From the NCBI RefSeq assembly GCF_003122385.1, contig NZ_CP029255.1:3906001-3970000 (forward strand): DNA of 64,000 nucleotides, given 5' to 3'. Source of the stretch: Flavobacterium crocinum. Its GTDB lineage: Bacteria > Bacteroidota > Bacteroidia > Flavobacteriales > Flavobacteriaceae. The translations under genes were made by a program, and so were the position numbers. The notes under the pieces were generated by a model that saw nothing but the letters and a program-made list of their open reading frames with translations, had not been told where the DNA came from and did no database searches. Shown piece by piece: positions 1 to 64,000 of the stretch. Position 1 is the stretch's first letter; each line of letters starts with the position of its first letter.

Positions 1-41
1 CTTTGTGAAAGCATGTGTTTTTTAAAGATTTCCCTAAAAGA

Positions 42-75
42 AAAAGCCTTTAAACAATGATGTTTAAAGGCTTTT
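42..75. terminator. bidirectional intrinsic terminator
   Basis: A perfect 15-bp stem (42-56 with 61-75) closes on a 4-nt loop, with A-runs on the left and T-runs on the right. It can end transcripts from both sides. The gene it serves lies left of the window. Confidence 0.6.
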
Positions 76-495
76 GGCTTTTAAGTTTTCTTTTGGAACG
101 CCTACTGGCCGAGTTTGCTTTTCATTTTTTGATATATGGATTATAAGCTAGTAATGATTCGAACTTAAGGCTTCAAGTGATTGTTAGACGGTGTTTTCGG
201 TTTTATTTTGAAATAGGTGCGCCGATTCTGCACCTGGAGAAAGGAGCGGTAATTTAGTTGGAGCCTCTTACTGCTGAAGAATATCATAAATGAGAAGGAT
301 TATCTCAGGCCCACTACATTGCCTTCAAGCTTTTCAAATTTTTTCAAGCTCTCTTGTCATAGTCATTTTATGTCCGTTATTTAAACTTTTTAGACTGTAT
401 TTCCAATAGATATTTTATAAAACCTTCCAGTGAAATTGTAATATTTTTACAGCTGGTGTTTTTTAAATCTAGGATAAAATTTAAAAACGAAGATT
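76..495. other. gene-poor leader before the Ku fragment
   Basis: No credible coding frame is visible in this 420-base stretch. The composition is mixed and the sequence looks like decayed accessory DNA. I see no tRNA, repeat or clear promoter in it. Confidence 0.4.
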
Positions 496-699
496 ATGAG
501 ATCAATATGGACAGGTTCGGTGAGTTTTGGATTGATAAATATTCCAATCAAGATCTTTTCAGCAGTAGAACAGAGCAGTCTGGATATGGACATGCTGGAT
601 AAAAAGGGGCATGCCGATATCAAATTCAGACGTGCAAATGAAGAAACGGGCAAAGAAGCCGATTTTGCCAAATTTGCAGCGCTTTTTTTAAAAAATTAG
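496..699 (+). pseudogene. truncated Ku protein (N-terminal fragment)
   Basis: Intact bacterial Ku is a homodimer of roughly 260-300 residues that binds DNA ends and recruits LigD for non-homologous end joining. This 67-residue frame starts with the typical Ku N-terminus ([19 protein letters not shown], then [11 protein letters not shown] and a TGKE segment). Ku-like sequence stops near residue 57, the last residues look unrelated, and a stop follows. The rest of the beta-barrel and the C-terminal arm are missing, and no ligD lies nearby. What remains cannot encircle DNA. I read it as a deletion relic inside an accessory region; a functional short peptide is very unlikely. Confidence 0.85.
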
Positions 700-837
700 C
701 CGTATATTTGCTTTTCACCATACATCAAGACATAATTCTATCGTTTGCCTATTTGCAGAGCCTTATTGATTCTTTAACCATAACTCCTGCAGATTGCCAA
801 GGCCCCCTTGCCTTGGACTGCCCTAAATGTGAAAGCG

Positions 838-1284
838 ATGGCACATCAGAATACCCCTAAAATTATTTATCACGCAGATGACGATGAAGACGACAGGCTG
901 CTGTTTTTGGATGCTCTGGAGGATTTAAGCCTTCCTGCTGTGGTCCAGGGCGCCCGCGACGGGCAGGAACTGCTCCATACCCTTGACAAGAACAAGGGCC
1001 GCCTGCCTGATATGATTTTTCTGGACATCAATATGCCGATCAAGAACGGATTTGACTGCCTTGCGGAAATCCGCAGAAGGGAGGATGCCCTGAAAGAAGT
1101 GAGGATCATTATGCTCTCCACAAGCAAAAGCCCCGATAATATCGAGCTCTGCCATAAGCTCGGCGCTGATTTCTATGCCGTCAAGCCAAGCAGCTTTCAG
1201 GGGCTCAAGGACCTTTTGCAGAAAGTATTTGAGATGGACTGGGGAAGCGTGCAGAAAAGCGGCAGCAGATTTCTGCTTGTCTGA
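838..1284 (+). CDS. single-domain response regulator (REC only)
   Basis: The product is a 148-residue CheY-like receiver domain without an output domain. The acidic cluster HADDDEDD, the phospho-acceptor Asp in MIFLDINMP, the LST switch position and the conserved Lys in AVKPSS are all visible. I chose the ATG at 838; an in-frame TTG at 808 would add ten uncharacteristic residues. Such proteins usually relay phosphate from a hybrid or orphan kinase, but no kinase is adjacent. G+C is about 50% in a sampled line, well above the ~35% of backbone genes, which suggests acquisition or a different lineage origin. A possible -7 box (TATATTTG) sits at 703-710. Confidence 0.85.
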   Translation: MAHQNTPKIIYHADDDEDDRLLFLDALEDLSLPAVVQGARDGQELLHTLDKNKGRLPDMIFLDINMPIKNGFDCLAEIRRREDALKEVRIIMLSTSKSPDNIELCHKLGADFYAVKPSSFQGLKDLLQKVFEMDWGSVQKSGSRFLLV

Positions 1285-1356
1285 TATATCAGATAAGGTG
1301 CTGTCTGCAGCAAATCATAAATCAATCCATTTTTCGGCAGGTCTTCTACTAGCCGG

Positions 1357-1650
1357 CTAATGACCTGTTTCTTGAATGCTATTTTCTTCTGCTGGCATAG
1401 CTTGTTCTGCTGAAGGATTCTCCTGGGATGCTGCAGAATTCAGTTGCGGCGTTTTTTTCATGAGAAGATAAAAATCCCTCAGGTGCCACCACGCGGGGCA
1501 TCTCTCCACAGGTCCGCTGAAGTTTCTGATGGTCAAATAGCAGCTCCTTAGGAATACCTGGGTATCGGTGATATTGGCCCACTCGGTAAGTCTTACTTCT
1601 TTCGGAGGCGGATTATGCTCAAAATATCTTTTTATCTCTTCAGGGTTCAT
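1357..1650 (-). CDS. DUF6965-like small protein
   Basis: This 97-residue protein begins MNPEEIKRYFEHNPPPKEV and contains NITDTQVFLRSCYLTI followed by CPAWWHLRDFYLL, the pattern I associate with the Bacteroidetes DUF6965 family of unknown function. The last ~30 residues are a low-complexity, acidic and polar tail rich in Ala, Gln and Glu. No signal peptide or membrane segment is visible, so it is probably cytosolic. It converges with the receiver-domain gene ending at 1284. These small proteins often occur in flavobacterial accessory regions. The family name is from memory; the reading frame itself looks genuine. Confidence 0.7.
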   Translation of the reverse strand: MNPEEIKRYFEHNPPPKEVRLTEWANITDTQVFLRSCYLTIRNFSGPVERCPAWWHLRDFYLLMKKTPQLNSAASQENPSAEQAMPAEENSIQETGH

Positions 1651-1771
1651 AGGGCAAAATTAGGCAAAAAGTGATGTCCTGTCAAGGGATGCGGGGGAGC
1701 GGAGGCGGGTTTTTGAAGGTGTCGCTTCGCGTTTTTTTCAAGGGGTCTGGCGCACAGAGGACTGGCTGTCT

Positions 1772-1798
1772 GTTTATTTATTTATTTATTTATTTATT
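1772..1798. repeat. (TTTA)n microsatellite
   Basis: About six and a half tandem copies of TTTA lie in the intergenic space. Slippage could change copy number, but no gene starts close enough for obvious phase variation. Confidence 0.85.
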
Positions 1799-1870
1799 GA
1801 AGCGTTTATATGATGTTATTTTTTAGGGCTGGTTTTTAGGTTTAGTTTTTAGAGTTGGTTTTTTTTTTGG

Positions 1871-1952
1871 AGCTTTTTCCCGCTATTCGCTGCAATCTTC
1901 TGCGCCGAACACCGGCGCAGAAGGATTTCCGCTGCTATCGGGGCTAGGGGCA
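1871..1952. repeat. flavobacterial dispersed palindromic repeat, copy 1
   Basis: Conserved ends (TTCCCGCT... and ...ATCGGGGCTA) flank a variable hairpin; here the hairpin is a perfect 11-bp stem, 1897-1907 with 1913-1923. An element with the same ends in the opposite orientation lies at 49083-49142. It is non-coding and resembles a mobile or REP-like intergenic element. Confidence 0.6.
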
Positions 1953-2040
1953 GCTGTATGGTGAGTTTTGTTTTTGGAGAGTTAAATATTGACATCTCTT
2001 TGCTTAATTAAAAATTACGAGTTGTCACTTAAAAAAAGAA

Positions 2041-2340
2041 ATGGCACCAATTCTCTTCAATTGGCGCCATTTGGCTTTGTGACCTCTACGGGACAAATTA
2101 CAATAAATTTTTTGGAAGATTTGAAGAGATTGGCGTACTACATGTAGTGTCTGTCTTTCATTGGCTATATTATTTTGGTTTAGATGTACCGTTGGGGATT
2201 GATGTAAAAATTATACAAACTCAATTGATTCATAGCATTAAACAAATATAAATTTACAAATTTTATCAAGGATTAAAAAAAATGTTTTAGTTAGGGTAGG
2301 ATTGTTTTTCTTCAGCTTTATGAATTACTCTCAGATTTTT
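2041..2340. repeat. tRNA-associated direct repeat, copy A (decayed)
   Basis: This ~300-bp segment begins with a mutated copy (two mismatches) of the tRNA-Arg terminator hairpin (2041-2053 with 2058-2070). Next comes a complementary copy of the last ~15 bases of the tRNA gene (about 2079-2094). The following ~240 bases match the segment at 4088-4396 at roughly three bases in four by eye. It holds no gene and is read as a relict integration junction. Confidence 0.65.
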
Positions 2341-2639
2341 TATATTAATGATTTTTAGGAGCGTTTCCAGCTATCAGTACCAATCTTTTGTCTCGATGTA
2401 AAAGAATTTGTGTTGCTATTAGGACCAAAAAAATTGATGTATGTTTTGTGATAAATAGAGGAATGTCAGCAATTTGCCGTCTTTCGGAAACATTAAAATG
2501 TTTGCTAATTGGTTATCCTAAATAAGTTTTTCGTAAAAGCAATAAGCCCGAAACAAATCGGGCCTATCGTCTTCAAATTTAATTGTAATTCTAAAATTTT
2601 TGATGCATCGTAATTAAACTATTTTTTTTTTTTGCAATG
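2341..2639. other. non-coding spacer with weak hairpin
   Basis: The only structure seen is a 6-bp hairpin (2546-2551 with 2558-2563) followed leftward by a modest T-rich stretch. It may terminate the leftward CMD operon. No coding frame is credible. Confidence 0.4.
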
Positions 2640-3119
2640 TTATGCAAGACTTTCTCCTATACGGAGATGGGTGCTGAGAACAACCCTGTTCCAAAGATTG
2701 ATTGTAATTACGGCCGTTATTATATCTGCTATCTGGCTTTCACTGAAATACTGCAAGGCCTTTGTATAGGTTTCATCCGTTAATCCATTCTCATGGATTA
2801 ATGTTATTTCTTCAGTTACAGCAAGAACTGCTTTTTCCTCTTCTGTAAAAATGTCCCCAGCTTCCTTCCAGGCACTCAAGAGAAAAATACGCTGGTTTGA
2901 CTCGCCGTTTTTAACGGCGTCCTGGGTGTGGATGTTGATGCAGTATGCACAGCCGTTAATCTGCGAGGCACGTATCTTTATGAGTTCTTTGGCTGTCTTG
3001 GATATGGAAATCTTTGAAAGGTAGCTTTCAAGGCCGATCATCGCTTTCAGTGCATCTGGAGCGGCCTGCTTAATGTTAAGTCGTTTTTGCATTGTATTAT
3101 TATTTTTAAATTGTTCCAT
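2640..3119 (-). CDS. carboxymuconolactone decarboxylase / AhpD-like protein
   Basis: The 159-residue product has the AhpD-type redox motif CAYCINIH (Cys57, Cys60, His64) preceded by ELIKIRASQINGC. That matches the CMD family of peroxidase-like proteins with a proton-relay and disulfide centre. Length and single-domain layout fit family members of about 150 residues. An alternative start is Met10. No export signal is visible, so it is likely cytosolic. It lies 41 bp downstream of a Crp/Fnr-type regulator on the same strand, a pairing that suggests oxidant- or electrophile-responsive expression (inference). The physiological substrate cannot be read from the sequence. Confidence 0.88.
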   Translation of the reverse strand: MEQFKNNNTMQKRLNIKQAAPDALKAMIGLESYLSKISISKTAKELIKIRASQINGCAYCINIHTQDAVKNGESNQRIFLLSAWKEAGDIFTEEEKAVLAVTEEITLIHENGLTDETYTKALQYFSESQIADIITAVITINLWNRVVLSTHLRIGESLA

Positions 3120-3160
3120 GCAAAATTGAACAATAAGGAAAGGAAAAAACTTAAACTGGT

Positions 3161-3736
3161 TTAAGAAAGAAGCCTTTTGCGTATTTCGCTCAAGTATTCG
3201 GGTGTGAATCCTAGATAGGAAGCAATCAGGTATTGGGGAACGCGCTGGATGAATTCGGGGTGGTTTCTGACTGCCTGGAAATAAAACTCTTCCTTAGAGA
3301 ACGAGAAAAGGAATTTAATGCGTTTTTGGGCCGCCGCATATGCCCTCTGGTAAACAAAACGGAAATAGCGCTCCATTACCGGAAACTCTTCCAGCAACTT
3401 CTGCTGCTTCTCCAAAGTGATGTAAAGCAATGTTGATTTCTCTACTGCCTGAATATAAAATTCTGTCGCGAGCTGGTTCTCGTAGGCAAAGTTATCGGTA
3501 AGCCACCATGTTTCTATGGCAAATTCCGTGGTTTGTTCGGTACCTTTCTCGTTAATATAAAACTTTCTAAGCAGGCCGTCCAAAACAAAATAATGATGCC
3601 GGCAGATCTGTCCCTCCTTTAGAAGGTTCTCTTTTTTATAAGTTTCTTTAATGTCGAAGAATTTTTTGATCTGCTCAAAGTCATTGTCTGAGACCTGTGC
3701 AAATTTGGCTATATGGTTTTTGAGTATATTGGACAT
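3161..3736 (-). CDS. Crp/Fnr-family transcriptional regulator
   Basis: The 191-residue protein has an N-terminal cyclic-nucleotide-binding-like beta barrel (about residues 20-115, with KENLLKEGQICRHHYFVLDGLLRKFY). A short C-terminal winged-helix region follows (about 145-190, QYLIASYLGFTPEYLSEIRKRL). This is the short Bacteroidetes Crp/Fnr type. The canonical Arg/Ser phosphate cassette for cAMP is not evident, so the ligand is unknown. It is transcribed just ahead of the CMD/AhpD-like gene and probably controls it. A -7-like box on the minus strand (complement of CAAATATA, 3814-3821) lies ~78 nt upstream of the start. Confidence 0.88.
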   Translation of the reverse strand: MSNILKNHIAKFAQVSDNDFEQIKKFFDIKETYKKENLLKEGQICRHHYFVLDGLLRKFYINEKGTEQTTEFAIETWWLTDNFAYENQLATEFYIQAVEKSTLLYITLEKQQKLLEEFPVMERYFRFVYQRAYAAAQKRIKFLFSFSKEEFYFQAVRNHPEFIQRVPQYLIASYLGFTPEYLSEIRKRLLS

Positions 3737-4087
3737 CTGGCGTAAATGACATATTGGTTTTGACTGTTTGGCCAGCTTTTTAATCGGAATGGCATCGCTG
3801 GCAGGCTCTTAAGCAAATATAGCAATAATATGCTTAGATACTTTTTGAAATCAGATTTCATTATTTGTCATTGAATAGTAATTGAAAGCAATTTGGAGAT
3901 TATATAGAGTCACTTTCTATTATATTCTGGGGGTTCGAATCCTGTTAGGTTATCGAGTGGCAAATCGACTATTTGTGCTGTTTTTTATATAGTATATACT
4001 TTGATGCAATTTGGCTATTGTTTGAAATAAAGAAAATAAAAGCAAAAATGATTGAAAGTTAGCGTATTTATTAGTGTAGATAAAAAA
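3737..4087. other. intergenic region with tRNA T-arm-like relic
   Basis: At about 3930-3950 on the + strand the sequence GGTTCGAATCCTGT resembles the T arm of the tRNA-Arg at 7940-8013, followed by AGGT as in its acceptor strand. The rest of a tRNA is absent, so this is at best a fragment, in the opposite orientation to the intact gene. Nothing else was recognised. Confidence 0.35.
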
Positions 4088-4396
4088 ATGGCGCCAATTG
4101 TCTTCAATTGGCGCCATTTGGCTTTCTAGTGACGGGGACAGGACAAATTACAACATCATTTTTGGATGATTTGAAGAAATTGGCTTTCTATATGTAGTGT
4201 CTGTCTTCCATTGGCTTTCTGCATTTGGTTTAGATGTCCTGTTGGGGATTGATGCAAAAATTATAAAAACTCAATTGGTTCATGCTGTAAACTAACATAC
4301 AATTCTACAAATATTAGGGAGGATTTGCGAAAGATTGTTATACTTTACTGTAGAGTTGTCTTTCTTTGGCTCTACGAATTACTGTCTGGAGTTTAA
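4088..4396. repeat. tRNA-associated direct repeat, copy B (decayed)
   Basis: This copy opens with an intact tRNA-Arg terminator hairpin (4088-4100 with 4105-4117). A degenerate copy of the tRNA 3' end follows (TCCTGTCCCCGTCAC on the minus strand, against TCCTGTCGAGGTCAC in the gene), and then a long tract similar to 2095-2340. Copies A and B flank the regulator/CMD pair. Confidence 0.65.
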
Positions 4397-4856
4397 AAAT
4401 AAATCTTTTTATTTTTTTATATGGTTGGATAAGTCTTCCTTATATCTTATCCAGAAGAAGTAGTGGAATGGTTAGCTAAACTTATTTAATATTGTCATTA
4501 AAATTTTATGGTATAATAGTATCAAGTCGAGAGCAAAAATTGCCATGAGTTGGCATAAGTAGAAAACGATACTTAGACCCAATCTTGAGAGTTAAAGTTG
4601 TTGATGTTTAAATACTTGTGTCTAAAATGAATAAAATTAAAAAAAATATTGTAGCTTTAAACTGTATAAAAATGGATATTGTTTATTTCTTATTACAGCA
4701 TATAAGGTTTCGCCAACATCACTGACAGACTTTAACATCTTGCACTTTGGATTTCTATTCATTTTGACATTTTACTAAATATATTTACGTAAATAGTGAA
4801 GGAGAAATGATAAAATATGAAATAATAAAATTTGTAACCACTAATAAATTGCTATT
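4397..4856. other. AT-rich upstream region of the DUF1254 pair
   Basis: No gene is seen in these 460 bases. They precede the first DUF1254 gene and presumably carry its promoter, but no exact TAnnTTTG box was found at a suitable distance. Confidence 0.35.
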
Positions 4857-6308
4857 ATGAAAAACAAGTTTATTCTTTTACTATTAATTTTGTTAAGCTC
4901 AGCCTGCACCAAAAAGACCACAGTAAATGAGTCCGAGAACACAACTGCAAGTGACACTGCAATTTCCAATTTTAAGCCCGCAAATATTCAGGAACAGATT
5001 CTATATCAGCGCGGAATAGAAGCTGCTATTTGGGGCATGCCGGCAGTAAATTTTCAGCTGATGGCTGATGCTTTTTTTAAAATCAATGGAAAAGACAATC
5101 AGGTCGTAATCTGGCCAAAACTGTTGGACTGGAAAAATCAGACTTTGACTCCAAATCCGGACGTGATTTATTTAATGCCCTTTTTCAATACAGAAAAAAC
5201 AGGACCAGTTGTGCTTGAAATTCCGCCTGCAGATGGTGGCGTATTTAATGGAAGCATTATGACCTATTGGCAGAATTCTCTTGAAGATGTTGGTCCCGGA
5301 GGAGTTGATAAAGGCAAGGGAGGGAAATACTTATTTCTTCCTCCAGGCTATGATAGGGGTAAAATCCCGTCGGGGTATATCCCATTACAGTCAGATACTT
5401 ATAGAGGTTATGCGCTGTTGAGATCCGTTTTGAAGAGCGGCAGTGCTGAGGATGTAGCCGCTGCTGTTGAGTATTCCAAACGTATAAAGGTTTATCCGTT
5501 AAGTGAGGCTTCAAAAAATCCAGCGACTGTTTTTGTGGATGCCAGCGAAAAAGTCTTTGACTCAGCTATTCCATATGATATCAGTTTTTATGAATCCTTA
5601 AACAGAATTGTACAATCTGAGCCTTGGCTGGAAAGGGACAGGGCCCAGATTGATATTCTAAAAACGGTTGGCATACAACGAGGAAAATCTTTTAATCCTG
5701 ATGCTAGAACTAAAGAGATTCTTACAGCATCAGTGAAGGCAGCGAGAGAATGGCTGAATGTCAATCTTGAGGCTATGCCTCCTTTTTATAGAGATACACA
5801 CTGGGTTTTTCCTGCGACGAAAGATTTTGCTGATAATATTAAAAATAACTATGATGTTGCTGAATCCTATCCAGTAGACAACAGGGGCCTTGTATATATG
5901 ATCATTTTTTTCAGTGCCAAGCATATTGGAGAATCCCAGTATTATCTGATACAGATTGTCGATAAGCAGGGAAATGTTTTAGATGGAAAAAGTTCTTATA
6001 AACTCCACGTGCCTGCCAATGTGCCGGTAAAACAATATTGGTCAATGACGGTTTACAATCGTGAAACCCATACTTTCATTAAAAATGCCAAGCGTGTAGG
6101 TCGCTCTTCACAGAGTCCCGGGCTTAAAACCAACAGCGACGGTTCTGTAGACCTTTATTTTGGCCCAGAAGCGCCTGAATCCGGCGAATCGAATTGGATT
6201 CCAACGGATCCTAAAGGAAAATTTGAAATTTTAGCACGTTTTTACGGTCCTACTCCGAAGCTGTATGATCAGAGCTGGAAATTAAATGACGTTGAAAAAA
6301 TCAAATAA
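4857..6308 (+). CDS. DUF1254/DUF1214 lipoprotein, first of pair
   Basis: This 483-residue protein has a lipoprotein signal (LSSAC, lipidated Cys17), so it should be anchored in an envelope membrane. An N-terminal DUF1254 region lies around residues 50-190 (GIEAAIWGMPAVNFQLM, NPDVIYLMPFFNTEKTGPVV) and a DUF1214 region around 350-470 (YWSMTVYNRETHTFI, SDGSVDLYFGPEAP). The family is widespread but biochemically uncharacterised. The second DUF1254 gene starts 29 bp downstream, so they are probably co-transcribed. G+C (~45% in a sampled line) exceeds the backbone. The pair probably arose by duplication or is a two-subunit envelope unit; both are inference. Confidence 0.88.
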   Translation: MKNKFILLLLILLSSACTKKTTVNESENTTASDTAISNFKPANIQEQILYQRGIEAAIWGMPAVNFQLMADAFFKINGKDNQVVIWPKLLDWKNQTLTPNPDVIYLMPFFNTEKTGPVVLEIPPADGGVFNGSIMTYWQNSLEDVGPGGVDKGKGGKYLFLPPGYDRGKIPSGYIPLQSDTYRGYALLRSVLKSGSAEDVAAAVEYSKRIKVYPLSEASKNPATVFVDASEKVFDSAIPYDISFYESLNRIVQSEPWLERDRAQIDILKTVGIQRGKSFNPDARTKEILTASVKAAREWLNVNLEAMPPFYRDTHWVFPATKDFADNIKNNYDVAESYPVDNRGLVYMIIFFSAKHIGESQYYLIQIVDKQGNVLDGKSSYKLHVPANVPVKQYWSMTVYNRETHTFIKNAKRVGRSSQSPGLKTNSDGSVDLYFGPEAPESGESNWIPTDPKGKFEILARFYGPTPKLYDQSWKLNDVEKIK

Positions 6309-6337
6309 TTAAGGGGTTATTTTTTAAAATTTTAAGG

Positions 6338-7831
6338 ATGAAGAATAAACTGATTTTGATGATTGCAATTCTTGCACTGGCATCCTGCAATCAGAATAAA
6401 GGCGATAAAAATGGAGCATTATCTTCTGAAGAAACTAATGCTGATACTGAAGGCAAATTTTCAGATTCACTGCCTCCTGGCCCAGATGTAAATGTGAAGA
6501 TTACAGAATCTTATGCAAGACAGGTCGCAAGAGATGCCTATTTCTGGGCATGGCCGATGGAAAACATCTATAACCGCCGCCTTGCTTTCAAGCAGTCGCC
6601 TAAAGTCGGCCTTATGAATGGCGTACTGCCATTTGCGCCATTAAATTCTTTGGCAATGCTTCATGATTATATCAAGCCTGAGCAGCGCTGGGTAGCCTGT
6701 CCGAATCAGGATGTGGTTTATGGAGCGGCCATTGCCGCCCTTGATGAAACTCCGGTTGTAATTCAGGTTCCGGATTTCGGCGAGCGCTTCTGGGTATATC
6801 AGGTGGTGGATCTGCGCACAGATGCTTTTGCGCAGCTTGGGAAGATGTATGGCACGAAGCCTGGGTTTTACATGCTGGCGGGTCCCCAATGGAAAGGAAA
6901 GGTGCCTAAAGGAATCACTAAAGTATTCTATAGCAAGACAGGAACAGCCTTTATTGTACCTAGAGTTTTTCAGGATGATACGCCCTCAGATAAAAATGCA
7001 GTCCAGGCCATAATTAATTCTATTGATGTCTATGCGCTGGATAAATTTGACGGAAAAATGAAACAGCAGGACTGGAGCAGGCTTCCATCCTTAGGTTCGC
7101 CGACAAAAGATGGCGGATCTGAAGAAACGAAATGGGTCTTTCCGGATACCTTTTTCGACCAGCTTGCTGTGGTATTGAAAGACGCACCTCCATTACCCGG
7201 CGAGGAAGCTCGTTACGCACAGGTACTGGCTGTAATCGAAGCGGCAAAGAAAGATCCTGCATTGAAAAAAGCGATGATTGAGGAAGCCCATAAGGCAGAC
7301 AAGGAACTGGTTGATCCATTGCTGCAATTCCGCAATTGGGGAATACCTCTTGCAGGGAACTGGACCACTGCCGATAACTGTGCTGCTTTCGGAACGGATT
7401 ATTTCACACGTACAGCCATAGCAAAATCCAATATACTGGTAAATGCAGGAAAGGAAACAAAATATTTTTATCAGGATCTCGATTCAAAAGGAGTTAGACT
7501 GAATGGTTCTAAACAGTATACCCTGACATTTGCAAAAGGCAACCTCCCGCCTGTAGACGGCTTCTGGTCCCTCACGCTTTATGACGAGTATCACTTTTTC
7601 TATCCCAATGCCATAAAACGCTATTCAGTTGGAACCAAAAACAGGGATTTAAAGTATAATGCCGATGGCTCGCTTACCTTATACGTGCAGCATGCGGAGC
7701 CGCAAGGGGACAAAAAATCCAATTGGCTGCCGAGTCCTGCAAAAGATTTCTGTTTATATTTCAGATGCTACGGCCCAAAGCAGTCAGTTATTAAAAATCA
7801 ATGGACGCCTCCGTCTGTAGTAAAAATTTAA
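6338..7831 (+). CDS. DUF1254/DUF1214 lipoprotein, second of pair
   Basis: This 497-residue lipoprotein (LASC, Cys17) shares its architecture with the preceding gene. DUF1254 covers about residues 60-210 (ARDAYFWAWPMENIYNRR, CPNQDVVYGAAIAALDETPVV). DUF1214 covers about 380-490 (VDGFWSLTLYDEYHFF, ADGSLTLYVQHAEP). Apart from domain order the two proteins differ substantially, so this is not a recent duplicate. G+C approaches 50% in a sampled line. It is the last gene before the tRNA-Arg terminator, which faces it, so it sits exactly at the inferred integration junction. Function is unknown. Confidence 0.88.
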   Translation: MKNKLILMIAILALASCNQNKGDKNGALSSEETNADTEGKFSDSLPPGPDVNVKITESYARQVARDAYFWAWPMENIYNRRLAFKQSPKVGLMNGVLPFAPLNSLAMLHDYIKPEQRWVACPNQDVVYGAAIAALDETPVVIQVPDFGERFWVYQVVDLRTDAFAQLGKMYGTKPGFYMLAGPQWKGKVPKGITKVFYSKTGTAFIVPRVFQDDTPSDKNAVQAIINSIDVYALDKFDGKMKQQDWSRLPSLGSPTKDGGSEETKWVFPDTFFDQLAVVLKDAPPLPGEEARYAQVLAVIEAAKKDPALKKAMIEEAHKADKELVDPLLQFRNWGIPLAGNWTTADNCAAFGTDYFTRTAIAKSNILVNAGKETKYFYQDLDSKGVRLNGSKQYTLTFAKGNLPPVDGFWSLTLYDEYHFFYPNAIKRYSVGTKNRDLKYNADGSLTLYVQHAEPQGDKKSNWLPSPAKDFCLYFRCYGPKQSVIKNQWTPPSVVKI

Positions 7832-7898
7832 TTTCAGTTAAAAAGAGAAGATAAAAGAAAAAATTATTTTAAGATTATTGTATAGTAATACAAATAAA

Positions 7899-7932
7899 AA
7901 ATGGCGCCAATTGTCTTCAATTGGCGCCATTT
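7899..7932 (-). terminator. intrinsic terminator of tRNA-Arg
   Basis: A perfect stem (7901-7913 with 7918-7930, extended by A/T pairs) on a TCTT loop starts 8 nt past the tRNA 3' end. On the minus strand it is followed by a T-tract. Copies occur at 2041-2070 and 4088-4117. Confidence 0.85.
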
Positions 7933-7939
7933 GGCGTTG

Positions 7940-8013
7940 TGACCTCGACAGGATTCAAACCTGTAACCTTCTGAGCCGTAATCAGATGCGCTATTCAGTT
8001 GCGCCACGAGGCC
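7940..8013 (-). tRNA. tRNA-Arg (anticodon ACG)
   Basis: The 74-nt gene folds as a standard cloverleaf: acceptor GGCCTCG/CGAGGTC with one G-U pair, anticodon stem TCTGA/TCAGA around loop TTACGGC, and T arm ACAGG-TTTGAAT-CCTGT. The discriminator is A and CCA is not encoded. ACG decodes CGN arginine codons after A34 deamination. The 3' end faces the accessory region at 1-7900, a classic integrase target arrangement. Confidence 0.95.
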
Positions 8014-8017
8014 TGTT

Positions 8018-8051
8018 TTTGCTATCATTAAGCTAATTTTTTGTAGCTTTG
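8018..8051 (+). promoter_or_regulatory. candidate apt promoter
   Basis: A Bacteroidetes-type -7 box TAGCTTTG (8044-8051) lies 22 nt after a TTTG -33 box (8018-8021). It points at apt, giving a leader of about 70 nt. Confidence 0.45.
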
Positions 8052-8129
8052 TTGATTGCTTATTGCGGGTGCAAAGATAGACATAAATGTGAGATAAACA
8101 AGGAAAAAATAACAGAAAATTAAAAAAAA

Positions 8130-8642
8130 ATGAAGATTGAAAAGTATATACGTGATATTCAGGGTTTTCCTAAAGAAGGAATTTTGTTTAAAGATATCAC
8201 GCCACTGCTAATTAACCCCGAAGCAAGAACAAATTGCCTAAAAATTCTGGTTGATTCTTTAGAAGGAAAGAAAATTGATAAAGTTGTGGGGGCAGAATCC
8301 CGTGGTTTTTTCTTAGGAATGTTATTAGCTCAGGAATTAAATGCCGGATTTGTTCCAGTGAGAAAACCTAAAAAGCTTCCGTATGAAACAATTTCTGCTT
8401 TTTATGAATTAGAATATGGTTCTGATAGTCTGGAAATGCACATAGATGCCATTAAAAAAGGAGATCGCGTATTAATTCATGATGATGTTCTCGCAACTGG
8501 CGGAACAGCAAAAGCAGTCTGCGAATTGGTTGAAAAATTAGGAGGCGAAATTGTACAGTGCAATTTCTTAATGGAGTTGACTTTCCTTAACGGAAGAGAA
8601 AAAATAAAAGAATATCCTGTTTTTGCTGCATTGACTTATTGA
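8130..8642 (+). CDS. apt: adenine phosphoribosyltransferase
   Basis: Converts adenine and PRPP to AMP and pyrophosphate in cytosolic purine salvage. The 170-residue length is typical. Diagnostic features are the N-terminal IRDIQGFPKEGILFKDITPLL, the GAESRGFFLG segment (about 54-63), and the PRPP-binding loop VLIHDDVLATGGTA (114-127). It is monocistronic: a tRNA gene diverges upstream and the response-regulator gene converges downstream with only 1 bp between stop codons. It marks the return to low-G+C backbone sequence. The call is secure. Confidence 0.97.
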   Translation: MKIEKYIRDIQGFPKEGILFKDITPLLINPEARTNCLKILVDSLEGKKIDKVVGAESRGFFLGMLLAQELNAGFVPVRKPKKLPYETISAFYELEYGSDSLEMHIDAIKKGDRVLIHDDVLATGGTAKAVCELVEKLGGEIVQCNFLMELTFLNGREKIKEYPVFAALTY

Positions 8643-8643
8643 T

Positions 8644-9294
8644 TCAGACCAAAACAATTTTATGCTTAATGGCATAAAGCACTAATCCGATTCGGGTTTT
8701 TATTTCAAGTTTGTCAAAAAGTATTTCACGGTAACCGTCAATAGTTTTAGGGCTTAAACACATTTCTGATGCAATTTCTTTATAAGTCATTTCAGTGCAG
8801 GCGTGTTTGATAAAGACAATTTCTTTTTCCTTTAAATTGATTTTTTTGTTATCGCTATTTACTTTATTGATGAGCATTCCGGAAACCAATTCGGTGAAAT
8901 AAAAGCCCTTTTCCATTACACATTCTATCGCTTCTCTAAAAATTTCAGGTGAAGTGTCTTTCAGTAAATAACCTTTGGCGCCGTTGGTAATCATTTTGAT
9001 AATAATTTCATCATCGTCATTAACCGATAAAGCAATTACTTTCAGGTCTGGTCGGTTTTCTTTCAACCATTTCATAGTACTTAATCCGTCCAAAACAGGC
9101 ATATTCACATCAAGCAAAATAAGATCAATTTCAGCCAATGTATTTTCTTCAAGATAATCAATAAACACTTTGCCATTTTCAAAACGTTCTATTACTTCAT
9201 AATCACCAAAACTTTTGATTAAAAGTTCTAAAGACTGGGAAAATAGCAAATGATCATCTACAATTATAATTTTATTTTTTGAGTTAGTTTTCAT
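8644..9294 (-). CDS. LuxR/NarL-type response regulator
   Basis: The 216-residue protein has an N-terminal receiver domain (phospho-acceptor Asp62 in LILLDVNMP, LSVN switch, Lys in GYLLKD) and a C-terminal LuxR-type helix-turn-helix (about 148-210, MTYKEIASEMCLSPKTIDGYREILFDKL). Its start overlaps the end of the histidine kinase gene by 11 bp, so kinase and regulator are translationally coupled cognate partners. They form the end of a four-gene leftward operon. A probable target is the divergent region 11126-11386, which contains a dyad (inference). Confidence 0.95.
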   Translation of the reverse strand: MKTNSKNKIIIVDDHLLFSQSLELLIKSFGDYEVIERFENGKVFIDYLEENTLAEIDLILLDVNMPVLDGLSTMKWLKENRPDLKVIALSVNDDDEIIIKMITNGAKGYLLKDTSPEIFREAIECVMEKGFYFTELVSGMLINKVNSDNKKINLKEKEIVFIKHACTEMTYKEIASEMCLSPKTIDGYREILFDKLEIKTRIGLVLYAIKHKIVLV

Positions 9295-10066
9295 GGCCTT
9301 GAGTTAAAGGGTATTCGATAGTTACACTTGTTCCGGTTTCATCAGAATTCAAAATTAGTCTGGCACCAATTAGCTTGGCTCTCAGTTTCATATTGTTTAA
9401 GCCTAAACCCGAATTTGATTTTTTAAGATCATATCCAATTCCGAAATCTTTTAGTTTTAATCTGAAAACCGTCTCGGTAGTTTCGATAAAAACATCAAAT
9501 AAATCACTTCTGGAATGTTTTAGGCTGTTATGAAGCGCTTCCTGAAAGATTCTGTAAATAATTAATTCATGTTCTTCATTTATCGCTGGTACGGTTCCAA
9601 TCTGATTTAAATTGTATTTTATTTTTTTAAGTTTCTTAATCCTTTCCAGATCCTGCTGAATGGCTTCCAAGAAATTGTTCTGCAGTAAATTGTCTTTATT
9701 GATAATTCGGGACAGAATTCTTAATTCGTCCAGCGATTTGGCTAAAACGGCTTTTAAATCTTTAAGTTCTTCAATATTTACATTTTTATTGCTGATTGAA
9801 ATATTAAGTTGCATAATGGCGACCGAAATAATCTGACCGATATTATCATGCAGTTCTTTACTGATTTCGGATAAGGTCTGATCTTTTATCTCGATTCTGG
9901 TTTTGACTAATTCGGACTGGAAATACAAATCGGCTTCCATTTTCTCAACTACGAAATTGTTTTTCTTCTTTAAAAAATAGAAGAAAATGATAACTAAAAC
10001 GATAATGAGGGTAAAGAAAACGATACCCAGTGAAATGACTAATAATTGTATTTCTTTTCGCTCCAT
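9284..10066 (-). CDS. membrane histidine kinase (HisKA_3 / NarX-like)
   Basis: The 260-residue kinase has one N-terminal membrane helix (about 10-32) and no periplasmic sensor domain. A HisKA_3 dimerisation helix follows (phospho-acceptor His73 in SKELHDNIGQ). The HATPase domain shows an N box (IFQEALHNSLKHS) and G boxes (DFGIGYDL, GLGLNNMKLRAK). With no sensor of its own, it likely senses through the 7-TM protein encoded just upstream, whose gene overlaps it by 28 bp. The response regulator gene overlaps its 3' end. Phosphotransfer to that LuxR regulator is the expected role. Confidence 0.93.
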   Translation of the reverse strand: MERKEIQLLVISLGIVFFTLIIVLVIIFFYFLKKKNNFVVEKMEADLYFQSELVKTRIEIKDQTLSEISKELHDNIGQIISVAIMQLNISISNKNVNIEELKDLKAVLAKSLDELRILSRIINKDNLLQNNFLEAIQQDLERIKKLKKIKYNLNQIGTVPAINEEHELIIYRIFQEALHNSLKHSRSDLFDVFIETTETVFRLKLKDFGIGYDLKKSNSGLGLNNMKLRAKLIGARLILNSDETGTSVTIEYPLTQGHEN

Positions 10067-10686
10067 AGAAATCCGATTATAAAACAGCTGTGTGCCAGAA
10101 AATTTAAAATAAACAAAACGAGACTAAAAATAGATTCGTCCTGTTTGATTAAAAACCAGTTTATTGCCAGCATAAATGGTGTAAAAGGAACATGAAATAC
10201 CAGTATTCCTAAAACATACCAGAAAAAGACCGATTTTTTAAAATTTAATATTTTTTCAGAATTAAAAATCTCAATCAGATATAAACAGGATAATATCAAT
10301 ACTAGTAAAACGCCAATTGCAAAGCTGTAGGTAAAAGAACGATTCATATCGTCTTTAAAATACAGCAGGTTTAAGAAATAAGCAATTATAAATAAGATAA
10401 AAAAGACAATTGAGGCAATTCGGTTATTGTGTTTGGTTAATAAGGCTCTTAGAAGTAAAATATAGGCAGAAAAACTGGCAAACATGTAGAAATTGTAAAC
10501 ATAATAATTTAGCAAACCTGTCCATTGCGTAAAATAGTAACCTACAATTTCGGTTATGATTGAAAACCAGATTAAAAGTACTAAAAATTTAGCTTTATTA
10601 CCAGGAAGTTTTGGCAGTGAAAGTACACCAACGATTCCTGATAATAAAGCCAGATAAATGATATAAGATCTTAAAAATTCAAACAT
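10039..10686 (-). CDS. seven-TM membrane protein, putative sensor partner
   Basis: The 215-residue protein is almost entirely membrane-embedded. Seven hydrophobic segments are visible, near residues 5-24, 32-50, 60-84, 91-109, 119-141, 152-174 and 187-208. No family motif is recognised. Its gene overlaps the histidine kinase start by 28 bp and follows a 143-aa gene by 7 bp. The arrangement suggests the signal-receiving membrane component of the kinase/regulator pair, since the kinase has no sensor domain. This role is inferred from context only. Confidence 0.75.
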   Translation of the reverse strand: MFEFLRSYIIYLALLSGIVGVLSLPKLPGNKAKFLVLLIWFSIITEIVGYYFTQWTGLLNYYVYNFYMFASFSAYILLLRALLTKHNNRIASIVFFILFIIAYFLNLLYFKDDMNRSFTYSFAIGVLLVLILSCLYLIEIFNSEKILNFKKSVFFWYVLGILVFHVPFTPFMLAINWFLIKQDESIFSLVLFILNFLAHSCFIIGFLWSEKKYNY

Positions 10687-10693
10687 AGATATA

Positions 10694-11125
10694 TTAATAT
10701 AATAAGCTTGGCGGTCTTCCGATGTTTCCGTAATTCATTGGTTCAAGACTTTGAATATCAGATGAAGCAGCTTCTTGTTTTAAAGCAAAACTTTGAACTT
10801 TAGTTGTGCTGTTATCTATCTTTTTTCCGGTTGGAACTAAGAATAAAGTAGTCAATCCTGCTTTTTCGCCATGTTTTTCATCATCAGGATAAACTCCAAA
10901 ATAAAAACGGATTCCATCTACATTATAACCGTCTTTTGTTCCGTTGGTTTTGATGTAATGAATATAGTTTTCTAATTCTTCCAAAGAGTACCAAATGGCA
11001 TTTGCATCTTCTTTTTCTGCTTTTTTAGCTGTAAGCGAAGCTCTTTTATTGTTGTAATTCACATTTAACTGTCGGGCAAATTCTTTTGTAATTAACTGAC
11101 TCGGTTTTGCGGGAGGATTTCTCAT
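10694..11125 (-). CDS. conserved hypothetical protein, first gene of signalling operon
   Basis: This 143-residue soluble protein has a compact core (DANAIWYSLEELENYIHYIK, then GYNVDGIRFYFGVYPDD and AGLTTLFLVPTGKK). A Ser/Ala/Gln-rich linker leads to a Pro-rich end (PMNYGNIGRPPSLLY). No signal peptide, membrane helix or catalytic motif is visible. I do not recognise a named family, though similar proteins seem to accompany 7-TM/kinase/LuxR sets in Bacteroidetes (from memory). It is the promoter-proximal gene of the operon and diverges from the 671-aa gene. It might be an accessory or output protein of the two-component system. Confidence 0.7.
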   Translation of the reverse strand: MRNPPAKPSQLITKEFARQLNVNYNNKRASLTAKKAEKEDANAIWYSLEELENYIHYIKTNGTKDGYNVDGIRFYFGVYPDDEKHGEKAGLTTLFLVPTGKKIDNSTTKVQSFALKQEAASSDIQSLEPMNYGNIGRPPSLLY

Positions 11126-11386
11126 AATTAATTATTATTTATTGGTTAAGGATTTAGTTAGCAGTATTTTGACTACTGTTGAGGACAAAATTATCGGAAT
11201 GCTAAAATTTGGACAAGGGGAAATATACCCTTTTTTCGTTGGGTAAATTTATTTGAAAAAATGGGTTAAAGTGCTGTTACATAATATTTTGTGAAGTAAG
11301 AATTTTACATCGTCAGTTTTATGTCAAAAACAGACAGCAAAAAAAATGTAAAACCTTATTAAGTATTTAACTAAAAAATTAAAATT
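11126..11386. promoter_or_regulatory. divergent regulatory region with dyad
   Basis: This 261-bp spacer separates the leftward signalling operon from the rightward muramidase cluster. A dyad TACCC-N10-GGGTA occupies 11226-11245, in AT-rich sequence. It is a plausible operator for the LuxR-type regulator, possibly controlling both clusters. This is inference; only the dyad is visible. Confidence 0.35.
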
Positions 11387-13402
11387 ATGTCACAACCAAC
11401 ACCCCTGGGTTATCCTCATGCAGGAGCCGGAACAGTAGAAATTCTATTAGAGAAAGAAGATGGAGCAGATTATGCAGTGCTTTTCTCACCAGATCCTAAC
11501 AATATGTTATTGAGAGATGCCGGTCTGCCAATGCAGTTTTATTATTATCCAAAAGCGCCACGTTTAGCGAAACATCCTGACGGTAGATTTAAGTTTGCAA
11601 TGCAGGTTTTTAAATCAGAAGGAGATTCTACCACAGTAATTGGTGCAGAAGGATTAGAAGAAGAGGCAGGAGCTTACACTACCTTAACCAGTACGATTGA
11701 TTTGCCGGAAGCTTTATTAAAGAAAGCAATTGATAAATTGAAAACGAGACTGAATTCTGATTACAAAAATCATAGAAAATCAACTCTTTTTGGATTGTTT
11801 TCTTTCTTAATTGGAGTAGATAAAGATTTTAATACCACTAATGTCAGACCAATTCAGCTCACAGAGAACAATATCGCGATGCATGTTGTGGGCGAAAAAT
11901 CACCTAATAATCCTTTTGGAGGCGCCAATCCGTGGACATTTAATATTCAGGGAGAAGGAGCTGGAACTACTTTTGGACTTGGTGACAATGCTCTTTCTGT
12001 TTTAATGGGAAGAAATAGTGCTTCACTGGTGAAAAATGCATTGGAAATTGGAAGCAACAATCTTGTTGTCGAAAATAACATAAAGTACAAAGCATACATG
12101 CCAACTACGGTTATTAAAACAACAATTGATGTTAAAAAAGTGCATACTTATTTTTCTGCTAAAACAAGTGTGAGCTGGTCTTTTGTAGATTTAAACTGGG
12201 AACATGAATACGAAAAAATCCTTACGGAAGGTGGTATTACAAGTGAAGTAATAACAGATGACCAATTTTCTAATGAAGAAAAGAAAAAAGTAGAAGATTC
12301 GTTACTGCAAAAACAAAGAGAATTTGCTTTTGAAATGGTGAAAAAACAAATATTCGATGCGCCTGAAAAACAATTTACACCGGTTACATCTCCTGAAAAA
12401 CCAAACGGATTTTTCAGATTGTTTATGGGACTTGGAAGCGTTGGAATGAATCTTAAATCAGGAAGCCAGATTCGTGCGGTTAAATTTACAGATGAAATCA
12501 AATTCTCTGCGATTCAGGTTTTGGATTCAAAAATCAGTGGAAATCTGACTCCGTTGACTTTGAAAACCGGAGCAGAGGCAAAAGCAGATTTGAAAAATTA
12601 TATTACTGAAATTCAGCTAGACGAAGATTTTTCTAAAGTTCAGGTGATTGCTTCTTTAAACGGAGGTTTAATTAAACTGGACAAAGACAGTGATATTGTA
12701 AATGATAGTCCGGTAAGTCAGGTTTCTATTGAAGTTGGATATCCGGATTCTAAAGGTAAAATGATTTGGAAAAGTTCCGGAAGAATGATTGCTCCTGAAG
12801 GAACTCCGTTTGTAAAAAATACCAACAAGTCCGGAAAAGAAATTGATGCTATTTTCCCTGCAACCTGGAATGATAAATCGAGAGAAAAGAATGCTTTTGT
12901 GTTTGATTTTGTAAAAAATAATGGTTCGACTAAAGTTAAAGTTCGTCAGGAAGTAATGTACGAGAAAGACAAGAGAATCAAGCTAAAAGATACAACTCGA
13001 GAGTATGAATTTGAAGGAACTAAAATCTTCGTTCCACTTCCAATTCAGAACATGATTAATTATACTTTATCAACAGAAGTGCTTTATGATTGCGATACAT
13101 TGGAAGTGACTTTAAAGGTAGATAAAATGGCATCTAAAAAGTTCAAATTCACTGTTGATAATTTTGAAGATGCGATTCCGTATAGAGCATGGTACGAGTC
13201 GGATTACACGATTAAACCAACAGAGTATAAAGTGAAATATACCTGTAGTGGGAAAATTGGTAAGAAATCTAAAAAGGTTTCTCTTTCTACAGATTACATC
13301 AAAATCGATTATCAGGAAGGAGATGTGTTGTTTGAAATTCCAACCGGAACCGATGCTCAAAACGCTGATATCGAAAAAATCAGAGCTCCATTTATGGAAT
13401 AA
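11387..13402 (+). CDS. large hypothetical protein of muramidase cluster (671 aa)
   Basis: I do not recognise this protein. It lacks a signal peptide and membrane helices. The N-terminal ~120 residues form a distinct segment (TVEILLEKEDGADYAVLFSP, QFYYYPKAPRLAKHPDG). A Gly-rich stretch follows (about 180-215), then alternating beta-like segments with a short charged helix (FSNEEKKKVEDSLLQKQREF). The C-terminal third is beta-rich and Lys-rich. Met starts at a lone ATG in an A-rich leader. A terminator-like hairpin follows its stop, then the 717-aa gene and a cell-wall muramidase. A structural or effector-like role alongside the muramidase is only a guess. Confidence 0.75.
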   Translation: MSQPTPLGYPHAGAGTVEILLEKEDGADYAVLFSPDPNNMLLRDAGLPMQFYYYPKAPRLAKHPDGRFKFAMQVFKSEGDSTTVIGAEGLEEEAGAYTTLTSTIDLPEALLKKAIDKLKTRLNSDYKNHRKSTLFGLFSFLIGVDKDFNTTNVRPIQLTENNIAMHVVGEKSPNNPFGGANPWTFNIQGEGAGTTFGLGDNALSVLMGRNSASLVKNALEIGSNNLVVENNIKYKAYMPTTVIKTTIDVKKVHTYFSAKTSVSWSFVDLNWEHEYEKILTEGGITSEVITDDQFSNEEKKKVEDSLLQKQREFAFEMVKKQIFDAPEKQFTPVTSPEKPNGFFRLFMGLGSVGMNLKSGSQIRAVKFTDEIKFSAIQVLDSKISGNLTPLTLKTGAEAKADLKNYITEIQLDEDFSKVQVIASLNGGLIKLDKDSDIVNDSPVSQVSIEVGYPDSKGKMIWKSSGRMIAPEGTPFVKNTNKSGKEIDAIFPATWNDKSREKNAFVFDFVKNNGSTKVKVRQEVMYEKDKRIKLKDTTREYEFEGTKIFVPLPIQNMINYTLSTEVLYDCDTLEVTLKVDKMASKKFKFTVDNFEDAIPYRAWYESDYTIKPTEYKVKYTCSGKIGKKSKKVSLSTDYIKIDYQEGDVLFEIPTGTDAQNADIEKIRAPFME

Positions 13403-13420
13403 TTTTTTTGAGACAATTTG

Positions 13421-13445
13421 CAAAAGGGACGTAATGTCCCTTTTG
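13421..13445 (+). terminator. hairpin between clustered genes (attenuator-like)
   Basis: A 10-bp perfect stem (13421-13430 with 13436-13445) and a short T-run follow the 671-aa gene. Because the next gene begins 35 nt later on the same strand, it may partially terminate and lower expression of the 717-aa protein and muramidase. Confidence 0.55.
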
Positions 13446-13479
13446 TTTCATAAGTCACTAATTATTAAACCTAAACGTT

Positions 13480-15633
13480 ATGCCAGATTTAAATACATTT
13501 AAGCTCGACGGAACTAAATTGGTTCCCATAAACAGATTTAATCTTGAGCCCGCCAAACCGAGTACTGCTTTTACAACGGTCAATTTGAAAAAAGAAGCAG
13601 AATTTAAGGTGATAGAACATCCTATAATCCATTCTATCGACATCAGGCCAATTATTGTAGCGTTTCCTTTTATTGAGAATTATTTCCCGCTTATAGAAGG
13701 TGATAAAGCAATTACAGAGAATGATTCCTTTAAGGATTATTTTAAAAATGATATTACGCTATTCTTCCCACATGTTGAAATTGAACCTAATAACGGAACC
13801 GTTTTTTATTATGAAAATGTACCGGATAAATCTGGAAATAAAGGCGGGATTTTAGGAAAAGTTACTTTGAAATATAAGCTGAAAGACAAAGTATTACAGA
13901 CTAATCAAAAAAGTATTACTTTAAATCTAAAAGAAGCGGTTTTAAATCTCAAAGTAAACCATGATTTTGTAAAGGTAAACGGAATTGTTAATATAGCGAC
14001 ACAGGAAATTCAGTTTGATTTAATTGATGAAGCAGTAAAAATTGCGTTCTTAAATTTAGTATCCAACTTAAATGATTTAAAATGCAATATTGATCTTTTT
14101 TTTGATTTTAAAGGATATTCTAAAATTAAAAGAAATTTTCTGTTTGCCAGAGATATTTCCGTTTTAAAAAGCGGTACTATTCTGAAAAAAGATTTGACTT
14201 CTCCTAAAACAACAATACAGTCTAAAGCAACACTTATTAGTAGTCCGCTAATGGTGAAGGCTAATTTATCCACAACGATAGCTCCAAAGACAGCTATTTC
14301 AGAAATACAACGAGAAAATAGTATAAAAGCAGATGTACAGGAAGAATACGTAAAAAGTACTTTTCTGCTTAAAATAAATAAAACCTTAAGTTATCCAATT
14401 GGAGCAGATCCGGGAACAAGTTTATATAAGACAATTGGAGGCGGTTTCATCAATATTCCTTTTAACCTGAATGAGGATTTTTCGCAGTTCAAGCAAATCT
14501 TTGTAACAGGTTTTAATTTTAGTAAACTTTCCATTTATAAATCGATGGTGCAGCCGAATACTTTTTTGCTGATTTCCAAAGTGTATAGTTTGTCGAAAGA
14601 TTTAAATACGATGAAACCTTGTATTTCTACCATTTTTCATGCGTATGAAGAAGGAGCGGGAACTTCAGAGGAAATTTCAAAAATCAGTTTTCAGTTTGCG
14701 ATTGGTCCAAACCTTTCCGATTTTGATTTGGCTAAACTGAAAATCGCTTTGCTTCAGAATAATTTTATTGACGGAGATGTTACAGATTATTTTGATAAAG
14801 TGCAGTTTTTGTTTCCAAATGATATTTCGGCTGAATATGAAGTTAGCGGTAACTATTTTTTACAACAATCGGATATTTCAACAGATGGAAAGCACTTTCT
14901 CTTTAATCTTTCAACCGAAAATTTATCGGAAGCCAGTATCATGATTAATGCCTTAAATAATACCATTACGCAGTACGCCAATATCAATTTTAAATATAAA
15001 GAAATTAAAGATTCCAGCATTATAGAATTGAATATCGAACAAACTATTGGTGAAATCCTGGAAACGCTGATTGATAATACAGCGAAGAAAATTCAAATTA
15101 ACAATCAGTCTATTTCAAACTGCAAGCTTAATTCGATATTGCTGGTTTACAATCAAAATGCTACTTATCTGAACAGTGTCTTTTTTAAAAATTATCCTCA
15201 GCTTATCAGTAATGATACCAAACTTTTAGATTTTTCAGCAGTAAATCCATCTGCTTCGGGTGAATTAAAAGATGCTTTTTTCGATTTTGAAAACATAGAA
15301 AATATAAGTTCTGAATTTAATCAGGTTGTTTCGCAGTCAACGGCTTACAACAGATATATTCAAGTTCAGATTAAAAGTCAGACCGCAGCGACAAACAGAA
15401 TTACGATTGAATTGACGGTACAGGAAACAGGAAGTAAATTTGCAGTTGAACGTTTAAAATCGGAATTCGCGACCTCTATATTGTTCAATTTTATTGTTAA
15501 GAATACAGCGGACAATACTACTTTGATTTCATACAAAGTCAATTATTTTGACAAAAACGACAATCTCATCGGTACAAAAAATGAAGTTTTTGATTTCTCA
15601 AAAGCATCAATTCTAATCATAAACAAAAAATAA
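13480..15633 (+). CDS. large hypothetical protein of muramidase cluster (717 aa)
   Basis: Unrecognised 717-residue protein without signal peptide, membrane helix or sorting domain. It opens with MPDLNTFKLDGTKLVPINRF and is rich in Ile, Asn, Lys and Ser. It seems built of repeated beta-sandwich-like segments; two internal stretches with similar texture lie around residues 60-220 and 300-560. The C-terminal ~90 residues (YNRYIQVQIKSQTAATNRITIELTV onward in texture) look like one more beta domain. Its stop overlaps the muramidase start (TAATG), so the two are translationally coupled. Coupling suggests they act together; no enzymatic motif was found. Confidence 0.75.
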   Translation: MPDLNTFKLDGTKLVPINRFNLEPAKPSTAFTTVNLKKEAEFKVIEHPIIHSIDIRPIIVAFPFIENYFPLIEGDKAITENDSFKDYFKNDITLFFPHVEIEPNNGTVFYYENVPDKSGNKGGILGKVTLKYKLKDKVLQTNQKSITLNLKEAVLNLKVNHDFVKVNGIVNIATQEIQFDLIDEAVKIAFLNLVSNLNDLKCNIDLFFDFKGYSKIKRNFLFARDISVLKSGTILKKDLTSPKTTIQSKATLISSPLMVKANLSTTIAPKTAISEIQRENSIKADVQEEYVKSTFLLKINKTLSYPIGADPGTSLYKTIGGGFINIPFNLNEDFSQFKQIFVTGFNFSKLSIYKSMVQPNTFLLISKVYSLSKDLNTMKPCISTIFHAYEEGAGTSEEISKISFQFAIGPNLSDFDLAKLKIALLQNNFIDGDVTDYFDKVQFLFPNDISAEYEVSGNYFLQQSDISTDGKHFLFNLSTENLSEASIMINALNNTITQYANINFKYKEIKDSSIIELNIEQTIGEILETLIDNTAKKIQINNQSISNCKLNSILLVYNQNATYLNSVFFKNYPQLISNDTKLLDFSAVNPSASGELKDAFFDFENIENISSEFNQVVSQSTAYNRYIQVQIKSQTAATNRITIELTVQETGSKFAVERLKSEFATSILFNFIVKNTADNTTLISYKVNYFDKNDNLIGTKNEVFDFSKASILIINKK

Positions 15634-16457
15634 TGAGAACAATAAAAGCAGGAGCAAAGTCTCCGGAAGTTTATTATTTGAATGAACTTTTAGCTAAATT
15701 AAAATACAATGTAATAGTTTCAGATTATTTTGGAACAGCAACAGATAAAGCAATCAGGGATTTTCAGTCCAAAAACAATCTTGTTGTAGATGGTGTAGTC
15801 GGACTAAAAACATGGTCTTCGCTTTTGGAAAAAAGTAAAAATGGTTTTTCGTCTAATTCTAAGTTACTTTCCGAACAAGACTTAATCAATTTCTCGAATC
15901 AGTTTAATTTGGAGCTTGCAGTGGTGAAAGCCGTAAACGAAGTAGAAAGCAATGGAAAAGGTTTTCTGATTGACGGACGTCCGAAGATTTTGTTTGAAGG
16001 GCATATTTTCTGGAGAGAACTCGAAAAAAGAGGAATTAATCCAAGATCTTATATGAACTCAAATAATCAGGATATTTTGTTTGAAAATTACACGAAGAAA
16101 TATTATGTAGGAGGAACAGCTGAATACACTCGTCTTGAAAAAGGTAAAAACCTCGGTCAGGACAAAAAAATTATTGACGCAGCAAATAGTTCTGCTTCTT
16201 GGGGATTGTTTCAAATTATGGGATTTAATGCAATTCCTATTGGTTACAATAGCATAGATGAATTCGTGGAAAAAATGAATCAAAACGAAGGCGAACATTT
16301 AAAAGCTTTTGGGTTATTCTTAGAGAAAAACAATTTAATCACACTTTTAAGAAACAGAAACTGGGCATCATTTGCTTTAAAATACAATGGGCCAGCCTAT
16401 AAAACGAATAAATATGACGAGAAGCTGATGAAAGCCTATCATAAATATTCAAGATAA
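15633..16457 (+). CDS. N-acetylmuramidase with peptidoglycan-binding domain
   Basis: This 274-residue protein joins an N-terminal peptidoglycan-binding domain (about 1-68, GAKSPEVYYLNELL, DYFGTATDKAIRDFQ, DGVVGLKTW) to an N-acetylmuramidase domain of the DUF3380 type (about 85-270). The likely catalytic Glu105 lies in VNEVESNGKGF, followed by RPKILFEGHIFW and SWGLFQIMG. The layout is that of phage endolysins, and like them it has no signal peptide. It should cleave the glycan backbone. Its start overlaps the 717-aa gene stop. It may be a domesticated lysis enzyme or a cargo needing another export route; no holin or phage structural gene is nearby. Confidence 0.9.
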   Translation: MRTIKAGAKSPEVYYLNELLAKLKYNVIVSDYFGTATDKAIRDFQSKNNLVVDGVVGLKTWSSLLEKSKNGFSSNSKLLSEQDLINFSNQFNLELAVVKAVNEVESNGKGFLIDGRPKILFEGHIFWRELEKRGINPRSYMNSNNQDILFENYTKKYYVGGTAEYTRLEKGKNLGQDKKIIDAANSSASWGLFQIMGFNAIPIGYNSIDEFVEKMNQNEGEHLKAFGLFLEKNNLITLLRNRNWASFALKYNGPAYKTNKYDEKLMKAYHKYSR

Positions 16458-16832
16458 ATAAAAGTGTTTCAGGTTTGAAGTTTCAAGTTTTACTATGAAC
16501 ATAGTTTTTTTACCGCAAAGAGCGCAAGGTTTTTTTCTATGTAAATGTTAAGAGAGCGTAGAAAAAGTTCGCAAAGCTTTGTGAGCTAATTTTTAAACTT
16601 AAACTTCGCGAACCTTTGCGAAAAATCTTTGCGCTCTTTGCGGTAAAACTACACTCAAAGTATAGCAATAACAATGTTTTTTATGTAAACTTTTAATGAA
16701 AACATAAAAAAGGTTCGAAAAGCTTTATAAATAAAAACTTTGCGAACCTTTGCGTAAATCTTTGCGCTCTTTGCGGTAAAACTATGTTCAAAGTGTAGTA
16801 AACTTTAAACCTGAGACCTGAAACAAAAAAAA
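16458..16832. repeat. nested palindromic repeat region
   Basis: This non-coding stretch is one nested palindrome. Outer arms TGTTTCAGG (16465-16473) pair with CCTGAAACA (16817-16825). Inside, ACCGCAAAGAGCGCAA (16512-16527) can pair with either of two copies of its complement (16629-16644 and 16762-16777), and GCGAACCTTTGCG segments repeat. It separates the muramidase gene from the convergent pheT and may act as a bidirectional terminator. Confidence 0.75.
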
Positions 16833-19253
16833 TTATCTTAAACTAGCACCAAGCTCAGTTTCGAATGTTTGCTGTAATTTAGACATGATTTTATCGATCT
16901 GAGAATCAGTTAACGTTTTACTGTTGTCCTGAATTGTAAAGCTTAAAGCATAAGATTTCTTTCCTTCCGGTAATTTGTTACCCTGATAAACATCAAACAA
17001 ATTAACGTCTTTTAAAAGTGTTTTTTCTGTTTGTTTCGCCAGGTTGAAAATACTTTCGTAAGTTGTACTTTCATCAATTAATAAAGCTAAATCTCTACGA
17101 ACTTCAGGATATTTAGGGATTTCAGTGTACTTAATTTTTCCTGTAATGATTTTTAAAACCAAATCCCAGTTAAAATCAGCATAATAAACATCTTGTTTGA
17201 TGCCGAAATGTTTTAAAATAGGCTTTTTAACTACACCCATTTCAACTAAAATATCATTATTGTAAGTAATAGCAGTTCCTTCAGAATAAATATCAGACTG
17301 AACCGGAGCATTTGAAATTTTCTCAATTCCTAAACGAGACAAAATTGCTTTTACGTATCCTTTCAACAAGAAGAAATCTGTTGTTTTTTGTGGACTTGTC
17401 CAGGTTTCTTTGTTTCTGTTTCCTGAAATTAATAAAGAAAGATGTTTGTGCTCCTCAAATCCGTTTAAGTATTTGTGATATGTTTTTCCGAATTCAAATA
17501 ACTTTAAATCAGAATTTTTTCTGTTGATGTTGTATGAAACAGCTTCTAAACCAGAGAATAATAAAGACTGACGAAGTGTAGCTAAGTCACTGCTCAACGG
17601 ATTTAGCATAGAAACATTATGTTCTTCTTTTAATGAAGTTGATAATTTTGCATAAGCTGCTGTTGTCAATGAATTCGCCATCATTTCGTGGAAACCTTGA
17701 GAATTCAATTGAGAAGCAATGGTGTTTTGTACTTTATAGTCTTCTGTTCTTGGAGAATTCGCTACAGTTGCATTGAATTTCTTAGAGAAATTAATATTGT
17801 TATAACCGTAAACTCTAAGAATTTCTTCAATTACGTCAATTTCTCGTTGTACATCTACACGATAAGCAGGAATAGTTAAGCCTAAACCAGAATCAGATAC
17901 GCTGTTTACTTTAATATCTAAAGAAACTAAAATCTTTTTGATGGTATCTTTTGAAATTTCCTGACCAATAATTTTAGATACATGGCTAAAATTTAATAAG
18001 ACAGAGAAATCTTCTACTTTTTTAGGATAAACTTCTACAACATCAGAGGTGATTTTTCCACCAGCTACTTCCTGAATTAAAAGTGCTGCACGTTTTAAAG
18101 CATATTCTGTAATGGTCGGATCAATTCCTCTTTCAAATCTAAAAGAAGCATCTGTACTTAATTGATGTCTTTTTGCAGTTTTACGAATGCTAACCGGATC
18201 GAAATAAGCACTTTCTAAGAAAATAGTTGTTGTTCCTTCCGAAACTCCAGATTTTTTACCTCCAAAAACTCCAGCAATGCAAAGTGGCCCTTTTTCGTCG
18301 CAGATCATTAAATCTTCTTTGTGAAGCGTTCTTTCTACGTCGTCAAGAGTTACAAACTTAGTTCCTTCAGCCACCGTTTTTACAATGATTTTCCCATTGA
18401 TTTTCGCAGCGTCAAAAGCGTGTAAAGGCTGTCCTAATTCATGAAGCACATAATTAGTAACGTCAACGATATTATTTTTTGGAGTCAGGCCAATAGCTTT
18501 TAAGCGATCTTGTAACCAGCTTGGAGATTCGTGAACCGAAATTCCAGAGATAGTTACCCCGCAATATCTTGGAGCTAAATGAGTATCTTCAACATTTACA
18601 TCAATTTTTAACGTACGCATGTCCACTCTGAAGTTGCTTACAGATGGTGTAATTAACTCTATGTTTACACCGCGTTGCAGCATTCCGGCTCTCAAGTCGC
18701 GTGCCGTTCCGTAATGACTCATTGCATCAGCACGGTTAGGTGTTAATCCGATTTCGAAAACCTCATCATTTGCAATTTTGAATACTTCAGAAGCAGGAGT
18801 TCCCGGAACTAAATCATCGGCCAAAACCATAATTCCTTCATGGCTTGTTCCTAATCCCAGTTCGTCCTCAGCGCAGATCATTCCGTGACTTTCCTGTCCG
18901 CGAATCTTTCCTTTTTTGATGGTAAATTCTGCACCATCTTTATCGTATAAAATAGTTCCGATTGTAGCAACTGGTACTTTTTGTCCTGCAGCGACGTTAG
19001 CAGCACCACATACAATTTGTATTGGAGCTTCCAAACCAACATTTACTGTAGTCACTTTCAATCTATCGGCATCGGGGTGTTTTTCGCAAGTCAGAACGTG
19101 TCCAACCACAACTCCTTCTAATCCTCCTTTTATAGATTGGTATTTTTCGACAACTTCAACTTCCAAACCAAGATCTGTAAGTAATTCTGAAGTCTGTTCA
19201 GATGTCCAATCTGTTTTAATAAATTGTTTTAACCAGTTGTAAGATATTTTCAT
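16833..19253 (-). CDS. pheT: phenylalanine--tRNA ligase beta subunit
   Basis: The 806-residue beta subunit of the cytosolic (alpha-beta)2 phenylalanyl-tRNA synthetase. The visible order is the N-terminal helix pair (MKISYNWLKQFI), an EMAP/OB-type tRNA-binding domain (about 40-150, CEKHPDADRLKVTTV), B3/B4 editing region (about 210-375), B5 (about 405-475), a catalytic-like core, and the anticodon-binding FDX-ACB domain (about 715-805, YPEVRRDLALLIDE). Length is normal. The alpha-subunit gene is not adjacent, as is common in Bacteroidetes. Expression probably starts from the -7 box at 19284-19291. The call is secure. Confidence 0.97.
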   Translation of the reverse strand: MKISYNWLKQFIKTDWTSEQTSELLTDLGLEVEVVEKYQSIKGGLEGVVVGHVLTCEKHPDADRLKVTTVNVGLEAPIQIVCGAANVAAGQKVPVATIGTILYDKDGAEFTIKKGKIRGQESHGMICAEDELGLGTSHEGIMVLADDLVPGTPASEVFKIANDEVFEIGLTPNRADAMSHYGTARDLRAGMLQRGVNIELITPSVSNFRVDMRTLKIDVNVEDTHLAPRYCGVTISGISVHESPSWLQDRLKAIGLTPKNNIVDVTNYVLHELGQPLHAFDAAKINGKIIVKTVAEGTKFVTLDDVERTLHKEDLMICDEKGPLCIAGVFGGKKSGVSEGTTTIFLESAYFDPVSIRKTAKRHQLSTDASFRFERGIDPTITEYALKRAALLIQEVAGGKITSDVVEVYPKKVEDFSVLLNFSHVSKIIGQEISKDTIKKILVSLDIKVNSVSDSGLGLTIPAYRVDVQREIDVIEEILRVYGYNNINFSKKFNATVANSPRTEDYKVQNTIASQLNSQGFHEMMANSLTTAAYAKLSTSLKEEHNVSMLNPLSSDLATLRQSLLFSGLEAVSYNINRKNSDLKLFEFGKTYHKYLNGFEEHKHLSLLISGNRNKETWTSPQKTTDFFLLKGYVKAILSRLGIEKISNAPVQSDIYSEGTAITYNNDILVEMGVVKKPILKHFGIKQDVYYADFNWDLVLKIITGKIKYTEIPKYPEVRRDLALLIDESTTYESIFNLAKQTEKTLLKDVNLFDVYQGNKLPEGKKSYALSFTIQDNSKTLTDSQIDKIMSKLQQTFETELGASLR

Positions 19254-19283
19254 TGTAACTTTTTTATTCTTAAATCAAGGTTA

Positions 19284-19291
19284 CAAATATA
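19284..19291 (-). promoter_or_regulatory. candidate pheT -7 box
   Basis: TATATTTG on the minus strand, 30 nt upstream of the pheT start, fits the Bacteroidetes consensus TAnnTTTG. No clear -33 box is seen. Confidence 0.4.
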
Positions 19292-19496
19292 AGGATTGCG
19301 TCGTGGAGTAAGAAAAAAATATTTGGTTTTTTCTTGCTGTTTTTTTGTGACTGGAAAATGCTGTCAACTAAGTATTTGATAATTTATCTATTAAAATTTT
19401 ATTAAATAAATAGTATAAAAGACTAAAAAAATCGAATGTGTAATTTTTGTGCTATAAGATGAATGATTAGTGCTATTCTGTTTCTTTTTATGAGAC

Positions 19497-19504
19497 TAAA
19501 TTTG
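19497..19504 (+). promoter_or_regulatory. candidate aldehyde dehydrogenase -7 box
   Basis: TAAATTTG lies 24 nt before the start codon. No -33 element is obvious, which would suit an activator-dependent promoter such as one served by the AraC protein at 23090-24013 (inference). Confidence 0.4.
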
Positions 19505-19528
19505 GATTAAATCAAAAAAGAATATCTT

Positions 19529-21034
19529 ATGAGTACCACAGCAAAAAGACCTGAATTCAAGGCAAAATACGATAATTATATTGGTGGAAAATTCGTCGCA
19601 CCAATTAAAGGAGAATATTTTGATGTACTTTCTCCAATTGATGGAAAAGTATTTACAAAAGCAGCACATTCCGGAAAAGAAGATTTAGAACTGGCTGTTG
19701 ACACGGCTTATGAAGCATTTAAAATCTGGGGAAAAACTTCTGTAACAGAAAGAAGTATTCTGTTAAATAAGATTGCTCAAAAAATTGAAGATAACTTAGA
19801 GTATATCGCAATAGTTGAAACGATTGATAACGGAAAACCAATCCGTGAAACGTTGGCGGCAGATATTCCATTGGCAATAGATCACTTTAGATATTTTGCC
19901 GGAGTAATCCGTGCCGAAGAAAGTTCTATTGCAGAACTGGATTCGCAAACCGTTTCCATTGCATTAAGTGAACCTCTTGGTGTTGTTGCTCAGATTATTC
20001 CATGGAATTTCCCAATCTTAATGGCAGTTTGGAAAATTGCTCCGGCTCTTGCTGCAGGAAACACGATTGTTTTAAAACCGGCAGAAAGTACACCAATTTC
20101 TATTATGGTTTTAATGGAATTAATTGGGAATCTTCTTCCTCCGGGAGTTCTGAATATTGTAAATGGTTTTGGGGCAGAATTAGGCCGTCCGTTAGTTACG
20201 AATAAAAAAGTGGCTAAAGCAGCATTTACAGGTTCAACTACGACAGGACGTTTGGTAATGCAATATGCGACAGAAAATATTATTCCTGTAACATTAGAAC
20301 TAGGTGGAAAATCTCCAAATATTTTCTTTCCGTCTGTAGCAGATCATGATGATGATTTCTTTGATAAAGCGGTTGAAGGTGCTGTTTTATTCGCTTTAAA
20401 CCAAGGAGAAATCTGTACATGCCCTTCCAGATTATTAATTCACGAAGATATTTACGACAAGTTTATTGCGAAAGTAATTGAAAGAACGGAAGCGATTGTA
20501 GCAGGAAATCCGTTGGATAAATCGACTATGATTGGTGCTCAGACTTCAATTGTTCAGAAAGAAAAAATAATGTCTTATATCAAATTAGGTAAAGAAGAAG
20601 GAGCAGAAGTTTTAACCGGAGGTGATGAAAATAAATTAGGAGGAGAATTGGAAGGTGGCTATTACATTAAACCAACTTTATTTAAAGGTCACAACAAAAT
20701 GAGAATCTTTCAGGAAGAGATTTTCGGACCTGTTTTGGCGGTAACGACTTTTAAGACTACGGAAGAAGCCATTGAAATCGCAAACGATACCATGTATGGT
20801 TTAGGAGCAGGAGTCTGGACTCGTGATGCGCATGAAATTTATCAGGTTCCAAGAGCGATTCAGTCTGGTCGTGTCTGGATTAATCAATACCATTCTTATC
20901 CTGCGGGTGCTCCATTTGGCGGATACAAACAATCCGGAATAGGTCGTGAAAACCACAAAATGATGTTGAGTCAATACCGTCAAACCAAAAACATGCTGAT
21001 TTCTTATGACAAAAAGAAATTAGGTTTCTTCTAA
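19529..21034 (+). CDS. NAD(P)-dependent aldehyde dehydrogenase (acetaldehyde dehydrogenase type)
   Basis: The 501-residue ALDH-superfamily enzyme oxidises an aldehyde to the carboxylic acid. The general-base Glu257 ([10 protein letters not shown]), nucleophile Cys296 ([11 protein letters not shown]) and nucleotide-binding PWNFPILM (about 158-165) are visible. The CTCPSR signature is that of the AldB/ExaC-like group. It is followed by a zinc alcohol dehydrogenase, a DUF779 protein and an AraC regulator, a gene set linked elsewhere to alcohol and aldehyde use. So it probably completes alcohol to aldehyde to acid oxidation. Exact substrate is not deducible. Confidence 0.93.
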
Positions 21035-21121
21035 AGAAAGAACAGGACTATCCATTCCTTGTGCTAATTTTTAAAAGGGCACACGGATGATACTGATTCG
21101 CTAAAGCGAAGGCAGGGATTG

Positions 21122-21159
21122 AGACGGATTTTATATTAATCTGAATAAAATCCGTTTTA
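21122..21159. repeat. intergenic palindrome fragment
   Basis: GACGGATTTTAT ... ATAAAATCCGTTTT forms an imperfect palindrome just after a CACACGGATGATACTG tract that resembles common flavobacterial intergenic repeats. It may terminate the aldehyde dehydrogenase transcript. Confidence 0.45.
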
Positions 21160-21219
21160 TCAGCGTCATTTAATTATTAGTTCGTTTGGTAGATAGTTCA
21201 TAAAAAAGAATATAAACCT

Positions 21220-21251
21220 GAGAATAGAATTTCGATAGATTTTCTATTCTC
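21220..21251 (+). promoter_or_regulatory. dyad upstream of adhP
   Basis: A perfect 10-bp inverted repeat (21220-21229 with 21242-21251, GAGAATAGAA / TTCTATTCTC) ends 15 nt before the alcohol dehydrogenase start. It could be an operator or a leader hairpin; sequence alone cannot decide. Confidence 0.45.
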
Positions 21252-21266
21252 GTAAACCATAGAATT

Positions 21267-22301
21267 ATGCTTCCAAAAACAATGAAAGCCGCAGTCGTCA
21301 GAGAATTTGGATCTCTTTTAAAAATTGAAGAGGTCGAAGTAAAACGCCCAGGCAGAAATGAAATTCTAGTAAAAGTAATTGCAAGCGGTGTATGCCATAC
21401 CGATTTACATGCTGTAGATGGAGACTGGCCGGTTAAACCTAAAATGCCTTTAATTCCGGGGCACGAAGCTGTTGGTTATGTTGCCGCGGTGGGACAGGAT
21501 GTTAAAAACGTAAAAGAAGGCGATGCCGTTGGTGTGCCTTGGCTGTATAGCGCTTGTGGTGGCTGTGATCATTGCATTACAGGCTGGGAAACATTATGCG
21601 AAAGTCAGCAGAATGGGGGGTACAGTGTTGATGGCGGATTTGCAGAATTTGTTATTGCAGATGCCAGATATGTTGGAATTTTACCTTCGAATGTAAACTT
21701 TATCGAAATGGCTCCGATTTTGTGTGCTGGTGTTACTGTTTACAAAGGATTAAAAGAAACGGAGGTTAAACCTGGCGAATGGGTGGCGATTTCTGGAATT
21801 GGAGGCTTAGGTCACGTTGCTGTTCAATATGCGAAAGCGATGGGAATGAATGTGGCTGCAATTGATATTGGAGATGATAAATTGGAACTGGCAAAAAAAC
21901 TAGGTGCCGATTTGGTTGTGAATGCGAAAAATCAAAATCCTGGAGAATTCTTAAAGAAAGAAGTTGGTGGAATGCATGGGGCGTTGATTACCGCAGTTTC
22001 TCCAATTGCTTTCAAACAAGGGCTTGAAACATTGAGAAGAAAAGGTACAATGGCATTAAACGGACTTCCTCCAGGCAATTTTGATTTGTCTATTTTCGAT
22101 ACGGTTTTGAATAGAATTACGATTAGAGGTTCAATTGTTGGAACCCGAAAAGACATGAAAGAAGCAATCGAATTTGCAGCGGATGGAAAAGTTAAAGCAA
22201 CCGTAACAACTTCTAAATTGGAAGATGTAAACACCGTTTTTGATAAAATGAAAAAAGGACAGATTGAAGGAAGAATTGTCCTGGATATCGCAAGTTCTTA
22301 A
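21267..22301 (+). CDS. adhP: zinc-dependent alcohol dehydrogenase (AdhP-like)
   Basis: The 344-residue medium-chain dehydrogenase interconverts primary alcohols and aldehydes with NAD. Catalytic zinc ligands Cys43 and His66-Glu67 ([16 protein letters not shown]) and structural zinc cysteines 97, 100, 103 and 111 are present. The Rossmann motif [17 protein letters not shown] is also clear. Length and motifs match bacterial AdhP. An alternative start is Met6. It follows the aldehyde dehydrogenase with a 232-bp gap, so it may have its own promoter; a dyad lies just before it and a terminator just after. Substrate preference is not visible. Confidence 0.93.
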
Positions 22302-22320
22302 ATAGTTGGTTATGTTAAGA

Positions 22321-22345
22321 GGCTGTTCAATAGTTTTGGACAGCC
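22321..22345 (+). terminator. intrinsic terminator of adhP
   Basis: GGCTGTTC (22321-22328) pairs with GGACAGCC (22338-22345, one G-U pair) and is followed by TTTTC, 20 nt past the adhP stop. Confidence 0.7.
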
Positions 22346-22363
22346 TTTTCTGATTAAGAAAGA

Positions 22364-22540
22364 TTCGCTTCGGAGAAGCGAAATATTTATAGAAATAGTT
22401 TTTAGTATTGATGGTAAAGCTCCAGAGGAGCGACATTTTTTTACAATGCTATTATATTTCGCTCCTCCGGAGCTCCTTTACATAATGTGTTATTGAATTT
22501 CTATAAATATCTTGCCTCTCTGAGGCTTGATAAAAAAGCT
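22364..22540. repeat. nested palindromic intergenic element
   Basis: A short hairpin (22364-22371 with 22375-22382) is followed by long-range arms (ATATTTATAGAAAT 22383-22396 with its complement 22497-22510). An inner pair is built on GCTCC...GGAGC (about 22416-22434 with 22458-22480). It is non-coding and resembles a dispersed Bacteroidetes element. It fills the space between adhP and the DUF779 gene. Confidence 0.65.
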
Positions 22541-22605
22541 GAAATATAAATGAAATAAAAGCTGTTTAATCTATTAGCGGGCAGTTTTATTAAATTAAAA
22601 AAATT

Positions 22606-22980
22606 ATGATTAAACGTATTGATGCCACAGAAAAAGCAGTTGAACTAATCAATATCCTAAAAGAAAAACACGGAGATTTGATGTTTTATCAGGCAGGAGG
22701 ATGTTGTGAAGGCACGCAGCCACAATGTTTTGAAAAAGGAGGTTATTATCAGCGTACCGGAGACGTTTGTATTGGTACTGTTGAAGACGTAGAATTTTGG
22801 GTAGACAAAGATTTATTCGAATACTGGAAACATGCTCATTTTACTTTGACCGTAATTGATGCATTTGGAGTAGGAGGTTTTTCTCTAGAAACCCCACTAA
22901 AAAAGACGTTCCAAATAGAATACAGAATTTTTACTCCCGAAGAAGAAAAAGATTTAGAACCTGTTACTAGGATTGAGTAG
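22606..22980 (+). CDS. DUF779 family protein
   Basis: The 124-residue protein matches DUF779 (DLMFYQAGGCCEGTQPQCF, then GDVCIGTVEDVEFWVDKDLFEYWKH). Cys-Cys plus further Cys and acidic residues suggest metal binding. Members are typically encoded beside aldehyde dehydrogenases, as here, but have no established activity. Full length, soluble, no signal peptide. It is separated from adhP by a palindromic element and converges with the AraC regulator gene. A supporting role in aldehyde oxidation is inferred from context. Confidence 0.88.
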   Translation: MIKRIDATEKAVELINILKEKHGDLMFYQAGGCCEGTQPQCFEKGGYYQRTGDVCIGTVEDVEFWVDKDLFEYWKHAHFTLTVIDAFGVGGFSLETPLKKTFQIEYRIFTPEEEKDLEPVTRIE

Positions 22981-22983
22981 AAG

Positions 22984-23089
22984 TTTTTTGTTTCAAGTTT
23001 CAAGTTTTACAAAAACTTAGAAACTTAGCGTCTCAGTATCTTAGTTCCTTAAAAAAACTTTGCGCCTTTGCATCTTTGTCACTTTGTAC
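22984..23089. repeat. dispersed tract of CTTAG/TTTGCG motifs
   Basis: Short imperfect repeats (TTTCAAG, CTTAGCGTCTCAGTATCTTAG, CTTTGCGCC) fill this gap. The CTTAGCG.CTCAGTATCTTAG motif recurs at 49177-49209. It is intergenic and non-coding. Confidence 0.55.
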
Positions 23090-24013
23090 CTAATTTATAA
23101 AAAGTAACTGATACTGTTTTGGTGTAATTCCTTCGTATTTTTTAAATAATCGGATGAAATAATTAGCGTCTTCAAAACCTGCCAGATAACAGACTTCATT
23201 AATTTGAAGCGTTGGGTTCTTCAATAAATTTTTAGCACATTTAATTTTTTCATTTAAAATATACTCAATTGGACTCATTCCGAGTTCACGTTTAAAGAAA
23301 CGATAAAAAGAAGTAGTGCTCATACAGGCTTTTTCGCTAAGCGATTTCAAACTCATATTTTCTTTCAAATTCTGTTTGATGTATTCTGTAACTTCTGTTA
23401 TTGGATTATTGATTTCATGAAATTTTCCTTCATCTAAAGATTTTACGGTTTGTGTCTGAATAATTCTGATCAGTAATTCTTTTAATGTTAAATCGGCTAA
23501 AATATCTTTAGTAATCGAAGTACTCATACATTCTTTGATGAGTTTATTGATGGTTGCCGCCATTTCAACATTATTGTAAAAGAAATAATTCTGGTAGTTT
23601 AACTGCCAAAACATATTGTTTCCTTCTTTCGGATATTGTTCGTTTAAGAAGTTTAGAATTTCAGCAATTTTATCCTGATCAATAGCCAATGCCAGACATT
23701 GGGTTGGATTATTTTTAGAAGCTTCCGGAAAATCAATTTTCATTTCTACATTCGAAGGAACAATTACAGTTTCTCCAGGCAGATATTCAAATTCAGGATC
23801 GTCAAAAAGATGCATAACTTTCTTTCCGCGAAGCATGCTGGTCACAACCAAATCATTAAATTTTAACGGAACCATTTTAGTCGATTCGTAGGTTTCAAAC
23901 AAATTCAGTTCACAATGATTAAGATTGTAAATTGTTCTGTTCTCCACAAGAGTCTTCAATGATTTTTCTTGTGATAATTGAAGAGGATTAACTAGAAAAC
24001 GTTGGTTGTTCAT
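23090..24013 (-). CDS. AraC-family transcriptional regulator
   Basis: The 307-residue protein has an N-terminal sensing region (about 15-185), which resembles the AraC_N type found in YqhC-like regulators (VVTSMLRGKKVMHLF, LPGETVIVPSNVEMKI). A C-terminal double helix-turn-helix AraC domain spans about 205-305 (MSLKSLSEKACMSTTSFYRF, INEVCYLAGFEDANYFIRLF). It is encoded convergently to the aldehyde dehydrogenase, adhP and DUF779 group and is the likely activator of that group in response to alcohol or aldehyde. The assignment of targets is inference from proximity. Confidence 0.92.
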   Translation of the reverse strand: MNNQRFLVNPLQLSQEKSLKTLVENRTIYNLNHCELNLFETYESTKMVPLKFNDLVVTSMLRGKKVMHLFDDPEFEYLPGETVIVPSNVEMKIDFPEASKNNPTQCLALAIDQDKIAEILNFLNEQYPKEGNNMFWQLNYQNYFFYNNVEMAATINKLIKECMSTSITKDILADLTLKELLIRIIQTQTVKSLDEGKFHEINNPITEVTEYIKQNLKENMSLKSLSEKACMSTTSFYRFFKRELGMSPIEYILNEKIKCAKNLLKNPTLQINEVCYLAGFEDANYFIRLFKKYEGITPKQYQLLFIN

Positions 24014-24086
24014 TGAAATTTAAGTTTTGGTGAAGACTCTAAATTTAATGAAAAATAGAATATAAAATGGCAGATTTAACGTTTTA

Positions 24087-24950
24087 TTAAATCAATTCTT
24101 CTACATGTTTTTTGATGTTTTCTGAGATTTTTTTAGTTGGTAAATCATTTTCATCGTCACCAAAAGGATCTTCAATTTCTTCAGCAATCAACTCTAAACT
24201 CGCCAATACATAAAATATAAAAACAACAACTGGAGCAACTAGATAACCTAAGCTAACAGAGTAACCAAACGGCAGTGTCATGGTATAAAAGAAAATGAAT
24301 TTTTTTATAAAGGCACTGTAAGAGTAGGGAATAGGTGTGTTTTTGATACGTTCACAAGCGCCACAGATATCGGTAAAAGCAACCAATTCATCATTCAAGG
24401 TAATTAGTTGATCGCCAGAAATTTTCCCTGCATCATACAAATCATTAATTTTATGATACATGATTCTTTTTAACTGATTTGGCTTGTGTTTGTGCTGGTC
24501 GATTTCTAACTCTACATCTTCAAAGAGTTGTTTACTGGTATCTTCATCTTTTAAATGTTTGTGTAAAATGTCAGCGTACATCGGAATGTATTTTCTGAAA
24601 AACTTTTGGTCATTTTCGTCTTTTAAAATTGCCGAAAGTTTTATGGCAAAATTACGACTGTTGTTTACCAGTCCGCCCCAAAGTTTACGGCCTTCCCACC
24701 AACGGTCATAAGCAGTATTGGTTCTAAAAACAAGTAAAAGGGAAATTACAAAACCAAGCATTCCATGCATAATAGGAAGACTATGGATATAATCATTTTT
24801 AGTAACTTTAAAATAATGAAGTTCCAGATAACATACAATTGCAGAATAAATCCCAATAGCAATCATAATTGGGAACAGTTTACGAACTGTATCTGACTTA
24901 TGAAAATGAAAAATAAAAGTAAACCAGTCTTTGGTATTGTAGGTAATCAT
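24087..24950 (-). CDS. bestrophin-family ion channel
   Basis: The 287-residue inner-membrane protein carries the bestrophin signature RTNTAYDRWWEGRKLWG (76-92). Hydrophobic segments lie near 25-43, 57-75, 205-225 and 230-250, with a C-terminal cytosolic acidic tail (EEIEDPFGDDENDLP). Bacterial bestrophins form pentameric channels; some conduct cations rather than chloride, so selectivity is left open. Length is typical of bacterial members. It stands alone on the minus strand; a -7-like box (TAAATTTG, 24968-24975, minus) lies ~18 nt upstream. Confidence 0.92.
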   Translation of the reverse strand: MITYNTKDWFTFIFHFHKSDTVRKLFPIMIAIGIYSAIVCYLELHYFKVTKNDYIHSLPIMHGMLGFVISLLLVFRTNTAYDRWWEGRKLWGGLVNNSRNFAIKLSAILKDENDQKFFRKYIPMYADILHKHLKDEDTSKQLFEDVELEIDQHKHKPNQLKRIMYHKINDLYDAGKISGDQLITLNDELVAFTDICGACERIKNTPIPYSYSAFIKKFIFFYTMTLPFGYSVSLGYLVAPVVVFIFYVLASLELIAEEIEDPFGDDENDLPTKKISENIKKHVEELI

Positions 24951-25085
24951 TTAAGTTTGTTTTGAAACAAATTTAGCTTAAAAAATAGCTCATTTGTATA
25001 AAAAGGAAAAAATATTTTAACTCAAAACAGTATAGTTTTGGATGAAATTTAGAGCCGTGTAATTTACTTATATGTATAAAAAAAA

Positions 25086-25148
25086 ATCTGCTAATCTGCT
25101 AAATCTGCGAGAGTAAATTTAGCTCGCAGATTTAGCAGATTAGCAGAT
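25086..25148 (-). terminator. terminator-like long palindrome after efflux operon
   Basis: A perfect 26-bp stem (25086-25111 with 25123-25148) on an 11-nt loop, followed on the minus strand by an eight-T run. It lies 20 nt past the TolC-like stop. The arms are made of tandem ATCTGCTA units, so it is also repeat-like. Confidence 0.75.
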
Positions 25149-25167
25149 ACTATATTTTTAAGAAAAA

Positions 25168-26478
25168 CTAGAAACTCATATTTCCTGCTAGTTCTTTTAG
25201 TGCAATTTCAGATAACTTAGCCTCATATTGAGCATTACTGTAACGCACTTTAGCATTAACATAATTAAGCTGCGCTGTTCTAAAATCCAGAGTTGTAATG
25301 GTTCCGATTCTGAATTTATCCAGTGTGATATCTAAATTTTGCTTGGCAATTGCTTCGTTATCTTCTTCCAGATCAATTAATTCCAGATTGGTTAAATAAG
25401 TTTGGAAAGCAGTACTTAATTGTGTGTTCAAAATCATGTTTTGCTGTTCTATTGCAATCTGCGAATTTTCGATCTGCATTTTGGCTACTTTTTCATTTCT
25501 GTGCTGATTAAAACCATCAAAAATATTCATGGAAGCATTAAATCCGTAGTTTAAACCTCTGGATGAAGTTTCACTGGTAAAACCTAAACTAGATTGACTT
25601 TCAGCAAAATTGTAACCAGTGGTTAGTCTTAACGTCGGATAACGATCCGCTTTTACTTGTTTTAGTTGCAGTTCGGCTATACGTTTATTAATAATTTGCG
25701 ATTCAAGCGCAGGATTTTGTTTTTGGGCTAATTCCATTAAATCTGCTAAAACCAGTTTATTGTCAACATTCACCTCATCAGTAACTTTGAAATCAATTTT
25801 TGGATCACGGGCTAAATATTGGTTTAATAGAATTTTTGCATTCGCATAAGATTCTTTTTGTCTCAGTAATGCAACCTGATCCGAATTTAAATCAACTTGT
25901 GCATTTAAAACTTCTAATTTTGAGGCTTTTCCGATACTGAATCTGTTTTTAGCCAAAGTTAATCTCTGATTAGAAATCACAATTGTAGTGTCTAAAGCCG
26001 CTAATTGATGTTGTTGTTGTACCAGATCATAATAGGCCGAATTTACCTGTCCTATTTTAACTAAAATAGTTCTTTTAAGTTCGGAGTCTCCTAATTTTTG
26101 AAGCTCTTTCAGCTGATCTAACCGCGCAAACATTTTCATACCGTCAAAAACGGTCCAGCCTAAACTAACGCCATAATTTAAACTGTTGTTTTTAGCATTG
26201 TTTAATGTAGTTGATGTACCATCCTGACGAACTTGTGTTGAATTCGTAAGGTTGTTATTATCAGTAATATTTGCTGTAGCTGTTGGCAACATTCCGGCAT
26301 TTCCTATTGTAACGTTTGTTTCGCTTATTTTAGAATTATTTTTTGCGATTTTAATTTCAAAATTATTCTCCAAAGCTATTGTCATAGCTTGTTCAATAGT
26401 CAGAACTTCCTGTGCATTCGTTTTAACAATGCAGGTAAAGAGAATTATTAAGGTATAGTATATGTTTTTGATATTCAT
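25168..26478 (-). CDS. TolC-family outer membrane efflux protein
   Basis: A 436-residue outer-membrane channel for the efflux operon. The start is placed at the internal ATG (26478), because it opens directly into a signal peptide (MNIKNIYYTLIILF ... TNAQ); a longer frame from 26505 would add ten charged residues. Two OEP repeats of coiled-coil helices follow, with typical phrases (ALENNFEIKIAKNN, KNRFSIGKASKLEVLNAQ, LDKFRIGTITTLDFRTAQ). It lies 65 bp after the RND pump gene on the same strand and completes a tripartite exporter. Confidence 0.93.
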   Translation of the reverse strand: MNIKNIYYTLIILFTCIVKTNAQEVLTIEQAMTIALENNFEIKIAKNNSKISETNVTIGNAGMLPTATANITDNNNLTNSTQVRQDGTSTTLNNAKNNSLNYGVSLGWTVFDGMKMFARLDQLKELQKLGDSELKRTILVKIGQVNSAYYDLVQQQHQLAALDTTIVISNQRLTLAKNRFSIGKASKLEVLNAQVDLNSDQVALLRQKESYANAKILLNQYLARDPKIDFKVTDEVNVDNKLVLADLMELAQKQNPALESQIINKRIAELQLKQVKADRYPTLRLTTGYNFAESQSSLGFTSETSSRGLNYGFNASMNIFDGFNQHRNEKVAKMQIENSQIAIEQQNMILNTQLSTAFQTYLTNLELIDLEEDNEAIAKQNLDITLDKFRIGTITTLDFRTAQLNYVNAKVRYSNAQYEAKLSEIALKELAGNMSF

Positions 26479-26542
26479 TTTTATTTTCTTTTGCCAAAGC
26501 ATCACGAATTTAGAAAAAACAAAACTCGTGATTTTTTGGTTT

Positions 26543-29500
26543 CTATTTTATACTTTCTCTTTCGTATTCTTCGATACGGTCAAATTCAGGATAGTGTTTT
26601 CTGGCTTTCGACCACATTAAATAGATGGCAGGAATTACGAAAAGCGTTAAGGCTAACGAAAAGATTGTTCCCCCAACAATTACAACTCCCATACCAATTC
26701 TACTGGTTGACGCGGCTCCAAGTGACATTGCGATAGGAAGTGCTCCCAAAGCAATTGCTAAACTGGTCATTAAAATTGGACGTAAACGTGCTTCTGAAGC
26801 TTCTAAAATAGCTTCTAATTTCGGTTTTCCCTGTTCGCGTAACTGATTGGCAAATTCGACAATCAAAATACCATTTTTAGTCACCAGACCAATCAACATT
26901 ACTGTACCAATCTGGCTGAAAATATTCCAGGTTTGGTTGAATAACCACAATGAGAATAATGCTCCTGCAACCGCCATTGGAACAGTAAGGATAATAATAA
27001 AAGGATCAATAAAACTTTCAAATTGCGCAGCAAGAATCAGAAATATTAATAACAGAGCTAATCCAAAGGCAAAAGAAGTATTCGAGCTACTTTCTACGAA
27101 ATCTCGAGATTCCCCGGCTAAATCGGTTGTGAAACTTTCGTCTAAAACTTTAGCTTTAATTCGGTCCATTTCTTTAATTCCGTCTCCCATACTTTTTCCT
27201 GGGGCTAAACCAGCGGCAACAGTTGCCGACATATAACGATTGTTATGATACAATTGTGGCGGATTACTTTGTTCATAAACCTTTACAACGTTATCCATTT
27301 GAATCAATTCGCCATTTTTATTTTTTACAAACATCGAAGTTAAGTCCAAAGGCTTAGATCTGTCCTTTTGGTCAAATTGTCCAATTACCTGATATTGTTT
27401 TCCATTTTTAATGAAATAGCCAAAACGTTGTCCACTCAAAGAAAGCTGTAAAGTTTGCGCAATATCCAAAATAGAGATTCCTAAACTTTCTGCTTTTGCA
27501 CGGTCAATTGTTACGTTGACCTCCGGTTTATTGAATTTTAAATTGACATCGGTAGTAGAAAAAACGTCACTTTTAGTTACTTCATTCATAAAAAGCGGAA
27601 TTTTTTCTCTTAATTTATCAAAGTTTGGAGCCTGAATAATGTACTGAATCGGCAAACCTCCACGCCTGTTTACTGCAATTGTAGGCTGCTGAATTACAGA
27701 TATTTTAGCATCTGGATATTTTTTTGTCCATTTGTTTAGTTTATCGGCAATATCTTTTTGAGATCTGTGTCTTTCTTCAGGTTCTGTGAGTGAAAGTCTT
27801 ACGAAACCTGAGTTAGTTGCGGAACCTCCGGAACCTCCGGCAGTAATAACTAAACTTACTTTTTTTTCTGGAATAGAATCATCAACCAATTTTGATATTT
27901 CCTGCATGAAGCGGTAGGTATAATCGTAGGAAGAGCCTTCAGGTGTAGTCATACGCATTGTTACAGAGCTTCTGTCGTCATAAGGAGCAGTTTCTTTCGG
28001 AAGGATCGTAAAAAACAAATAAATGATTCCAAAACAAGCAATTAGAATAGGGAAGCTTATCCATTTTTTTGCCATAAATTTTGACAAAGCTTCAGCATAA
28101 TTGCTATTCATTTTTTCAAAGAAAGGTTCAGTTTTAATGTAGAATTTCGATTTCTTTTGCTCTCCGCCTTTCATCAAATAGGCATTTAGCATAGGTGTTA
28201 ATGTCAATGAAACAAAGGCAGAAATTAATACCGCAGCTCCAATGACGACTCCAAATTCTCTAAATAATCTTCCGACAAATCCTTCTAAGAAAATCACAGG
28301 TAAAAATACCGCTGCAAGAGTAACTGAAATCGAAATTACGGCATAAAAAATTTCGTTAGAACCTTTAATCGCGGCTTCAATAGGCGACATTCCTTCTTCT
28401 ACTTTTTTGAAAATATTTTCAGTCACCACGATTCCGTCATCTACCACCAGACCTGTTGCGAGAACAATAGCTAAAAGTGTCAATACATTAATTGAAAATC
28501 CGAAAAGCCACATAATAAAGAATGTAGCAATCAACGAAACAGGAATATCAATTAAAGGTCTGAAAGCAATTGCCCAGTCTCTAAAAAATAAATAAATAAT
28601 AATAATTACCAATATGATTGAAATTCCTAAAGTTTCGGCAACTTCTAAAACAGATTTTTTAACAAATCTTGTATTATCAAGAGCAATGTTAAGTTTGATA
28701 TCTTTAGGTAAATCTTTTTTTAAAGCGTCGAATTTTTTGTAAAATTCTGTTGAAATATCTAAGTAATTTGCTCCGGGCATTGGCACAATTGCCATACCAA
28801 TCATTGGAAGTCCAGAAGACATTAAGGAGGTCTCTATGTTTTCCGGTCCTAATTCGGCACCTCCAATATCACTTAAGCGAACAATTTTATCACCATCTGT
28901 ACGAATGATAATATTGTTGAATTCTTCCGGTTTAGAGAGGTTTCCAACTGTTTTTACGGTTAATTCGGTATTGTTTCCGGTTAATTTTCCTGAAGGCAAT
29001 TCTACGTTTTGTGCATTTAATGCTGAACGAACTTCAGCAACCGTACAGCCGTAAGCAGCTAATTTTGCAGGATCGATCCATAAGCGCATGGCGTAACGTT
29101 TTTGTCCCCAAATTTGTACGCCGCTCACACCAGGAATAGTTTCTAAGCGTTGAGAAATAACATTTTCGGCGTAATCGCTAAGTTCTAAAGAACTTCTGCT
29201 GTCACTTTGAACGGTCATAGAAATAATTGATTCACTGTCTGCATCTGCTTTAGATACGACAGGTGGAGCATCTATGTCCTGAGGAAGATTTCTAATTGCC
29301 TGCGAAACCTTATCACGAACATCGTTGGCAGCTTCTTCTAAATCTTTATCTAAATTAAATTCGATTGTAATTGTACTGCTTCCCTGGTTGCTGGAAGATG
29401 TAATATTTCTAATTCCGTCAATTGCATTTACAGCTTTTTCAAGAGGTTCAGTAATTTGTGATTCGATAATGTCTGAGTTCGCACCTGTATAATTGGTACG

Positions 29501-29641
29501 AATCGATACCTGTGCCGGATCGATAGAAGGGAATTCTCTAACGCCCAAAAAAGTATAACCAATAAAACCGAATAGAATAATTAGTAAATTCAGTACAATG
29601 GTTAAAACGGGTCTTCTTATACTTGTAGTTGATAAACTCAT
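26543..29641 (-). CDS. RND efflux transporter permease (HAE1 type)
   Basis: This 1032-residue inner-membrane proton-driven pump has the AcrB-like layout: TM1, a large periplasmic porter domain, TM2-TM6, a second periplasmic domain, and TM7-TM12. The proton-relay Asp pair lies in ATGLVVDDGIVVTENIF (around residue 400), and TM1 carries the usual RRPVLTIVLNLLIILFG opening. Length is normal. It is the middle gene of adaptor, pump, channel on the minus strand. Substrates (drugs, lipids or others) cannot be told from the sequence. No dedicated regulator is adjacent. Confidence 0.95.
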   Translation of the reverse strand: MSLSTTSIRRPVLTIVLNLLIILFGFIGYTFLGVREFPSIDPAQVSIRTNYTGANSDIIESQITEPLEKAVNAIDGIRNITSSSNQGSSTITIEFNLDKDLEEAANDVRDKVSQAIRNLPQDIDAPPVVSKADADSESIISMTVQSDSRSSLELSDYAENVISQRLETIPGVSGVQIWGQKRYAMRLWIDPAKLAAYGCTVAEVRSALNAQNVELPSGKLTGNNTELTVKTVGNLSKPEEFNNIIIRTDGDKIVRLSDIGGAELGPENIETSLMSSGLPMIGMAIVPMPGANYLDISTEFYKKFDALKKDLPKDIKLNIALDNTRFVKKSVLEVAETLGISIILVIIIIYLFFRDWAIAFRPLIDIPVSLIATFFIMWLFGFSINVLTLLAIVLATGLVVDDGIVVTENIFKKVEEGMSPIEAAIKGSNEIFYAVISISVTLAAVFLPVIFLEGFVGRLFREFGVVIGAAVLISAFVSLTLTPMLNAYLMKGGEQKKSKFYIKTEPFFEKMNSNYAEALSKFMAKKWISFPILIACFGIIYLFFTILPKETAPYDDRSSVTMRMTTPEGSSYDYTYRFMQEISKLVDDSIPEKKVSLVITAGGSGGSATNSGFVRLSLTEPEERHRSQKDIADKLNKWTKKYPDAKISVIQQPTIAVNRRGGLPIQYIIQAPNFDKLREKIPLFMNEVTKSDVFSTTDVNLKFNKPEVNVTIDRAKAESLGISILDIAQTLQLSLSGQRFGYFIKNGKQYQVIGQFDQKDRSKPLDLTSMFVKNKNGELIQMDNVVKVYEQSNPPQLYHNNRYMSATVAAGLAPGKSMGDGIKEMDRIKAKVLDESFTTDLAGESRDFVESSSNTSFAFGLALLLIFLILAAQFESFIDPFIIILTVPMAVAGALFSLWLFNQTWNIFSQIGTVMLIGLVTKNGILIVEFANQLREQGKPKLEAILEASEARLRPILMTSLAIALGALPIAMSLGAASTSRIGMGVVIVGGTIFSLALTLFVIPAIYLMWSKARKHYPEFDRIEEYERESIK

Positions 29642-29734
29642 GTTTGATTTTAGATTTTAGAGTTCAGATTTTAGATTTTAGATTTAATGAGATTTAAAAC
29701 TCTTAACTCATAATCTGTAACTCATAACTCATAA

Positions 29735-30793
29735 TTATTTTACTTTAACTTTAATTGGCGCTTCATTTTTTAATGACATCACACCGCTTGTAATTAAAGT
29801 ATCTCCGGCTTTTAATCCTGATAAAATTAAGATAGAAGAATCTGTTCTTGTTGTTGCATCAACCATTACTTCTTTGGCTTGACCATTATTAGCAATAAAA
29901 ACTTTTTTACCATCCTGAATTGGAATAATAGCCTGAGATGGGACTACAATTGCATCTTTAATAATGTTTAAAGGTAATTTAATGTCAGCAAAAGTTCCAG
30001 GGAAAAGTTTTCCGTCTGTATTGTCTGCAATGGCACGAATTTGAAGTGTACGTGTCGCAACTGCAACTTCAGGTTCGATTGCATAAATTTTGGCATTGTA
30101 AGTTTTAGTAGATCCGGAAACTGTAAAATCGATTACTGAACCTGATTGTACCTGAGAAGCATATTTTTCAGGAATTGAAAAAGTAATTTTTAGTTTACTT
30201 GTATTAACCAATTTAGCTACTAAAACTGTCGGTGTAATATAAGTTCCGGGAGAGATATTTCGCAATCCAATTTTTCCGGAAAATGGTGCTCTGACAGAAG
30301 TTTTAGAAATTTGCGCTCTGATTAATTGACTTTGTGCCTGAGCAGAAGCATGATCTGCTCTGGCGACATCTGCTTCTTCCTGACTGATAGCTTCTTTTTG
30401 AAGTAAAAGTTTAGCTCTTCTTTCATTTTCGGCTGCAAGTCCTTCTTTGGTTACAGCTTGTCTTAATTGTGCTTTTAGTTCAATATCGTTTACTTTCAAA
30501 AGAACTTGTCCTTTGGTTACATAAGAACCTTCATTAAAAAATATTCCTTCTACAATTCCTGAAACCTCACTATGAATTTCGACTTGTTCATTGGCTTCTA
30601 TTGAGCCTGAAAGTGATAAATTATTGTCAAAAGTGGCTGTTTTTATTACAATTCCATTAACAGTTGTTGGAGAATTTTTATCATTAAATTTTTTAGAGTC
30701 ATCGTTTTTGCTCTTGTTTGATATAATTCTGTAGGTAATAAAACCTCCAATTGCTATAATTAAAAGGGTGTAAATGAGGTGTTTTACTTTCAT
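29735..30793 (-). CDS. RND efflux periplasmic adaptor (MFP)
   Basis: The 352-residue adaptor links pump and outer-membrane channel. An N-terminal membrane anchor (about 5-22) is followed by a lipoyl-like half (GSIEANEQVEIHSEVSGIVEGIF), an alpha-hairpin (about 110-160), and the beta-barrel and membrane-proximal domains (VPSQAIIPIQDGKKVFI). Length is typical. It is the first gene of the operon; a TAAATTTG -7 box sits 50 nt upstream. The 93-bp gap to the pump gene is filled with tandem GATTTTAGA-like and AACTCATAA-like repeats. Confidence 0.94.
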   Translation of the reverse strand: MKVKHLIYTLLIIAIGGFITYRIISNKSKNDDSKKFNDKNSPTTVNGIVIKTATFDNNLSLSGSIEANEQVEIHSEVSGIVEGIFFNEGSYVTKGQVLLKVNDIELKAQLRQAVTKEGLAAENERRAKLLLQKEAISQEEADVARADHASAQAQSQLIRAQISKTSVRAPFSGKIGLRNISPGTYITPTVLVAKLVNTSKLKITFSIPEKYASQVQSGSVIDFTVSGSTKTYNAKIYAIEPEVAVATRTLQIRAIADNTDGKLFPGTFADIKLPLNIIKDAIVVPSQAIIPIQDGKKVFIANNGQAKEVMVDATTRTDSSILILSGLKAGDTLITSGVMSLKNEAPIKVKVK

Positions 30794-31283
30794 AAAATTG
30801 AGGTGAATATAGTATTTAAGGTTTCTGTTTTTAGTAAGCTTACAAATTTAACTTTTTGACATGAAATCAGATGCTGTTAGCTTTTATTTAACATTTGTAT
30901 GTACAATGGTTAGTATTTAGACTGAAAAGAGATTAAAAGGTTTAATTAAAGATTAAATTTTTTGATGTAGACAAACAATCATTTTTTTAAGGTTTACAAT
31001 AGCTTAAGAAGAATTTTACAAAATAGAAGTTTAAGCGAAATAATGCTAAAATTAAATTTTATGCATTTTGTCTGATTTTTTTTGCACTTTATCGATTTTA
31101 TTTGTAACATTGGTATGTTAAACAAAAACATTGTTTTTCTTGATAATACTGATATGAACTACGGTAGTTATTGTTAAAATTAAGGTTTAGAAGTTGTTTT
31201 TTAAGTTTTTTACAGAATATGGTTAATAATTATATTAACAATTGTTTAGTTTTTTTTTGTTAAACTAATATAAAAGATGCTTT
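30794..31283. promoter_or_regulatory. divergent AT-rich promoter region
   Basis: No gene is seen in these 490 very AT-rich bases between the efflux operon (leftward) and the thioredoxin-like gene (rightward). A minus-strand -7 box (TAAATTTG, complement at 30843-30850) fits the adaptor gene. No rightward consensus box was found. Confidence 0.4.
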
Positions 31284-31883
31284 ATGAAGAAAAATTTACT
31301 CCTAACATTATGGTTTACGTTATTACTTCTTGCGATTGGTTATTTATTTTGGCAAAATGAGTTCAAGTACAGTCTTCCAACGCCAATACCTCAAAATTAT
31401 AAAGCTATAGCAATGGGGTCTAAGATCGAATTAGGAGCCTGTTGTCCATTTAATCAAAAGCCTGTTTTTATACATTTTTTCAATCCCGATTGTCCTTGTT
31501 CCCGCTTTAATGTTCCTCATGTTAAGGATTTAATTAAAAAGTACGCCAATCAGGTTAATTTTAAAATTGTAGTGTTAAACAAAGAAAAGAATTTTACAAT
31601 TGCTGAAATTCAGGAAAAGTTTGATGCTAAGATTCCGGTGTATTTTGAAGAATCAATTGCAAAAAGATGTGGTGTTTTCTCTACACCTCAGGCCGTTTTG
31701 CTGGATCCTTCACATAATTTGTATTATCGTGGTAATTACAATAAAACGAGATATTGTACAGATGCCAAAACTAATTACGCTCAAATGGCAATTGATGCTT
31801 ATTTAAGTGAAAAACACAAACCTTCTTTTGATGCTTTTGCTATGAAAGCATACGGATGTTCGTTACCAAAATGTACCAAATAA
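31284..31883 (+). CDS. membrane-anchored thioredoxin-like protein
   Basis: The 199-residue protein has an N-terminal membrane anchor (about 5-23) and a periplasm-facing thioredoxin-like fold. The presumed redox site is HFFNPDCPCSRFNVPH (Cys70 and Cys72), a CxC rather than the usual CxxC. A TPQ segment in the expected cis-Pro position follows (VFSTPQAVLLD). Extra cysteines occur at ACC (53-54) and at the C-terminus (YGCSLPKCTK). It is likely a thiol reductase or disulfide-handling protein of the envelope. Its 3' end directly precedes the sensory trio, but a functional link is not established. Confidence 0.75.
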   Translation: MKKNLLLTLWFTLLLLAIGYLFWQNEFKYSLPTPIPQNYKAIAMGSKIELGACCPFNQKPVFIHFFNPDCPCSRFNVPHVKDLIKKYANQVNFKIVVLNKEKNFTIAEIQEKFDAKIPVYFEESIAKRCGVFSTPQAVLLDPSHNLYYRGNYNKTRYCTDAKTNYAQMAIDAYLSEKHKPSFDAFAMKAYGCSLPKCTK

Positions 31884-31915
31884 ATCTATTTCCAAAAATC
31901 CAAAAACTAAAACCT

Positions 31916-32770
31916 ATGAAAACAAAAGCTAGCTTAAACGAACAAGATTATCTGCACAGTTTTATGTCTACTATGACTCAGAAGTCAGATACAATTATTA
32001 ATTATGTTCTTGCCGTATATTTTCTTCTCGGTATAGGACTATCTTTTAAATATGACACTTTCGAAATTGGCGTTGGAGTAGGGACGCTCAATCTTCTGGC
32101 CTATTATTCGGCCAAGTTCTTCATTAAGAATTCTAAATTTTATCAGTATGTGTTGTCGGTTGTTTTGGCTATTTTTATGGCACAGTATATTTATCAGATG
32201 CATGGTATGTTCGAGATGCATTTTACGGTTTTTATAGCCAGTACGATCTTAATTGTGTATCAAAACTGGAAATTACAAATTCCTTTAACGCTTTTGGTTG
32301 TATTACATCACGCAGGTTTGGCGTATCTGCAAAATTTTGTTTATAATGATGCCAACGGACTTCAGGTTTACTTTTCTCAGGTCAACTTTGATTTAGAAAC
32401 ATTAATTATTCACACAGTTTTGGCTGCAGTTGTATTTTTTATGAATGGTTATTGGGCGTATTATTTTAAAGAACACAGTGAAAATCATATTTCAAAAATT
32501 TCTGACGAATATGAATTAGAGAATATGAAACTGGCTTCTGCAAAATACAGTTCAATGTCAGCAACAAAAGACTACAACGATTTTATTCACAGAACTACTT
32601 TAGATTTAAAACTGCCGGTAAATTCGGTTTTAAAACTTATTGATGTTTCCAAAGGTCATACAGACAATGATAAACTGTTGTCTTATTTGGAAATGATGAG
32701 AGAAAGTGCAAAAAAAATTGATGATTTAGTTAATGATATTCATGTCAAATCTACAAACAGCAGAAACTAG
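31916..32770 (+). CDS. multi-TM sensor protein with degenerate HisKA helix pair
   Basis: About 284 residues from the ATG at 31916; a frame from 31856 would overlap the previous gene. Five to six hydrophobic segments occupy about residues 28-185, including MHGMFEMHFTVFIA and LTLLVVLHHAGLAYLQ, which recalls membrane domains of some chemoreceptors. The C-terminal ~50 residues read like a HisKA dimerisation domain (DLKLPVNSVLKLID ... SYLEMMRESAKKIDDLVNDI), but the phospho-acceptor His position appears to be Leu and no ATPase domain follows. So it probably senses without autokinase activity. It heads a trio with two small cytosolic genes. Confidence 0.7.
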   Translation: MKTKASLNEQDYLHSFMSTMTQKSDTIINYVLAVYFLLGIGLSFKYDTFEIGVGVGTLNLLAYYSAKFFIKNSKFYQYVLSVVLAIFMAQYIYQMHGMFEMHFTVFIASTILIVYQNWKLQIPLTLLVVLHHAGLAYLQNFVYNDANGLQVYFSQVNFDLETLIIHTVLAAVVFFMNGYWAYYFKEHSENHISKISDEYELENMKLASAKYSSMSATKDYNDFIHRTTLDLKLPVNSVLKLIDVSKGHTDNDKLLSYLEMMRESAKKIDDLVNDIHVKSTNSRN

Positions 32771-32820
32771 CCCTCCTAATTAAATTTTTCCCCAAATATT
32801 AATTTTTATAACCCTGTTGT

Positions 32821-33165
32821 ATGTTTAAGTATGATTTGCCTACTGCAGTTCCTACACTGCATAATTTGAAAAAAACTATTGACCATTTTTTAAGCGACAC
32901 TATAACATTAAATTCAATTGACAAAATTGGAGCCAATTCAGAATTTGCTTCAGAAGTTGCCGATATTCTTAAAGGATACAGAGAGAATTCTCAGGTGTAC
33001 AATCTCGACTTTCAGTATAAAAGACTAGTTCAGATTATAAACGATATTCATAATCTTAATCTGGTGGTTAATAATGAAATTCCGGAATGGCTTGAGTATG
33101 AATTAGGAATTGTATTTCACAAAATCAGAAATATTCTGCTTGCTTTAGAAATTGAATTGAATTAA
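32821..33165 (+). CDS. small helical protein of sensory trio
   Basis: Unrecognised 114-residue soluble protein, mostly helical and acidic (VADILKGYRENSQVYNLDF, RLVQIINDIHNLNLVV). It has no signal peptide or known motif. It lies 50 bp after the membrane sensor gene and 63 bp before the PAS gene on the same strand, so the three may be co-transcribed. It could be a phosphotransfer-like helical bundle or adaptor, but there is no conserved HxxK-type motif to support that. Confidence 0.6.
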   Translation: MFKYDLPTAVPTLHNLKKTIDHFLSDTITLNSIDKIGANSEFASEVADILKGYRENSQVYNLDFQYKRLVQIINDIHNLNLVVNNEIPEWLEYELGIVFHKIRNILLALEIELN

Positions 33166-33228
33166 AAATTATTTAAAGATTCTTTTATGCGCTTAATCGA
33201 ATTGTAAATTAATTTAAATGTAAAAGCT

Positions 33229-33828
33229 ATGGATACCAGAATTAATCGTCCAACACCTTCAGACAGAGAAGTAGATTGGAACAAGAATAAAGTGCTGCTC
33301 AGTAAAACCGATAAGAAAGGAACCATATTATATGCCAATGAGGACTTTATAGATGTTTCTGGTTATGATGAATTTGAACTTGTTGGCCAGCCTCATAATA
33401 TTGTCAGACATCCCGATATGCCCAAAGTGATTTTTAAATTCTTATGGGACAGTATTAAATCCAGTGAAAACATTCATGTAATTATAAAAAACATGGCCAA
33501 AACAGGCCGCTATTATTGGGTAGTTACCGATTTTAAAATTATTGCAGACACCGATGGAGAAATTGTAGGCTTCTTTGGAACCCGAAAATCGGTTCCCAAT
33601 GATATTATTGTCAAGTTTATTGAGCCTTTATACAAAAAACTTTTACAGATTGAAGAAACGAGTGGCATTCATGCTTCTGAGGAATATCTTGTTGGGTTTT
33701 TAGAGGAACGTAGAAAAACTTATATGGAGTATATAGATCATTTAATTGCGACTGGAAAAGACGATAAAAACAAAATAAGCAAAGGTCTTTTCAGTGGTTT
33801 ATTTGATAAGAGTTCTCCAAAGAAATAA
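33229..33828 (+). CDS. PAS-domain protein (aerotaxis-receptor-like)
   Basis: The 199-residue protein has one PAS domain (about 20-135) with the Aer-type sequence VSGYDEFELVGQPHNIVRHPDMP, where related proteins bind FAD to sense redox. A helical C-terminal part (about 140-199) follows. It lacks the methyl-accepting signalling domain of true chemoreceptors and any kinase or enzyme domain. It seems to be a detached sensory module that would act by protein contact, perhaps with the membrane protein encoded at 31916-32770. Whether it binds flavin is not shown by the sequence alone. Confidence 0.85.
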   Translation: MDTRINRPTPSDREVDWNKNKVLLSKTDKKGTILYANEDFIDVSGYDEFELVGQPHNIVRHPDMPKVIFKFLWDSIKSSENIHVIIKNMAKTGRYYWVVTDFKIIADTDGEIVGFFGTRKSVPNDIIVKFIEPLYKKLLQIEETSGIHASEEYLVGFLEERRKTYMEYIDHLIATGKDDKNKISKGLFSGLFDKSSPKK

Positions 33829-34043
33829 AAATTCCTAAGAATATGCTTCATTGTGTCAATTTGAATATTCAACCCAAATTTGCCCCCCAACAAATCTAAA
33901 TCGCCTGAATATTTAAAAACTTATTTTAAGTGAGATGCAGTGAAGTGTGTTTTTTTGAGGTACAAAGTAACAGAGTTACAAAGCTTTATAAAGTTACTTA
34001 AACCAAGTACTTTGTAACTTTGTCACTCTGAATCTTTGTCCCT
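33829..34043. repeat. intergenic imperfect palindromes
   Basis: Imperfect inverted motifs of the type ACAAAGTA ... TACTTTGT (33962-34015) and repeated TTTGT units fill the gap between the convergent PAS and recG genes. They may serve as a terminator. No gene. Confidence 0.5.
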
Positions 34044-36152
34044 TTACGAAATATAATTCCAAATATTTTTCTTCTTAGTCAATTCAATAAAAATGGCTCT
34101 TAAAATGGTATTTTCAGGTTTTTGAAGGGCTGAATCTTCTTTTAAGATTTTCATGGCATAATTTCTTGCCAGAGACAGAATTTCTCTGTCTTTAACAATA
34201 TCAGCTATTTGAAGGTTCAGGACACCGCTTTGCTGTGTTCCCATTAAATCGCCGGGACCGCGAAGTTTAAGATCAACTTCGGCTATTTCAAAACCATCAT
34301 TGGTCTGAACCATAGTTTCCATTCTGGTTTTACTGTCAGAACTTAATTTATGTCCCGTCATTAAAATACAATAGCTCTGTTCGGCACCACGTCCAACACG
34401 TCCGCGCAATTGGTGTAATTGCGAAAGACCAAATCGTTCGGCACTTTCTATAATCATTACACTGGCATTTGGAACATTTACACCAACTTCAATAACTGTT
34501 GTAGCCACCATTATGTTGGTTTTTCCTTCAGAAAAACGTTTCATTTCGGCATCTTTATCTGCTGGTTTCATTTTTCCATGCAGGATCGAAATCGAATATT
34601 GAGGCAACGGAAAATCCCGGGAAATACTTTCGTAACCGTCCATTAAATCCTTATAATCCATTTTTTCAGATTCCTGAATTAAGGGATAAACGATATAAAT
34701 TTGTCTTCCTTTTGCAATTTCATCACGAAGAAATTTCCAGACTTTTAATCGATTAGAATCAAAACGATGTACAGTTTGAATTGGTTTTCTTCCGGGAGGC
34801 AATTCATCAATTACAGAAATATCCAAATCGCCGTATAAACTCATTGCCAAAGTTCTCGGAATTGGCGTAGCAGTCATGACCAAAACGTGTGGCGGAATCT
34901 CATTTTTCTTCCACAATTTAGAGCGTTGTTCTACACCAAAACGATGCTGTTCATCAATTACGGACAGACCTAAATTTTGAAATTTTACTTTATCTTCCAG
35001 TAATGCATGAGTTCCAATCAGAATTTTCAGAGTTCCGTTTTCGAGTTCTTCATGGATAATTTTTCTTTCAGAAGTTTTAGTAGAACCCGTCAATATTCTA
35101 ATATTGATACCAAGCATTTCAGCAAAATGAGATAATCCAAGATAATGCTGATTAGCCAAAATCTCTGTTGGGGCCATTAAACAAGCCTGAAAACCATTGT
35201 CAATAGCCAAAAGCATACTCATAAAAGCAACAATCGTTTTTCCGGAACCTACGTCACCTTGCAAAAGACGATTCATTTGGGCATTGCTTCCCATGTCAGT
35301 TCTAATTTCTTTGATTACTCTTTTTTGAGCATTGGTTAAATCAAAAGGCAAATGGTTTTTGTAAAATGCATTAAAAAGTTCGCCCACTTTTGTAAATGGA
35401 TGCCCTTTGATTTTATGTTTTCTAATAAGATTTTTGGTAATTAACTGCAACTGAATAAAGAACAATTCTTCGAACTTCAATCGGAATTGTGCTTTTGCTA
35501 AAATATCGGCACTTTTTGGAAAATGAATATTAAATAACGCAGCTCTTTTTGGAATCAGTTTTAATTCTTCGATTAAAGAGGACGGAAAAGTTTCTGTAAA
35601 AAGTGCTTGTGTTTCTAGAAACAATTGTTCCATCATTTTATTGATAGTACGATTCGAAATACCTTTGTTTGTTAAAGCTTCTGTAGAAGGATAAACTGGC
35701 TGCATTGCTGAACGCAGGCTTCTTTCATGTTCACTCAGTAATTCGATTTCAGGATGAGCCATACTGAATTGACTTCCGTATAAAGAACATTTTCCAAAAA
35801 TAACCAGAGGTTCGTTTAATTTTAAACTTTCCCTAATCCATTTATGTCCCTGAAACCAATTGAGATCAATTTGTCCGGTATCATCAACAAAACTGGCTAC
35901 TAAACGTTTTTTGTTTTTAGCAAATTCAACCGTTTTGATGTTGATTATTTTTCCAATAATCTGTACTTCAGAACCTGTATTCTGTAATTCATTAATCTTA
36001 TAATAACGCGTTCTGTCAATGTATCGATTGGGATAAAAATTGACTAAATCCCCATATTTGTGAATACCCAATTCCTTACGAAGCAACTGACCACGACTGG
36101 GGCCAACACCTTTTAAGTATTCAATTGGGGTTTCTAGAAGATTATTAGACAT
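34044..36152 (-). CDS. recG: ATP-dependent DNA helicase RecG
   Basis: The 702-residue helicase remodels stalled forks and branched recombination intermediates. An N-terminal wedge/OB domain (about 1-200, IIGKIINIKTVEFAKNKKR) precedes two RecA-like lobes. Walker A is GDVGSGKT, motif II is DEQHRFGVEQR, and the C-terminal part carries QLRGRVGRG and the RecG-type TRMETM segment. Length and motifs are standard. It is a single gene between convergent PAS and divergent lipoprotein genes. The call is secure. Confidence 0.97.
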   Translation of the reverse strand: MSNNLLETPIEYLKGVGPSRGQLLRKELGIHKYGDLVNFYPNRYIDRTRYYKINELQNTGSEVQIIGKIINIKTVEFAKNKKRLVASFVDDTGQIDLNWFQGHKWIRESLKLNEPLVIFGKCSLYGSQFSMAHPEIELLSEHERSLRSAMQPVYPSTEALTNKGISNRTINKMMEQLFLETQALFTETFPSSLIEELKLIPKRAALFNIHFPKSADILAKAQFRLKFEELFFIQLQLITKNLIRKHKIKGHPFTKVGELFNAFYKNHLPFDLTNAQKRVIKEIRTDMGSNAQMNRLLQGDVGSGKTIVAFMSMLLAIDNGFQACLMAPTEILANQHYLGLSHFAEMLGINIRILTGSTKTSERKIIHEELENGTLKILIGTHALLEDKVKFQNLGLSVIDEQHRFGVEQRSKLWKKNEIPPHVLVMTATPIPRTLAMSLYGDLDISVIDELPPGRKPIQTVHRFDSNRLKVWKFLRDEIAKGRQIYIVYPLIQESEKMDYKDLMDGYESISRDFPLPQYSISILHGKMKPADKDAEMKRFSEGKTNIMVATTVIEVGVNVPNASVMIIESAERFGLSQLHQLRGRVGRGAEQSYCILMTGHKLSSDSKTRMETMVQTNDGFEIAEVDLKLRGPGDLMGTQQSGVLNLQIADIVKDREILSLARNYAMKILKEDSALQKPENTILRAIFIELTKKKNIWNYIS

Positions 36153-36398
36153 TAAATTATTTTAGATTTTAGATTGTTGATTTTAGATTGTTGATTTTAG
36201 ATTGGAAAGAGTTGGAATTTGGATTTTTTGAATTGGAATTTAATTAAAAAGCGAAGATAGATTTTAATTAGGAATTTTGAAAATCAATTATAGTGCTTAA
36301 GGTTTTGAATATTAAGTTATCATTAAGCTGTAAAAATAAACGCAACCATCTTAAGAAAGATTAATCTTAATAATAGTTAACCTTTAAAAACTATAAAA

Positions 36399-36824
36399 AT
36401 GAAAAAAACTGGACTTTTGATTGTAATGTTTGTTTCTTTAATTTCTTGTTCTAGCGACGATTCAAACAATAAAGCGGATGCTGTTGTGACAGACTATTAT
36501 GGGAAATGGGTGCAATACACAGAGGCTAAGTATGCTAACGACCCTTCTTCAAAACAGTATTCTTATGTATTTAATAAAGATAATACATTTTCAAAAATGA
36601 GATCGTATGAAAACATTAATATAACGCTGACAGGAACTTTTGAAACTATAATCAAAGAAGATATAACACGTTTTGTATTAACATATAAGGAGAAAAAGGA
36701 AAATTCATTCATTTCAAACTGTACAGGCAGTTTGATTGAAAGTTTTACGTTGGATAAGTCAGGACGTTTGATTGATGATGCCCGTGCATGTGACGCTGCT
36801 TTTGTGTTTAAAAAGGCAAATTAA
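36399..36824 (+). CDS. small lipocalin-like lipoprotein
   Basis: The 141-residue lipoprotein has a signal ending ISC (Cys17) followed by Ser/Asp/Asn residues. The mature part resembles Bacteroidetes lipocalin-like proteins (YYGKWVQYTEAKY, YSYVFNKDNTFSKM, LTGTFETI) with alternating beta strands and a C-terminal Cys pair. It should be membrane-anchored in the envelope. It is monocistronic with its own terminator at 36846-36873. Ligand and function are unknown. Confidence 0.75.
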   Translation: MKKTGLLIVMFVSLISCSSDDSNNKADAVVTDYYGKWVQYTEAKYANDPSSKQYSYVFNKDNTFSKMRSYENINITLTGTFETIIKEDITRFVLTYKEKKENSFISNCTGSLIESFTLDKSGRLIDDARACDAAFVFKKAN

Positions 36825-36845
36825 AGCTCGATATATTTAAATTGT

Positions 36846-36873
36846 AAACTCCGTTGGTTTTCTAACGGAGTTT
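36846..36873 (+). terminator. intrinsic terminator
   Basis: Stem AAACTCCGTT (36846-36855) with AACGGAGTTT (36864-36873), followed by a T-tract, 22 nt past the lipoprotein stop. Confidence 0.85.
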
Positions 36874-36916
36874 TTTATTTTTATTCAGTAAAATTATAAT
36901 AAAAAAAGATATTTGT

Positions 36917-36924
36917 TAGATTTG
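36917..36924 (+). promoter_or_regulatory. candidate -7 box for the SUKH-like gene
   Basis: TAGATTTG, 29 nt before the start at 36954, matches TAnnTTTG. Confidence 0.4.
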
Positions 36925-36953
36925 TTTAAACATTCAAATTATAAGCCAATATA

Positions 36954-38711
36954 ATGAAAGAAGAAAAAGTTCCTTTTGCCACTATTTTGTTTTCAGGTAT
37001 TACTTTCAAAGTAATCAATCGATATGAAGCACACGAAATTATTGGAAATCTTACTGATTTTAAAGATCAAAAAATCTATAATGTCTTTGAAGATACCTGG
37101 CGTTTTCCGGATTATGAAGAAAATCCAATATTTCTTTTAGCAGAAGAAGATGTAGAAATGGAATCTTTTGAAATGGATTTCAGTACAGAAGAACATCCGG
37201 ATATTTTTATACTTGGCTTTATTTTTAAAGGGAATTTAAATGTAACCAAATTAATAACCTCTTATGATACCGATAATTCGCCTGCGTTAATCGTATTTGG
37301 GGAAACTACCACTGTTAATATTACTTTATTTGGTGGCGTACATTATTTGGGTGGTGGTTTAAAATGTGATGTACTTACAGGAGAATACAACCACGGTGAG
37401 CTTTTTGTAAAAGGTGATGTTACAGCCTGGTTAATCTACAGTGATGATATGTGGATGCATTTTGAACGTTTTACGAATGTCCAGTCAATCATTAACGTAA
37501 ACAGACCAGATGTGTTAATTTGTAGCAATGTAACAGATACAGACGGATCTGTTATTACGGTCGAAAACTACTTTCCGTCAACTCATAAATTATCAGATAT
37601 TGTAAACGATGATTTTATTGAATATACAAGTTACGGCACAGAAATATTAGGCAATAACTATTTAGAAGTTTTTGCAGCAGGACTTTCTGTTATAGATCAT
37701 GATAAAGCAGAAAAGTATTTGTACACTGATTTTCGCAATCAGTTTATAGAAATGGTTCAGGTTTTATCTAAAAAAAGCGAAGGCAGAATTCGTGAAAAGC
37801 TTTCTGAGACGGAATATCAATATGTTCCTTTTGTTTATGAGGGACTGAATTACAGCCAGATTTCGGAAGAAATAGGAAATGGGTTTAATATTCAAATGAG
37901 AGCTTTATGGTGTCATGATAATGAAGAAATTATGCTGATTTTAGAATATCAGGATGAAGAAAGAAATCCAAAATACCAATGGATTAACAACGAAACGGCA
38001 CCTGGAATAGAAATGTATTGTGTAAAAGCAGCTGCTACAAAAGCTTTTGAAGTTCTTACAGCAGAAAGAGGAGAGGATGATAACGAAGAAGATGAAGATA
38101 ATACTGAATATGCTGATTATGACAGTAGTTTTTCTTTGCAAGATTTTGCAATTCAGTTTGGTAATTATGCAATACCGGAAGATTTAGTGAAATTGTATGA
38201 ATTTCAGAAAGAATATGGTTCAGAAACTTATTCGGAATGTTTTGGTTTATTGATGATTAACGATAAAACAGGAATTAAAACCTGGTCTGAAGAAGAAGAA
38301 TTTTATAACAGTTTTATTGAATTTGCGGGAGCAAATGGTTCTGGAAGTTCCTATGCTTATTGGCTTATTGATGATGATTTAAATAATTGTCCGATAGTTG
38401 TTTTTGGTGACGAGGGAGGAATTCATGTTGTAGCAGAGAACATTCGCAAATTAATTCATTTACTGACTCTTGATACAGAAATTTCAGTTGATTTTGATTA
38501 CTGTTATTTTTATAAAGATGAAGAATATTATAGCGAAAATGAAAATAAAGAAGAATTTCACGAATGGGTTAAAAGAGAATTTAATCTTAACGCAATAGAA
38601 TCAAATGAAGAAACAGAAGTCATTATAAATGAAGCAAAAGAAAAGTATAAAACAAAGCTAAATGATTTTCTAACCAAGTTTGATATTGAAATAGGAGAAG
38701 AAGAGGAATAA
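36954..38711 (+). CDS. beta-helix-like plus SUKH-like protein (possible immunity protein)
   Basis: The 585-residue acidic cytosolic protein seems to have two parts. The N-terminal ~200 residues are beta-rich with repeated turns (FIFKGNLNVTKLI, LFGGVHYLGGGLKCDVLTG, GELFVKGDVTAWLI), suggestive of a polymer-forming or beta-helix fold. Around residues 395-515 the sequence resembles SMI1/KNR4 (SUKH) domains (LVKLYEFQKEYGSETY, FGDEGGIHVVAENI). SUKH proteins are often immunity proteins against polymorphic toxins, but no toxin gene is adjacent. A charged linker (EDDNEEDEDNTE) separates them. Assignment is by eye and tentative. Confidence 0.6.
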   Translation: MKEEKVPFATILFSGITFKVINRYEAHEIIGNLTDFKDQKIYNVFEDTWRFPDYEENPIFLLAEEDVEMESFEMDFSTEEHPDIFILGFIFKGNLNVTKLITSYDTDNSPALIVFGETTTVNITLFGGVHYLGGGLKCDVLTGEYNHGELFVKGDVTAWLIYSDDMWMHFERFTNVQSIINVNRPDVLICSNVTDTDGSVITVENYFPSTHKLSDIVNDDFIEYTSYGTEILGNNYLEVFAAGLSVIDHDKAEKYLYTDFRNQFIEMVQVLSKKSEGRIREKLSETEYQYVPFVYEGLNYSQISEEIGNGFNIQMRALWCHDNEEIMLILEYQDEERNPKYQWINNETAPGIEMYCVKAAATKAFEVLTAERGEDDNEEDEDNTEYADYDSSFSLQDFAIQFGNYAIPEDLVKLYEFQKEYGSETYSECFGLLMINDKTGIKTWSEEEEFYNSFIEFAGANGSGSSYAYWLIDDDLNNCPIVVFGDEGGIHVVAENIRKLIHLLTLDTEISVDFDYCYFYKDEEYYSENENKEEFHEWVKREFNLNAIESNEETEVIINEAKEKYKTKLNDFLTKFDIEIGEEEE

Positions 38712-38729
38712 TCCTAAAAAAGGAATTTT

Positions 38730-38737
38730 TATCTTTG
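38730..38737 (+). promoter_or_regulatory. candidate -7 box for the DUF1697 gene
   Basis: TATCTTTG, 17 nt before the start at 38755. Confidence 0.35.
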
Positions 38738-38754
38738 AAAAAAAATAAAATTAA

Positions 38755-39294
38755 ATGACAACACATTTAGCACTTTTACGCGGAATCAATGTTTCCGGAC
38801 ATAATATGATGAAAATGGATGCTTTGAAAACAATGCTGGAAAATCTGGGTTTTCAAAATATCAGAACTTATCTGCAATCCGGAAATGTTTTTGTAGACAG
38901 CGAAGAAGATGCAGCTAAAGTTGGCTTTATGATTAAACAGGAAATTTTTAAAGTTTTTGGACATGAAGTTCCGGTAGTAATGATTACCAAAGAAAATTTA
39001 GAATCTTGCTTTGCAAATAGCCCTTTTTTAAAAGAAAAAGATATAGATACTAAAAAACTTTATGTAGCTTTTGTTTCAGCTTCGCTAAAAAAAGAAAACA
39101 TAAATGATCTTAAAATCAGTCAGTTTAAACCTGATGAAGCCAGTATTGATGAAAACAAAATCTTTATAAAATACGCCGTTGGAGCCGGAAAAACACGTTT
39201 TGATCAAAAATATATCGAGAAAAAATTAAATGTAATTGCAACTATTAGAAACTGGAACACCGTGACTAATTTGCTTAATATGTATTCAGAATAA
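38755..39294 (+). CDS. DUF1697 family protein
   Basis: The 179-residue protein matches DUF1697 closely (LALLRGINVSGHNMMKMDALK, LQSGNVFVDSEE, TIRNWNTVTNLL). The family is common in bacteria and has no established function; it is cytosolic and single-domain. Its stop codon overlaps the start of the next gene (TAATG), so the two are translationally coupled although their products seem unrelated. Confidence 0.92.
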   Translation: MTTHLALLRGINVSGHNMMKMDALKTMLENLGFQNIRTYLQSGNVFVDSEEDAAKVGFMIKQEIFKVFGHEVPVVMITKENLESCFANSPFLKEKDIDTKKLYVAFVSASLKKENINDLKISQFKPDEASIDENKIFIKYAVGAGKTRFDQKYIEKKLNVIATIRNWNTVTNLLNMYSE

Positions 39295-39695
39295 TGAAAA
39301 AGTACTTTTTAATGTTTTTTGTTTTAATAGCGAGTTTAAGTTCTGCTTCTTATGCTCAAAATACAAAAACAACTGTGGAAGATTTTAATATCTTTTTCGA
39401 TAAGTTTAATTCGGATTCTAAATTTCAGGTGAGCAGAGTGATTTTTCCTCTAAAATATCAGGTGAATAATGAAGATTTTGAATTGACTGATTATACAATG
39501 TCAAAAGATAAATATAAAGTTTTAACCTTAAACAGAAAATCTGATGAAAAGTACTTAAAACGTACATTATCAATTAAAAAGCATAAAGCTACACTTCAGC
39601 AACGTGGTCTGGATAATGGAATTTATGTAGATTATATTTTCGAATTAAAAGACAATAAATGGTTTCTAAAAACCTGGATCGATCAATCTACTTAA
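39294..39695 (+). CDS. small secreted protein, DUF4348-like
   Basis: The 133-residue protein has a signal peptide (MKKYFLMFFVLIASLSSASYAQ) and a mature part beginning with DFNIFFDKFNSDSKFQVSRVIFPL. This is a pattern I associate with the Bacteroidetes DUF4348 group. It should be periplasmic or outer-envelope. Function is unknown. It is coupled to the DUF1697 gene and its 3' end overlaps the convergent lipoprotein gene by 8 bp. Confidence 0.75.
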   Translation: MKKYFLMFFVLIASLSSASYAQNTKTTVEDFNIFFDKFNSDSKFQVSRVIFPLKYQVNNEDFELTDYTMSKDKYKVLTLNRKSDEKYLKRTLSIKKHKATLQQRGLDNGIYVDYIFELKDNKWFLKTWIDQST

Positions 39696-40074
39696 TTAAA
39701 GTCTTTTTTAAATATAAAGTATCCATTTTATGTAATGCCCCTTTTTTCATTCCACCTCCAAAAGGCTGCATAAACTGAATGTGTTGTGATTCATAACCTT
39801 CTTTATTGACAGGTTCATTAACGGATAAAGTTGGCGCTTCAAAAGCGAAGAAAGTAAATTGGTGATAACGTTTTTCATTCAAAGAAAAATAACCATTTTG
39901 GTTACTTAAAGTTTCGCCAACTTTACAATTTTCAATAGGCTGTTTGGTTTCCGCATCGTAAACATAACCTGTAATTTGAGGTCTTTTACATCTGTTAACT
40001 AAGCAGCTTTGAAATGAAAAAGAAACGAGAATCAGAGTTATTGCAAAACAAGTTTTAGTATAAACAGTATTCAT
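39688..40074 (-). CDS. lipoprotein with carboxypeptidase-regulatory-like domain
   Basis: The 128-residue lipoprotein (signal ending FQSC) contains a short beta domain of the CarboxypepD_reg/CNA-B-like type (ITGYVYDAETKQPIENCKV, LSNQNGYFSL). This fold is common in Bacteroidetes surface proteins, where it acts as a binding or spacer module. The start overlaps the DPH6-like gene stop (TAATG), so they are co-translated. There is no obvious functional tie between the two. Confidence 0.75.
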   Translation of the reverse strand: MNTVYTKTCFAITLILVSFSFQSCLVNRCKRPQITGYVYDAETKQPIENCKVGETLSNQNGYFSLNEKRYHQFTFFAFEAPTLSVNEPVNKEGYESQHIQFMQPFGGGMKKGALHKMDTLYLKKTLIK

Positions 40075-40817
40075 TATTTTTTAATTAAATCACAATACCA
40101 AAACCCAAAATCAAAAGCAGTGTCATCGTTGGTATCGCATGCTGAATTTGACGAATCCTGGCTTTCAGGTTTTTCATATTTTCGATAAACAGTTTCGCCA
40201 ATTTCAAAATCTATACGTTTCGAAAAAATGGGACCGTCAAATGTAAAAGTATGAAATTCACCATTTTCACCACAGACATCTACATTATCGGGTAAATCAT
40301 TTATAAAATCCTGATCGATTATTCTGCCCACAAAACTTTTGTCTAAATATTTTTCATTTACGCACACAACAATAGTTTTAAATCCCAGTGAAATAAATTC
40401 CTGAATCAAGTCTTTTGTTGCAATTTTCCAAATAGGGAAAAGACCTATGAAATCTAGTCTGGCCAATTGCTTCTCTCGATACAATCGTAAATCTTCCAGA
40501 AAAATATCTCCAAATACAGAATATTGTATACCCTGATCTTTTAATGCTGTCAAAGTTTCCATCATTACATTTTCATAAACTTCCATTGTTGGCATTTCGG
40601 GAATTTCCATGATTTTTAATGGAATTCCAATGCTTTCGGCTTGTGCCTGCAATAATTCTACGCGAACCCCATGCATGGAAATTCTTTGATATTGCTGGTT
40701 TACACTAGTCAGCAAATATTCAATTTTGAAATCGGGATTTTGTAATATTTTAAAAAGAGCCAATGCAGAATCTTTTCCGCTGCTCCAGTTAAATAAGGCT
40801 TTTTGGGGTGTAGGCAC
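40074..40817 (-). CDS. DPH6-like ATP-binding (PP-loop) protein
   Basis: The 247-residue cytosolic protein belongs to the Diphthami_syn_2 (DPH6-like) ATP-pyrophosphatase group. The PP-loop is FNWSSGKDSALALF (SSGKDS at 12-17), and later motifs are VFGDIFLEDLR and GENGEFHTFTFDGP. In eukaryotes DPH6 amidates diphthine on EF2, but bacteria lack diphthamide, so the bacterial substrate is unknown and the common name diphthine--ammonia ligase is misleading. Length is typical. Confidence 0.88.
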   Translation of the reverse strand: MPTPQKALFNWSSGKDSALALFKILQNPDFKIEYLLTSVNQQYQRISMHGVRVELLQAQAESIGIPLKIMEIPEMPTMEVYENVMMETLTALKDQGIQYSVFGDIFLEDLRLYREKQLARLDFIGLFPIWKIATKDLIQEFISLGFKTIVVCVNEKYLDKSFVGRIIDQDFINDLPDNVDVCGENGEFHTFTFDGPIFSKRIDFEIGETVYRKYEKPESQDSSNSACDTNDDTAFDFGFWYCDLIKK

Positions 40818-40858
40818 AATTTTTTATTTTATAATGTAAACTTACAAATTTCATTCTA

Positions 40859-40885
40859 TTTGTTTGTGAAAGGTTTGTAACTTTG
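40859..40885 (+). promoter_or_regulatory. candidate promoter of M1 peptidase gene
   Basis: -7 box TAACTTTG (40878-40885) with an upstream TTTG (40859-40862) at a short 15-nt spacing, 27 nt before the start. Confidence 0.4.
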
Positions 40886-40912
40886 GGATTTTAGCCTTTA
40901 CATTAATTTTAT

Positions 40913-42973
40913 ATGAAATACATTTTCCTATTATTTACAGGTTATATTTTTGCCCAGCAAACCCAGAATGTTGATTTCAAATCGGTTTCAGGGCAATTAT
41001 CTTTAAATCCAAAAGAAAAAACAATTTCCGGTGCCGTTGATTTTCAGTTTGAGGTTTTAAAGGATTGTGACACTATTTCGCTTGACGCTAAAAACATGGA
41101 TTTTTCTAATGTGAAAATCAATGATAAAGAGGTGATTTTTCTAAACGATACTAAACAATTAAAACTGATCTCTCATTTTGCAAAAGGCGAGAATCATTTG
41201 ACTTTTAGTTATAAAACAAAACCAAAACAAGCCTTATATTTTGTTGACATTGAAAATAATGAAATACAAATCTGGACACAAGGGCAGGGAAGGTACACGA
41301 GCAATTGGTTTCCAAGTTTTGATGATGTGAATGAGAAACTGATTTTCAATTTAGGAATTTCGTTTGATAAGGAATATGAGGTTGTTTCAAATGGGGTTTT
41401 AAAGGAGAAAAAAGAAGAAGGTAATTTAACTCATTGGCAATTTAAAATGGAAAAACCAATGAGTTCTTATTTATTAATGCTGGCAATTGGAAAATTTGAT
41501 AAAAAAGAGTTTAAATCTAAAAGTAGAATTCCGTTGGAGTATTATTATGAGCCAAAAGATTCCAATCGTTTTGAGCCGACTTATCGTTATTCAAAACGAA
41601 TTTTTGATTTTCTGGAGAAAGAAATCGGAGTTAAATATCCCTGGCAGATTAACCGACAAATTCCGGTTCGTGATTTTCTTTATGCCGGAATGGAAAACAC
41701 AACCGCGACACTTTTTGCAACTCGTTATGTCGTAGATTCTATTGGTTTCTGTGATCGAAATTACACTAATGTTGATGCTCACGAATTAGCACATCATTGG
41801 TTTGGCGATTTAATTACAGCTGAAAGTAGTACGCATCATTGGCTTCAGGAGGGATTTGCGACTTATTTTGCTCTACTGGCAGAAAAAGATATTTATGGAG
41901 AAGATTATTTTTATTCTAAATTATACGACACGGCACAGCAAATCAAATTTGCTTCTAGAACCGATACAATTCCGGTTTTAAATCCTAAAGCGAGTTCATT
42001 AACATTTTACGAAAAAGGAGCGTGGACTTTGTTTGTTTTGCATGAATCAATTGGTGACAAAGCGTTTAAAAAAGCGATAAAAAGTTATCTGAACAAATAC
42101 GCTTATAAAACAGTAAACACACAAAATTTCTTTGATGAAATTAAAAAAGTATCTGATTTTGATTTGGAAAAATTTCAAAAAACATGGCTGGAATCAACTG
42201 CTTTTGATACACCAACGGCTAATGCTTTGCTGAGTAAAAACAAAACGATTCAAAAAAGACTGGAAATCGATAAATTAAAGAAAACACCTTTAGCGGAGAA
42301 AATGGATGTTCTAAAAACTACTTTAGAATCCAATGTTTATCGTTCAGTAAAAGAAGCCGTTATAGATCAATTGGAAAATGAAAAATATGAAGCAAAGAAA
42401 TCACTTTTGCTTTTAGCATTACAAACCAATGATATTCAGGTTCGTCAGAATGTTGCCGAAACTTTGACTAAAATTCCGGAAGATTTTAGAACAAATTATG
42501 AAAGCTTATTGGATGATAAATCTTATCAAACACAGGAAATAGCATTGTATTGGCTTTGGAGAAATTTCCCCAATCACAGAGCAGAATATTTAGATAAATC
42601 AAAAAACTGGATTGGATTTAATGATTACAATCTTCGAACTTTATGGCTTTCACTGGCATTATCAACTACAGGTTACAGTATTGATCCTGAATCTCTTATT
42701 AACGAATTAATAGCTTTTTCATCTACTAAATACGAAGCGACAACAAGGCAAAATGCTTTAGAAAAATTAATTGCTTTTAAAATAATTAACGATCAGGTTC
42801 TGAGTAATTTAGTTGGAGCAACTACACATCATATGTGGCAGTTTTCGAAATTTGGCAGAGATACAATCCGATTTTTATTAAAAAATCCTGAAATGCGTGC
42901 TTCATTTAATAGAATTTTGCCTAATTTGAACCCCGATGAAAAATTTCAATTAGATCGTTTGTTGAAAGAGTAG
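40913..42973 (+). CDS. M1 family metallopeptidase (aminopeptidase)
   Basis: The 686-residue zinc aminopeptidase has a short signal peptide (MKYIFLLFTGYIFAQQ), so it is exported. It shows the substrate N-terminus-binding GMEN motif (259-262) and the zinc site HELAHHWFGD with ligands His290, His294 and Glu313. A C-terminal HEAT-like helical region (about 470-680) completes the M1 layout. It lacks a T9SS sorting domain, so it is probably periplasmic. It likely trims peptides for uptake. The gene is single and flanked by short palindromic sequence. Confidence 0.94.
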   Translation: MKYIFLLFTGYIFAQQTQNVDFKSVSGQLSLNPKEKTISGAVDFQFEVLKDCDTISLDAKNMDFSNVKINDKEVIFLNDTKQLKLISHFAKGENHLTFSYKTKPKQALYFVDIENNEIQIWTQGQGRYTSNWFPSFDDVNEKLIFNLGISFDKEYEVVSNGVLKEKKEEGNLTHWQFKMEKPMSSYLLMLAIGKFDKKEFKSKSRIPLEYYYEPKDSNRFEPTYRYSKRIFDFLEKEIGVKYPWQINRQIPVRDFLYAGMENTTATLFATRYVVDSIGFCDRNYTNVDAHELAHHWFGDLITAESSTHHWLQEGFATYFALLAEKDIYGEDYFYSKLYDTAQQIKFASRTDTIPVLNPKASSLTFYEKGAWTLFVLHESIGDKAFKKAIKSYLNKYAYKTVNTQNFFDEIKKVSDFDLEKFQKTWLESTAFDTPTANALLSKNKTIQKRLEIDKLKKTPLAEKMDVLKTTLESNVYRSVKEAVIDQLENEKYEAKKSLLLLALQTNDIQVRQNVAETLTKIPEDFRTNYESLLDDKSYQTQEIALYWLWRNFPNHRAEYLDKSKNWIGFNDYNLRTLWLSLALSTTGYSIDPESLINELIAFSSTKYEATTRQNALEKLIAFKIINDQVLSNLVGATTHHMWQFSKFGRDTIRFLLKNPEMRASFNRILPNLNPDEKFQLDRLLKE

Positions 42974-43095
42974 AGAATAGAAAGTGGAGCATAGAAAATA
43001 GAGCAAAGAGAATAGATTCAGTAGAAGGTCTATATTGTATTTTCTATATTCTTTTCTCTTAAATAAAATCCAAAAATAAAACCTACATACATTTT

Positions 43096-44004
43096 ATGAG
43101 AGCATTGGTTATTTCAGGTGGTGGCAGTAAAGGCGCTTTTGCCGGCGGTGTTGCCCAGTATTTAATAGAAGAAAAAAAGCACGAATACGATTTGTTTTTA
43201 GGAACTTCAACAGGAAGTTTATTAATTCCGCATTTAGCTCTCGGTCATATTAAGAAAATACATTCTGTTTATACCAATGTAACGATGGCGAGTATTTTTA
43301 ATATTTGTCCTTTTGTTGTTAAAAGTAAAGATGGAGTAGATATAGTAACCATAAATCACTTTAATGTTTTACGTCAGTTTTTTAAAGGAAAAAGAACCTT
43401 TGGCGAAAGCAAAGGTTTAAAGAAATATATTCAAAATAACTTTTCTCTTTCTGATTTCAACAAACTTAAAAAACTGAAAACCGATGTAATTGTTACAGTA
43501 ACCAATTTTACCAAAAACGAATCAGAATATAAATCGGTTAAAGATTGCACTTATGAAGAGTTTTGTGAATGGTCCTGGATTTCCAGTAACTATGTTCCGT
43601 TTATGAGTTTGGTTGAAAAAAATAATTGTGAATATGGGGACGGAGGATTTTCAAGTTTGGTTCCAATTCGTGAAGCAATTAACAGGGGCGCTACTGAAAT
43701 TGATGTAATTGTTTTGGAAACAGAAGTAAATACAACCAAAACAGTTATAGGTAAAAATCCGTTTTCATTGATGATTGATTTGTTTCGAATTGCGTTGGAT
43801 CAGGTTGAAAAACACGATATTGCTATAGGAAAACTTATGGCAACGAATAAGAATGTAAAACTTAACTTATATTATACTCCGATAAAATTAACCGATAACG
43901 CTCTTATTTTTAATAAAGATGTTATGAAAGAATGGTGGGAACAGGGGTATGAATATGCTCAGAATAAATCGGAAGTGATGAGTGATAATAAGATATTGAT
44001 TTGA
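43096..44004 (+). CDS. patatin-like phospholipase
   Basis: The 302-residue patatin-family hydrolase has the oxyanion motif GGGSKGAFAGG (8-18), nucleophile Ser38 in GTSTGS, and catalytic Asp182 in YGDGGF, so the Ser-Asp dyad is complete. No signal peptide is visible, so it acts in the cytosol or is delivered by another route. It should hydrolyse acyl esters of lipids. Its stop overlaps the start of the next gene, which encodes a secreted protein, so the two are coupled. Related patatins include both lipid-turnover enzymes and effectors; the sequence does not decide. Confidence 0.92.
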   Translation: MRALVISGGGSKGAFAGGVAQYLIEEKKHEYDLFLGTSTGSLLIPHLALGHIKKIHSVYTNVTMASIFNICPFVVKSKDGVDIVTINHFNVLRQFFKGKRTFGESKGLKKYIQNNFSLSDFNKLKKLKTDVIVTVTNFTKNESEYKSVKDCTYEEFCEWSWISSNYVPFMSLVEKNNCEYGDGGFSSLVPIREAINRGATEIDVIVLETEVNTTKTVIGKNPFSLMIDLFRIALDQVEKHDIAIGKLMATNKNVKLNLYYTPIKLTDNALIFNKDVMKEWWEQGYEYAQNKSEVMSDNKILI

Positions 44005-44732
44005 GAAAAATTGTTGTAATTGTTTGTTTCTTTTTGAGTTTCAGTACATGGAGCCAAAGTTTGTGCAGAACTCAAATTGTGCCAAAAGAGGAATTATTTT
44101 CTAAAAATGAAATCAATAAGTATCTGAAATATAATTTTTCAAACTTATGGAAGAAAACAGATAATAATTTGGTTTATGGTATTATTGGAGATAATTATGA
44201 AAGAATACTAATTAAATTTACTTCAGTAGAAAAAAGTAAAGAGAAAGCAAACGAGTATTTGATCTCCGGAAAATCAATGGTGAAATCTAATATTTGCACC
44301 TTTAAAGGAAAAATAAAGATTCTGGAGATTAATGAACTAAAAGAACCAAAGTTTGGTGTTGATGATGAATACAAAACTGCCGGAATAAAGAAACAAGGTG
44401 CTTTGATTGCCATTTATGAGTTTATGGAAGATGAAAAACAAAAAGGTTCAGGCAAGTTTTCCGGAAAATTAGAATCGATATGGTACCTGGATAAAAACGA
44501 TTTGATTCAGTATAATAATATCGAAATCGATTCAGACAAGTATTTTAATAATGCCTTTACAGGAGTCTGGAAATCAAATAACACTGGAAAAGAAAAAGTA
44601 TGTAATTGGGGAGATTACAGAGTGCCAAATGTAAATTGTGATTTTGATAAAGGAAGTGCAGAAATAAGTGTTTCCGAAAAATACCAAAAGAATGGCTGGT
44701 GGATAAAACCAAAATTAAATTGGTGGTTATAA
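44001..44732 (+). CDS. secreted hypothetical protein, TTG start coupled to patatin
   Basis: The 243-residue protein has a signal peptide (MRKIVVIVCFFLSFSTWSQS) and no recognised domain. The start is TTG, overlapping the patatin stop TGA (TTGA); no ATG precedes the signal peptide, so this start is the best choice and implies translational coupling. The mature protein is Lys-rich and beta-like with four or five cysteines (including CNWGDYRVPNVNCD). A functional pairing with the patatin is possible but unproven. A terminator follows at 44740-44772. Confidence 0.7.
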   Translation: MRKIVVIVCFFLSFSTWSQSLCRTQIVPKEELFSKNEINKYLKYNFSNLWKKTDNNLVYGIIGDNYERILIKFTSVEKSKEKANEYLISGKSMVKSNICTFKGKIKILEINELKEPKFGVDDEYKTAGIKKQGALIAIYEFMEDEKQKGSGKFSGKLESIWYLDKNDLIQYNNIEIDSDKYFNNAFTGVWKSNNTGKEKVCNWGDYRVPNVNCDFDKGSAEISVSEKYQKNGWWIKPKLNWWL

Positions 44733-44739
44733 AAAAAAA

Positions 44740-44772
44740 GCAGAATTTATATGCATTTCAATAAAATTCTGC
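44740..44772. terminator. bidirectional intrinsic terminator
   Basis: GCAGAATTT (44740-44748) pairs with AAATTCTGC (44764-44772), with flanking A- and T-runs, between two convergent genes. Confidence 0.7.
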
Positions 44773-44781
44773 CTTTATTAT

Positions 44782-45306
44782 TTAGTACCAAAGTTCAGCT
44801 ACTTCGCTTTTAATAAAACTTAAAGCAGCATTACTTGGAGATTGTTTTTCTAATAAATCATTCAAAATTACTTCACGTAATTTATCTGCATTTTCGACTT
44901 TATCGCTCATAGCAGCTTTACGGATCATTTGGATTGTGGCATTCTTTGCAGTTGTTATGATTGTCCAGCATTCTTCAGACATATAAATTTGCTGAGTTAA
45001 ATTGTGCTCAAATTCATTTTCAATTTGTTCGATTAAAAAGTTTTCATAATCGTGTTTATTTTGAGAAATAGGAGCTATTCTAATCAATAATTTAGTCAGA
45101 TTGATGCGCTCCAAAAACAAAGTCATACGTTCGAAAGCCTGTAAACGTACAGGAAGCGATTCCTTGTGAGCTTGCTTATTTAGTAAAAAAGCACGTTTTC
45201 TGTCATTGTTTTTAATGTGCAGTTCGAAAAAACGATATGCTACAAATCCTGTAACTAAAGCTGGTAAAGTATAACTGGCAAGTTCTATAATTTTATTAAA
45301 ATCCAT
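44782..45306 (-). CDS. membrane-anchored hypothetical protein
   Basis: About 174 residues from the ATG at 45306; the longer frame to 45375 adds residues that lack signal or domain character. One N-terminal membrane helix (about 8-26, YTLPALVTGFVAYRFFEL) is followed by a long helical cytosolic part (RLQAFERMTLFLERINLTKLL, NEFEHNLTQQIYMSEECWTII). I recognise a common Bacteroidetes type, conserved but unnamed. It diverges from a TSUP transporter gene, and -7 boxes of both orientations lie between them. Confidence 0.75.
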   Translation of the reverse strand: MDFNKIIELASYTLPALVTGFVAYRFFELHIKNNDRKRAFLLNKQAHKESLPVRLQAFERMTLFLERINLTKLLIRIAPISQNKHDYENFLIEQIENEFEHNLTQQIYMSEECWTIITTAKNATIQMIRKAAMSDKVENADKLREVILNDLLEKQSPSNAALSFIKSEVAELWY

Positions 45307-45322
45307 TGGTGTAATTTTTAAG

Positions 45323-45394
45323 CAAAAATATACTTTTTGGTGAGAAATCCATTTTAAATTTATAACAATAAACAAAAAGGAAGCTGTACTTTTG
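45323..45394. promoter_or_regulatory. divergent promoter pair
   Basis: A minus-strand box TATTTTTG (complement at 45323-45330) serves the leftward hypothetical gene, and TACTTTTG (45387-45394) serves the rightward TSUP gene, starting 37 nt further on. Both match TAnnTTTG. Confidence 0.4.
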
Positions 45395-45430
45395 CAACTT
45401 GTTTTTTAACGTTGGCAAAATATATTTTTA

Positions 45431-46198
45431 ATGGATTCATACATAATACTTTTTCTTTGTTTAGCTGCGTTTGCTGCAGGTTTTATTGATGCAATTGTAG
45501 GCGGTGGCGGATTAATTCAAACTCCGATGGGATTAATTTTATTGCCTAATCTTCCAGTTTCTACAGTTATTGGAACGCTAAAAATTCCAGCTTTCAGCGG
45601 AACTGCATTTGCTGCTTTTCAGTATTTAAAGAAAGTGGTAATTAAATGGAAATTATTAATCATCATGATGTGTCTGGCAGTTCCTTCCGCATTTTTAGGA
45701 TCTACTGTTTTAACGCTTGTTAGTAATGATTTCATGAAACCACTGTTATTGGTAGTTTTGTCCTTATTATTTATTTATACTTATGCCAAGAAAAACTTCG
45801 GACAGCATGTAGCTAAAGATCATTCCGAAACAACTCAAATAATTTATGCTGTTGTAATTAGTATAATTGTTGGTTTTTATGACGGATTTATTGGTCCGGG
45901 AACAGGAAGTTTTTTTGTAGTGGCTTTTATTGCGCTTTTAGGGTTCGATTTTCTTCACGCTTCCGCGAATGCCAAAATGGTTAATCTGGCAACTAATTTT
46001 GGTTCAATTTGCCTTTTTATGATAAAAGGGAAAATCATTTGGACAATCGCAATTCCGATGGCAATAAGCAACGGACTTGGCGGATGGCTTGGTGCAAAAC
46101 TAGCAATCAATAAAGGAAATGGTTTTATTCGAATTTTCTTTTTGATTGTGGTCGTGGGAACTTTAATCCGATTTGCTTATGATGTGTTTTTTAAATAA
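45431..46198 (+). CDS. TSUP-family transporter (TauE/SafE-like)
   Basis: The 255-residue inner-membrane protein has about eight hydrophobic segments in two homologous halves. Each half carries a Gly-rich re-entrant-like motif (GFIDAIVGGGGLIQTP near 16-31 and GFYDGFIGPGTGSFFVV near the middle). The family exports or imports sulfur compounds and organic anions such as sulfite, sulfoacetate or taurine products. No sulfur-metabolism gene is adjacent, so the substrate is unknown. It is monocistronic with a shared terminator at 46201-46229. Confidence 0.92.
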   Translation: MDSYIILFLCLAAFAAGFIDAIVGGGGLIQTPMGLILLPNLPVSTVIGTLKIPAFSGTAFAAFQYLKKVVIKWKLLIIMMCLAVPSAFLGSTVLTLVSNDFMKPLLLVVLSLLFIYTYAKKNFGQHVAKDHSETTQIIYAVVISIIVGFYDGFIGPGTGSFFVVAFIALLGFDFLHASANAKMVNLATNFGSICLFMIKGKIIWTIAIPMAISNGLGGWLGAKLAINKGNGFIRIFFLIVVVGTLIRFAYDVFFK

Positions 46199-46200
46199 AA

Positions 46201-46229
46201 AAACTGCTAAAATTCTATTTTAGCAGTTT
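46201..46229. terminator. bidirectional intrinsic terminator
   Basis: A perfect 13-bp stem (46201-46213 with 46217-46229) on a 3-nt loop with A/T tails lies between the convergent TSUP and T9SS-protein genes. Confidence 0.85.
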
Positions 46230-46252
46230 TACAGTATTCCCGAAGCGAGAGA

Positions 46253-48949
46253 TTAGTTTTTAATAACTTTGATGATTGAACTTTTGTCGCCAGCGTATAT
46301 TTTTGTAAAATAAAGACCTGACTGTAAAGTTGTAAAGTCGATTTCTATTTTATTTTTATCGTAGTTTTTATTCGACAAAAGCTGTCCTAGTATGTTGTAA
46401 ATTTCTATTTTAGTTATGTTTTCAGTGTTTGAAACACTATAAAAATCTTTTACAGGATTTGGGTAAGTAATTAAGTTTGGAAGTTGATTTTCTTTCAAGC
46501 CTAATGTGGAAGAATAAACAGTAACAGGAAGCCTATAACCACTCTCCACATTGTTTACAGTTTGAGATGCAAAATAAGTTGTACCATTAACAAGAACTGT
46601 TGACGATGGAAGAACTTCTTCGCTCATGCCTTTATTAGTCAATTTGTTATTAATACCGCAATTACTTTGAGTTGAATACCATTTTATATCTGTCCCGTTT
46701 ATTTTTAGATCAGCTAATGTTTGACCGTTTGTAAAAGGTTGAAAAATTTCTCCTTCAGGATTTACGCTAGTATTAGTATTAGAAAATTTAAAGCGTACAA
46801 TTCCGTGATTATTTTGATTGTTTACTTTTGTAAAATAACCATAAGAAATTACATCCTCACAGTTCTGAATTTCGAAATTGGATATTGAATTAATGCTAAA
46901 GGTTTCTGTACTCAGGAGTTTACCTTCGGAGCTAAGTGTTATTTTTTTATTAGTATTATTTTCAGTTACAGCTAAAATATTTATTGCTCCGTTTTCGTAA
47001 AAATCATAATAATACACGTTACTTGTTCCAAAATTATAAGGAGTAAAAGTAGGATCTACAGTTCCATTTGCATTTACACGACTTAGTACATTTGAAACTG
47101 TAACAAGAAGCTGACCATTATTAAGCTCTTTTGTTTTGTAGTAACCTTGAGAACTTGGTTTGAAAGAAGTATCTACTACACCATCTTTGTTTATTTTTAA
47201 AATTGCGGAGTACGTATATGCATAATTATCCTGTGCAAAGGAAACTAAGAAATTATCGTTACTTAGACTATGTAGTATGTATGGTTTGTGATAGAAGACC
47301 GCTTTAAAACTGGAATCTATAGAGCCATCAGTGTTTAAACGAATTAAATTATAAGAGGAATATTTTTCTGTAGTATTTTTGAATATTTTACTTGAACCAA
47401 TTAGTAAAATTTTACCATCACTAATTTGTTTCATGCCAACAATACTACCTCCTTCAATAGGACTATTAAAGCTAGAGTCAAGACTGCCATCACTGTTGAG
47501 TCTAATTATACTTTTCCAGGTATTATTTACTTTTAAACCATCCTCATGAAGTAAAATTACCTTACCGTCTTTTTGTTGAATGAAAATGTATTTATTAGTG
47601 ATATCTGCATCTATTGTAATCGCCGGATCTAAATTAAAATTGGAATCTAGATCTCCATTTTGTTGAAGTCTGCAAATATTTCGAACGGGAAAATCATTAT
47701 AGGTTGTAAAATTTCCAACACATAGTATCTTTTGATCGGCTAAAACTTTTGATACAAAAGGATATGTATTAAAATCGTCCCATTGATCAAAAAATAAATT
47801 AAATCCAGAATGAGGATTAAAAGTAAGATCTAAACTTCCGTTTTCATTTATTCTATGAATTCCGGATCTGGTTATACCTTGTAGATCTTTAAAATGAGCA
47901 CTGATGATCATTTTGTTTCCCTGAAAAGAAAATTCTCCTTTATTGAGAAAACCAACAGTGTTTATGTATTTGAAAGTATTATCTGTTTCGCCATTACTTT
48001 CTAAACGTATAAAAGTCTCATGATTTAGATCAAGAACAATTTTATTGTCTTTTTGTAAATAAACATTATCAGCTCTCAGAGTTCGGCTGTCCAGAGATTT
48101 AAATTCTTTGTCTCTAGTACCATCATTATTCAGTCTTACAATAGAATAAGAAATTGTTTTTCCATTTTCTTTATAATTACAACCTACAGCAATTATTTTT
48201 CCGTCCGGTTGTACTGTCACATCCTGAATACTACTGTTGTTTTCTGTTTCAAAACCGTTTGTAACGAAGTTTAATTTTGGATCAATTGTAGCAACAACCT
48301 TAAATGTGTTGTCGATTTTTCCGTTTGGCAGTAATCGTATAAGCCCGGAAGCTCCCCTTAAAGCAAAAATATATTTTCCATCACTTTGGATAGCCATTGC
48401 ATTTGGAGTGTAATCGCTTTTAAAAGTGTTATCAATACTTCCATCTGCATTTAAGCGTACACAGCCTCCAGTGTATTCTCCGTTAACTGTTTGAAAAGAA
48501 CCGTAAACAATTACTTTTCCATCTTCCTGATAAACAACATTTTTGATGGACATTGTCATTGTTGTAGAAAGAATACCAAATGTAGTAGTAATGAAGTTAG
48601 AATTAGCGGTTCCATTTGCATTAAAACCCTTTAGTTTTCCATTATAGTCCAAAGTTAAAAACTGACCATCTGATTTAGCATAGAGTTTTATAGAAGTCCT
48701 GGTATAAGAATCGGTTGTATTGAAGTTTTTATCAAGGCTGCCATCTTCATTCAGAAGTAATACATTGTAGTCATAAGAATGTTCAAATACAGTTAGTATT
48801 TTCTTATTAGAAAGAACAATTCCCTGACTGCCTATATCTTGTTGATAGGTTCCTGTTTCTTTTTTATTGAATGTCGGATCGATTTCCTGATTTTGGGATG
48901 CTAATTTTAGAGTTAATAAAAGAAATACAAATAGGTAGTTTTTTCTCAT
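46253..48949 (-). CDS. T9SS-secreted delta-60 repeat protein
   Basis: The 898-residue surface or secreted protein has a signal peptide (MRKNYLFVFLLLTLKLASQ). It continues with many delta-60 repeats (pattern DGKI..VG.... RLN.DGS.D..F, at least ten between residues ~60 and 700), and a Gly/Asn linker. The end is a type A T9SS sorting domain (about 822-898, YPNPVKDFYSV, IYNILGQLLSNKNYD, LQSGLYFTKI), so it is exported through the type IX system and probably cell-surface attached. The delta-60 repeats are predicted to form a beta-propeller-like scaffold. Specific function is unknown. A -7 box lies at 48976-48983. Confidence 0.93.
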   Translation of the reverse strand: MRKNYLFVFLLLTLKLASQNQEIDPTFNKKETGTYQQDIGSQGIVLSNKKILTVFEHSYDYNVLLLNEDGSLDKNFNTTDSYTRTSIKLYAKSDGQFLTLDYNGKLKGFNANGTANSNFITTTFGILSTTMTMSIKNVVYQEDGKVIVYGSFQTVNGEYTGGCVRLNADGSIDNTFKSDYTPNAMAIQSDGKYIFALRGASGLIRLLPNGKIDNTFKVVATIDPKLNFVTNGFETENNSSIQDVTVQPDGKIIAVGCNYKENGKTISYSIVRLNNDGTRDKEFKSLDSRTLRADNVYLQKDNKIVLDLNHETFIRLESNGETDNTFKYINTVGFLNKGEFSFQGNKMIISAHFKDLQGITRSGIHRINENGSLDLTFNPHSGFNLFFDQWDDFNTYPFVSKVLADQKILCVGNFTTYNDFPVRNICRLQQNGDLDSNFNLDPAITIDADITNKYIFIQQKDGKVILLHEDGLKVNNTWKSIIRLNSDGSLDSSFNSPIEGGSIVGMKQISDGKILLIGSSKIFKNTTEKYSSYNLIRLNTDGSIDSSFKAVFYHKPYILHSLSNDNFLVSFAQDNYAYTYSAILKINKDGVVDTSFKPSSQGYYKTKELNNGQLLVTVSNVLSRVNANGTVDPTFTPYNFGTSNVYYYDFYENGAINILAVTENNTNKKITLSSEGKLLSTETFSINSISNFEIQNCEDVISYGYFTKVNNQNNHGIVRFKFSNTNTSVNPEGEIFQPFTNGQTLADLKINGTDIKWYSTQSNCGINNKLTNKGMSEEVLPSSTVLVNGTTYFASQTVNNVESGYRLPVTVYSSTLGLKENQLPNLITYPNPVKDFYSVSNTENITKIEIYNILGQLLSNKNYDKNKIEIDFTTLQSGLYFTKIYAGDKSSIIKVIKN

Positions 48950-48975
48950 AAAGATAGATTTTGTTTTTGGTTAGT

Positions 48976-48983
48976 CAAATGTA
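48976..48983 (-). promoter_or_regulatory. candidate -7 box of T9SS-protein gene
   Basis: TACATTTG on the minus strand, 26 nt upstream of the start. Confidence 0.4.
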
Positions 48984-49082
48984 GTTTTTATTCCGATAAA
49001 TCTTATTATTTTAGAAGAAATCTCGATAATATTTAATAACGTAATATTTTATTGTGATAAAAGTGCGGATTGATTGTTTTGT

Positions 49083-49142
49083 AGCCCCGATTGAGGCGTT
49101 ATCCTCGTAGCGTAGAGATAAAGCCGAAAGCGGGAATCCATG
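49083..49142. repeat. flavobacterial dispersed palindromic repeat, copy 2
   Basis: Starts TAGCCCCGAT and ends AAAGCGGGAATCC, the complement of the ends of the element at 1871-1952. The inner part (49108-49122) is a short weak hairpin with different sequence. The tract at 49170-49214 is another repeat type (CTTAGCGCCTCAGTATCTTAG) also seen near 23030. No gene is present in 48950-49255. Confidence 0.6.
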
Positions 49143-49227
49143 CTGATAAAAATGCCCAATGTTTGGCTTCATAAAAAACTTAGAACCTTAGCGCCTCAGT
49201 ATCTTAGGAACTTTCTTTTTTAATTCT

Positions 49228-49235
49228 TAATTTTG
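49228..49235 (+). promoter_or_regulatory. candidate -7 box of helicase gene
   Basis: TAATTTTG, 20 nt before the helicase start codon. Confidence 0.4.
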
Positions 49236-49255
49236 CATAAAAGGAGAAAAATTAC

Positions 49256-51592
49256 ATGCAGAAATATATTGACCAGCTCAACGAAGCACAGAGAGCGCCT
49301 GTTTTAAAGAAAGACGGGCCAATGATTATTATTGCTGGTGCAGGTTCGGGAAAAACCCGTGTTTTAACAATTAGGATTGCGTATTTGATGGCTCAAGGAA
49401 TTGATGCTTTCAATATTTTGTCGCTTACTTTTACCAATAAAGCGGCTCGTGAGATGAAACACAGGATTTCGGATATTGTGGGAGCATCCGAAGCAAAAAA
49501 TCTTTGGATGGGAACTTTTCACTCGATTTTTGCGCGTATTCTTCGCGCAGAATCGGATCATTTAGGTTATCCTTCTAATTTTACTATTTACGATTCTCAG
49601 GATTCAGCGAGATTAATTTCTTCGATTATCAAAGAAATGCAGCTGGATCGTGATGTATATAAACCAAAACAAATTTTGGGGCGTATATCTAATTATAAGA
49701 ACAGTTTGATTACGGTTAAAGCATACTTTAATAATCCGGAATTGGTTGAAGCCGATGCAATGGCAAAAAGACCAAGGTTAGGAGAGATATACCAACAATA
49801 TGTGGAACGCTGTTTTAAAGCCGGAGCAATGGATTTTGATGATTTATTGTTGAAGACCAATGAATTACTGAATCGTTTTCCAGAAGTTTTAGCTAAATAT
49901 CAGGACCGTTTTCGTTATATTCTGGTTGATGAGTACCAAGACACGAACCACTCTCAGTATTTGATTGTTAGGGCTTTATCGGACAGATTTCAGAATATTT
50001 GTGTGGTTGGAGATGATGCGCAGAGTATCTATGCTTTCCGTGGAGCGAATATCAATAATATTTTGAATTTCCAGAAAGACTATGAAGGGGTTATAATGTT
50101 CCGTTTGGAGCAGAATTACCGTTCGACGCGAAATATTGTAGAAGCGGCAAACACCGTGATGGAGCATAATAAAACCAAACTGGATAAAGTGGTTTGGACA
50201 GCTAACGAATTTGGACCAAAAATTAAAGTCCACCGAAGTTTAACAGATGCTGAGGAAGGTCGTTTTGTAGCTAGTACGATTTTTGAGCAGAAAATGCAGC
50301 ATCAGTTGCATAATGGATCTTTTGCAATTTTGTATCGTACCAATGCACAGTCACGTGCAATGGAGGATGCTTTAAGAAAGCGTGATATTCCGTATCGAAT
50401 TTATGGAGGTTTGTCTTTCTACCAACGCAAAGAGATTAAAGATGTTTTGTGTTATCTGCGTTTGGTTTTGAATCCGAAAGATGAGGAAGCATTAATTCGT
50501 GTGATCAATTATCCGGCTCGTGGAATTGGAGATACAACTGTAGAAAAGCTGACTATTGCAGCAAATCACTACAAACGTTCGATTTGGGAAGTAATGGTGA
50601 ATATTGATAAAATTGATCTGAAATTAAACGCCGGAACGAAAAACAAACTGAAAGACTTTGTGACGATGATTCAGAGTTTTCAGGTAATTGATCAAAATCA
50701 GGATGCCTTTTATATTACGGATCACGTTGCTAAGAAAACAGGTTTAGTTCAGGAATTGAAGAAAGATGCGACTCCGGAAGGAATGGCAAAAATTCAGAAT
50801 ATCGAAGAGCTTTTAAACGGTATTAAAGATTTTACAGAAGGACAAAGAGAAATTGACGGAGCAAGAGGAGCACTTTCTGAGTTTATGGAAGATGTGGCTC
50901 TTGCAACAGATTTAGATAAAGATACCAATGATGATGATCGTGTAGCATTGATGACCATTCACTTAGCAAAAGGATTGGAGTTTCCTCATGTTTTTGTGGT
51001 GGGTATGGAAGAAGATTTGTTTCCGAGTGCCATGAGTATGAGTACAAGAAGTGAATTGGAAGAAGAACGACGTTTGTTTTATGTAGCCTTAACAAGAGCA
51101 GAACATCAGGCGTATTTGACTTATGCGCAATCGCGTTACCGTTGGGGAAAACTAACAGATAGTGAACCTTCCAGATTTATTGAAGAGATTGAAGATCAGT
51201 ATTTGGAATATCTAACTCCTTCTGAAACCAATTATCGTTATAAATCACCAATTGATGGTGATATATTTGGAGATGTTGATAAATCTAAATTGAGATTAAA
51301 CAAACCTGTTGCAGGAACTCCTCCAAAGAATATTACAGATAATAACCCGAAACCGGATCTTAATATTAGAAAACTAAAACCTGTTACAGGAACTAATCCA
51401 AATGCAAGTGCTGCAAATTTATTTGATAACAAATTGACAATTGGGAATATAGTATTGCACGAACGTTTTGGAAAAGGTGAGGTTATTAACCTGGAAGGGG
51501 TTGGTGCTGACAGAAAAGCAGAAATAAAATTTGAAGTCGGCGGAATTAAGAAATTGTTGCTAAGATTTGCTAAATTAGATGTGGTAGGATAA
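49256..51592 (+). CDS. UvrD/PcrA-type ATP-dependent DNA helicase
   Basis: The 778-residue superfamily 1A 3'-5' helicase works in repair and replication restart. Motifs are clear: Q-motif LNEAQRAPV, Walker A GAGSGKT (28-34), motif II DEYQDTN, motif III GDDAQSIYAFRGA, motif IV EQNYRST, and motif VI VALTRAE. The last ~130 residues form a linker and a small C-terminal domain (LHERFGKGEVINLEGVG) as in PcrA. Length fits. The 3' end carries an imperfect hairpin (51601-51612 with 51642-51653). The choice between PcrA and UvrD names is semantic in Bacteroidetes. Confidence 0.95.
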   Translation: MQKYIDQLNEAQRAPVLKKDGPMIIIAGAGSGKTRVLTIRIAYLMAQGIDAFNILSLTFTNKAAREMKHRISDIVGASEAKNLWMGTFHSIFARILRAESDHLGYPSNFTIYDSQDSARLISSIIKEMQLDRDVYKPKQILGRISNYKNSLITVKAYFNNPELVEADAMAKRPRLGEIYQQYVERCFKAGAMDFDDLLLKTNELLNRFPEVLAKYQDRFRYILVDEYQDTNHSQYLIVRALSDRFQNICVVGDDAQSIYAFRGANINNILNFQKDYEGVIMFRLEQNYRSTRNIVEAANTVMEHNKTKLDKVVWTANEFGPKIKVHRSLTDAEEGRFVASTIFEQKMQHQLHNGSFAILYRTNAQSRAMEDALRKRDIPYRIYGGLSFYQRKEIKDVLCYLRLVLNPKDEEALIRVINYPARGIGDTTVEKLTIAANHYKRSIWEVMVNIDKIDLKLNAGTKNKLKDFVTMIQSFQVIDQNQDAFYITDHVAKKTGLVQELKKDATPEGMAKIQNIEELLNGIKDFTEGQREIDGARGALSEFMEDVALATDLDKDTNDDDRVALMTIHLAKGLEFPHVFVVGMEEDLFPSAMSMSTRSELEEERRLFYVALTRAEHQAYLTYAQSRYRWGKLTDSEPSRFIEEIEDQYLEYLTPSETNYRYKSPIDGDIFGDVDKSKLRLNKPVAGTPPKNITDNNPKPDLNIRKLKPVTGTNPNASAANLFDNKLTIGNIVLHERFGKGEVINLEGVGADRKAEIKFEVGGIKKLLLRFAKLDVVG

Positions 51593-51600
51593 AAAAATAT

Positions 51601-51653
51601 TGTTTCAAGTTTCATGTTTCACGTTTGAAGTTATGGAGCTAAAACTTGAAACA
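51601..51653 (+). terminator. terminator-like hairpin after the helicase gene
   Basis: TGTTTCAAGTTT (51601-51612) pairs with AAACTTGAAACA (51642-51653), and the right arm is repeated at ~51660. These TTTCAAG tracts recur at ~16470, 22990 and 54840. Confidence 0.5.
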
Positions 51654-51679
51654 AATAAAAACTTGAAACAAAAACAAAA

Positions 51680-52300
51680 ATGGCAGAATTTATAAAAATA
51701 TATCCGGACAAACCAAGTGAAGCGGCAATTGCAAAAGTGGTAAAAGTGCTTCAGAATGGTGGATTGGTAATTTATCCAACAGATACTGTGTACGGTTTAG
51801 GTTGTGATATTACCAATTCGAGAGCATTAGAAAAAATTGCTAAAATTAAAGGTGTGAAACTGGAGAAAGCAAACCTCTCTTTTATTTGCCATGATTTGAG
51901 TAATCTTTCAGATTATGTACGCCAGATTAATACTTCGACTTTTAAAATCTTAAAGAGGGCATTGCCTGGGCCTTATACTTTTATTTTACCGGGAAATAAT
52001 AATCTTCCAAAGGAATTTAAAAAGAAAACAACAGTGGGTATTCGTGTTCCTGATAATAACATTATTTTGGAAATCGTTCGTCAATTGGGAAACCCGGTGG
52101 TTTCAACTTCGATTCGTGATGAAGATGATGTAATCGAATATACTACAGATCCGGAATTAATTTTCGAGAAATGGCAGCATCTGGTTGATATGGTAATTGA
52201 TGGAGGTTACGGAGATAATGTGGGTTCGACTATTATCGATCTTTCTGAACATGAGCCGGTTATTGTAAGGGAAGGAAAAGGTGATATTGATATTTTGTAA
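51680..52300 (+). CDS. tsaC: L-threonylcarbamoyladenylate synthase
   Basis: The 206-residue YrdC/Sua5-family enzyme makes threonylcarbamoyl-AMP from Thr, bicarbonate and ATP, the first step of t6A37 tRNA modification. The YrdC core is visible (NGGLVIYPTDTVYGLGCDI, KRALPGPYTFIL, TVGIRVPDN, VVSTSIRDEDD, GSTIIDLSE). It lacks the C-terminal Sua5 extension, so it is the short TsaC-like form. The partner tsaE is partly present at the right edge of the window. The gene is preceded by helicase repeats and followed by a bidirectional terminator. Confidence 0.93.
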   Translation: MAEFIKIYPDKPSEAAIAKVVKVLQNGGLVIYPTDTVYGLGCDITNSRALEKIAKIKGVKLEKANLSFICHDLSNLSDYVRQINTSTFKILKRALPGPYTFILPGNNNLPKEFKKKTTVGIRVPDNNIILEIVRQLGNPVVSTSIRDEDDVIEYTTDPELIFEKWQHLVDMVIDGGYGDNVGSTIIDLSEHEPVIVREGKGDIDIL

Positions 52301-52403
52301 ATAAATACTTTAATTGTATAAATTTATAAAAATAATGACTAACTTTATTACAGTTAAAATTTAGTTAGTTATCTAAAATACTTTTATTCTTTTGAGAATA
52401 CAA

Positions 52404-52429
52404 AAAAGCAGGTCAATTGACCTGCTTTT
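52404..52429. terminator. bidirectional intrinsic terminator
   Basis: A perfect 26-bp palindrome (AAAAGCAGGTCAA / TTGACCTGCTTTT) lies between the convergent tsaC and OmpA-type genes. Confidence 0.8.
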
Positions 52430-52456
52430 GTGCTTTTTATGAAATCTGAAACAAGA

Positions 52457-53290
52457 TTATTTAGCCTGCTTTTTCATTTCTTTTTCAATCATATCATAGA
52501 ATTGATCGATTTTTGGCATAACTACGATACGAGTTCTTCTGTTACGAGCTTTGTTCTCAGCAGAATCATTAGCAACTAATGGTACGTAAGAGCTTCTACC
52601 AGCAGCGATTAATTTAGCTGGGTTAACTCCAAGATCGTTTGTTAATACACGAACGATAGAAGTAGAACGTTTTACACTTAAATCCCAGTTGTCTAAGATA
52701 ATTCCGTTGCTTTTGTATGGAACATCATCAGTATGACCTTCAACCATACATTCGAAATCTGGTTTATCATTTACAACTTTAGCAACTTTAGCTAAAACAG
52801 TTTTAGCTTTGTCACTTACGTCGTAGCTTCCGCTTTTGAATAATAATTTATCAGCGATAGAGATAAATACAACTCCTTTTTCAACGTTGATTTCGATGTC
52901 CGGATCGTTGATTCCAACTGCTCCTTTTAAGCTTGTAACTAAAGCTAAAGTAACACTGTCTTTTTTAGTTAAAGCGTCTTGAAGTCTAGAGATTTTCAAA
53001 TCTTTTTCTTTTAAGCTTTCAAGAGATTTTTCCAGGTTTTCAGCACCTTTAGTTGTTAAGATTGTTAAATCTTTAGAACTGTTGATTAAGTCTTGATTAT
53101 GTTGTTTGTAGCTTTCAGCTGTAGCAGCTAATCCAGCTTTTTCTTCTAAGCACGTGTTTAATTTTACAGTACAAGAGTTTAACAAATCTTGAGTCTCTTT
53201 GTTTTTAGCTTCTAATTCCGCGTATTTCTTTTTAGAAACACATGACGTTAGTGCCATTAATACTGATAGTGCGATAACTATTTTTCTCAT
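52457..53290 (-). CDS. OmpA-family peptidoglycan-binding lipoprotein
   Basis: The 277-residue lipoprotein (LTSC, Cys17) has a coiled-coil stretch (about 22-120, LEAKNKETQDLLNSC) and a C-terminal OmpA domain (about 140-265). The latter shows VEGHTDDVPYKS, WDLSVKRSTSIVRVL and NRRTRIVVMPK, the peptidoglycan-anchoring pattern. It would tether the outer membrane to the cell wall. There is no beta-barrel part, so it is OmpA-like only at its C-terminus. A minus-strand -7 box sits at 53318-53325. The downstream region has a shared terminator with tsaC. Confidence 0.93.
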   Translation of the reverse strand: MRKIVIALSVLMALTSCVSKKKYAELEAKNKETQDLLNSCTVKLNTCLEEKAGLAATAESYKQHNQDLINSSKDLTILTTKGAENLEKSLESLKEKDLKISRLQDALTKKDSVTLALVTSLKGAVGINDPDIEINVEKGVVFISIADKLLFKSGSYDVSDKAKTVLAKVAKVVNDKPDFECMVEGHTDDVPYKSNGIILDNWDLSVKRSTSIVRVLTNDLGVNPAKLIAAGRSSYVPLVANDSAENKARNRRTRIVVMPKIDQFYDMIEKEMKKQAK

Positions 53291-53317
53291 AAATTTAATT
53301 TTAATTAGACTTGATTA

Positions 53318-53325
53318 CAAATTTA
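53318..53325 (-). promoter_or_regulatory. candidate -7 box of ompA-type gene
   Basis: TAAATTTG on the minus strand, 28 nt upstream of the lipoprotein start and overlapping the 3' end of the glycosyltransferase gene. Confidence 0.4.
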
Positions 53326-54342
53326 GTTTTTAATATTTTGAATACTGTTAAAGATTTCTTTAAATAGGGTCATTTTCTTTATATAATAAAGGAAAACGAT
53401 GCTTTTTACCATATAGTATTGCTGAATCTGAAATTCTTTTCGTTTCCCGAGATATTTTAAAGATAAGCAATAAAATGAAAAATGTGCCTTTAAAATAGCA
53501 AAAGTATGTCCGATTTTACCTTGTGTAAGAAAACGGATACCCGCTATACCGTCTAAAACCATACGAAAAAAAATCACCCAGAATAATCCTCTTTTTGGTA
53601 GATTTTTGACGAGCATTAATAATGAATTTCTAAAATTCAGATAGGTTTTTTTAGGATTTCCTTGTTGTAAAGTTGCCCCGCCAACATGGTAAACAACAGA
53701 CTGATAATTGTATTTTATAATGTGCCCTTCGTTTGCAGCACGCCAGCATAAATCTATTTCTTCCTGATGAGCAAAAAAGCTTTCATCAAAACCTCCTAAT
53801 TCGTGATAAACATTTTTTCTGATAAAGAAACAAGCGCCAGAAGCCCAGAACAATTCGCTGTTATTGTCGTATTGTCCGTTATCTTTTTCTAAGGTTTCGA
53901 AAATTCTTCCTCTACAGAAAGGAAACCCATATTTATCAATAAAACCACCCGCTGCGCCAGCATATTCAAAATATTCTTTGTTTTTAAAGTCAAGAATTTT
54001 TGGCTGAATAATAGCAGTTTGTTTTTCGTTCTCGAAAGTTTCTAAAATAGGTTTAAGCCAATTTTCAGTTACTTCAATATCTGAATTTACTAATGCATAA
54101 ATTTCAGCATCAATATGTTGTAAAGCATCATTATAGCCTTTTGCAAAGCCATGATTACCTGAGTTTTTTACAATTTTAATTGTAGGGAAATTTTGTTGAA
54201 CAAATTCAACAGAGTTATCTGTAGAATCATTGTCTGCAACGTAAATTGTTGCACCTTCTGAAAACTGAATAACAGATGGTAAAAACTGCTCCAGCAATTT
54301 TACTCCGTTCCAATTTAAAATGACAACTGCTATCTTATCCAA
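53323..54342 (-). CDS. family 2 glycosyltransferase
   Basis: The 339-residue GT-A fold enzyme carries AVVILNWNGVKLLEQFLPS at its start, donor-binding YVADNDSTDNSVEF, an acidic SDIEVTENWL (DxD-like) motif, and a later HQEEIDLCWRAANEGHIIKY typical of rhamnosyl-type GT2. A C-terminal amphipathic or hydrophobic segment (about 245-310) suggests membrane association. It probably acts in cell-surface polysaccharide or lipid-linked sugar assembly. No other glycan genes are adjacent, so acceptor and sugar are unknown. It overlaps no other gene but shares a short boundary with the orphan nuclease-like gene. Confidence 0.93.
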   Translation of the reverse strand: MDKIAVVILNWNGVKLLEQFLPSVIQFSEGATIYVADNDSTDNSVEFVQQNFPTIKIVKNSGNHGFAKGYNDALQHIDAEIYALVNSDIEVTENWLKPILETFENEKQTAIIQPKILDFKNKEYFEYAGAAGGFIDKYGFPFCRGRIFETLEKDNGQYDNNSELFWASGACFFIRKNVYHELGGFDESFFAHQEEIDLCWRAANEGHIIKYNYQSVVYHVGGATLQQGNPKKTYLNFRNSLLMLVKNLPKRGLFWVIFFRMVLDGIAGIRFLTQGKIGHTFAILKAHFSFYCLSLKYLGKRKEFQIQQYYMVKSIVFLYYIKKMTLFKEIFNSIQNIKN

Positions 54343-54363
54343 AAGTACTTTAATTATTTATTT

Positions 54364-54816
54364 TTAATGGTTTTCTTTATAGTCAGGCAGGCTTCTCAAA
54401 AACTCATATTTTTCGTTTTCAAAATCCATTTGACAATAAAAATGGTTTAGTCCGTTTGTGACATTCAAAAACCGTGCCTGCATTGTCATATTGTAACGGG
54501 CAATTTGATCAAAAGTTGCCTGAGAGATTTTAACTTCGGGTGCTTTACATTCTACAAGTATGTGTATTGTGCCATCTGGATTGAATACCACAACATCGTA
54601 GCGCTTTCGTAATCCATTGACAGTTAAAACTTTCTCTACATTGATTAAAGATTTGGGATATTTCTTTTCATGCATCAGAAAATGAACGACATGCTGGCGA
54701 ACCCATTCTTCCGGTGTGAGAATTATAAATTTTTTCCTGATTTCATCAAAAATAGACACTTTATTTTCGTTATTTTTGAATCGGAAACTATAAGCAGGGA
54801 AGTTAAGTTTAATCAT
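54364..54816 (-). CDS. stand-alone HsdR N-terminal-type nuclease domain protein
   Basis: About 150 residues from ATG 54816, the start that opens the conserved part (MIKLNFPAYSFRFKN). It matches the N-terminal domain of type I restriction HsdR subunits, a PD-(D/E)xK nuclease: TPEEWVRQHVVHFL, then RKRYDVVVFNPDG and HILVECKAPEV (Asp74, Glu89, Lys91). It lacks helicase and specificity parts, and no hsdM or hsdS is nearby. The gene diverges from holA, a position I recall as conserved in Bacteroidetes. So it may be a housekeeping DNA-processing protein, not defence (inference). Confidence 0.85.
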   Translation of the reverse strand: MIKLNFPAYSFRFKNNENKVSIFDEIRKKFIILTPEEWVRQHVVHFLMHEKKYPKSLINVEKVLTVNGLRKRYDVVVFNPDGTIHILVECKAPEVKISQATFDQIARYNMTMQARFLNVTNGLNHFYCQMDFENEKYEFLRSLPDYKENH

Positions 54817-54885
54817 AAAGCAAAAATAAAAAATAGTTTTTCGTTTCAAACGAATTTGAAACTTTAAACTTGAAACAATAATTAA

Positions 54886-55890
54886 ATGGACGAAGTAATT
54901 AAAATTGTCAACGATATTAAAGCCGGAGATATAAAGCCGATTTATTTTTTAATGGGTGAAGAACCTTATTATATAGATAAGTTATCGGAGTATATTGAAG
55001 AGAATGTTTTAGCCGAAGAAGAAAAAGGTTTTAATCAGACGGTTTTGTATGGAAGAGATGTTTCTGTAGATGATATTGTTTCAACGGCCAAGCGCTATCC
55101 GATGATGGCTGATCGTCAGGTTGTTATTGTAAAAGAAGCTCAGGAATTATCCCGAACAATTGATAAAATTGAATCTTACGTAGATAATCCTATGCAAACC
55201 ACCGTTTTAGTATTTTGTTATAAATATAAAACGCTTGACAAACGTAAAAAAGTTACTAAGTTACTAGGGCAAAAAGGAGTGGTTTTCGAAAGTAAAAAAT
55301 TATACGAAAATCAGGTTGGAGACTGGATTAAACGTGTTTTAGCAGGAAAAAAATATACTATTGATCCAAAAGCAAATGCTATGCTTGTGGAGTTTTTGGG
55401 AACAGATTTGAGTAAAATTAATAATGAACTGGAAAAACTGCAGATTATTTTGCCGAAAGGCACCATGATTACGGCAGAACATATTGAAGAAAATATTGGT
55501 TTTAGTAAAGATTATAATGTTTTTGAACTTCGAAAAGCAATTGGAGAGCGCAATCAGTTGAAAGCTTACAAGATAGCAGATAATTTTGCTCATAACCCAA
55601 AAGAATATCCATTAGTTATGACAACCGGATTGGTTTTTGGATTTTTTGTACAACTTTTAAAATATCATGGATTAAAAGATAAAAATCCTAAAAATGTGGC
55701 ATCGGTTCTTGGAGTGAATCCGTTCTTTTTAAAAGAGTATGATTTGGCTGTGAAAAATTATCCAATGCGAAAGGTAAGTCAGATCGTAGGCGCTTTGCGG
55801 GATATCGATATTAAAAGTAAAGGAGTGGGAGCGAATGGTTTACCGCAATCTGATCTCTTAAAAGAAATGCTTTATAAAATATTTAATTAA
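54886..55890 (+). CDS. holA: DNA polymerase III subunit delta
   Basis: The 334-residue clamp-loader subunit opens the sliding clamp. It has an AAA+-like N-terminal domain (about 5-140, IKPIYFLMGEEPYYIDKLSEYIEENVL) without a functional Walker A, as usual for delta. Helical lid and collar regions follow (ELEKLQIILP, FELRKAIGERNQLKAYKIADNF). Length and order match HolA. It diverges from the HsdR-N-like gene and precedes the small CAL67264-type membrane protein. Confidence 0.92.
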   Translation: MDEVIKIVNDIKAGDIKPIYFLMGEEPYYIDKLSEYIEENVLAEEEKGFNQTVLYGRDVSVDDIVSTAKRYPMMADRQVVIVKEAQELSRTIDKIESYVDNPMQTTVLVFCYKYKTLDKRKKVTKLLGQKGVVFESKKLYENQVGDWIKRVLAGKKYTIDPKANAMLVEFLGTDLSKINNELEKLQIILPKGTMITAEHIEENIGFSKDYNVFELRKAIGERNQLKAYKIADNFAHNPKEYPLVMTTGLVFGFFVQLLKYHGLKDKNPKNVASVLGVNPFFLKEYDLAVKNYPMRKVSQIVGALRDIDIKSKGVGANGLPQSDLLKEMLYKIFN

Positions 55891-55954
55891 GCCATTAAAA
55901 TTCACGATATTTGCGTTTCTGAAAATTTTACTACTTTAAAATTATTACACAATT

Positions 55955-56137
55955 ATGGGAATGAATAAAAATACTGTCTTAGGCTGGGCAACTTTTATAA
56001 TGGTACTAATGGGATTCTTACTTATAGGTCTCGGGGCTTTTAGATATAGTGATGTTTCAGGCTGGGGATTTGGAGCTGTAGGAGTTGGGTTTTTAGCTAA
56101 TGCATGGGTTTTTAATGCATTAAAAGGTAGGGTGTAA
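55955..56137 (+). CDS. CAL67264-type small membrane protein
   Basis: The 60-residue protein has two hydrophobic helices (about 8-27 and 38-55) and the conserved text MNKNTVLGWATF and GWGFGAVGVGFLANAWVFNALKGR. It matches the small CAL67264 family, which is nearly confined to flavobacteria and has no known function. It supports the taxonomic placement. It lies between holA and ettA and is too short to be found by length-filtered callers. Confidence 0.85.
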   Translation: MGMNKNTVLGWATFIMVLMGFLLIGLGAFRYSDVSGWGFGAVGVGFLANAWVFNALKGRV

Positions 56138-56205
56138 AATATTCAATGGCAATAACAATTGTAATATCAATAGAAAAATAAATAATTTAAAATTAAAAAT
56201 AAAAA

Positions 56206-57897
56206 ATGTCAGACGATAAGAAAGTAATTTTCTCAATGCAGAAATTGAGTAAAACCTATCAGGGAGCAGACAAACCAGTACTTAAAAATATTTATTTGAG
56301 TTTCTTTTATGGAGCAAAAATTGGTATTTTAGGTCTTAACGGTTCTGGAAAATCTTCTCTTTTAAAAATTATAGCAGGAGTTGATAAAAATTACCAAGGA
56401 GATGTAGTTTTTCAGCCAGGTTATACAGTTGGATATTTAGAGCAGGAACCGATTCTTGATGATTCTAAAACCGTTATCGAAATTGTTCGTGAAGGTGCTG
56501 CTGAAACTATGGCAGTTTTAGAAGAATACAACCAAATTAATGATTTGTTTGGTCTTGAAGAAAATTATTCAGATCCAGATAAAATGGATAAATTAATGGA
56601 TCGTCAAGCGGCATTGCAAGATAAAATCGATGCTCTTGGTGCTTGGGAAATCGATACCAAACTTGAAATTGCAATGGATGCGTTGCGTACTCCAGATGGC
56701 GATACGCCAATTAAAAATCTTTCTGGGGGTGAGCGTCGTCGTGTAGCTTTATGTCGTTTGTTATTGCAACAACCAGATGTATTGTTATTGGATGAACCTA
56801 CCAACCACCTTGATGCTGAGTCAGTTCTTTGGTTAGAGCAACATTTAGCGCAATATTCAGGAACTGTAATTGCTGTAACGCACGATAGATATTTCCTTGA
56901 TAATGTGGCCGGTTGGATTTTAGAGTTAGATAGAGGAGAGGGTATTCCTTGGAAAGGAAATTATTCTTCTTGGTTAGATCAAAAATCAAACCGTATGGCT
57001 CAGGAAGAAAAAGTAGCTTCAAAGCGTAGAAAAACTTTAGAACGTGAGTTGGAGTGGGTTCGTCAAGGTGCAAAAGGTCGTCAGACAAAACAAAAAGCGC
57101 GTTTACAGAATTACGATAAATTATTAAATGAAGATCAAAAACAACTAGATGAAAATCTAGAGATCTATATCCCGAATGGACCTCGTTTAGGAACAAATGT
57201 TATTGAAGCTAAAAATGTGGCAAAAGCATTTGGTGATAAATTACTATATGATAATTTGAATTTTACTTTGCCACAAGCTGGTATTGTTGGAATTATCGGA
57301 CCAAACGGTGCTGGTAAATCTACTATTTTCAAAATGATTATGGGAGAGCAAGCTACTGATAGTGGAGAATTTACGGTTGGTGAAACAGTAAAAATCGCTT
57401 ACGTAGATCAGTCTCACGCTAATATTGATCCTAACAAATCTATCTGGGAAAACTTTGCTGACGGTCAGGAGTTGATTATGATGGGAGGAAAGCAAGTGAA
57501 CTCAAGAGCTTACTTATCACGTTTCAATTTTGGTGGTGGAGAGCAAAACAAAAAAGTATCCATGTTATCGGGTGGTGAGCGTAACCGTTTGCACTTAGCA
57601 ATGACTTTAAAAGAAGAAGGAAACGTACTTTTGCTGGATGAGCCTACGAATGACCTTGATGTAAATACACTTCGTGCATTGGAAGAAGGTTTGGAAAATT
57701 TCGCTGGTTGTGCTGTAATTATTTCTCACGACAGATGGTTCTTAGATAGAATTTGTACGCACATCTTAGCTTTCGAAGGTGATTCTGAAGTTTATTTCTT
57801 TGAAGGAAGTTTCACAGAATACGAAGAAAACAAAAAGAAACGTCTTGGTGGTGACTTAACTCCAAAACGTATTAAATACAGAAAATTGATTAGATAA
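56206..57897 (+). CDS. ettA: energy-dependent translational throttle protein EttA (ABC-F)
   Basis: The 563-residue soluble ABC-F ATPase binds the ribosomal E site and gates translation by energy state. Two ABC domains are visible: Walker A GLNGSGKSS (43-51) and GPNGAGKST, signature LSGGERRR and LSGGERNR, and Walker B LLLDEPTNHLDAES and LLLDEPTNDLDVNT. The linker (about 250-310, KSNRMAQEEKVASKRRKTL) matches EttA. Length is typical. It is followed by an intrinsic terminator at 57919-57956. Confidence 0.95.
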   Translation: MSDDKKVIFSMQKLSKTYQGADKPVLKNIYLSFFYGAKIGILGLNGSGKSSLLKIIAGVDKNYQGDVVFQPGYTVGYLEQEPILDDSKTVIEIVREGAAETMAVLEEYNQINDLFGLEENYSDPDKMDKLMDRQAALQDKIDALGAWEIDTKLEIAMDALRTPDGDTPIKNLSGGERRRVALCRLLLQQPDVLLLDEPTNHLDAESVLWLEQHLAQYSGTVIAVTHDRYFLDNVAGWILELDRGEGIPWKGNYSSWLDQKSNRMAQEEKVASKRRKTLERELEWVRQGAKGRQTKQKARLQNYDKLLNEDQKQLDENLEIYIPNGPRLGTNVIEAKNVAKAFGDKLLYDNLNFTLPQAGIVGIIGPNGAGKSTIFKMIMGEQATDSGEFTVGETVKIAYVDQSHANIDPNKSIWENFADGQELIMMGGKQVNSRAYLSRFNFGGGEQNKKVSMLSGGERNRLHLAMTLKEEGNVLLLDEPTNDLDVNTLRALEEGLENFAGCAVIISHDRWFLDRICTHILAFEGDSEVYFFEGSFTEYEENKKKRLGGDLTPKRIKYRKLIR

Positions 57898-57918
57898 TCT
57901 TTTTAATTTTCAAATTTT

Positions 57919-57956
57919 AAAATCCCAAATTCCAATTTCTAGGAGTTTGGGATTTT
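57919..57956 (+). terminator. intrinsic terminator of ettA
   Basis: AAAATCCCAAA (57919-57929) pairs with TTTGGGATTTT (57946-57956) and is followed by Ts, 22 nt past the ettA stop. Confidence 0.85.
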
Positions 57957-57983
57957 TTATCTTATGAAGCTTTTCGCTTAGTT

Positions 57984-58083
57984 TGTCATTTCGACGAAGG
58001 AGAAATCTTCGCAAGTAACTCCGCAATCAGAAGCCAATCTTTGTAGAGTTTCTCGTGGAGATTTCTCCTTCGTCGAAATGACA
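57984..58083. repeat. palindromic TGTCATTTCGAC element, copy 1
   Basis: Perfect 25-bp terminal inverted arms (57984-58008 with 58059-58083) beginning TGTCATTTCGAC enclose a 50-nt centre with AATCTTTGTAGAG. The element at 61863-61965 has the same ends and an inverted centre. It resembles a miniature mobile or REP-like element, lying between convergent genes. Confidence 0.8.
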
Positions 58084-58134
58084 ATATCATGGAAATTGAA
58101 ATTCTGATTTTGGAATTTAAAAAATTGGAATTTT

Positions 58135-58548
58135 CTACAAAAACTTTGATTTCAATTCCGGAGTAGGAATCATGCAGCTTTCTTTTTTGCCATACCAGTT
58201 ATATCTGTTTTTGGCAACATAATCGTAAATTCTGTCGCTGATAAAAATAGGCACAATTCTAAAGATTAAAAGTAATTTCCAAAAACCACCAAAATTTTTT
58301 GCAATTTCAATTACAGCTGAAGATTTATAAAAATAGGCAGTTCCGGGATTGTATAAAATAATACTGTCCATTTTTGAAAAACCAATTCCGAGGTGTTTGC
58401 AAATTTTAACACCTAATTCTGATTGCAATGCAACAAATCTGAAAATATCTTTCTTGTCATGTTTGATAATAAACTGGACAGCAGAATCACAGAGATTGCA
58501 AACTCCATCAAAAAGAATTATTTTTTTATCTTTTGGAAGACTTTCCAT
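58135..58548 (-). CDS. DCC family thiol-disulfide oxidoreductase (DUF393)
   Basis: The 137-residue protein shows the DCC signature DGVCNLCDSAVQFI (Asp14, Cys17, Cys20) and the downstream FVALQSELG segment of DUF393. The CxxC pair suggests a thioredoxin-like redox role; the family is otherwise uncharacterised. No signal peptide is seen. A second hydrophobic C-terminal segment (about 90-110, FWKLLLIFRIVPIFI) could contact a membrane. It converges with ettA across a palindromic element. Confidence 0.9.
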   Translation of the reverse strand: MESLPKDKKIILFDGVCNLCDSAVQFIIKHDKKDIFRFVALQSELGVKICKHLGIGFSKMDSIILYNPGTAYFYKSSAVIEIAKNFGGFWKLLLIFRIVPIFISDRIYDYVAKNRYNWYGKKESCMIPTPELKSKFL

Positions 58549-58840
58549 TAAAAACAGAATTTTAGATTTAATATTTCAAGTTTTAATACGTGTAAAAAGT
58601 ATTAAAATAGACGAGAAAAACAGATTATGGAGGTTGTATTTTTAAAATCTATTGAATTTTAATTTTTTATAATTTTTACATATCAAAATAGACTTTCATA
58701 AATTGATTTTAATGTGTTTTTAAAAAATATCGACCTCTTTTGTTGTTTGTTTTTTTATCGTTTCTTAAATCGCTTTATTTTAATTTTGACTATTTTTTAT
58801 TTTTTTTTTAGACTAAAAATTGTATTGGCGACTGAAAAAA
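58549..58840. other. very AT-rich spacer
   Basis: No gene or repeat is seen in 292 bases that are extremely rich in T. They lie upstream of the leftward DCC gene and downstream of mutS2. Promoter positions were not resolvable. Confidence 0.4.
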
Positions 58841-61006
58841 TTATTTTTTAACTGCTTCAACTAATTCAAGTTCATCCAAACTTACTTTTGAAGTAAAAAT
58901 GCCATAATTTACAGTTGCTTTATTTTTTTCTATCGAATCGATACTTCCAACAGATCTTCCGTCAAGCATTCTAACTCGATCACCTACTTTTAAAATTGGT
59001 TTTGGTTTTTCGACAACAGGTTTTAGTTTTTTTTCTTTTTTCTCTTTTCGAATTTCTTCTACTTTTACCTGAACTTCAGCAATAATTTCTTTTTGCTTTT
59101 CAACTTTAGCTTTGACTTCTTTTGGAGTCGCTTTTTTACGTTTAGAATTTTCAATCTCAACAATTTTCAAAAATTCACCAATAAGTTCTTTTTTGTTTTT
59201 GTTGTTGAAATATTTTTCAGCGATGTCATCAATTTTTTGCCCAATGTAAATTATTTTTTGATTACTGTCATATAATTCCTGATAGCTTTCTAATTTCTGC
59301 TGGATTTTAGTATTGATGTTTTCCATCTTTTTACTTTCTTCACGAGCACGAGTTTCTTCTTCTTTTAAATTCAAAGAAGTTTTTTCGAGTTTCGATCTTT
59401 CTTTTTGAAGTGTTGCGATTGTTTTATCAAAACGAACTTTTCCAACTTCAATTTTCTTTTTCGCACGATTGATCAATCCAAATGGAATTCCGTTTTTTTG
59501 AGCAACTTCAAAAGTAAATGAACTTCCAGCCTGACCCAAAGCTAATTTATACATTGGTTCAAGTGATTTTTCATCAAACATCATATTCGCATTTGTTGCG
59601 TATGGTAATTCGTTTGCTAAAATTTTCAGATTAGAATAATGTGTTGTGATAATTCCGAAAGCTTCACGATGATAAAATTCTTCCAGGAAAATTTCAGCCA
59701 AAGCTCCTCCCAATTCCGGATCAGAACCTGTACCAAATTCGTCAATTAAAAACATGGTTTTTTTATTACATTTCTTTAAAAAGTAATTCATGTTTTTTAA
59801 TCGATAACTATATGTACTTAAGTGGTTTTCGATAGATTGGTTATCACCAATGTCAGTTAAGATTCTATCAAACAAGAAAGTTTCACTTCTTTCATGAACT
59901 GGAATTAGAATTCCGGATTGTAACATCAATTGTAATAAACCAACTGTTTTTAAGGAAATAGTCTTTCCTCCAGCATTTGGTCCCGAGATTACAATAATTC
60001 TATTTTCTTGTTTTAACTCAATTGTTTGTGGATAAGTAACTTCCTTTTTTTGTTTGTTGTTCAAATACAAAATTGGGTGATATGCTTCTCTGAAGAATAA
60101 TCTTCTTTCTTCCGTAATGGTTGGTAAGATGGCATTAATACGATTTGCATATTTTGCTTTACCGGCAACGACATCTATATCACTTAAAAAATCCTGATAT
60201 TCAATCAATAAAGGAAGATAAGGACGAATTACATTAGATAGATTTTTTAAAATTCTTGTAATTTCTTCTTTTTCCTCATATTCTAGATTTGCTAATTCAC
60301 GAGAATATTTTAAAGTGGCTTCCGGTTCGATATAGGCAATACTTCCAGTCTTGGAACTTCCTAAAATAGAACCTTTTACTTTTCGACGATACATTGCCAG
60401 AACTGCCAAAACTCTACGATTTTGAACAAAGCTTTCTTTAATATCATCTAAATATCCTAAACTATTATATTGTGTTAAGGCTGAACCAAAACTCTGATTC
60501 ACTTTTCCGCGAACCAAATTCGTATTCTGGCGAATTCCAGCCAGAGCAGGAGAGGCGTTGTCTTTTATTTCTCCATATTTGTCTACAATAGTATCAATTG
60601 CAGTAATGATATCTTTGGTTAATTCTACTCTTGAAGCTCTGGCATTAAGATTAGGATAATAGTCATCGAACTTTTTTAAGAAATTCAGCAAGACATTTGT
60701 TGTTGCAGAAAGATTGGCGATTTTTCTAAAACTGCCTACTTCAAGAAAACTGTCTTCAATAGCCAGAAATTTTATTTCATGAGTAATCGCATCAAATCCA
60801 TGGTTTGGAATTGCGTTATTATTTTGAAAAGAAGATACATATTCTGATGTCTGCATTAAAGACTGCATCAATTCTTCTTTATCTCGGATTGGTTTTATTT
60901 GTAAAGCTTTTTCTTTTCCAATATCGGTGTTGCATCCATCAGAAATGGTTTCTAGAACGGTTGGAAATTGTAAGTCTTGTAACGTTTTTTCGGTAATACT
61001 GATCAT
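58841..61006 (-). CDS. mutS2: MutS2-family protein lacking the Smr domain
   Basis: The 721-residue protein has the MutS2 core: N-terminal helical region, Walker A ISGPNAGGKTISLKT (about 335-350), LIDEFGTGSDPELGGALAEIFLE as Walker B, and long coiled coils (about 510-660). It ends with a KOW-like segment (VGDRVRMLDGRSVGSIDS). Canonical MutS2 is ~780 residues and ends in an Smr nuclease domain, which is absent here. So nuclease-dependent suppression of recombination, or ribosome rescue by Smr, may not apply. A minus-strand -7-like box (61031-61038) lies upstream. Confidence 0.93.
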   Translation of the reverse strand: MISITEKTLQDLQFPTVLETISDGCNTDIGKEKALQIKPIRDKEELMQSLMQTSEYVSSFQNNNAIPNHGFDAITHEIKFLAIEDSFLEVGSFRKIANLSATTNVLLNFLKKFDDYYPNLNARASRVELTKDIITAIDTIVDKYGEIKDNASPALAGIRQNTNLVRGKVNQSFGSALTQYNSLGYLDDIKESFVQNRRVLAVLAMYRRKVKGSILGSSKTGSIAYIEPEATLKYSRELANLEYEEKEEITRILKNLSNVIRPYLPLLIEYQDFLSDIDVVAGKAKYANRINAILPTITEERRLFFREAYHPILYLNNKQKKEVTYPQTIELKQENRIIVISGPNAGGKTISLKTVGLLQLMLQSGILIPVHERSETFLFDRILTDIGDNQSIENHLSTYSYRLKNMNYFLKKCNKKTMFLIDEFGTGSDPELGGALAEIFLEEFYHREAFGIITTHYSNLKILANELPYATNANMMFDEKSLEPMYKLALGQAGSSFTFEVAQKNGIPFGLINRAKKKIEVGKVRFDKTIATLQKERSKLEKTSLNLKEEETRAREESKKMENINTKIQQKLESYQELYDSNQKIIYIGQKIDDIAEKYFNNKNKKELIGEFLKIVEIENSKRKKATPKEVKAKVEKQKEIIAEVQVKVEEIRKEKKEKKLKPVVEKPKPILKVGDRVRMLDGRSVGSIDSIEKNKATVNYGIFTSKVSLDELELVEAVKK

Positions 61007-61030
61007 TTAATAACTTTATGAAAGTAAAGG

Positions 61031-61038
61031 CAAAAGTA
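61031..61038 (-). promoter_or_regulatory. candidate mutS2 -7 box
   Basis: TACTTTTG on the minus strand, 24 nt upstream of the mutS2 start. Confidence 0.35.
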
Positions 61039-61124
61039 CAAAAACATTATGATTGAAATCGAAATTTATGTTCGCATAAATATGATTTTTAGTATTAATT
61101 TCTGAAATTCGCAAAAAAAAAGTT

Positions 61125-61790
61125 ATGGACGTAAAAATGCATTCTTCTTGGAAACCAGTTTTGAATGAAGAATTTGAAAAACCCTATTTCAATGCTTTAA
61201 TTGATTTTGTAAAATCAGAATATGCAACAAAAGTTTGTTATCCAAAAGGGAATCAGATTTTTTCGGCTTTTGATCATTGTCATTTTGATCAGGTAAAAGT
61301 GGTAATTATTGGACAGGATCCTTACCACGGACCAAACCAGGCCAACGGATTGTGTTTTTCTGTAAATGACGGAATTCCGTTTCCTCCTTCATTATATAAT
61401 ATTTTTAGAGAAATCGAAACCGATTTGGGTAAGCCGTTACCAAAAACCGGAAATTTGGAGCGTTGGGCAGATCAGGGTGTTTTTCTTTTAAATGCTACTT
61501 TAACCGTAAGACAGTCTGAAGCCGGAAGCCATCAAGGAAAAGGCTGGGAAAAATTTACAGATGCAGTAATTAAACAAATTTCAGCTGAATCTGAAAATGT
61601 TGTGTTTTTACTTTGGGGTGGTTTCGCTCAGAAAAAAGCTTCTTTGATTGATGCATCAAAACATTATATTTTAAAATCGGGACATCCTTCGCCGTTGAGC
61701 GCTAATAGAGGTTTTTGGTTTGGAAACAAACACTTTAGCCAGACAAATGAATTCTTAAAATCGAAAGGATTGAAAGAAATTGAGTGGTAA
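61125..61790 (+). CDS. ung: uracil-DNA glycosylase (family 1)
   Basis: The 221-residue base-excision repair enzyme removes uracil from DNA. Catalytic Asp65 lies in the water-activating motif GQDPYHG (63-69), and the leucine-loop motif GHPSPLS contains the catalytic His. Other motifs are LFLLNATLTVR (here VFLLNATLTVR) and VVFLLWGG. Length is typical of bacterial Ung. It is monocistronic and diverges from mutS2. Confidence 0.97.
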   Translation: MDVKMHSSWKPVLNEEFEKPYFNALIDFVKSEYATKVCYPKGNQIFSAFDHCHFDQVKVVIIGQDPYHGPNQANGLCFSVNDGIPFPPSLYNIFREIETDLGKPLPKTGNLERWADQGVFLLNATLTVRQSEAGSHQGKGWEKFTDAVIKQISAESENVVFLLWGGFAQKKASLIDASKHYILKSGHPSPLSANRGFWFGNKHFSQTNEFLKSKGLKEIEW

Positions 61791-61862
61791 ATTTTTTTTA
61801 AGTTACAAAGTTTCAGAGTGATAAAGGGGCAAAGGGAAAAACTTTGCTTTTTTTCTCAATTT

Positions 61863-61965
61863 TGTCATTTCGACTGAAAGGAGAAATCGCACTAGAAGCT
61901 CTACAAAGATTGAATTTTACTTTGCGGAAATTCTAGTGCGATTTCTCCTTTCAGTCGAAATGACA
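61863..61965. repeat. palindromic TGTCATTTCGAC element, copy 2
   Basis: Perfect 35-bp inverted arms (61863-61897 with 61931-61965) begin TGTCATTTCGACTG. The 33-nt centre contains CTCTACAAAGATT, the inverse of the centre of copy 1 (57984-58083). Shared ends and reversed centre show the two are the same family in opposite orientation. Confidence 0.85.
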
Positions 61966-61971
61966 GAAAAA

Positions 61972-62346
61972 TTATTTTTTTACAATTTCTTCTAAAACAG
62001 CTTTGTTTTCGTAATTCACTACTTTTAAAATAATTGGCTGATTTTTTACTGTTTTTCCTTCAATAATATACAGTTTTCCTTTTTTGAAAGGAACATTGCT
62101 TTGGTCAAAATCCACATCTCCGTAAGTTAAGGTATTTTTTACATCAGCAGTATCAACCCATTTTTCGCTTAGGGTTTGAACAGCTTTTTCTGAATATTGA
62201 AAAGGTTTTGTTCGAAGATTATTTAAAACTCGGGCATTTGGGAAATAATTGCAACGGGTGTCTTTACCAATAAAAAATCCTGAAACAATAAAACAACCCA
62301 TAATTAGGCCGATTAAGTAATATGCAAAACGGTGTACGAACTTCAT
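61972..62346 (-). CDS. membrane-anchored small protein, DUF4258-like
   Basis: About 124 residues from ATG 62346, which opens the membrane helix (MKFVHRFAYYLIGLIMGCF). A conserved CNYFPNARVLNNLRTK and a periplasmic-facing beta-like part (KKGKLYIIEGKTVKNQPIILKV) follow. I recall such proteins being annotated DUF4258 in flavobacteria, but that label is uncertain. Function is unknown. It lies 36 bp downstream of the alanine dehydrogenase gene on the same strand, so they may be co-transcribed. Confidence 0.75.
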   Translation of the reverse strand: MKFVHRFAYYLIGLIMGCFIVSGFFIGKDTRCNYFPNARVLNNLRTKPFQYSEKAVQTLSEKWVDTADVKNTLTYGDVDFDQSNVPFKKGKLYIIEGKTVKNQPIILKVVNYENKAVLEEIVKK

Positions 62347-62382
62347 GAAATAATTTTTTTGCAAAGGTACATTAAAGTTCCT

Positions 62383-63582
62383 TTAAAAAACAAGTAAATT
62401 AATATCGTTATCAGGTAAATCGAACCAGTCGCCAATGGCTTTGTTTGTTAGGATTCCGTGATACAGATATATTCCATTTTTAAGTCCTTTGTTGCATCTT
62501 ATAGCGCTTTCTAAACCACCATCTTCAGCTATCTGATGAAGGTAAGGTGTTAAAATGTTACTTATTGATAATGAAGCAGTTTTGGAATAACGTGATGGGA
62601 TATTGGGTACACAATAATGTAAAACATTATTTTTTATAAAGGTTGGTTTTTCGTGAGTCGTAACTTCAGAAGTTTCAAAACAACCTCCTGTATCGATACT
62701 CACATCAACAATTACAGCGCCTTTTTTCATGTGTTCCACCATAGTTTCGCTTACTACGATTGGGCATCTTTCTTTTCCGCGCATGGCACCAATTGCGACA
62801 TCACAACGTCTTAAAGCTTTTAAAAGACCTTTTTGTTGTATGGTAGAAGTGAAAATTCGTTGACTTAAATTATTTTGAAGACGACGAAGTTTGGTAATTG
62901 AATTGTCAAAAACTTTTACGTTTGCACCTAATCCTATTGCGGTTTTTGCTGCGAATTCGCCAACAGTTCCGGCTCCAAGAATTACAACTTCAGTAGGAGG
63001 GACGCCGGTTATATTTCCAAATAAAAGTCCTTTTCCGAATTCATTTGTAATCATTAATTCGGCTGCGATTAGAACAGAAGCAGTTCCTGCAATTTCGCTT
63101 AAAGATTTAACGGCAGGGTAAGAGCCATCTTCGTCTTTTATATATTCAAAAGCTAAAGCTGTGATTTTCTTTTTTGCTAATGCTTCAAAGTATTCTTTCT
63201 TTTTGGTTTTAAGCTGAATAGCCGAAATGATAGTCGTTTCGGGATTAATCATTTCAATTTCAGCTAATGTAGGCGGTTCTACTTTTAATAAAATAGGACA
63301 GCCAAAAACTCTTTTAGTATCTTTTGTGATTTCGGCACCTGCATCTGCATATTCCTTGTCAGTATAGCTTGAACTTTCTCCTGCTCCGGACTCGATCATT
63401 ACACGGTGTCCTGCATAAGTTAGAGAATTTACCGCGTCAGGAGTAAGACAGATACGACGTTCCTGATAACTGGTTTCCTTAGGAATTCCTATAAATAATT
63501 CTCTTTTAAAACGACCAACCTCAAGTTTTTCTTCTTGCGGTATTAATTGTTGTTTTGTAAACGGAGTTAAGGTAATTGACAT
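62383..63582 (-). CDS. ald: alanine dehydrogenase
   Basis: The 399-residue enzyme reversibly deaminates alanine to pyruvate and ammonium with NAD. N-terminal AlaDh_PNT domain residues are visible (GIPKETSYQERRICLTPDAV), with the catalytic Lys region (CPILLKVEPPT). The Rossmann domain shows VVILGAGTVGEFAAKTAIGLGANVKVFD. This is the longer Bacteroidetes form. It links amino-acid catabolism to carbon metabolism. A short downstream gene encodes a membrane protein; the tsaE gene lies upstream on the same strand with a ~193-bp gap. Confidence 0.92.
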   Translation of the reverse strand: MSITLTPFTKQQLIPQEEKLEVGRFKRELFIGIPKETSYQERRICLTPDAVNSLTYAGHRVMIESGAGESSSYTDKEYADAGAEITKDTKRVFGCPILLKVEPPTLAEIEMINPETTIISAIQLKTKKKEYFEALAKKKITALAFEYIKDEDGSYPAVKSLSEIAGTASVLIAAELMITNEFGKGLLFGNITGVPPTEVVILGAGTVGEFAAKTAIGLGANVKVFDNSITKLRRLQNNLSQRIFTSTIQQKGLLKALRRCDVAIGAMRGKERCPIVVSETMVEHMKKGAVIVDVSIDTGGCFETSEVTTHEKPTFIKNNVLHYCVPNIPSRYSKTASLSISNILTPYLHQIAEDGGLESAIRCNKGLKNGIYLYHGILTNKAIGDWFDLPDNDINLLVF

Positions 63583-63775
63583 GGATTGCGCAAAAAATTA
63601 AAGGTACAAATTACGTAAAAAGTTTTAAAATTAATGCAAAAATTCTGCTAATACTGTAAATGGGAATGTTAAGAAATTTTTTATACTTCTCAGGCGATAA
63701 ATTTTTTTTTATATATCGCTCTGTCGCTTTATTCCACAAAGATTCTCAGAGTTGACACAGAGATTCACAAAGATT

Positions 63776-64000
63776 TTAACTTAGATTCAATTCTCTTTTT
63801 CCGTCAGAAAGTAATTTGATATTTATTGTAGAATGTTCTTCTGGAATTAAACTCGCAATTTTTTCTGACCATTCGATAAAACACCAGTTCCCAGAGTATA
63901 AGTAATCGTCAACTCCCATATCCAGAGCTTCGGTTTCTTTATTTAATCGGTAAAAATCAAAATGATACACAATTTGATTGTTGCTGGCAGAATACTCGTT
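63776..64000 (-). CDS. tsaE: TsaE, t6A synthesis ATPase, partial (C-terminal part)
   Basis: Only the 3' part is in the window; the frame is open to base 64000 and continues past it. The text NEYSASNNQIVYHFDFYRL, EALDMGVDDYLYSGNWCFIEWSEK matches the C-terminal half of TsaE (YjeE), an ATPase that drives the TsaBD complex for threonylcarbamoyl transfer to A37. An apparent GTG at 63970 is internal, because the conserved sequence continues upstream of it. The Walker A part lies beyond the edge. Confidence 0.9.
   Translation of the reverse strand, partial: NEYSASNNQIVYHFDFYRLNKETEALDMGVDDYLYSGNWCFIEWSEKIASLIPEEHSTINIKLLSDGKRELNLS

Follow-up and report, generated by a model that had tools for sequence, protein, structure and literature searches.

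Why do two large orphan proteins and a phage-type N-acetylmuramidase stand beside a two-component signalling operon in Flavobacterium crocinum? The locus lies in a window of 64,000 nucleotides (the whole stretch of DNA analysed; contig NZ_CP029255.1, positions 3,906,001 to 3,970,000), where a four-gene sensory operon on the minus strand (S143, MEMB, HK and RR) is divergent from A, B and MUR on the plus strand. The genes are found where a preliminary description had placed them, and its observation is confirmed as a whole, although its word "giant" is too strong for proteins of 671 and 717 residues. The features are the following.

8644..9294, minus strand: RR, response regulator with receiver and LuxR/GerE DNA-binding domains (PF00072 3.3e-23, PF00196 3.2e-6)
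9284..10066, minus strand: HK, histidine kinase with HisKA_3 and HATPase_c domains (PF07730 1.7e-5, PF02518 1.3e-7)
10039..10686, minus strand: MEMB, 215-aa membrane protein with about six hydrophobic spans (6 hydrophobic windows)
10694..11125, minus strand: S143, 143-aa protein without signal or transmembrane segment, first gene of the sensory operon
11186..11193, minus strand: TAATTTTG, -7-like box by sequence, fitting TAnnTTTG
11214-11216, minus strand: TTG (-33), 20 nt from the -7-like box
11215..11232, no strand assigned: dyad AAGGG-N8-CCCTT, candidate (putative) RR binding site
11387..13402, plus strand: A, 671-aa orphan protein, first cassette gene (alignment A1, 36 members)
13480..15633, plus strand: B, 717-aa orphan protein (alignment A2, 43 members)
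15633..16457, plus strand: MUR, 274 aa, leaderless, PG_binding_1 plus N-acetylmuramidase (DUF3380) (PF11860 1.1e-61, PF01471 4.6e-14)

The preliminary description had recognised nothing in the two large proteins, and our searches agree: neither A nor B has a family in Pfam, PHROGs, NCBIfam, PADLOC or the PDB sequences. Pfam scans of the 36 A members and 43 B members gave no convincing family, and the PDB sequence search returned no match for A and one chance-level match for B. We also looked by sequence for homology of these proteins to a characterised apparatus, on the absence of which the preliminary description had staked its reading, and found none. The UniRef names "Thiol-activated cytolysin" (two A relatives) and "DUF4403" (one B relative) were unsupported by Pfam across the same 36 and 43 members. 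Among the best 8000 scored candidates, A has at least 55 relatives and B at least 86; as a query, the A alignment gave the same yield as the A sequence, 55 proteins, among the matches listed. Across 21 loci, the median pairwise dN/dS was 0.051 for A (175 pairs), 0.082 for B (76 pairs) and 0.059 for MUR (49 pairs), pairs with dS beyond 0.1-1.5 being left out. Because A and B have relatives and the median dN/dS is low, we regard A, B and MUR as real genes. None of the three has a hydrophobic N-terminus or a transmembrane-like window in a hydropathy scan, which is the scan on which the earlier claim of missing signal peptides now stands, and NCBIfam gave no secretion-tail family for MUR.

To see which genes travel together, we compared 26 named loci that were fetched because A is present, the window being counted separately. 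B follows A in all 26, with a small gene between them in two, and MUR lies downstream of A-B in 22. One locus with A-B-MUR, L007, belongs to F. johnsoniae CI04. The kinase, regulator and membrane-protein genes likewise adjoin A in 22; the four loci in which A-B lacks the adjoining operon are L020, L021, L023 and L024. One of these, L023, has A-B without MUR and without any recognised wall enzyme beside it. The genes flanking the window locus are apt and pheT, that is, they are not phage genes, and within the fetched flanks 19 of the 26 named loci have apt and 18 have pheT. These data support A-B-MUR as a conserved, undescribed unit, as judged from gene order. This half of the earlier interpretation stands, on the gene order in 26 loci and the missing homology to a characterised apparatus; the other half, that the operon is dedicated to the unit, does not.

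The match of MUR to PF11860 and to PHROG 1224 (7.9e-83) bears out the phage-type N-acetylmuramidase reported after B, and its PF11860 domain with an N-terminal PG_binding_1 is the arrangement of a DUF3380 modular endolysin. In an alignment with PDB 5nm7, which we take to be AP3gp15, Glu105 of MUR falls on Glu101 of the AP3 endolysin and is the predicted catalytic residue. The equivalent Glu is kept in 36 of 37 MUR homologues, the remaining one being truncated. Glu101 is described as catalytic in the AP3 enzyme (PMC5674055; 5nm7), and MUR, going by that description, agrees with it in both domains and their order, in approximate length and in the catalytic Glu; MUR differs in being chromosomal, in adjoining a two-component operon and in overlapping an orphan gene. 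The TAATG overlap that had been read as a translational-coupling junction is present in the sequence. Both genes are present in 23 loci, the window and 22 named ones. Twenty of these have a B-MUR gap of -1 or -4 nt and one a gap of +4; in the other two, where another gene sits in between, the gap is 679 and 711 nt.

The operon had been called dedicated-looking, a description that fails outside the window. Of 249 Flavobacterium genomes, 59 carry the MEMB gene and 14 carry full-length A, so that 45 of the 59 MEMB-positive genomes lack full-length A. The 59 include G384, whose match is weak (E 5.7e-4) and whose region showed no operon genes. Because of these counts we reject an operon dedicated to A-B-MUR. 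The slot beside the operon may be empty; where it is filled, it contains A-B-MUR, MUR on its own, a subtilase or a DUF2589 cassette, or a further pair of large proteins accompanied by proteases or wall enzymes. For the 34 sample genomes that lack full-length A and have a MEMB of at least 50% identity, we counted MUR alone in 12, the subtilase cassette (C23) in nine, an empty slot in five, the C51 pair in three, c16 only in two, the DUF2589 cassette in two and other contents in one. The slot class changes at least 21 times on a tree of the operons from 54 loci (shuffled mean 29.8). At the level of gene content, the cassette behaves as a swappable module, the operon staying while the slot contents vary. 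In the 12 MUR-only slots MUR is full-length in 11, and is therefore independent of A-B; A or B remnants are present in three, and MUR alone is under purifying selection (median dN/dS 0.071; 14 pairs, 11 loci).

The partner enzymes vary as well. Unrelated enzymes take the position of MUR in L022 (PG_binding_1 plus CHAP) and L026 (GH46), and in other species genes for a caspase, a papain with inhibitor, a trypsin-like protease, a subtilase, an amidase, a CHAP enzyme or a chitosanase lie opposite this operon or next to A-B. The recurring theme is therefore a leaderless hydrolase beside large orphan proteins. On a Deinococcus plasmid, a distant A homologue is followed by a second large protein and a caspase fused to PG_binding_1. 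In the subtilase cassette Pfam recognises no wall enzyme, and PG_binding_1 on one protein only; in the DUF2589 cassette it recognises neither. Several partners are common to A-B and the C51-C50 pair: papain with an I42 inhibitor (L020, L049), caspase with a trypsin-like protease (L021, L087), c39 (L020-L022, L088) and MUR. The c39 family looks CYTH-like by eye and has no Pfam match. A local profile comparison of 14 large-protein families found no pair above 5% probability, A-B versus C51-C50 included; this negative is weak for C51, C50 and the DUF2589 cassette, whose alignments have two to three rows each.

What the slot loci appear to share, besides modularity, is regulatory DNA. The dyad AAGGG-N7-9-CCCTT was found in 54 of 54 closer operons from seven slot classes (Markov controls averaged 0.06 of 54), loci that are related and from whose very sequences the dyad was derived. 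In all 54, CAAANNTA lies 20-21 nt off the dyad edge; in the window, TAATTTTG matches TAnnTTTG, the Bacteroidetes -7 box consensus. Operons with MEMB below 50% identity match the element more poorly, with 3-7 mismatches. A distance of 160-180 nt separates the dyad from the first cassette ORF in 19 of 21 AB, eight of nine C23 and both DUF2589 loci; it is 120-505 nt in MUR-only slots and 83-281 nt in C51 slots, so fixed spacing is not general. RR would control the adjoining cassette through this candidate site, and the dyad might instead mark autoregulation alone. A genome-wide regulon was discarded: a 21-base dyad pattern with up to three mismatches gave six matches in the F. crocinum genome versus eight for the reversed control, the sole mismatch-free match being the locus itself.

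Within the sensory operon, overlapping same-strand genes encode the kinase and response regulator domains, as in a two-component system. HK has a single N-terminal hydrophobic span (one hydrophobic window in the hydropathy scan). MEMB has no Pfam match and a best PDB sequence match of only E 0.36; it would be the signal-input partner of HK. S143, a single-copy gene in its own genome, gave nothing significant in Pfam, PHROGs, NCBIfam, PADLOC or the PDB, and occurs in two divergent forms that in part follow the cassette type. Between AB and subtilase-cassette loci, its median identity is 60.6%, versus 77.2% for MEMB, 74.6% for HK and 84.3% for RR. A strict match of S143 to the cassette is weakened by the AB loci L014 and L018, which have the other form, at 85%.

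We tentatively read the whole as a regulated payload locus under two-component control, from which leaderless hydrolases would exit by lysis or by an undescribed route, and we rate this reading somewhat below an even chance. MEMB and HK would detect a cue, and the LuxR-type RR would bind the AAGGG-N8-CCCTT dyad and raise expression of its own operon and the divergent cassette. A and B would probably form a complex, made together with a leaderless peptidoglycan-binding muramidase; the products would build up in the cytoplasm, to be set free when some cells lyse or by the undescribed route, after which the hydrolase would target the peptidoglycan of neighbours or of the producer. A-B could serve as carrier, membrane-active partner or scaffold. 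Wall targeting, lysis-dependent release and a weapon, the three roles first proposed for A-B-MUR, are all possible. Type 10 secretion (holin-endolysin-spanin; Yersinia entomophaga YenLC, Serratia ChiWXYZ), as outlined in PMC10847048, is alike in the regulated release of large proteins with a peptidoglycan hydrolase and its own regulator, release being a proposal here; this locus differs in its orphan cargo and in having no holin or spanin candidate. At 8100-17000 we found no holin, spanin pair or other release gene: all small hydrophobic ORFs there fall wholly inside known genes, and the MUR-pheT interval holds no further gene-sized ORF.

The LiaFSR envelope-stress system combines a membrane protein, a HisKA_3 kinase and a LuxR-type regulator in one operon. 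The same three component types form our sensory operon, which differs in that MEMB lacks a Pfam hit and S143 any significant hit; HK matched NCBIfam LiaS at 1.4e-17, far under the cut-off and ranked after UhpB and MctS. This resemblance would fit controlled autolysis or wall remodelling, in which an envelope-stress response would direct MUR at the producer's own wall and A-B would modulate or protect, with no attack on others. The purifying selection on solitary MUR and the lack of export signals in A, B and MUR by hydropathy are consistent with this, but the alternative cassettes include proteases, and in one case a GH46 enzyme, for which a role in the wall is not obvious, and patchy presence and frequent replacement fit niche or conflict genes better; we consider autolysis unlikely. 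Less likely again is that MUR opens the wall for A-B as a secreted product, in the style of TtsA and typhoid toxin. TtsA, as described in PMC6996933, is a precedent for a link between a muramidase and a large product of several parts, and the B/MUR overlap in 20 of 23 loci and the other wall enzyme in L022 would suit such a link; however, the enzyme here is of the DUF3380 type, MUR persists full-length without A-B in MUR-only slots, three of them with A or B remnants, in L023 no recognised wall enzyme accompanies A-B, and hydropathy revealed no signal for an inner-membrane step.

The payload reading also has to be set against three explanations that borrow a known machine or origin. We think it very unlikely that A-B-MUR is cargo of a T6SSiii injection machine. 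The F. crocinum genome does encode TssC (PF17541), which occurs in 26 of 59 MEMB-positive versus 16 of 190 MEMB-negative genomes (p 4e-9, uncorrected for relatedness or genome size) and in eight of the 14 with full-length A. A cargo should be accompanied by T6SSiii wherever it is found, yet TssC is absent from the other six, and among MEMB-positive genomes A does not track it (8/14 vs 18/45, p 0.36). PF05943, the wrong family for this T6SS type, was found in none of the 249 genomes. A two-component pore-forming toxin like the Bacteroidota CDCLs, which are described as killing bacteria (PMC11169675), is a shade more doubtful still. The two-partner layout of A and B and the UniRef name of the two A relatives recall CDCLs, but the Pfam hits of the A and B members include no cytolysin family, the PDB searches gave nothing above chance, and A and B have no detectable sequence kinship to CDCLs and lack the hydrophobic N-terminus and the SpII lipoprotein signal expected from that description. 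Least credible, and hardly to be entertained, is a remnant of a prophage lysis module: MUR belongs to a phage-endolysin family and matches 686 phage records, but its best phage identity among the matches listed is 45%, with none at 60% or above. A, the one large protein compared with the 50,697 phage records, is unmatched there, viral contigs scanned by pattern revealed no relatives of A or B, and the neighbouring genes are apt and pheT.

We provisionally see the novelty in A and B, in the slot and in the way these are combined; the sensor and the muramidase themselves belong to known types, and structural data on A or B may yet assign them to a known fold. If the payload reading is true, a single small two-component operon is the place where sets of signal-less hydrolases dock and can be exchanged for one another, in a layout unlike any known system tested here. 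It would raise the question of how Flavobacterium exports proteases and wall enzymes without Sec, T9SS or T6SSiii signals, and would offer two orphan families and a conserved DNA element as direct test objects. A bolder version, which we hold to be rather improbable as stated, makes A-B a new class of carrier or translocation pair for leaderless hydrolases without a known secretion machine, several of them tagged for peptidoglycan binding (muramidase, CHAP amidase, caspase). The C51-C50 pair would be unrelated and do the same job, the operon and slot would be an exchange site for payload modules, and the pair would extend through Bacteroidota and, for A at least, Deinococcota. A 1079-aa Deinococcus protein is suggestive, and only that, of a B homologue: against the B profile it scored 28.9 over 39 columns at a probability of 2.3%, and 40 shuffles scored at most 19.5.

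The host genome of Flavobacterium crocinum is a single contig of 5.88 Mb, in which the window occupies positions 3,906,001-3,970,000. Between apt and pheT lie two divergent units. The leftward sensory operon encodes a 143-aa protein (S143), a membrane protein (MEMB), a kinase (HK, HisKA_3 and HATPase_c domains) and a regulator (RR, receiver and LuxR-type domains), and the rightward cassette encodes two large orphan proteins, A (671 aa) and B (717 aa), followed by a muramidase (MUR, PG_binding_1 and DUF3380 domains). No convincing family was found for MEMB, S143, A or B in Pfam, PHROGs, NCBIfam or PADLOC, and A and B had no match of note among PDB sequences (one B match at E 0.42). PDB 5nm7, which we take to be the AP3 endolysin, aligns with MUR from end to end, and MUR Glu105 falls on the catalytic residue reported for that enzyme in PMC5674055. 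Based on hydropathy only, A, B and MUR have neither a hydrophobic N-terminus nor a transmembrane-like stretch, and MEMB has about six hydrophobic stretches. All three cassette genes are under strong constraint (median dN/dS 0.051 for A, 0.082 for B and 0.059 for MUR, leaving out pairs with dS outside 0.1-1.5). A tandem gene pair at 4857-7831 encodes DUF1254 and DUF1214 proteins with lipoprotein-like starts.

A is present in 15 of 249 Flavobacterium genomes, 14 times at full length and once, in G321, as no more than a short disrupted fragment. One genome of a family-wide draw of 149, F. crocinum itself, contains A, and likewise B; phylum-wide, A occurs in 4 of 395 genomes, every one Flavobacterium. 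A scan of named genomes returned 26 A loci, among them one in Porphyromonas macacae (L023) and one in a Prevotellaceae bin (L024); because these come from one such scan, other phyla were hardly sampled. B comes after A in all 26, with a small gene intervening in L020 and L021, and 22 loci have MUR after the pair. In L022 the third gene instead encodes PG_binding_1 and CHAP domains, and in L026 GH46; no recognized gene was found after A-B in L023, and the L024 sequence stops just past B. The preliminary description had called the neighboring signaling operon dedicated-looking. Kinase, regulator and membrane-protein genes adjoin A in 22 of the 26 named loci, but the operon is not dedicated to this cassette: MEMB is much more widespread than A. 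In one sampled genome, a small protein resembling A residues 441-550 is encoded between A and B. The Prevotellaceae B homologue (L024, 12077-15091) reaches 1004 aa owing to an N-terminal stretch of RPT-like repeats.

MEMB was detected in 59 of the 249 Flavobacterium genomes, including all 14 with full-length A, a count that includes a few weak matches and one (G384) that closer inspection did not confirm. We took the MEMB neighborhoods from all 45 MEMB-positive genomes lacking full-length A and also from G332, where A lies about 90 kb from MEMB. The window's MEMB shares at least 50% identity with its counterpart in 34 of the 45, and in these the site beside the operon (the slot) holds differing cassettes.

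Slot contents in 34 genomes (number of genomes; "nothing" means no rightward gene ahead of the next leftward gene)
MUR alone: 12
C23 cassette, six or seven genes, with subtilase and PG_binding_1 protein: 9
Nothing: 5
C51-C50 pair with protease or wall-enzyme genes: 3
c16 alone: 2
DUF2589 cassette: 2
Other, short contig: 1

Together with the window and 20 named A-bearing loci, these slots form a 55-locus set, a choice that inflates the A-bearing share. On a quick MEMB+HK+RR tree of 54 loci, slot class requires at least 21 changes, compared with an average of 29.8 for shuffled labels; slot classes therefore cluster yet switch often. The C23 cassette of L060 (8847-14901) has seven genes, one for a subtilase that lacks a signal, one for a PG_binding_1 protein and five for small uncharacterized proteins, and the DUF2589 cassettes have three (L082, 8804-10736; L083, 9050-10976). 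The 124-aa family c16 follows MUR in several loci (e.g., L003, 9155-9529; L049, 4437-4811) and is the sole occupant in L067 and L075; downstream of the window's MUR, tblastn did not detect it. Where the operon is more distantly related, longer proteins with lipoprotein-like starts occupy the place of S143 (L022, 9116-9772; L053, 11030-11662).

Broken pieces of A or B adjoin MUR in 3 of the 12 MUR-only slots: a B remnant in L077 (E 1.5e-25), a weak one in L071 (E 2.7e-4) and an A remnant in L078 (E 6e-6). Eleven of the 12 MUR-only slots encode a full-length MUR, and 36 of 37 MURs keep the catalytic Glu; the one without it (L065) is truncated. MUR can therefore outlive A-B. Partner families of A-B also turn up beside C51-C50, with some assignments made by clustering, without a domain scan of every member. 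Papain plus an I42 inhibitor occurs in L020 (A-B) and L049 (C51-C50), caspase plus a trypsin-like protease in L021 (A-B) and L087 (C51-C50), and the c39 family in L020-L022 (A-B) and L088 (C51-C50). MUR itself accompanies C51-C50 in L049 and L087, its place being taken in L088 by an amidase with SH3 domains.

Regardless of cassette, a dyad, AAGGG-N7-9-CCCTT (N8 in the window), adjoins S143 in 54 of 54 loci, compared with a mean of 0.06 and a maximum of 1 in order-1 Markov versions of those regions. All 54 also carry CAAANNTA 20-21 nt from the dyad on the S143 side, which reads TAnnTTTG on the S143 strand, the consensus of the Bacteroidetes -7 box. Because the pattern was derived from these same, mutually related loci, the figures describe conservation and are not independent tests. 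Between the dyad and the start of the first cassette ORF lie 160-180 nt in 19 of 21 A-B, 8 of 9 C23 and 2 of 2 DUF2589 loci, compared with 120-505 nt where MUR stands alone and 83-281 nt in the C51 class. Operons with a less similar MEMB fit more poorly (3-7 mismatches to a longer element). Elsewhere in the host genome, where dyad-like sites are at control level, one with 2 mismatches lies near a gene for an outer-membrane-like 802-aa protein (L095, position 5973) and one with 3 near a gene for a 419-aa protein that looks patatin-like by eye (L096, position 6001).

The domains and the conserved DNA point to a scheme in which a signal would act through MEMB and HK to phosphorylate RR, whose binding to the dyad would induce operon and cassette jointly. 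Having no export signals, the products would build up in the cytoplasm; they might then exit by lysis or some unknown route and act on peptidoglycan. We consider this sequence-based scheme of induction, accumulation and release, as a whole, the likeliest single reading, at somewhat less than an even chance, and give its rivals, taken together, about an even one. One of them, that A-B-MUR is cargo of the injection machine T6SSiii, seems to us very improbable: its marker TssC is present in the host genome and in 8 of the 14 genomes with full-length A, but it is absent from the other 6 and, in the Flavobacterium sample, tracks MEMB and not A (18 of 45 other MEMB-positive versus 16 of 190 MEMB-negative genomes). 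Over all MEMB-positive genomes, TssC occurs in 26 of 59 versus 16 of 190 (p 4e-9, uncorrected for relatedness and genome size). Titles and abstract starts in the literature covered, which mostly excluded subscription papers and preprints, held no description of this locus.

Beyond Bacteroidota, tblastn against 72,556 plasmids gave no match to B and a single match to A, in Deinococcus taeanensis (E 3e-15, 23.6%, residues 10-461). Profile alignment paired the two proteins at 99.8% probability over 399 columns, with 40 shuffles at or below 1.8%. The Deinococcus gene is followed by genes for a 1079-aa protein and a caspase with C-terminal PG_binding_1, and on an Acuticoccus plasmid a C51 relative precedes a gene for an OmpA-domain protein.
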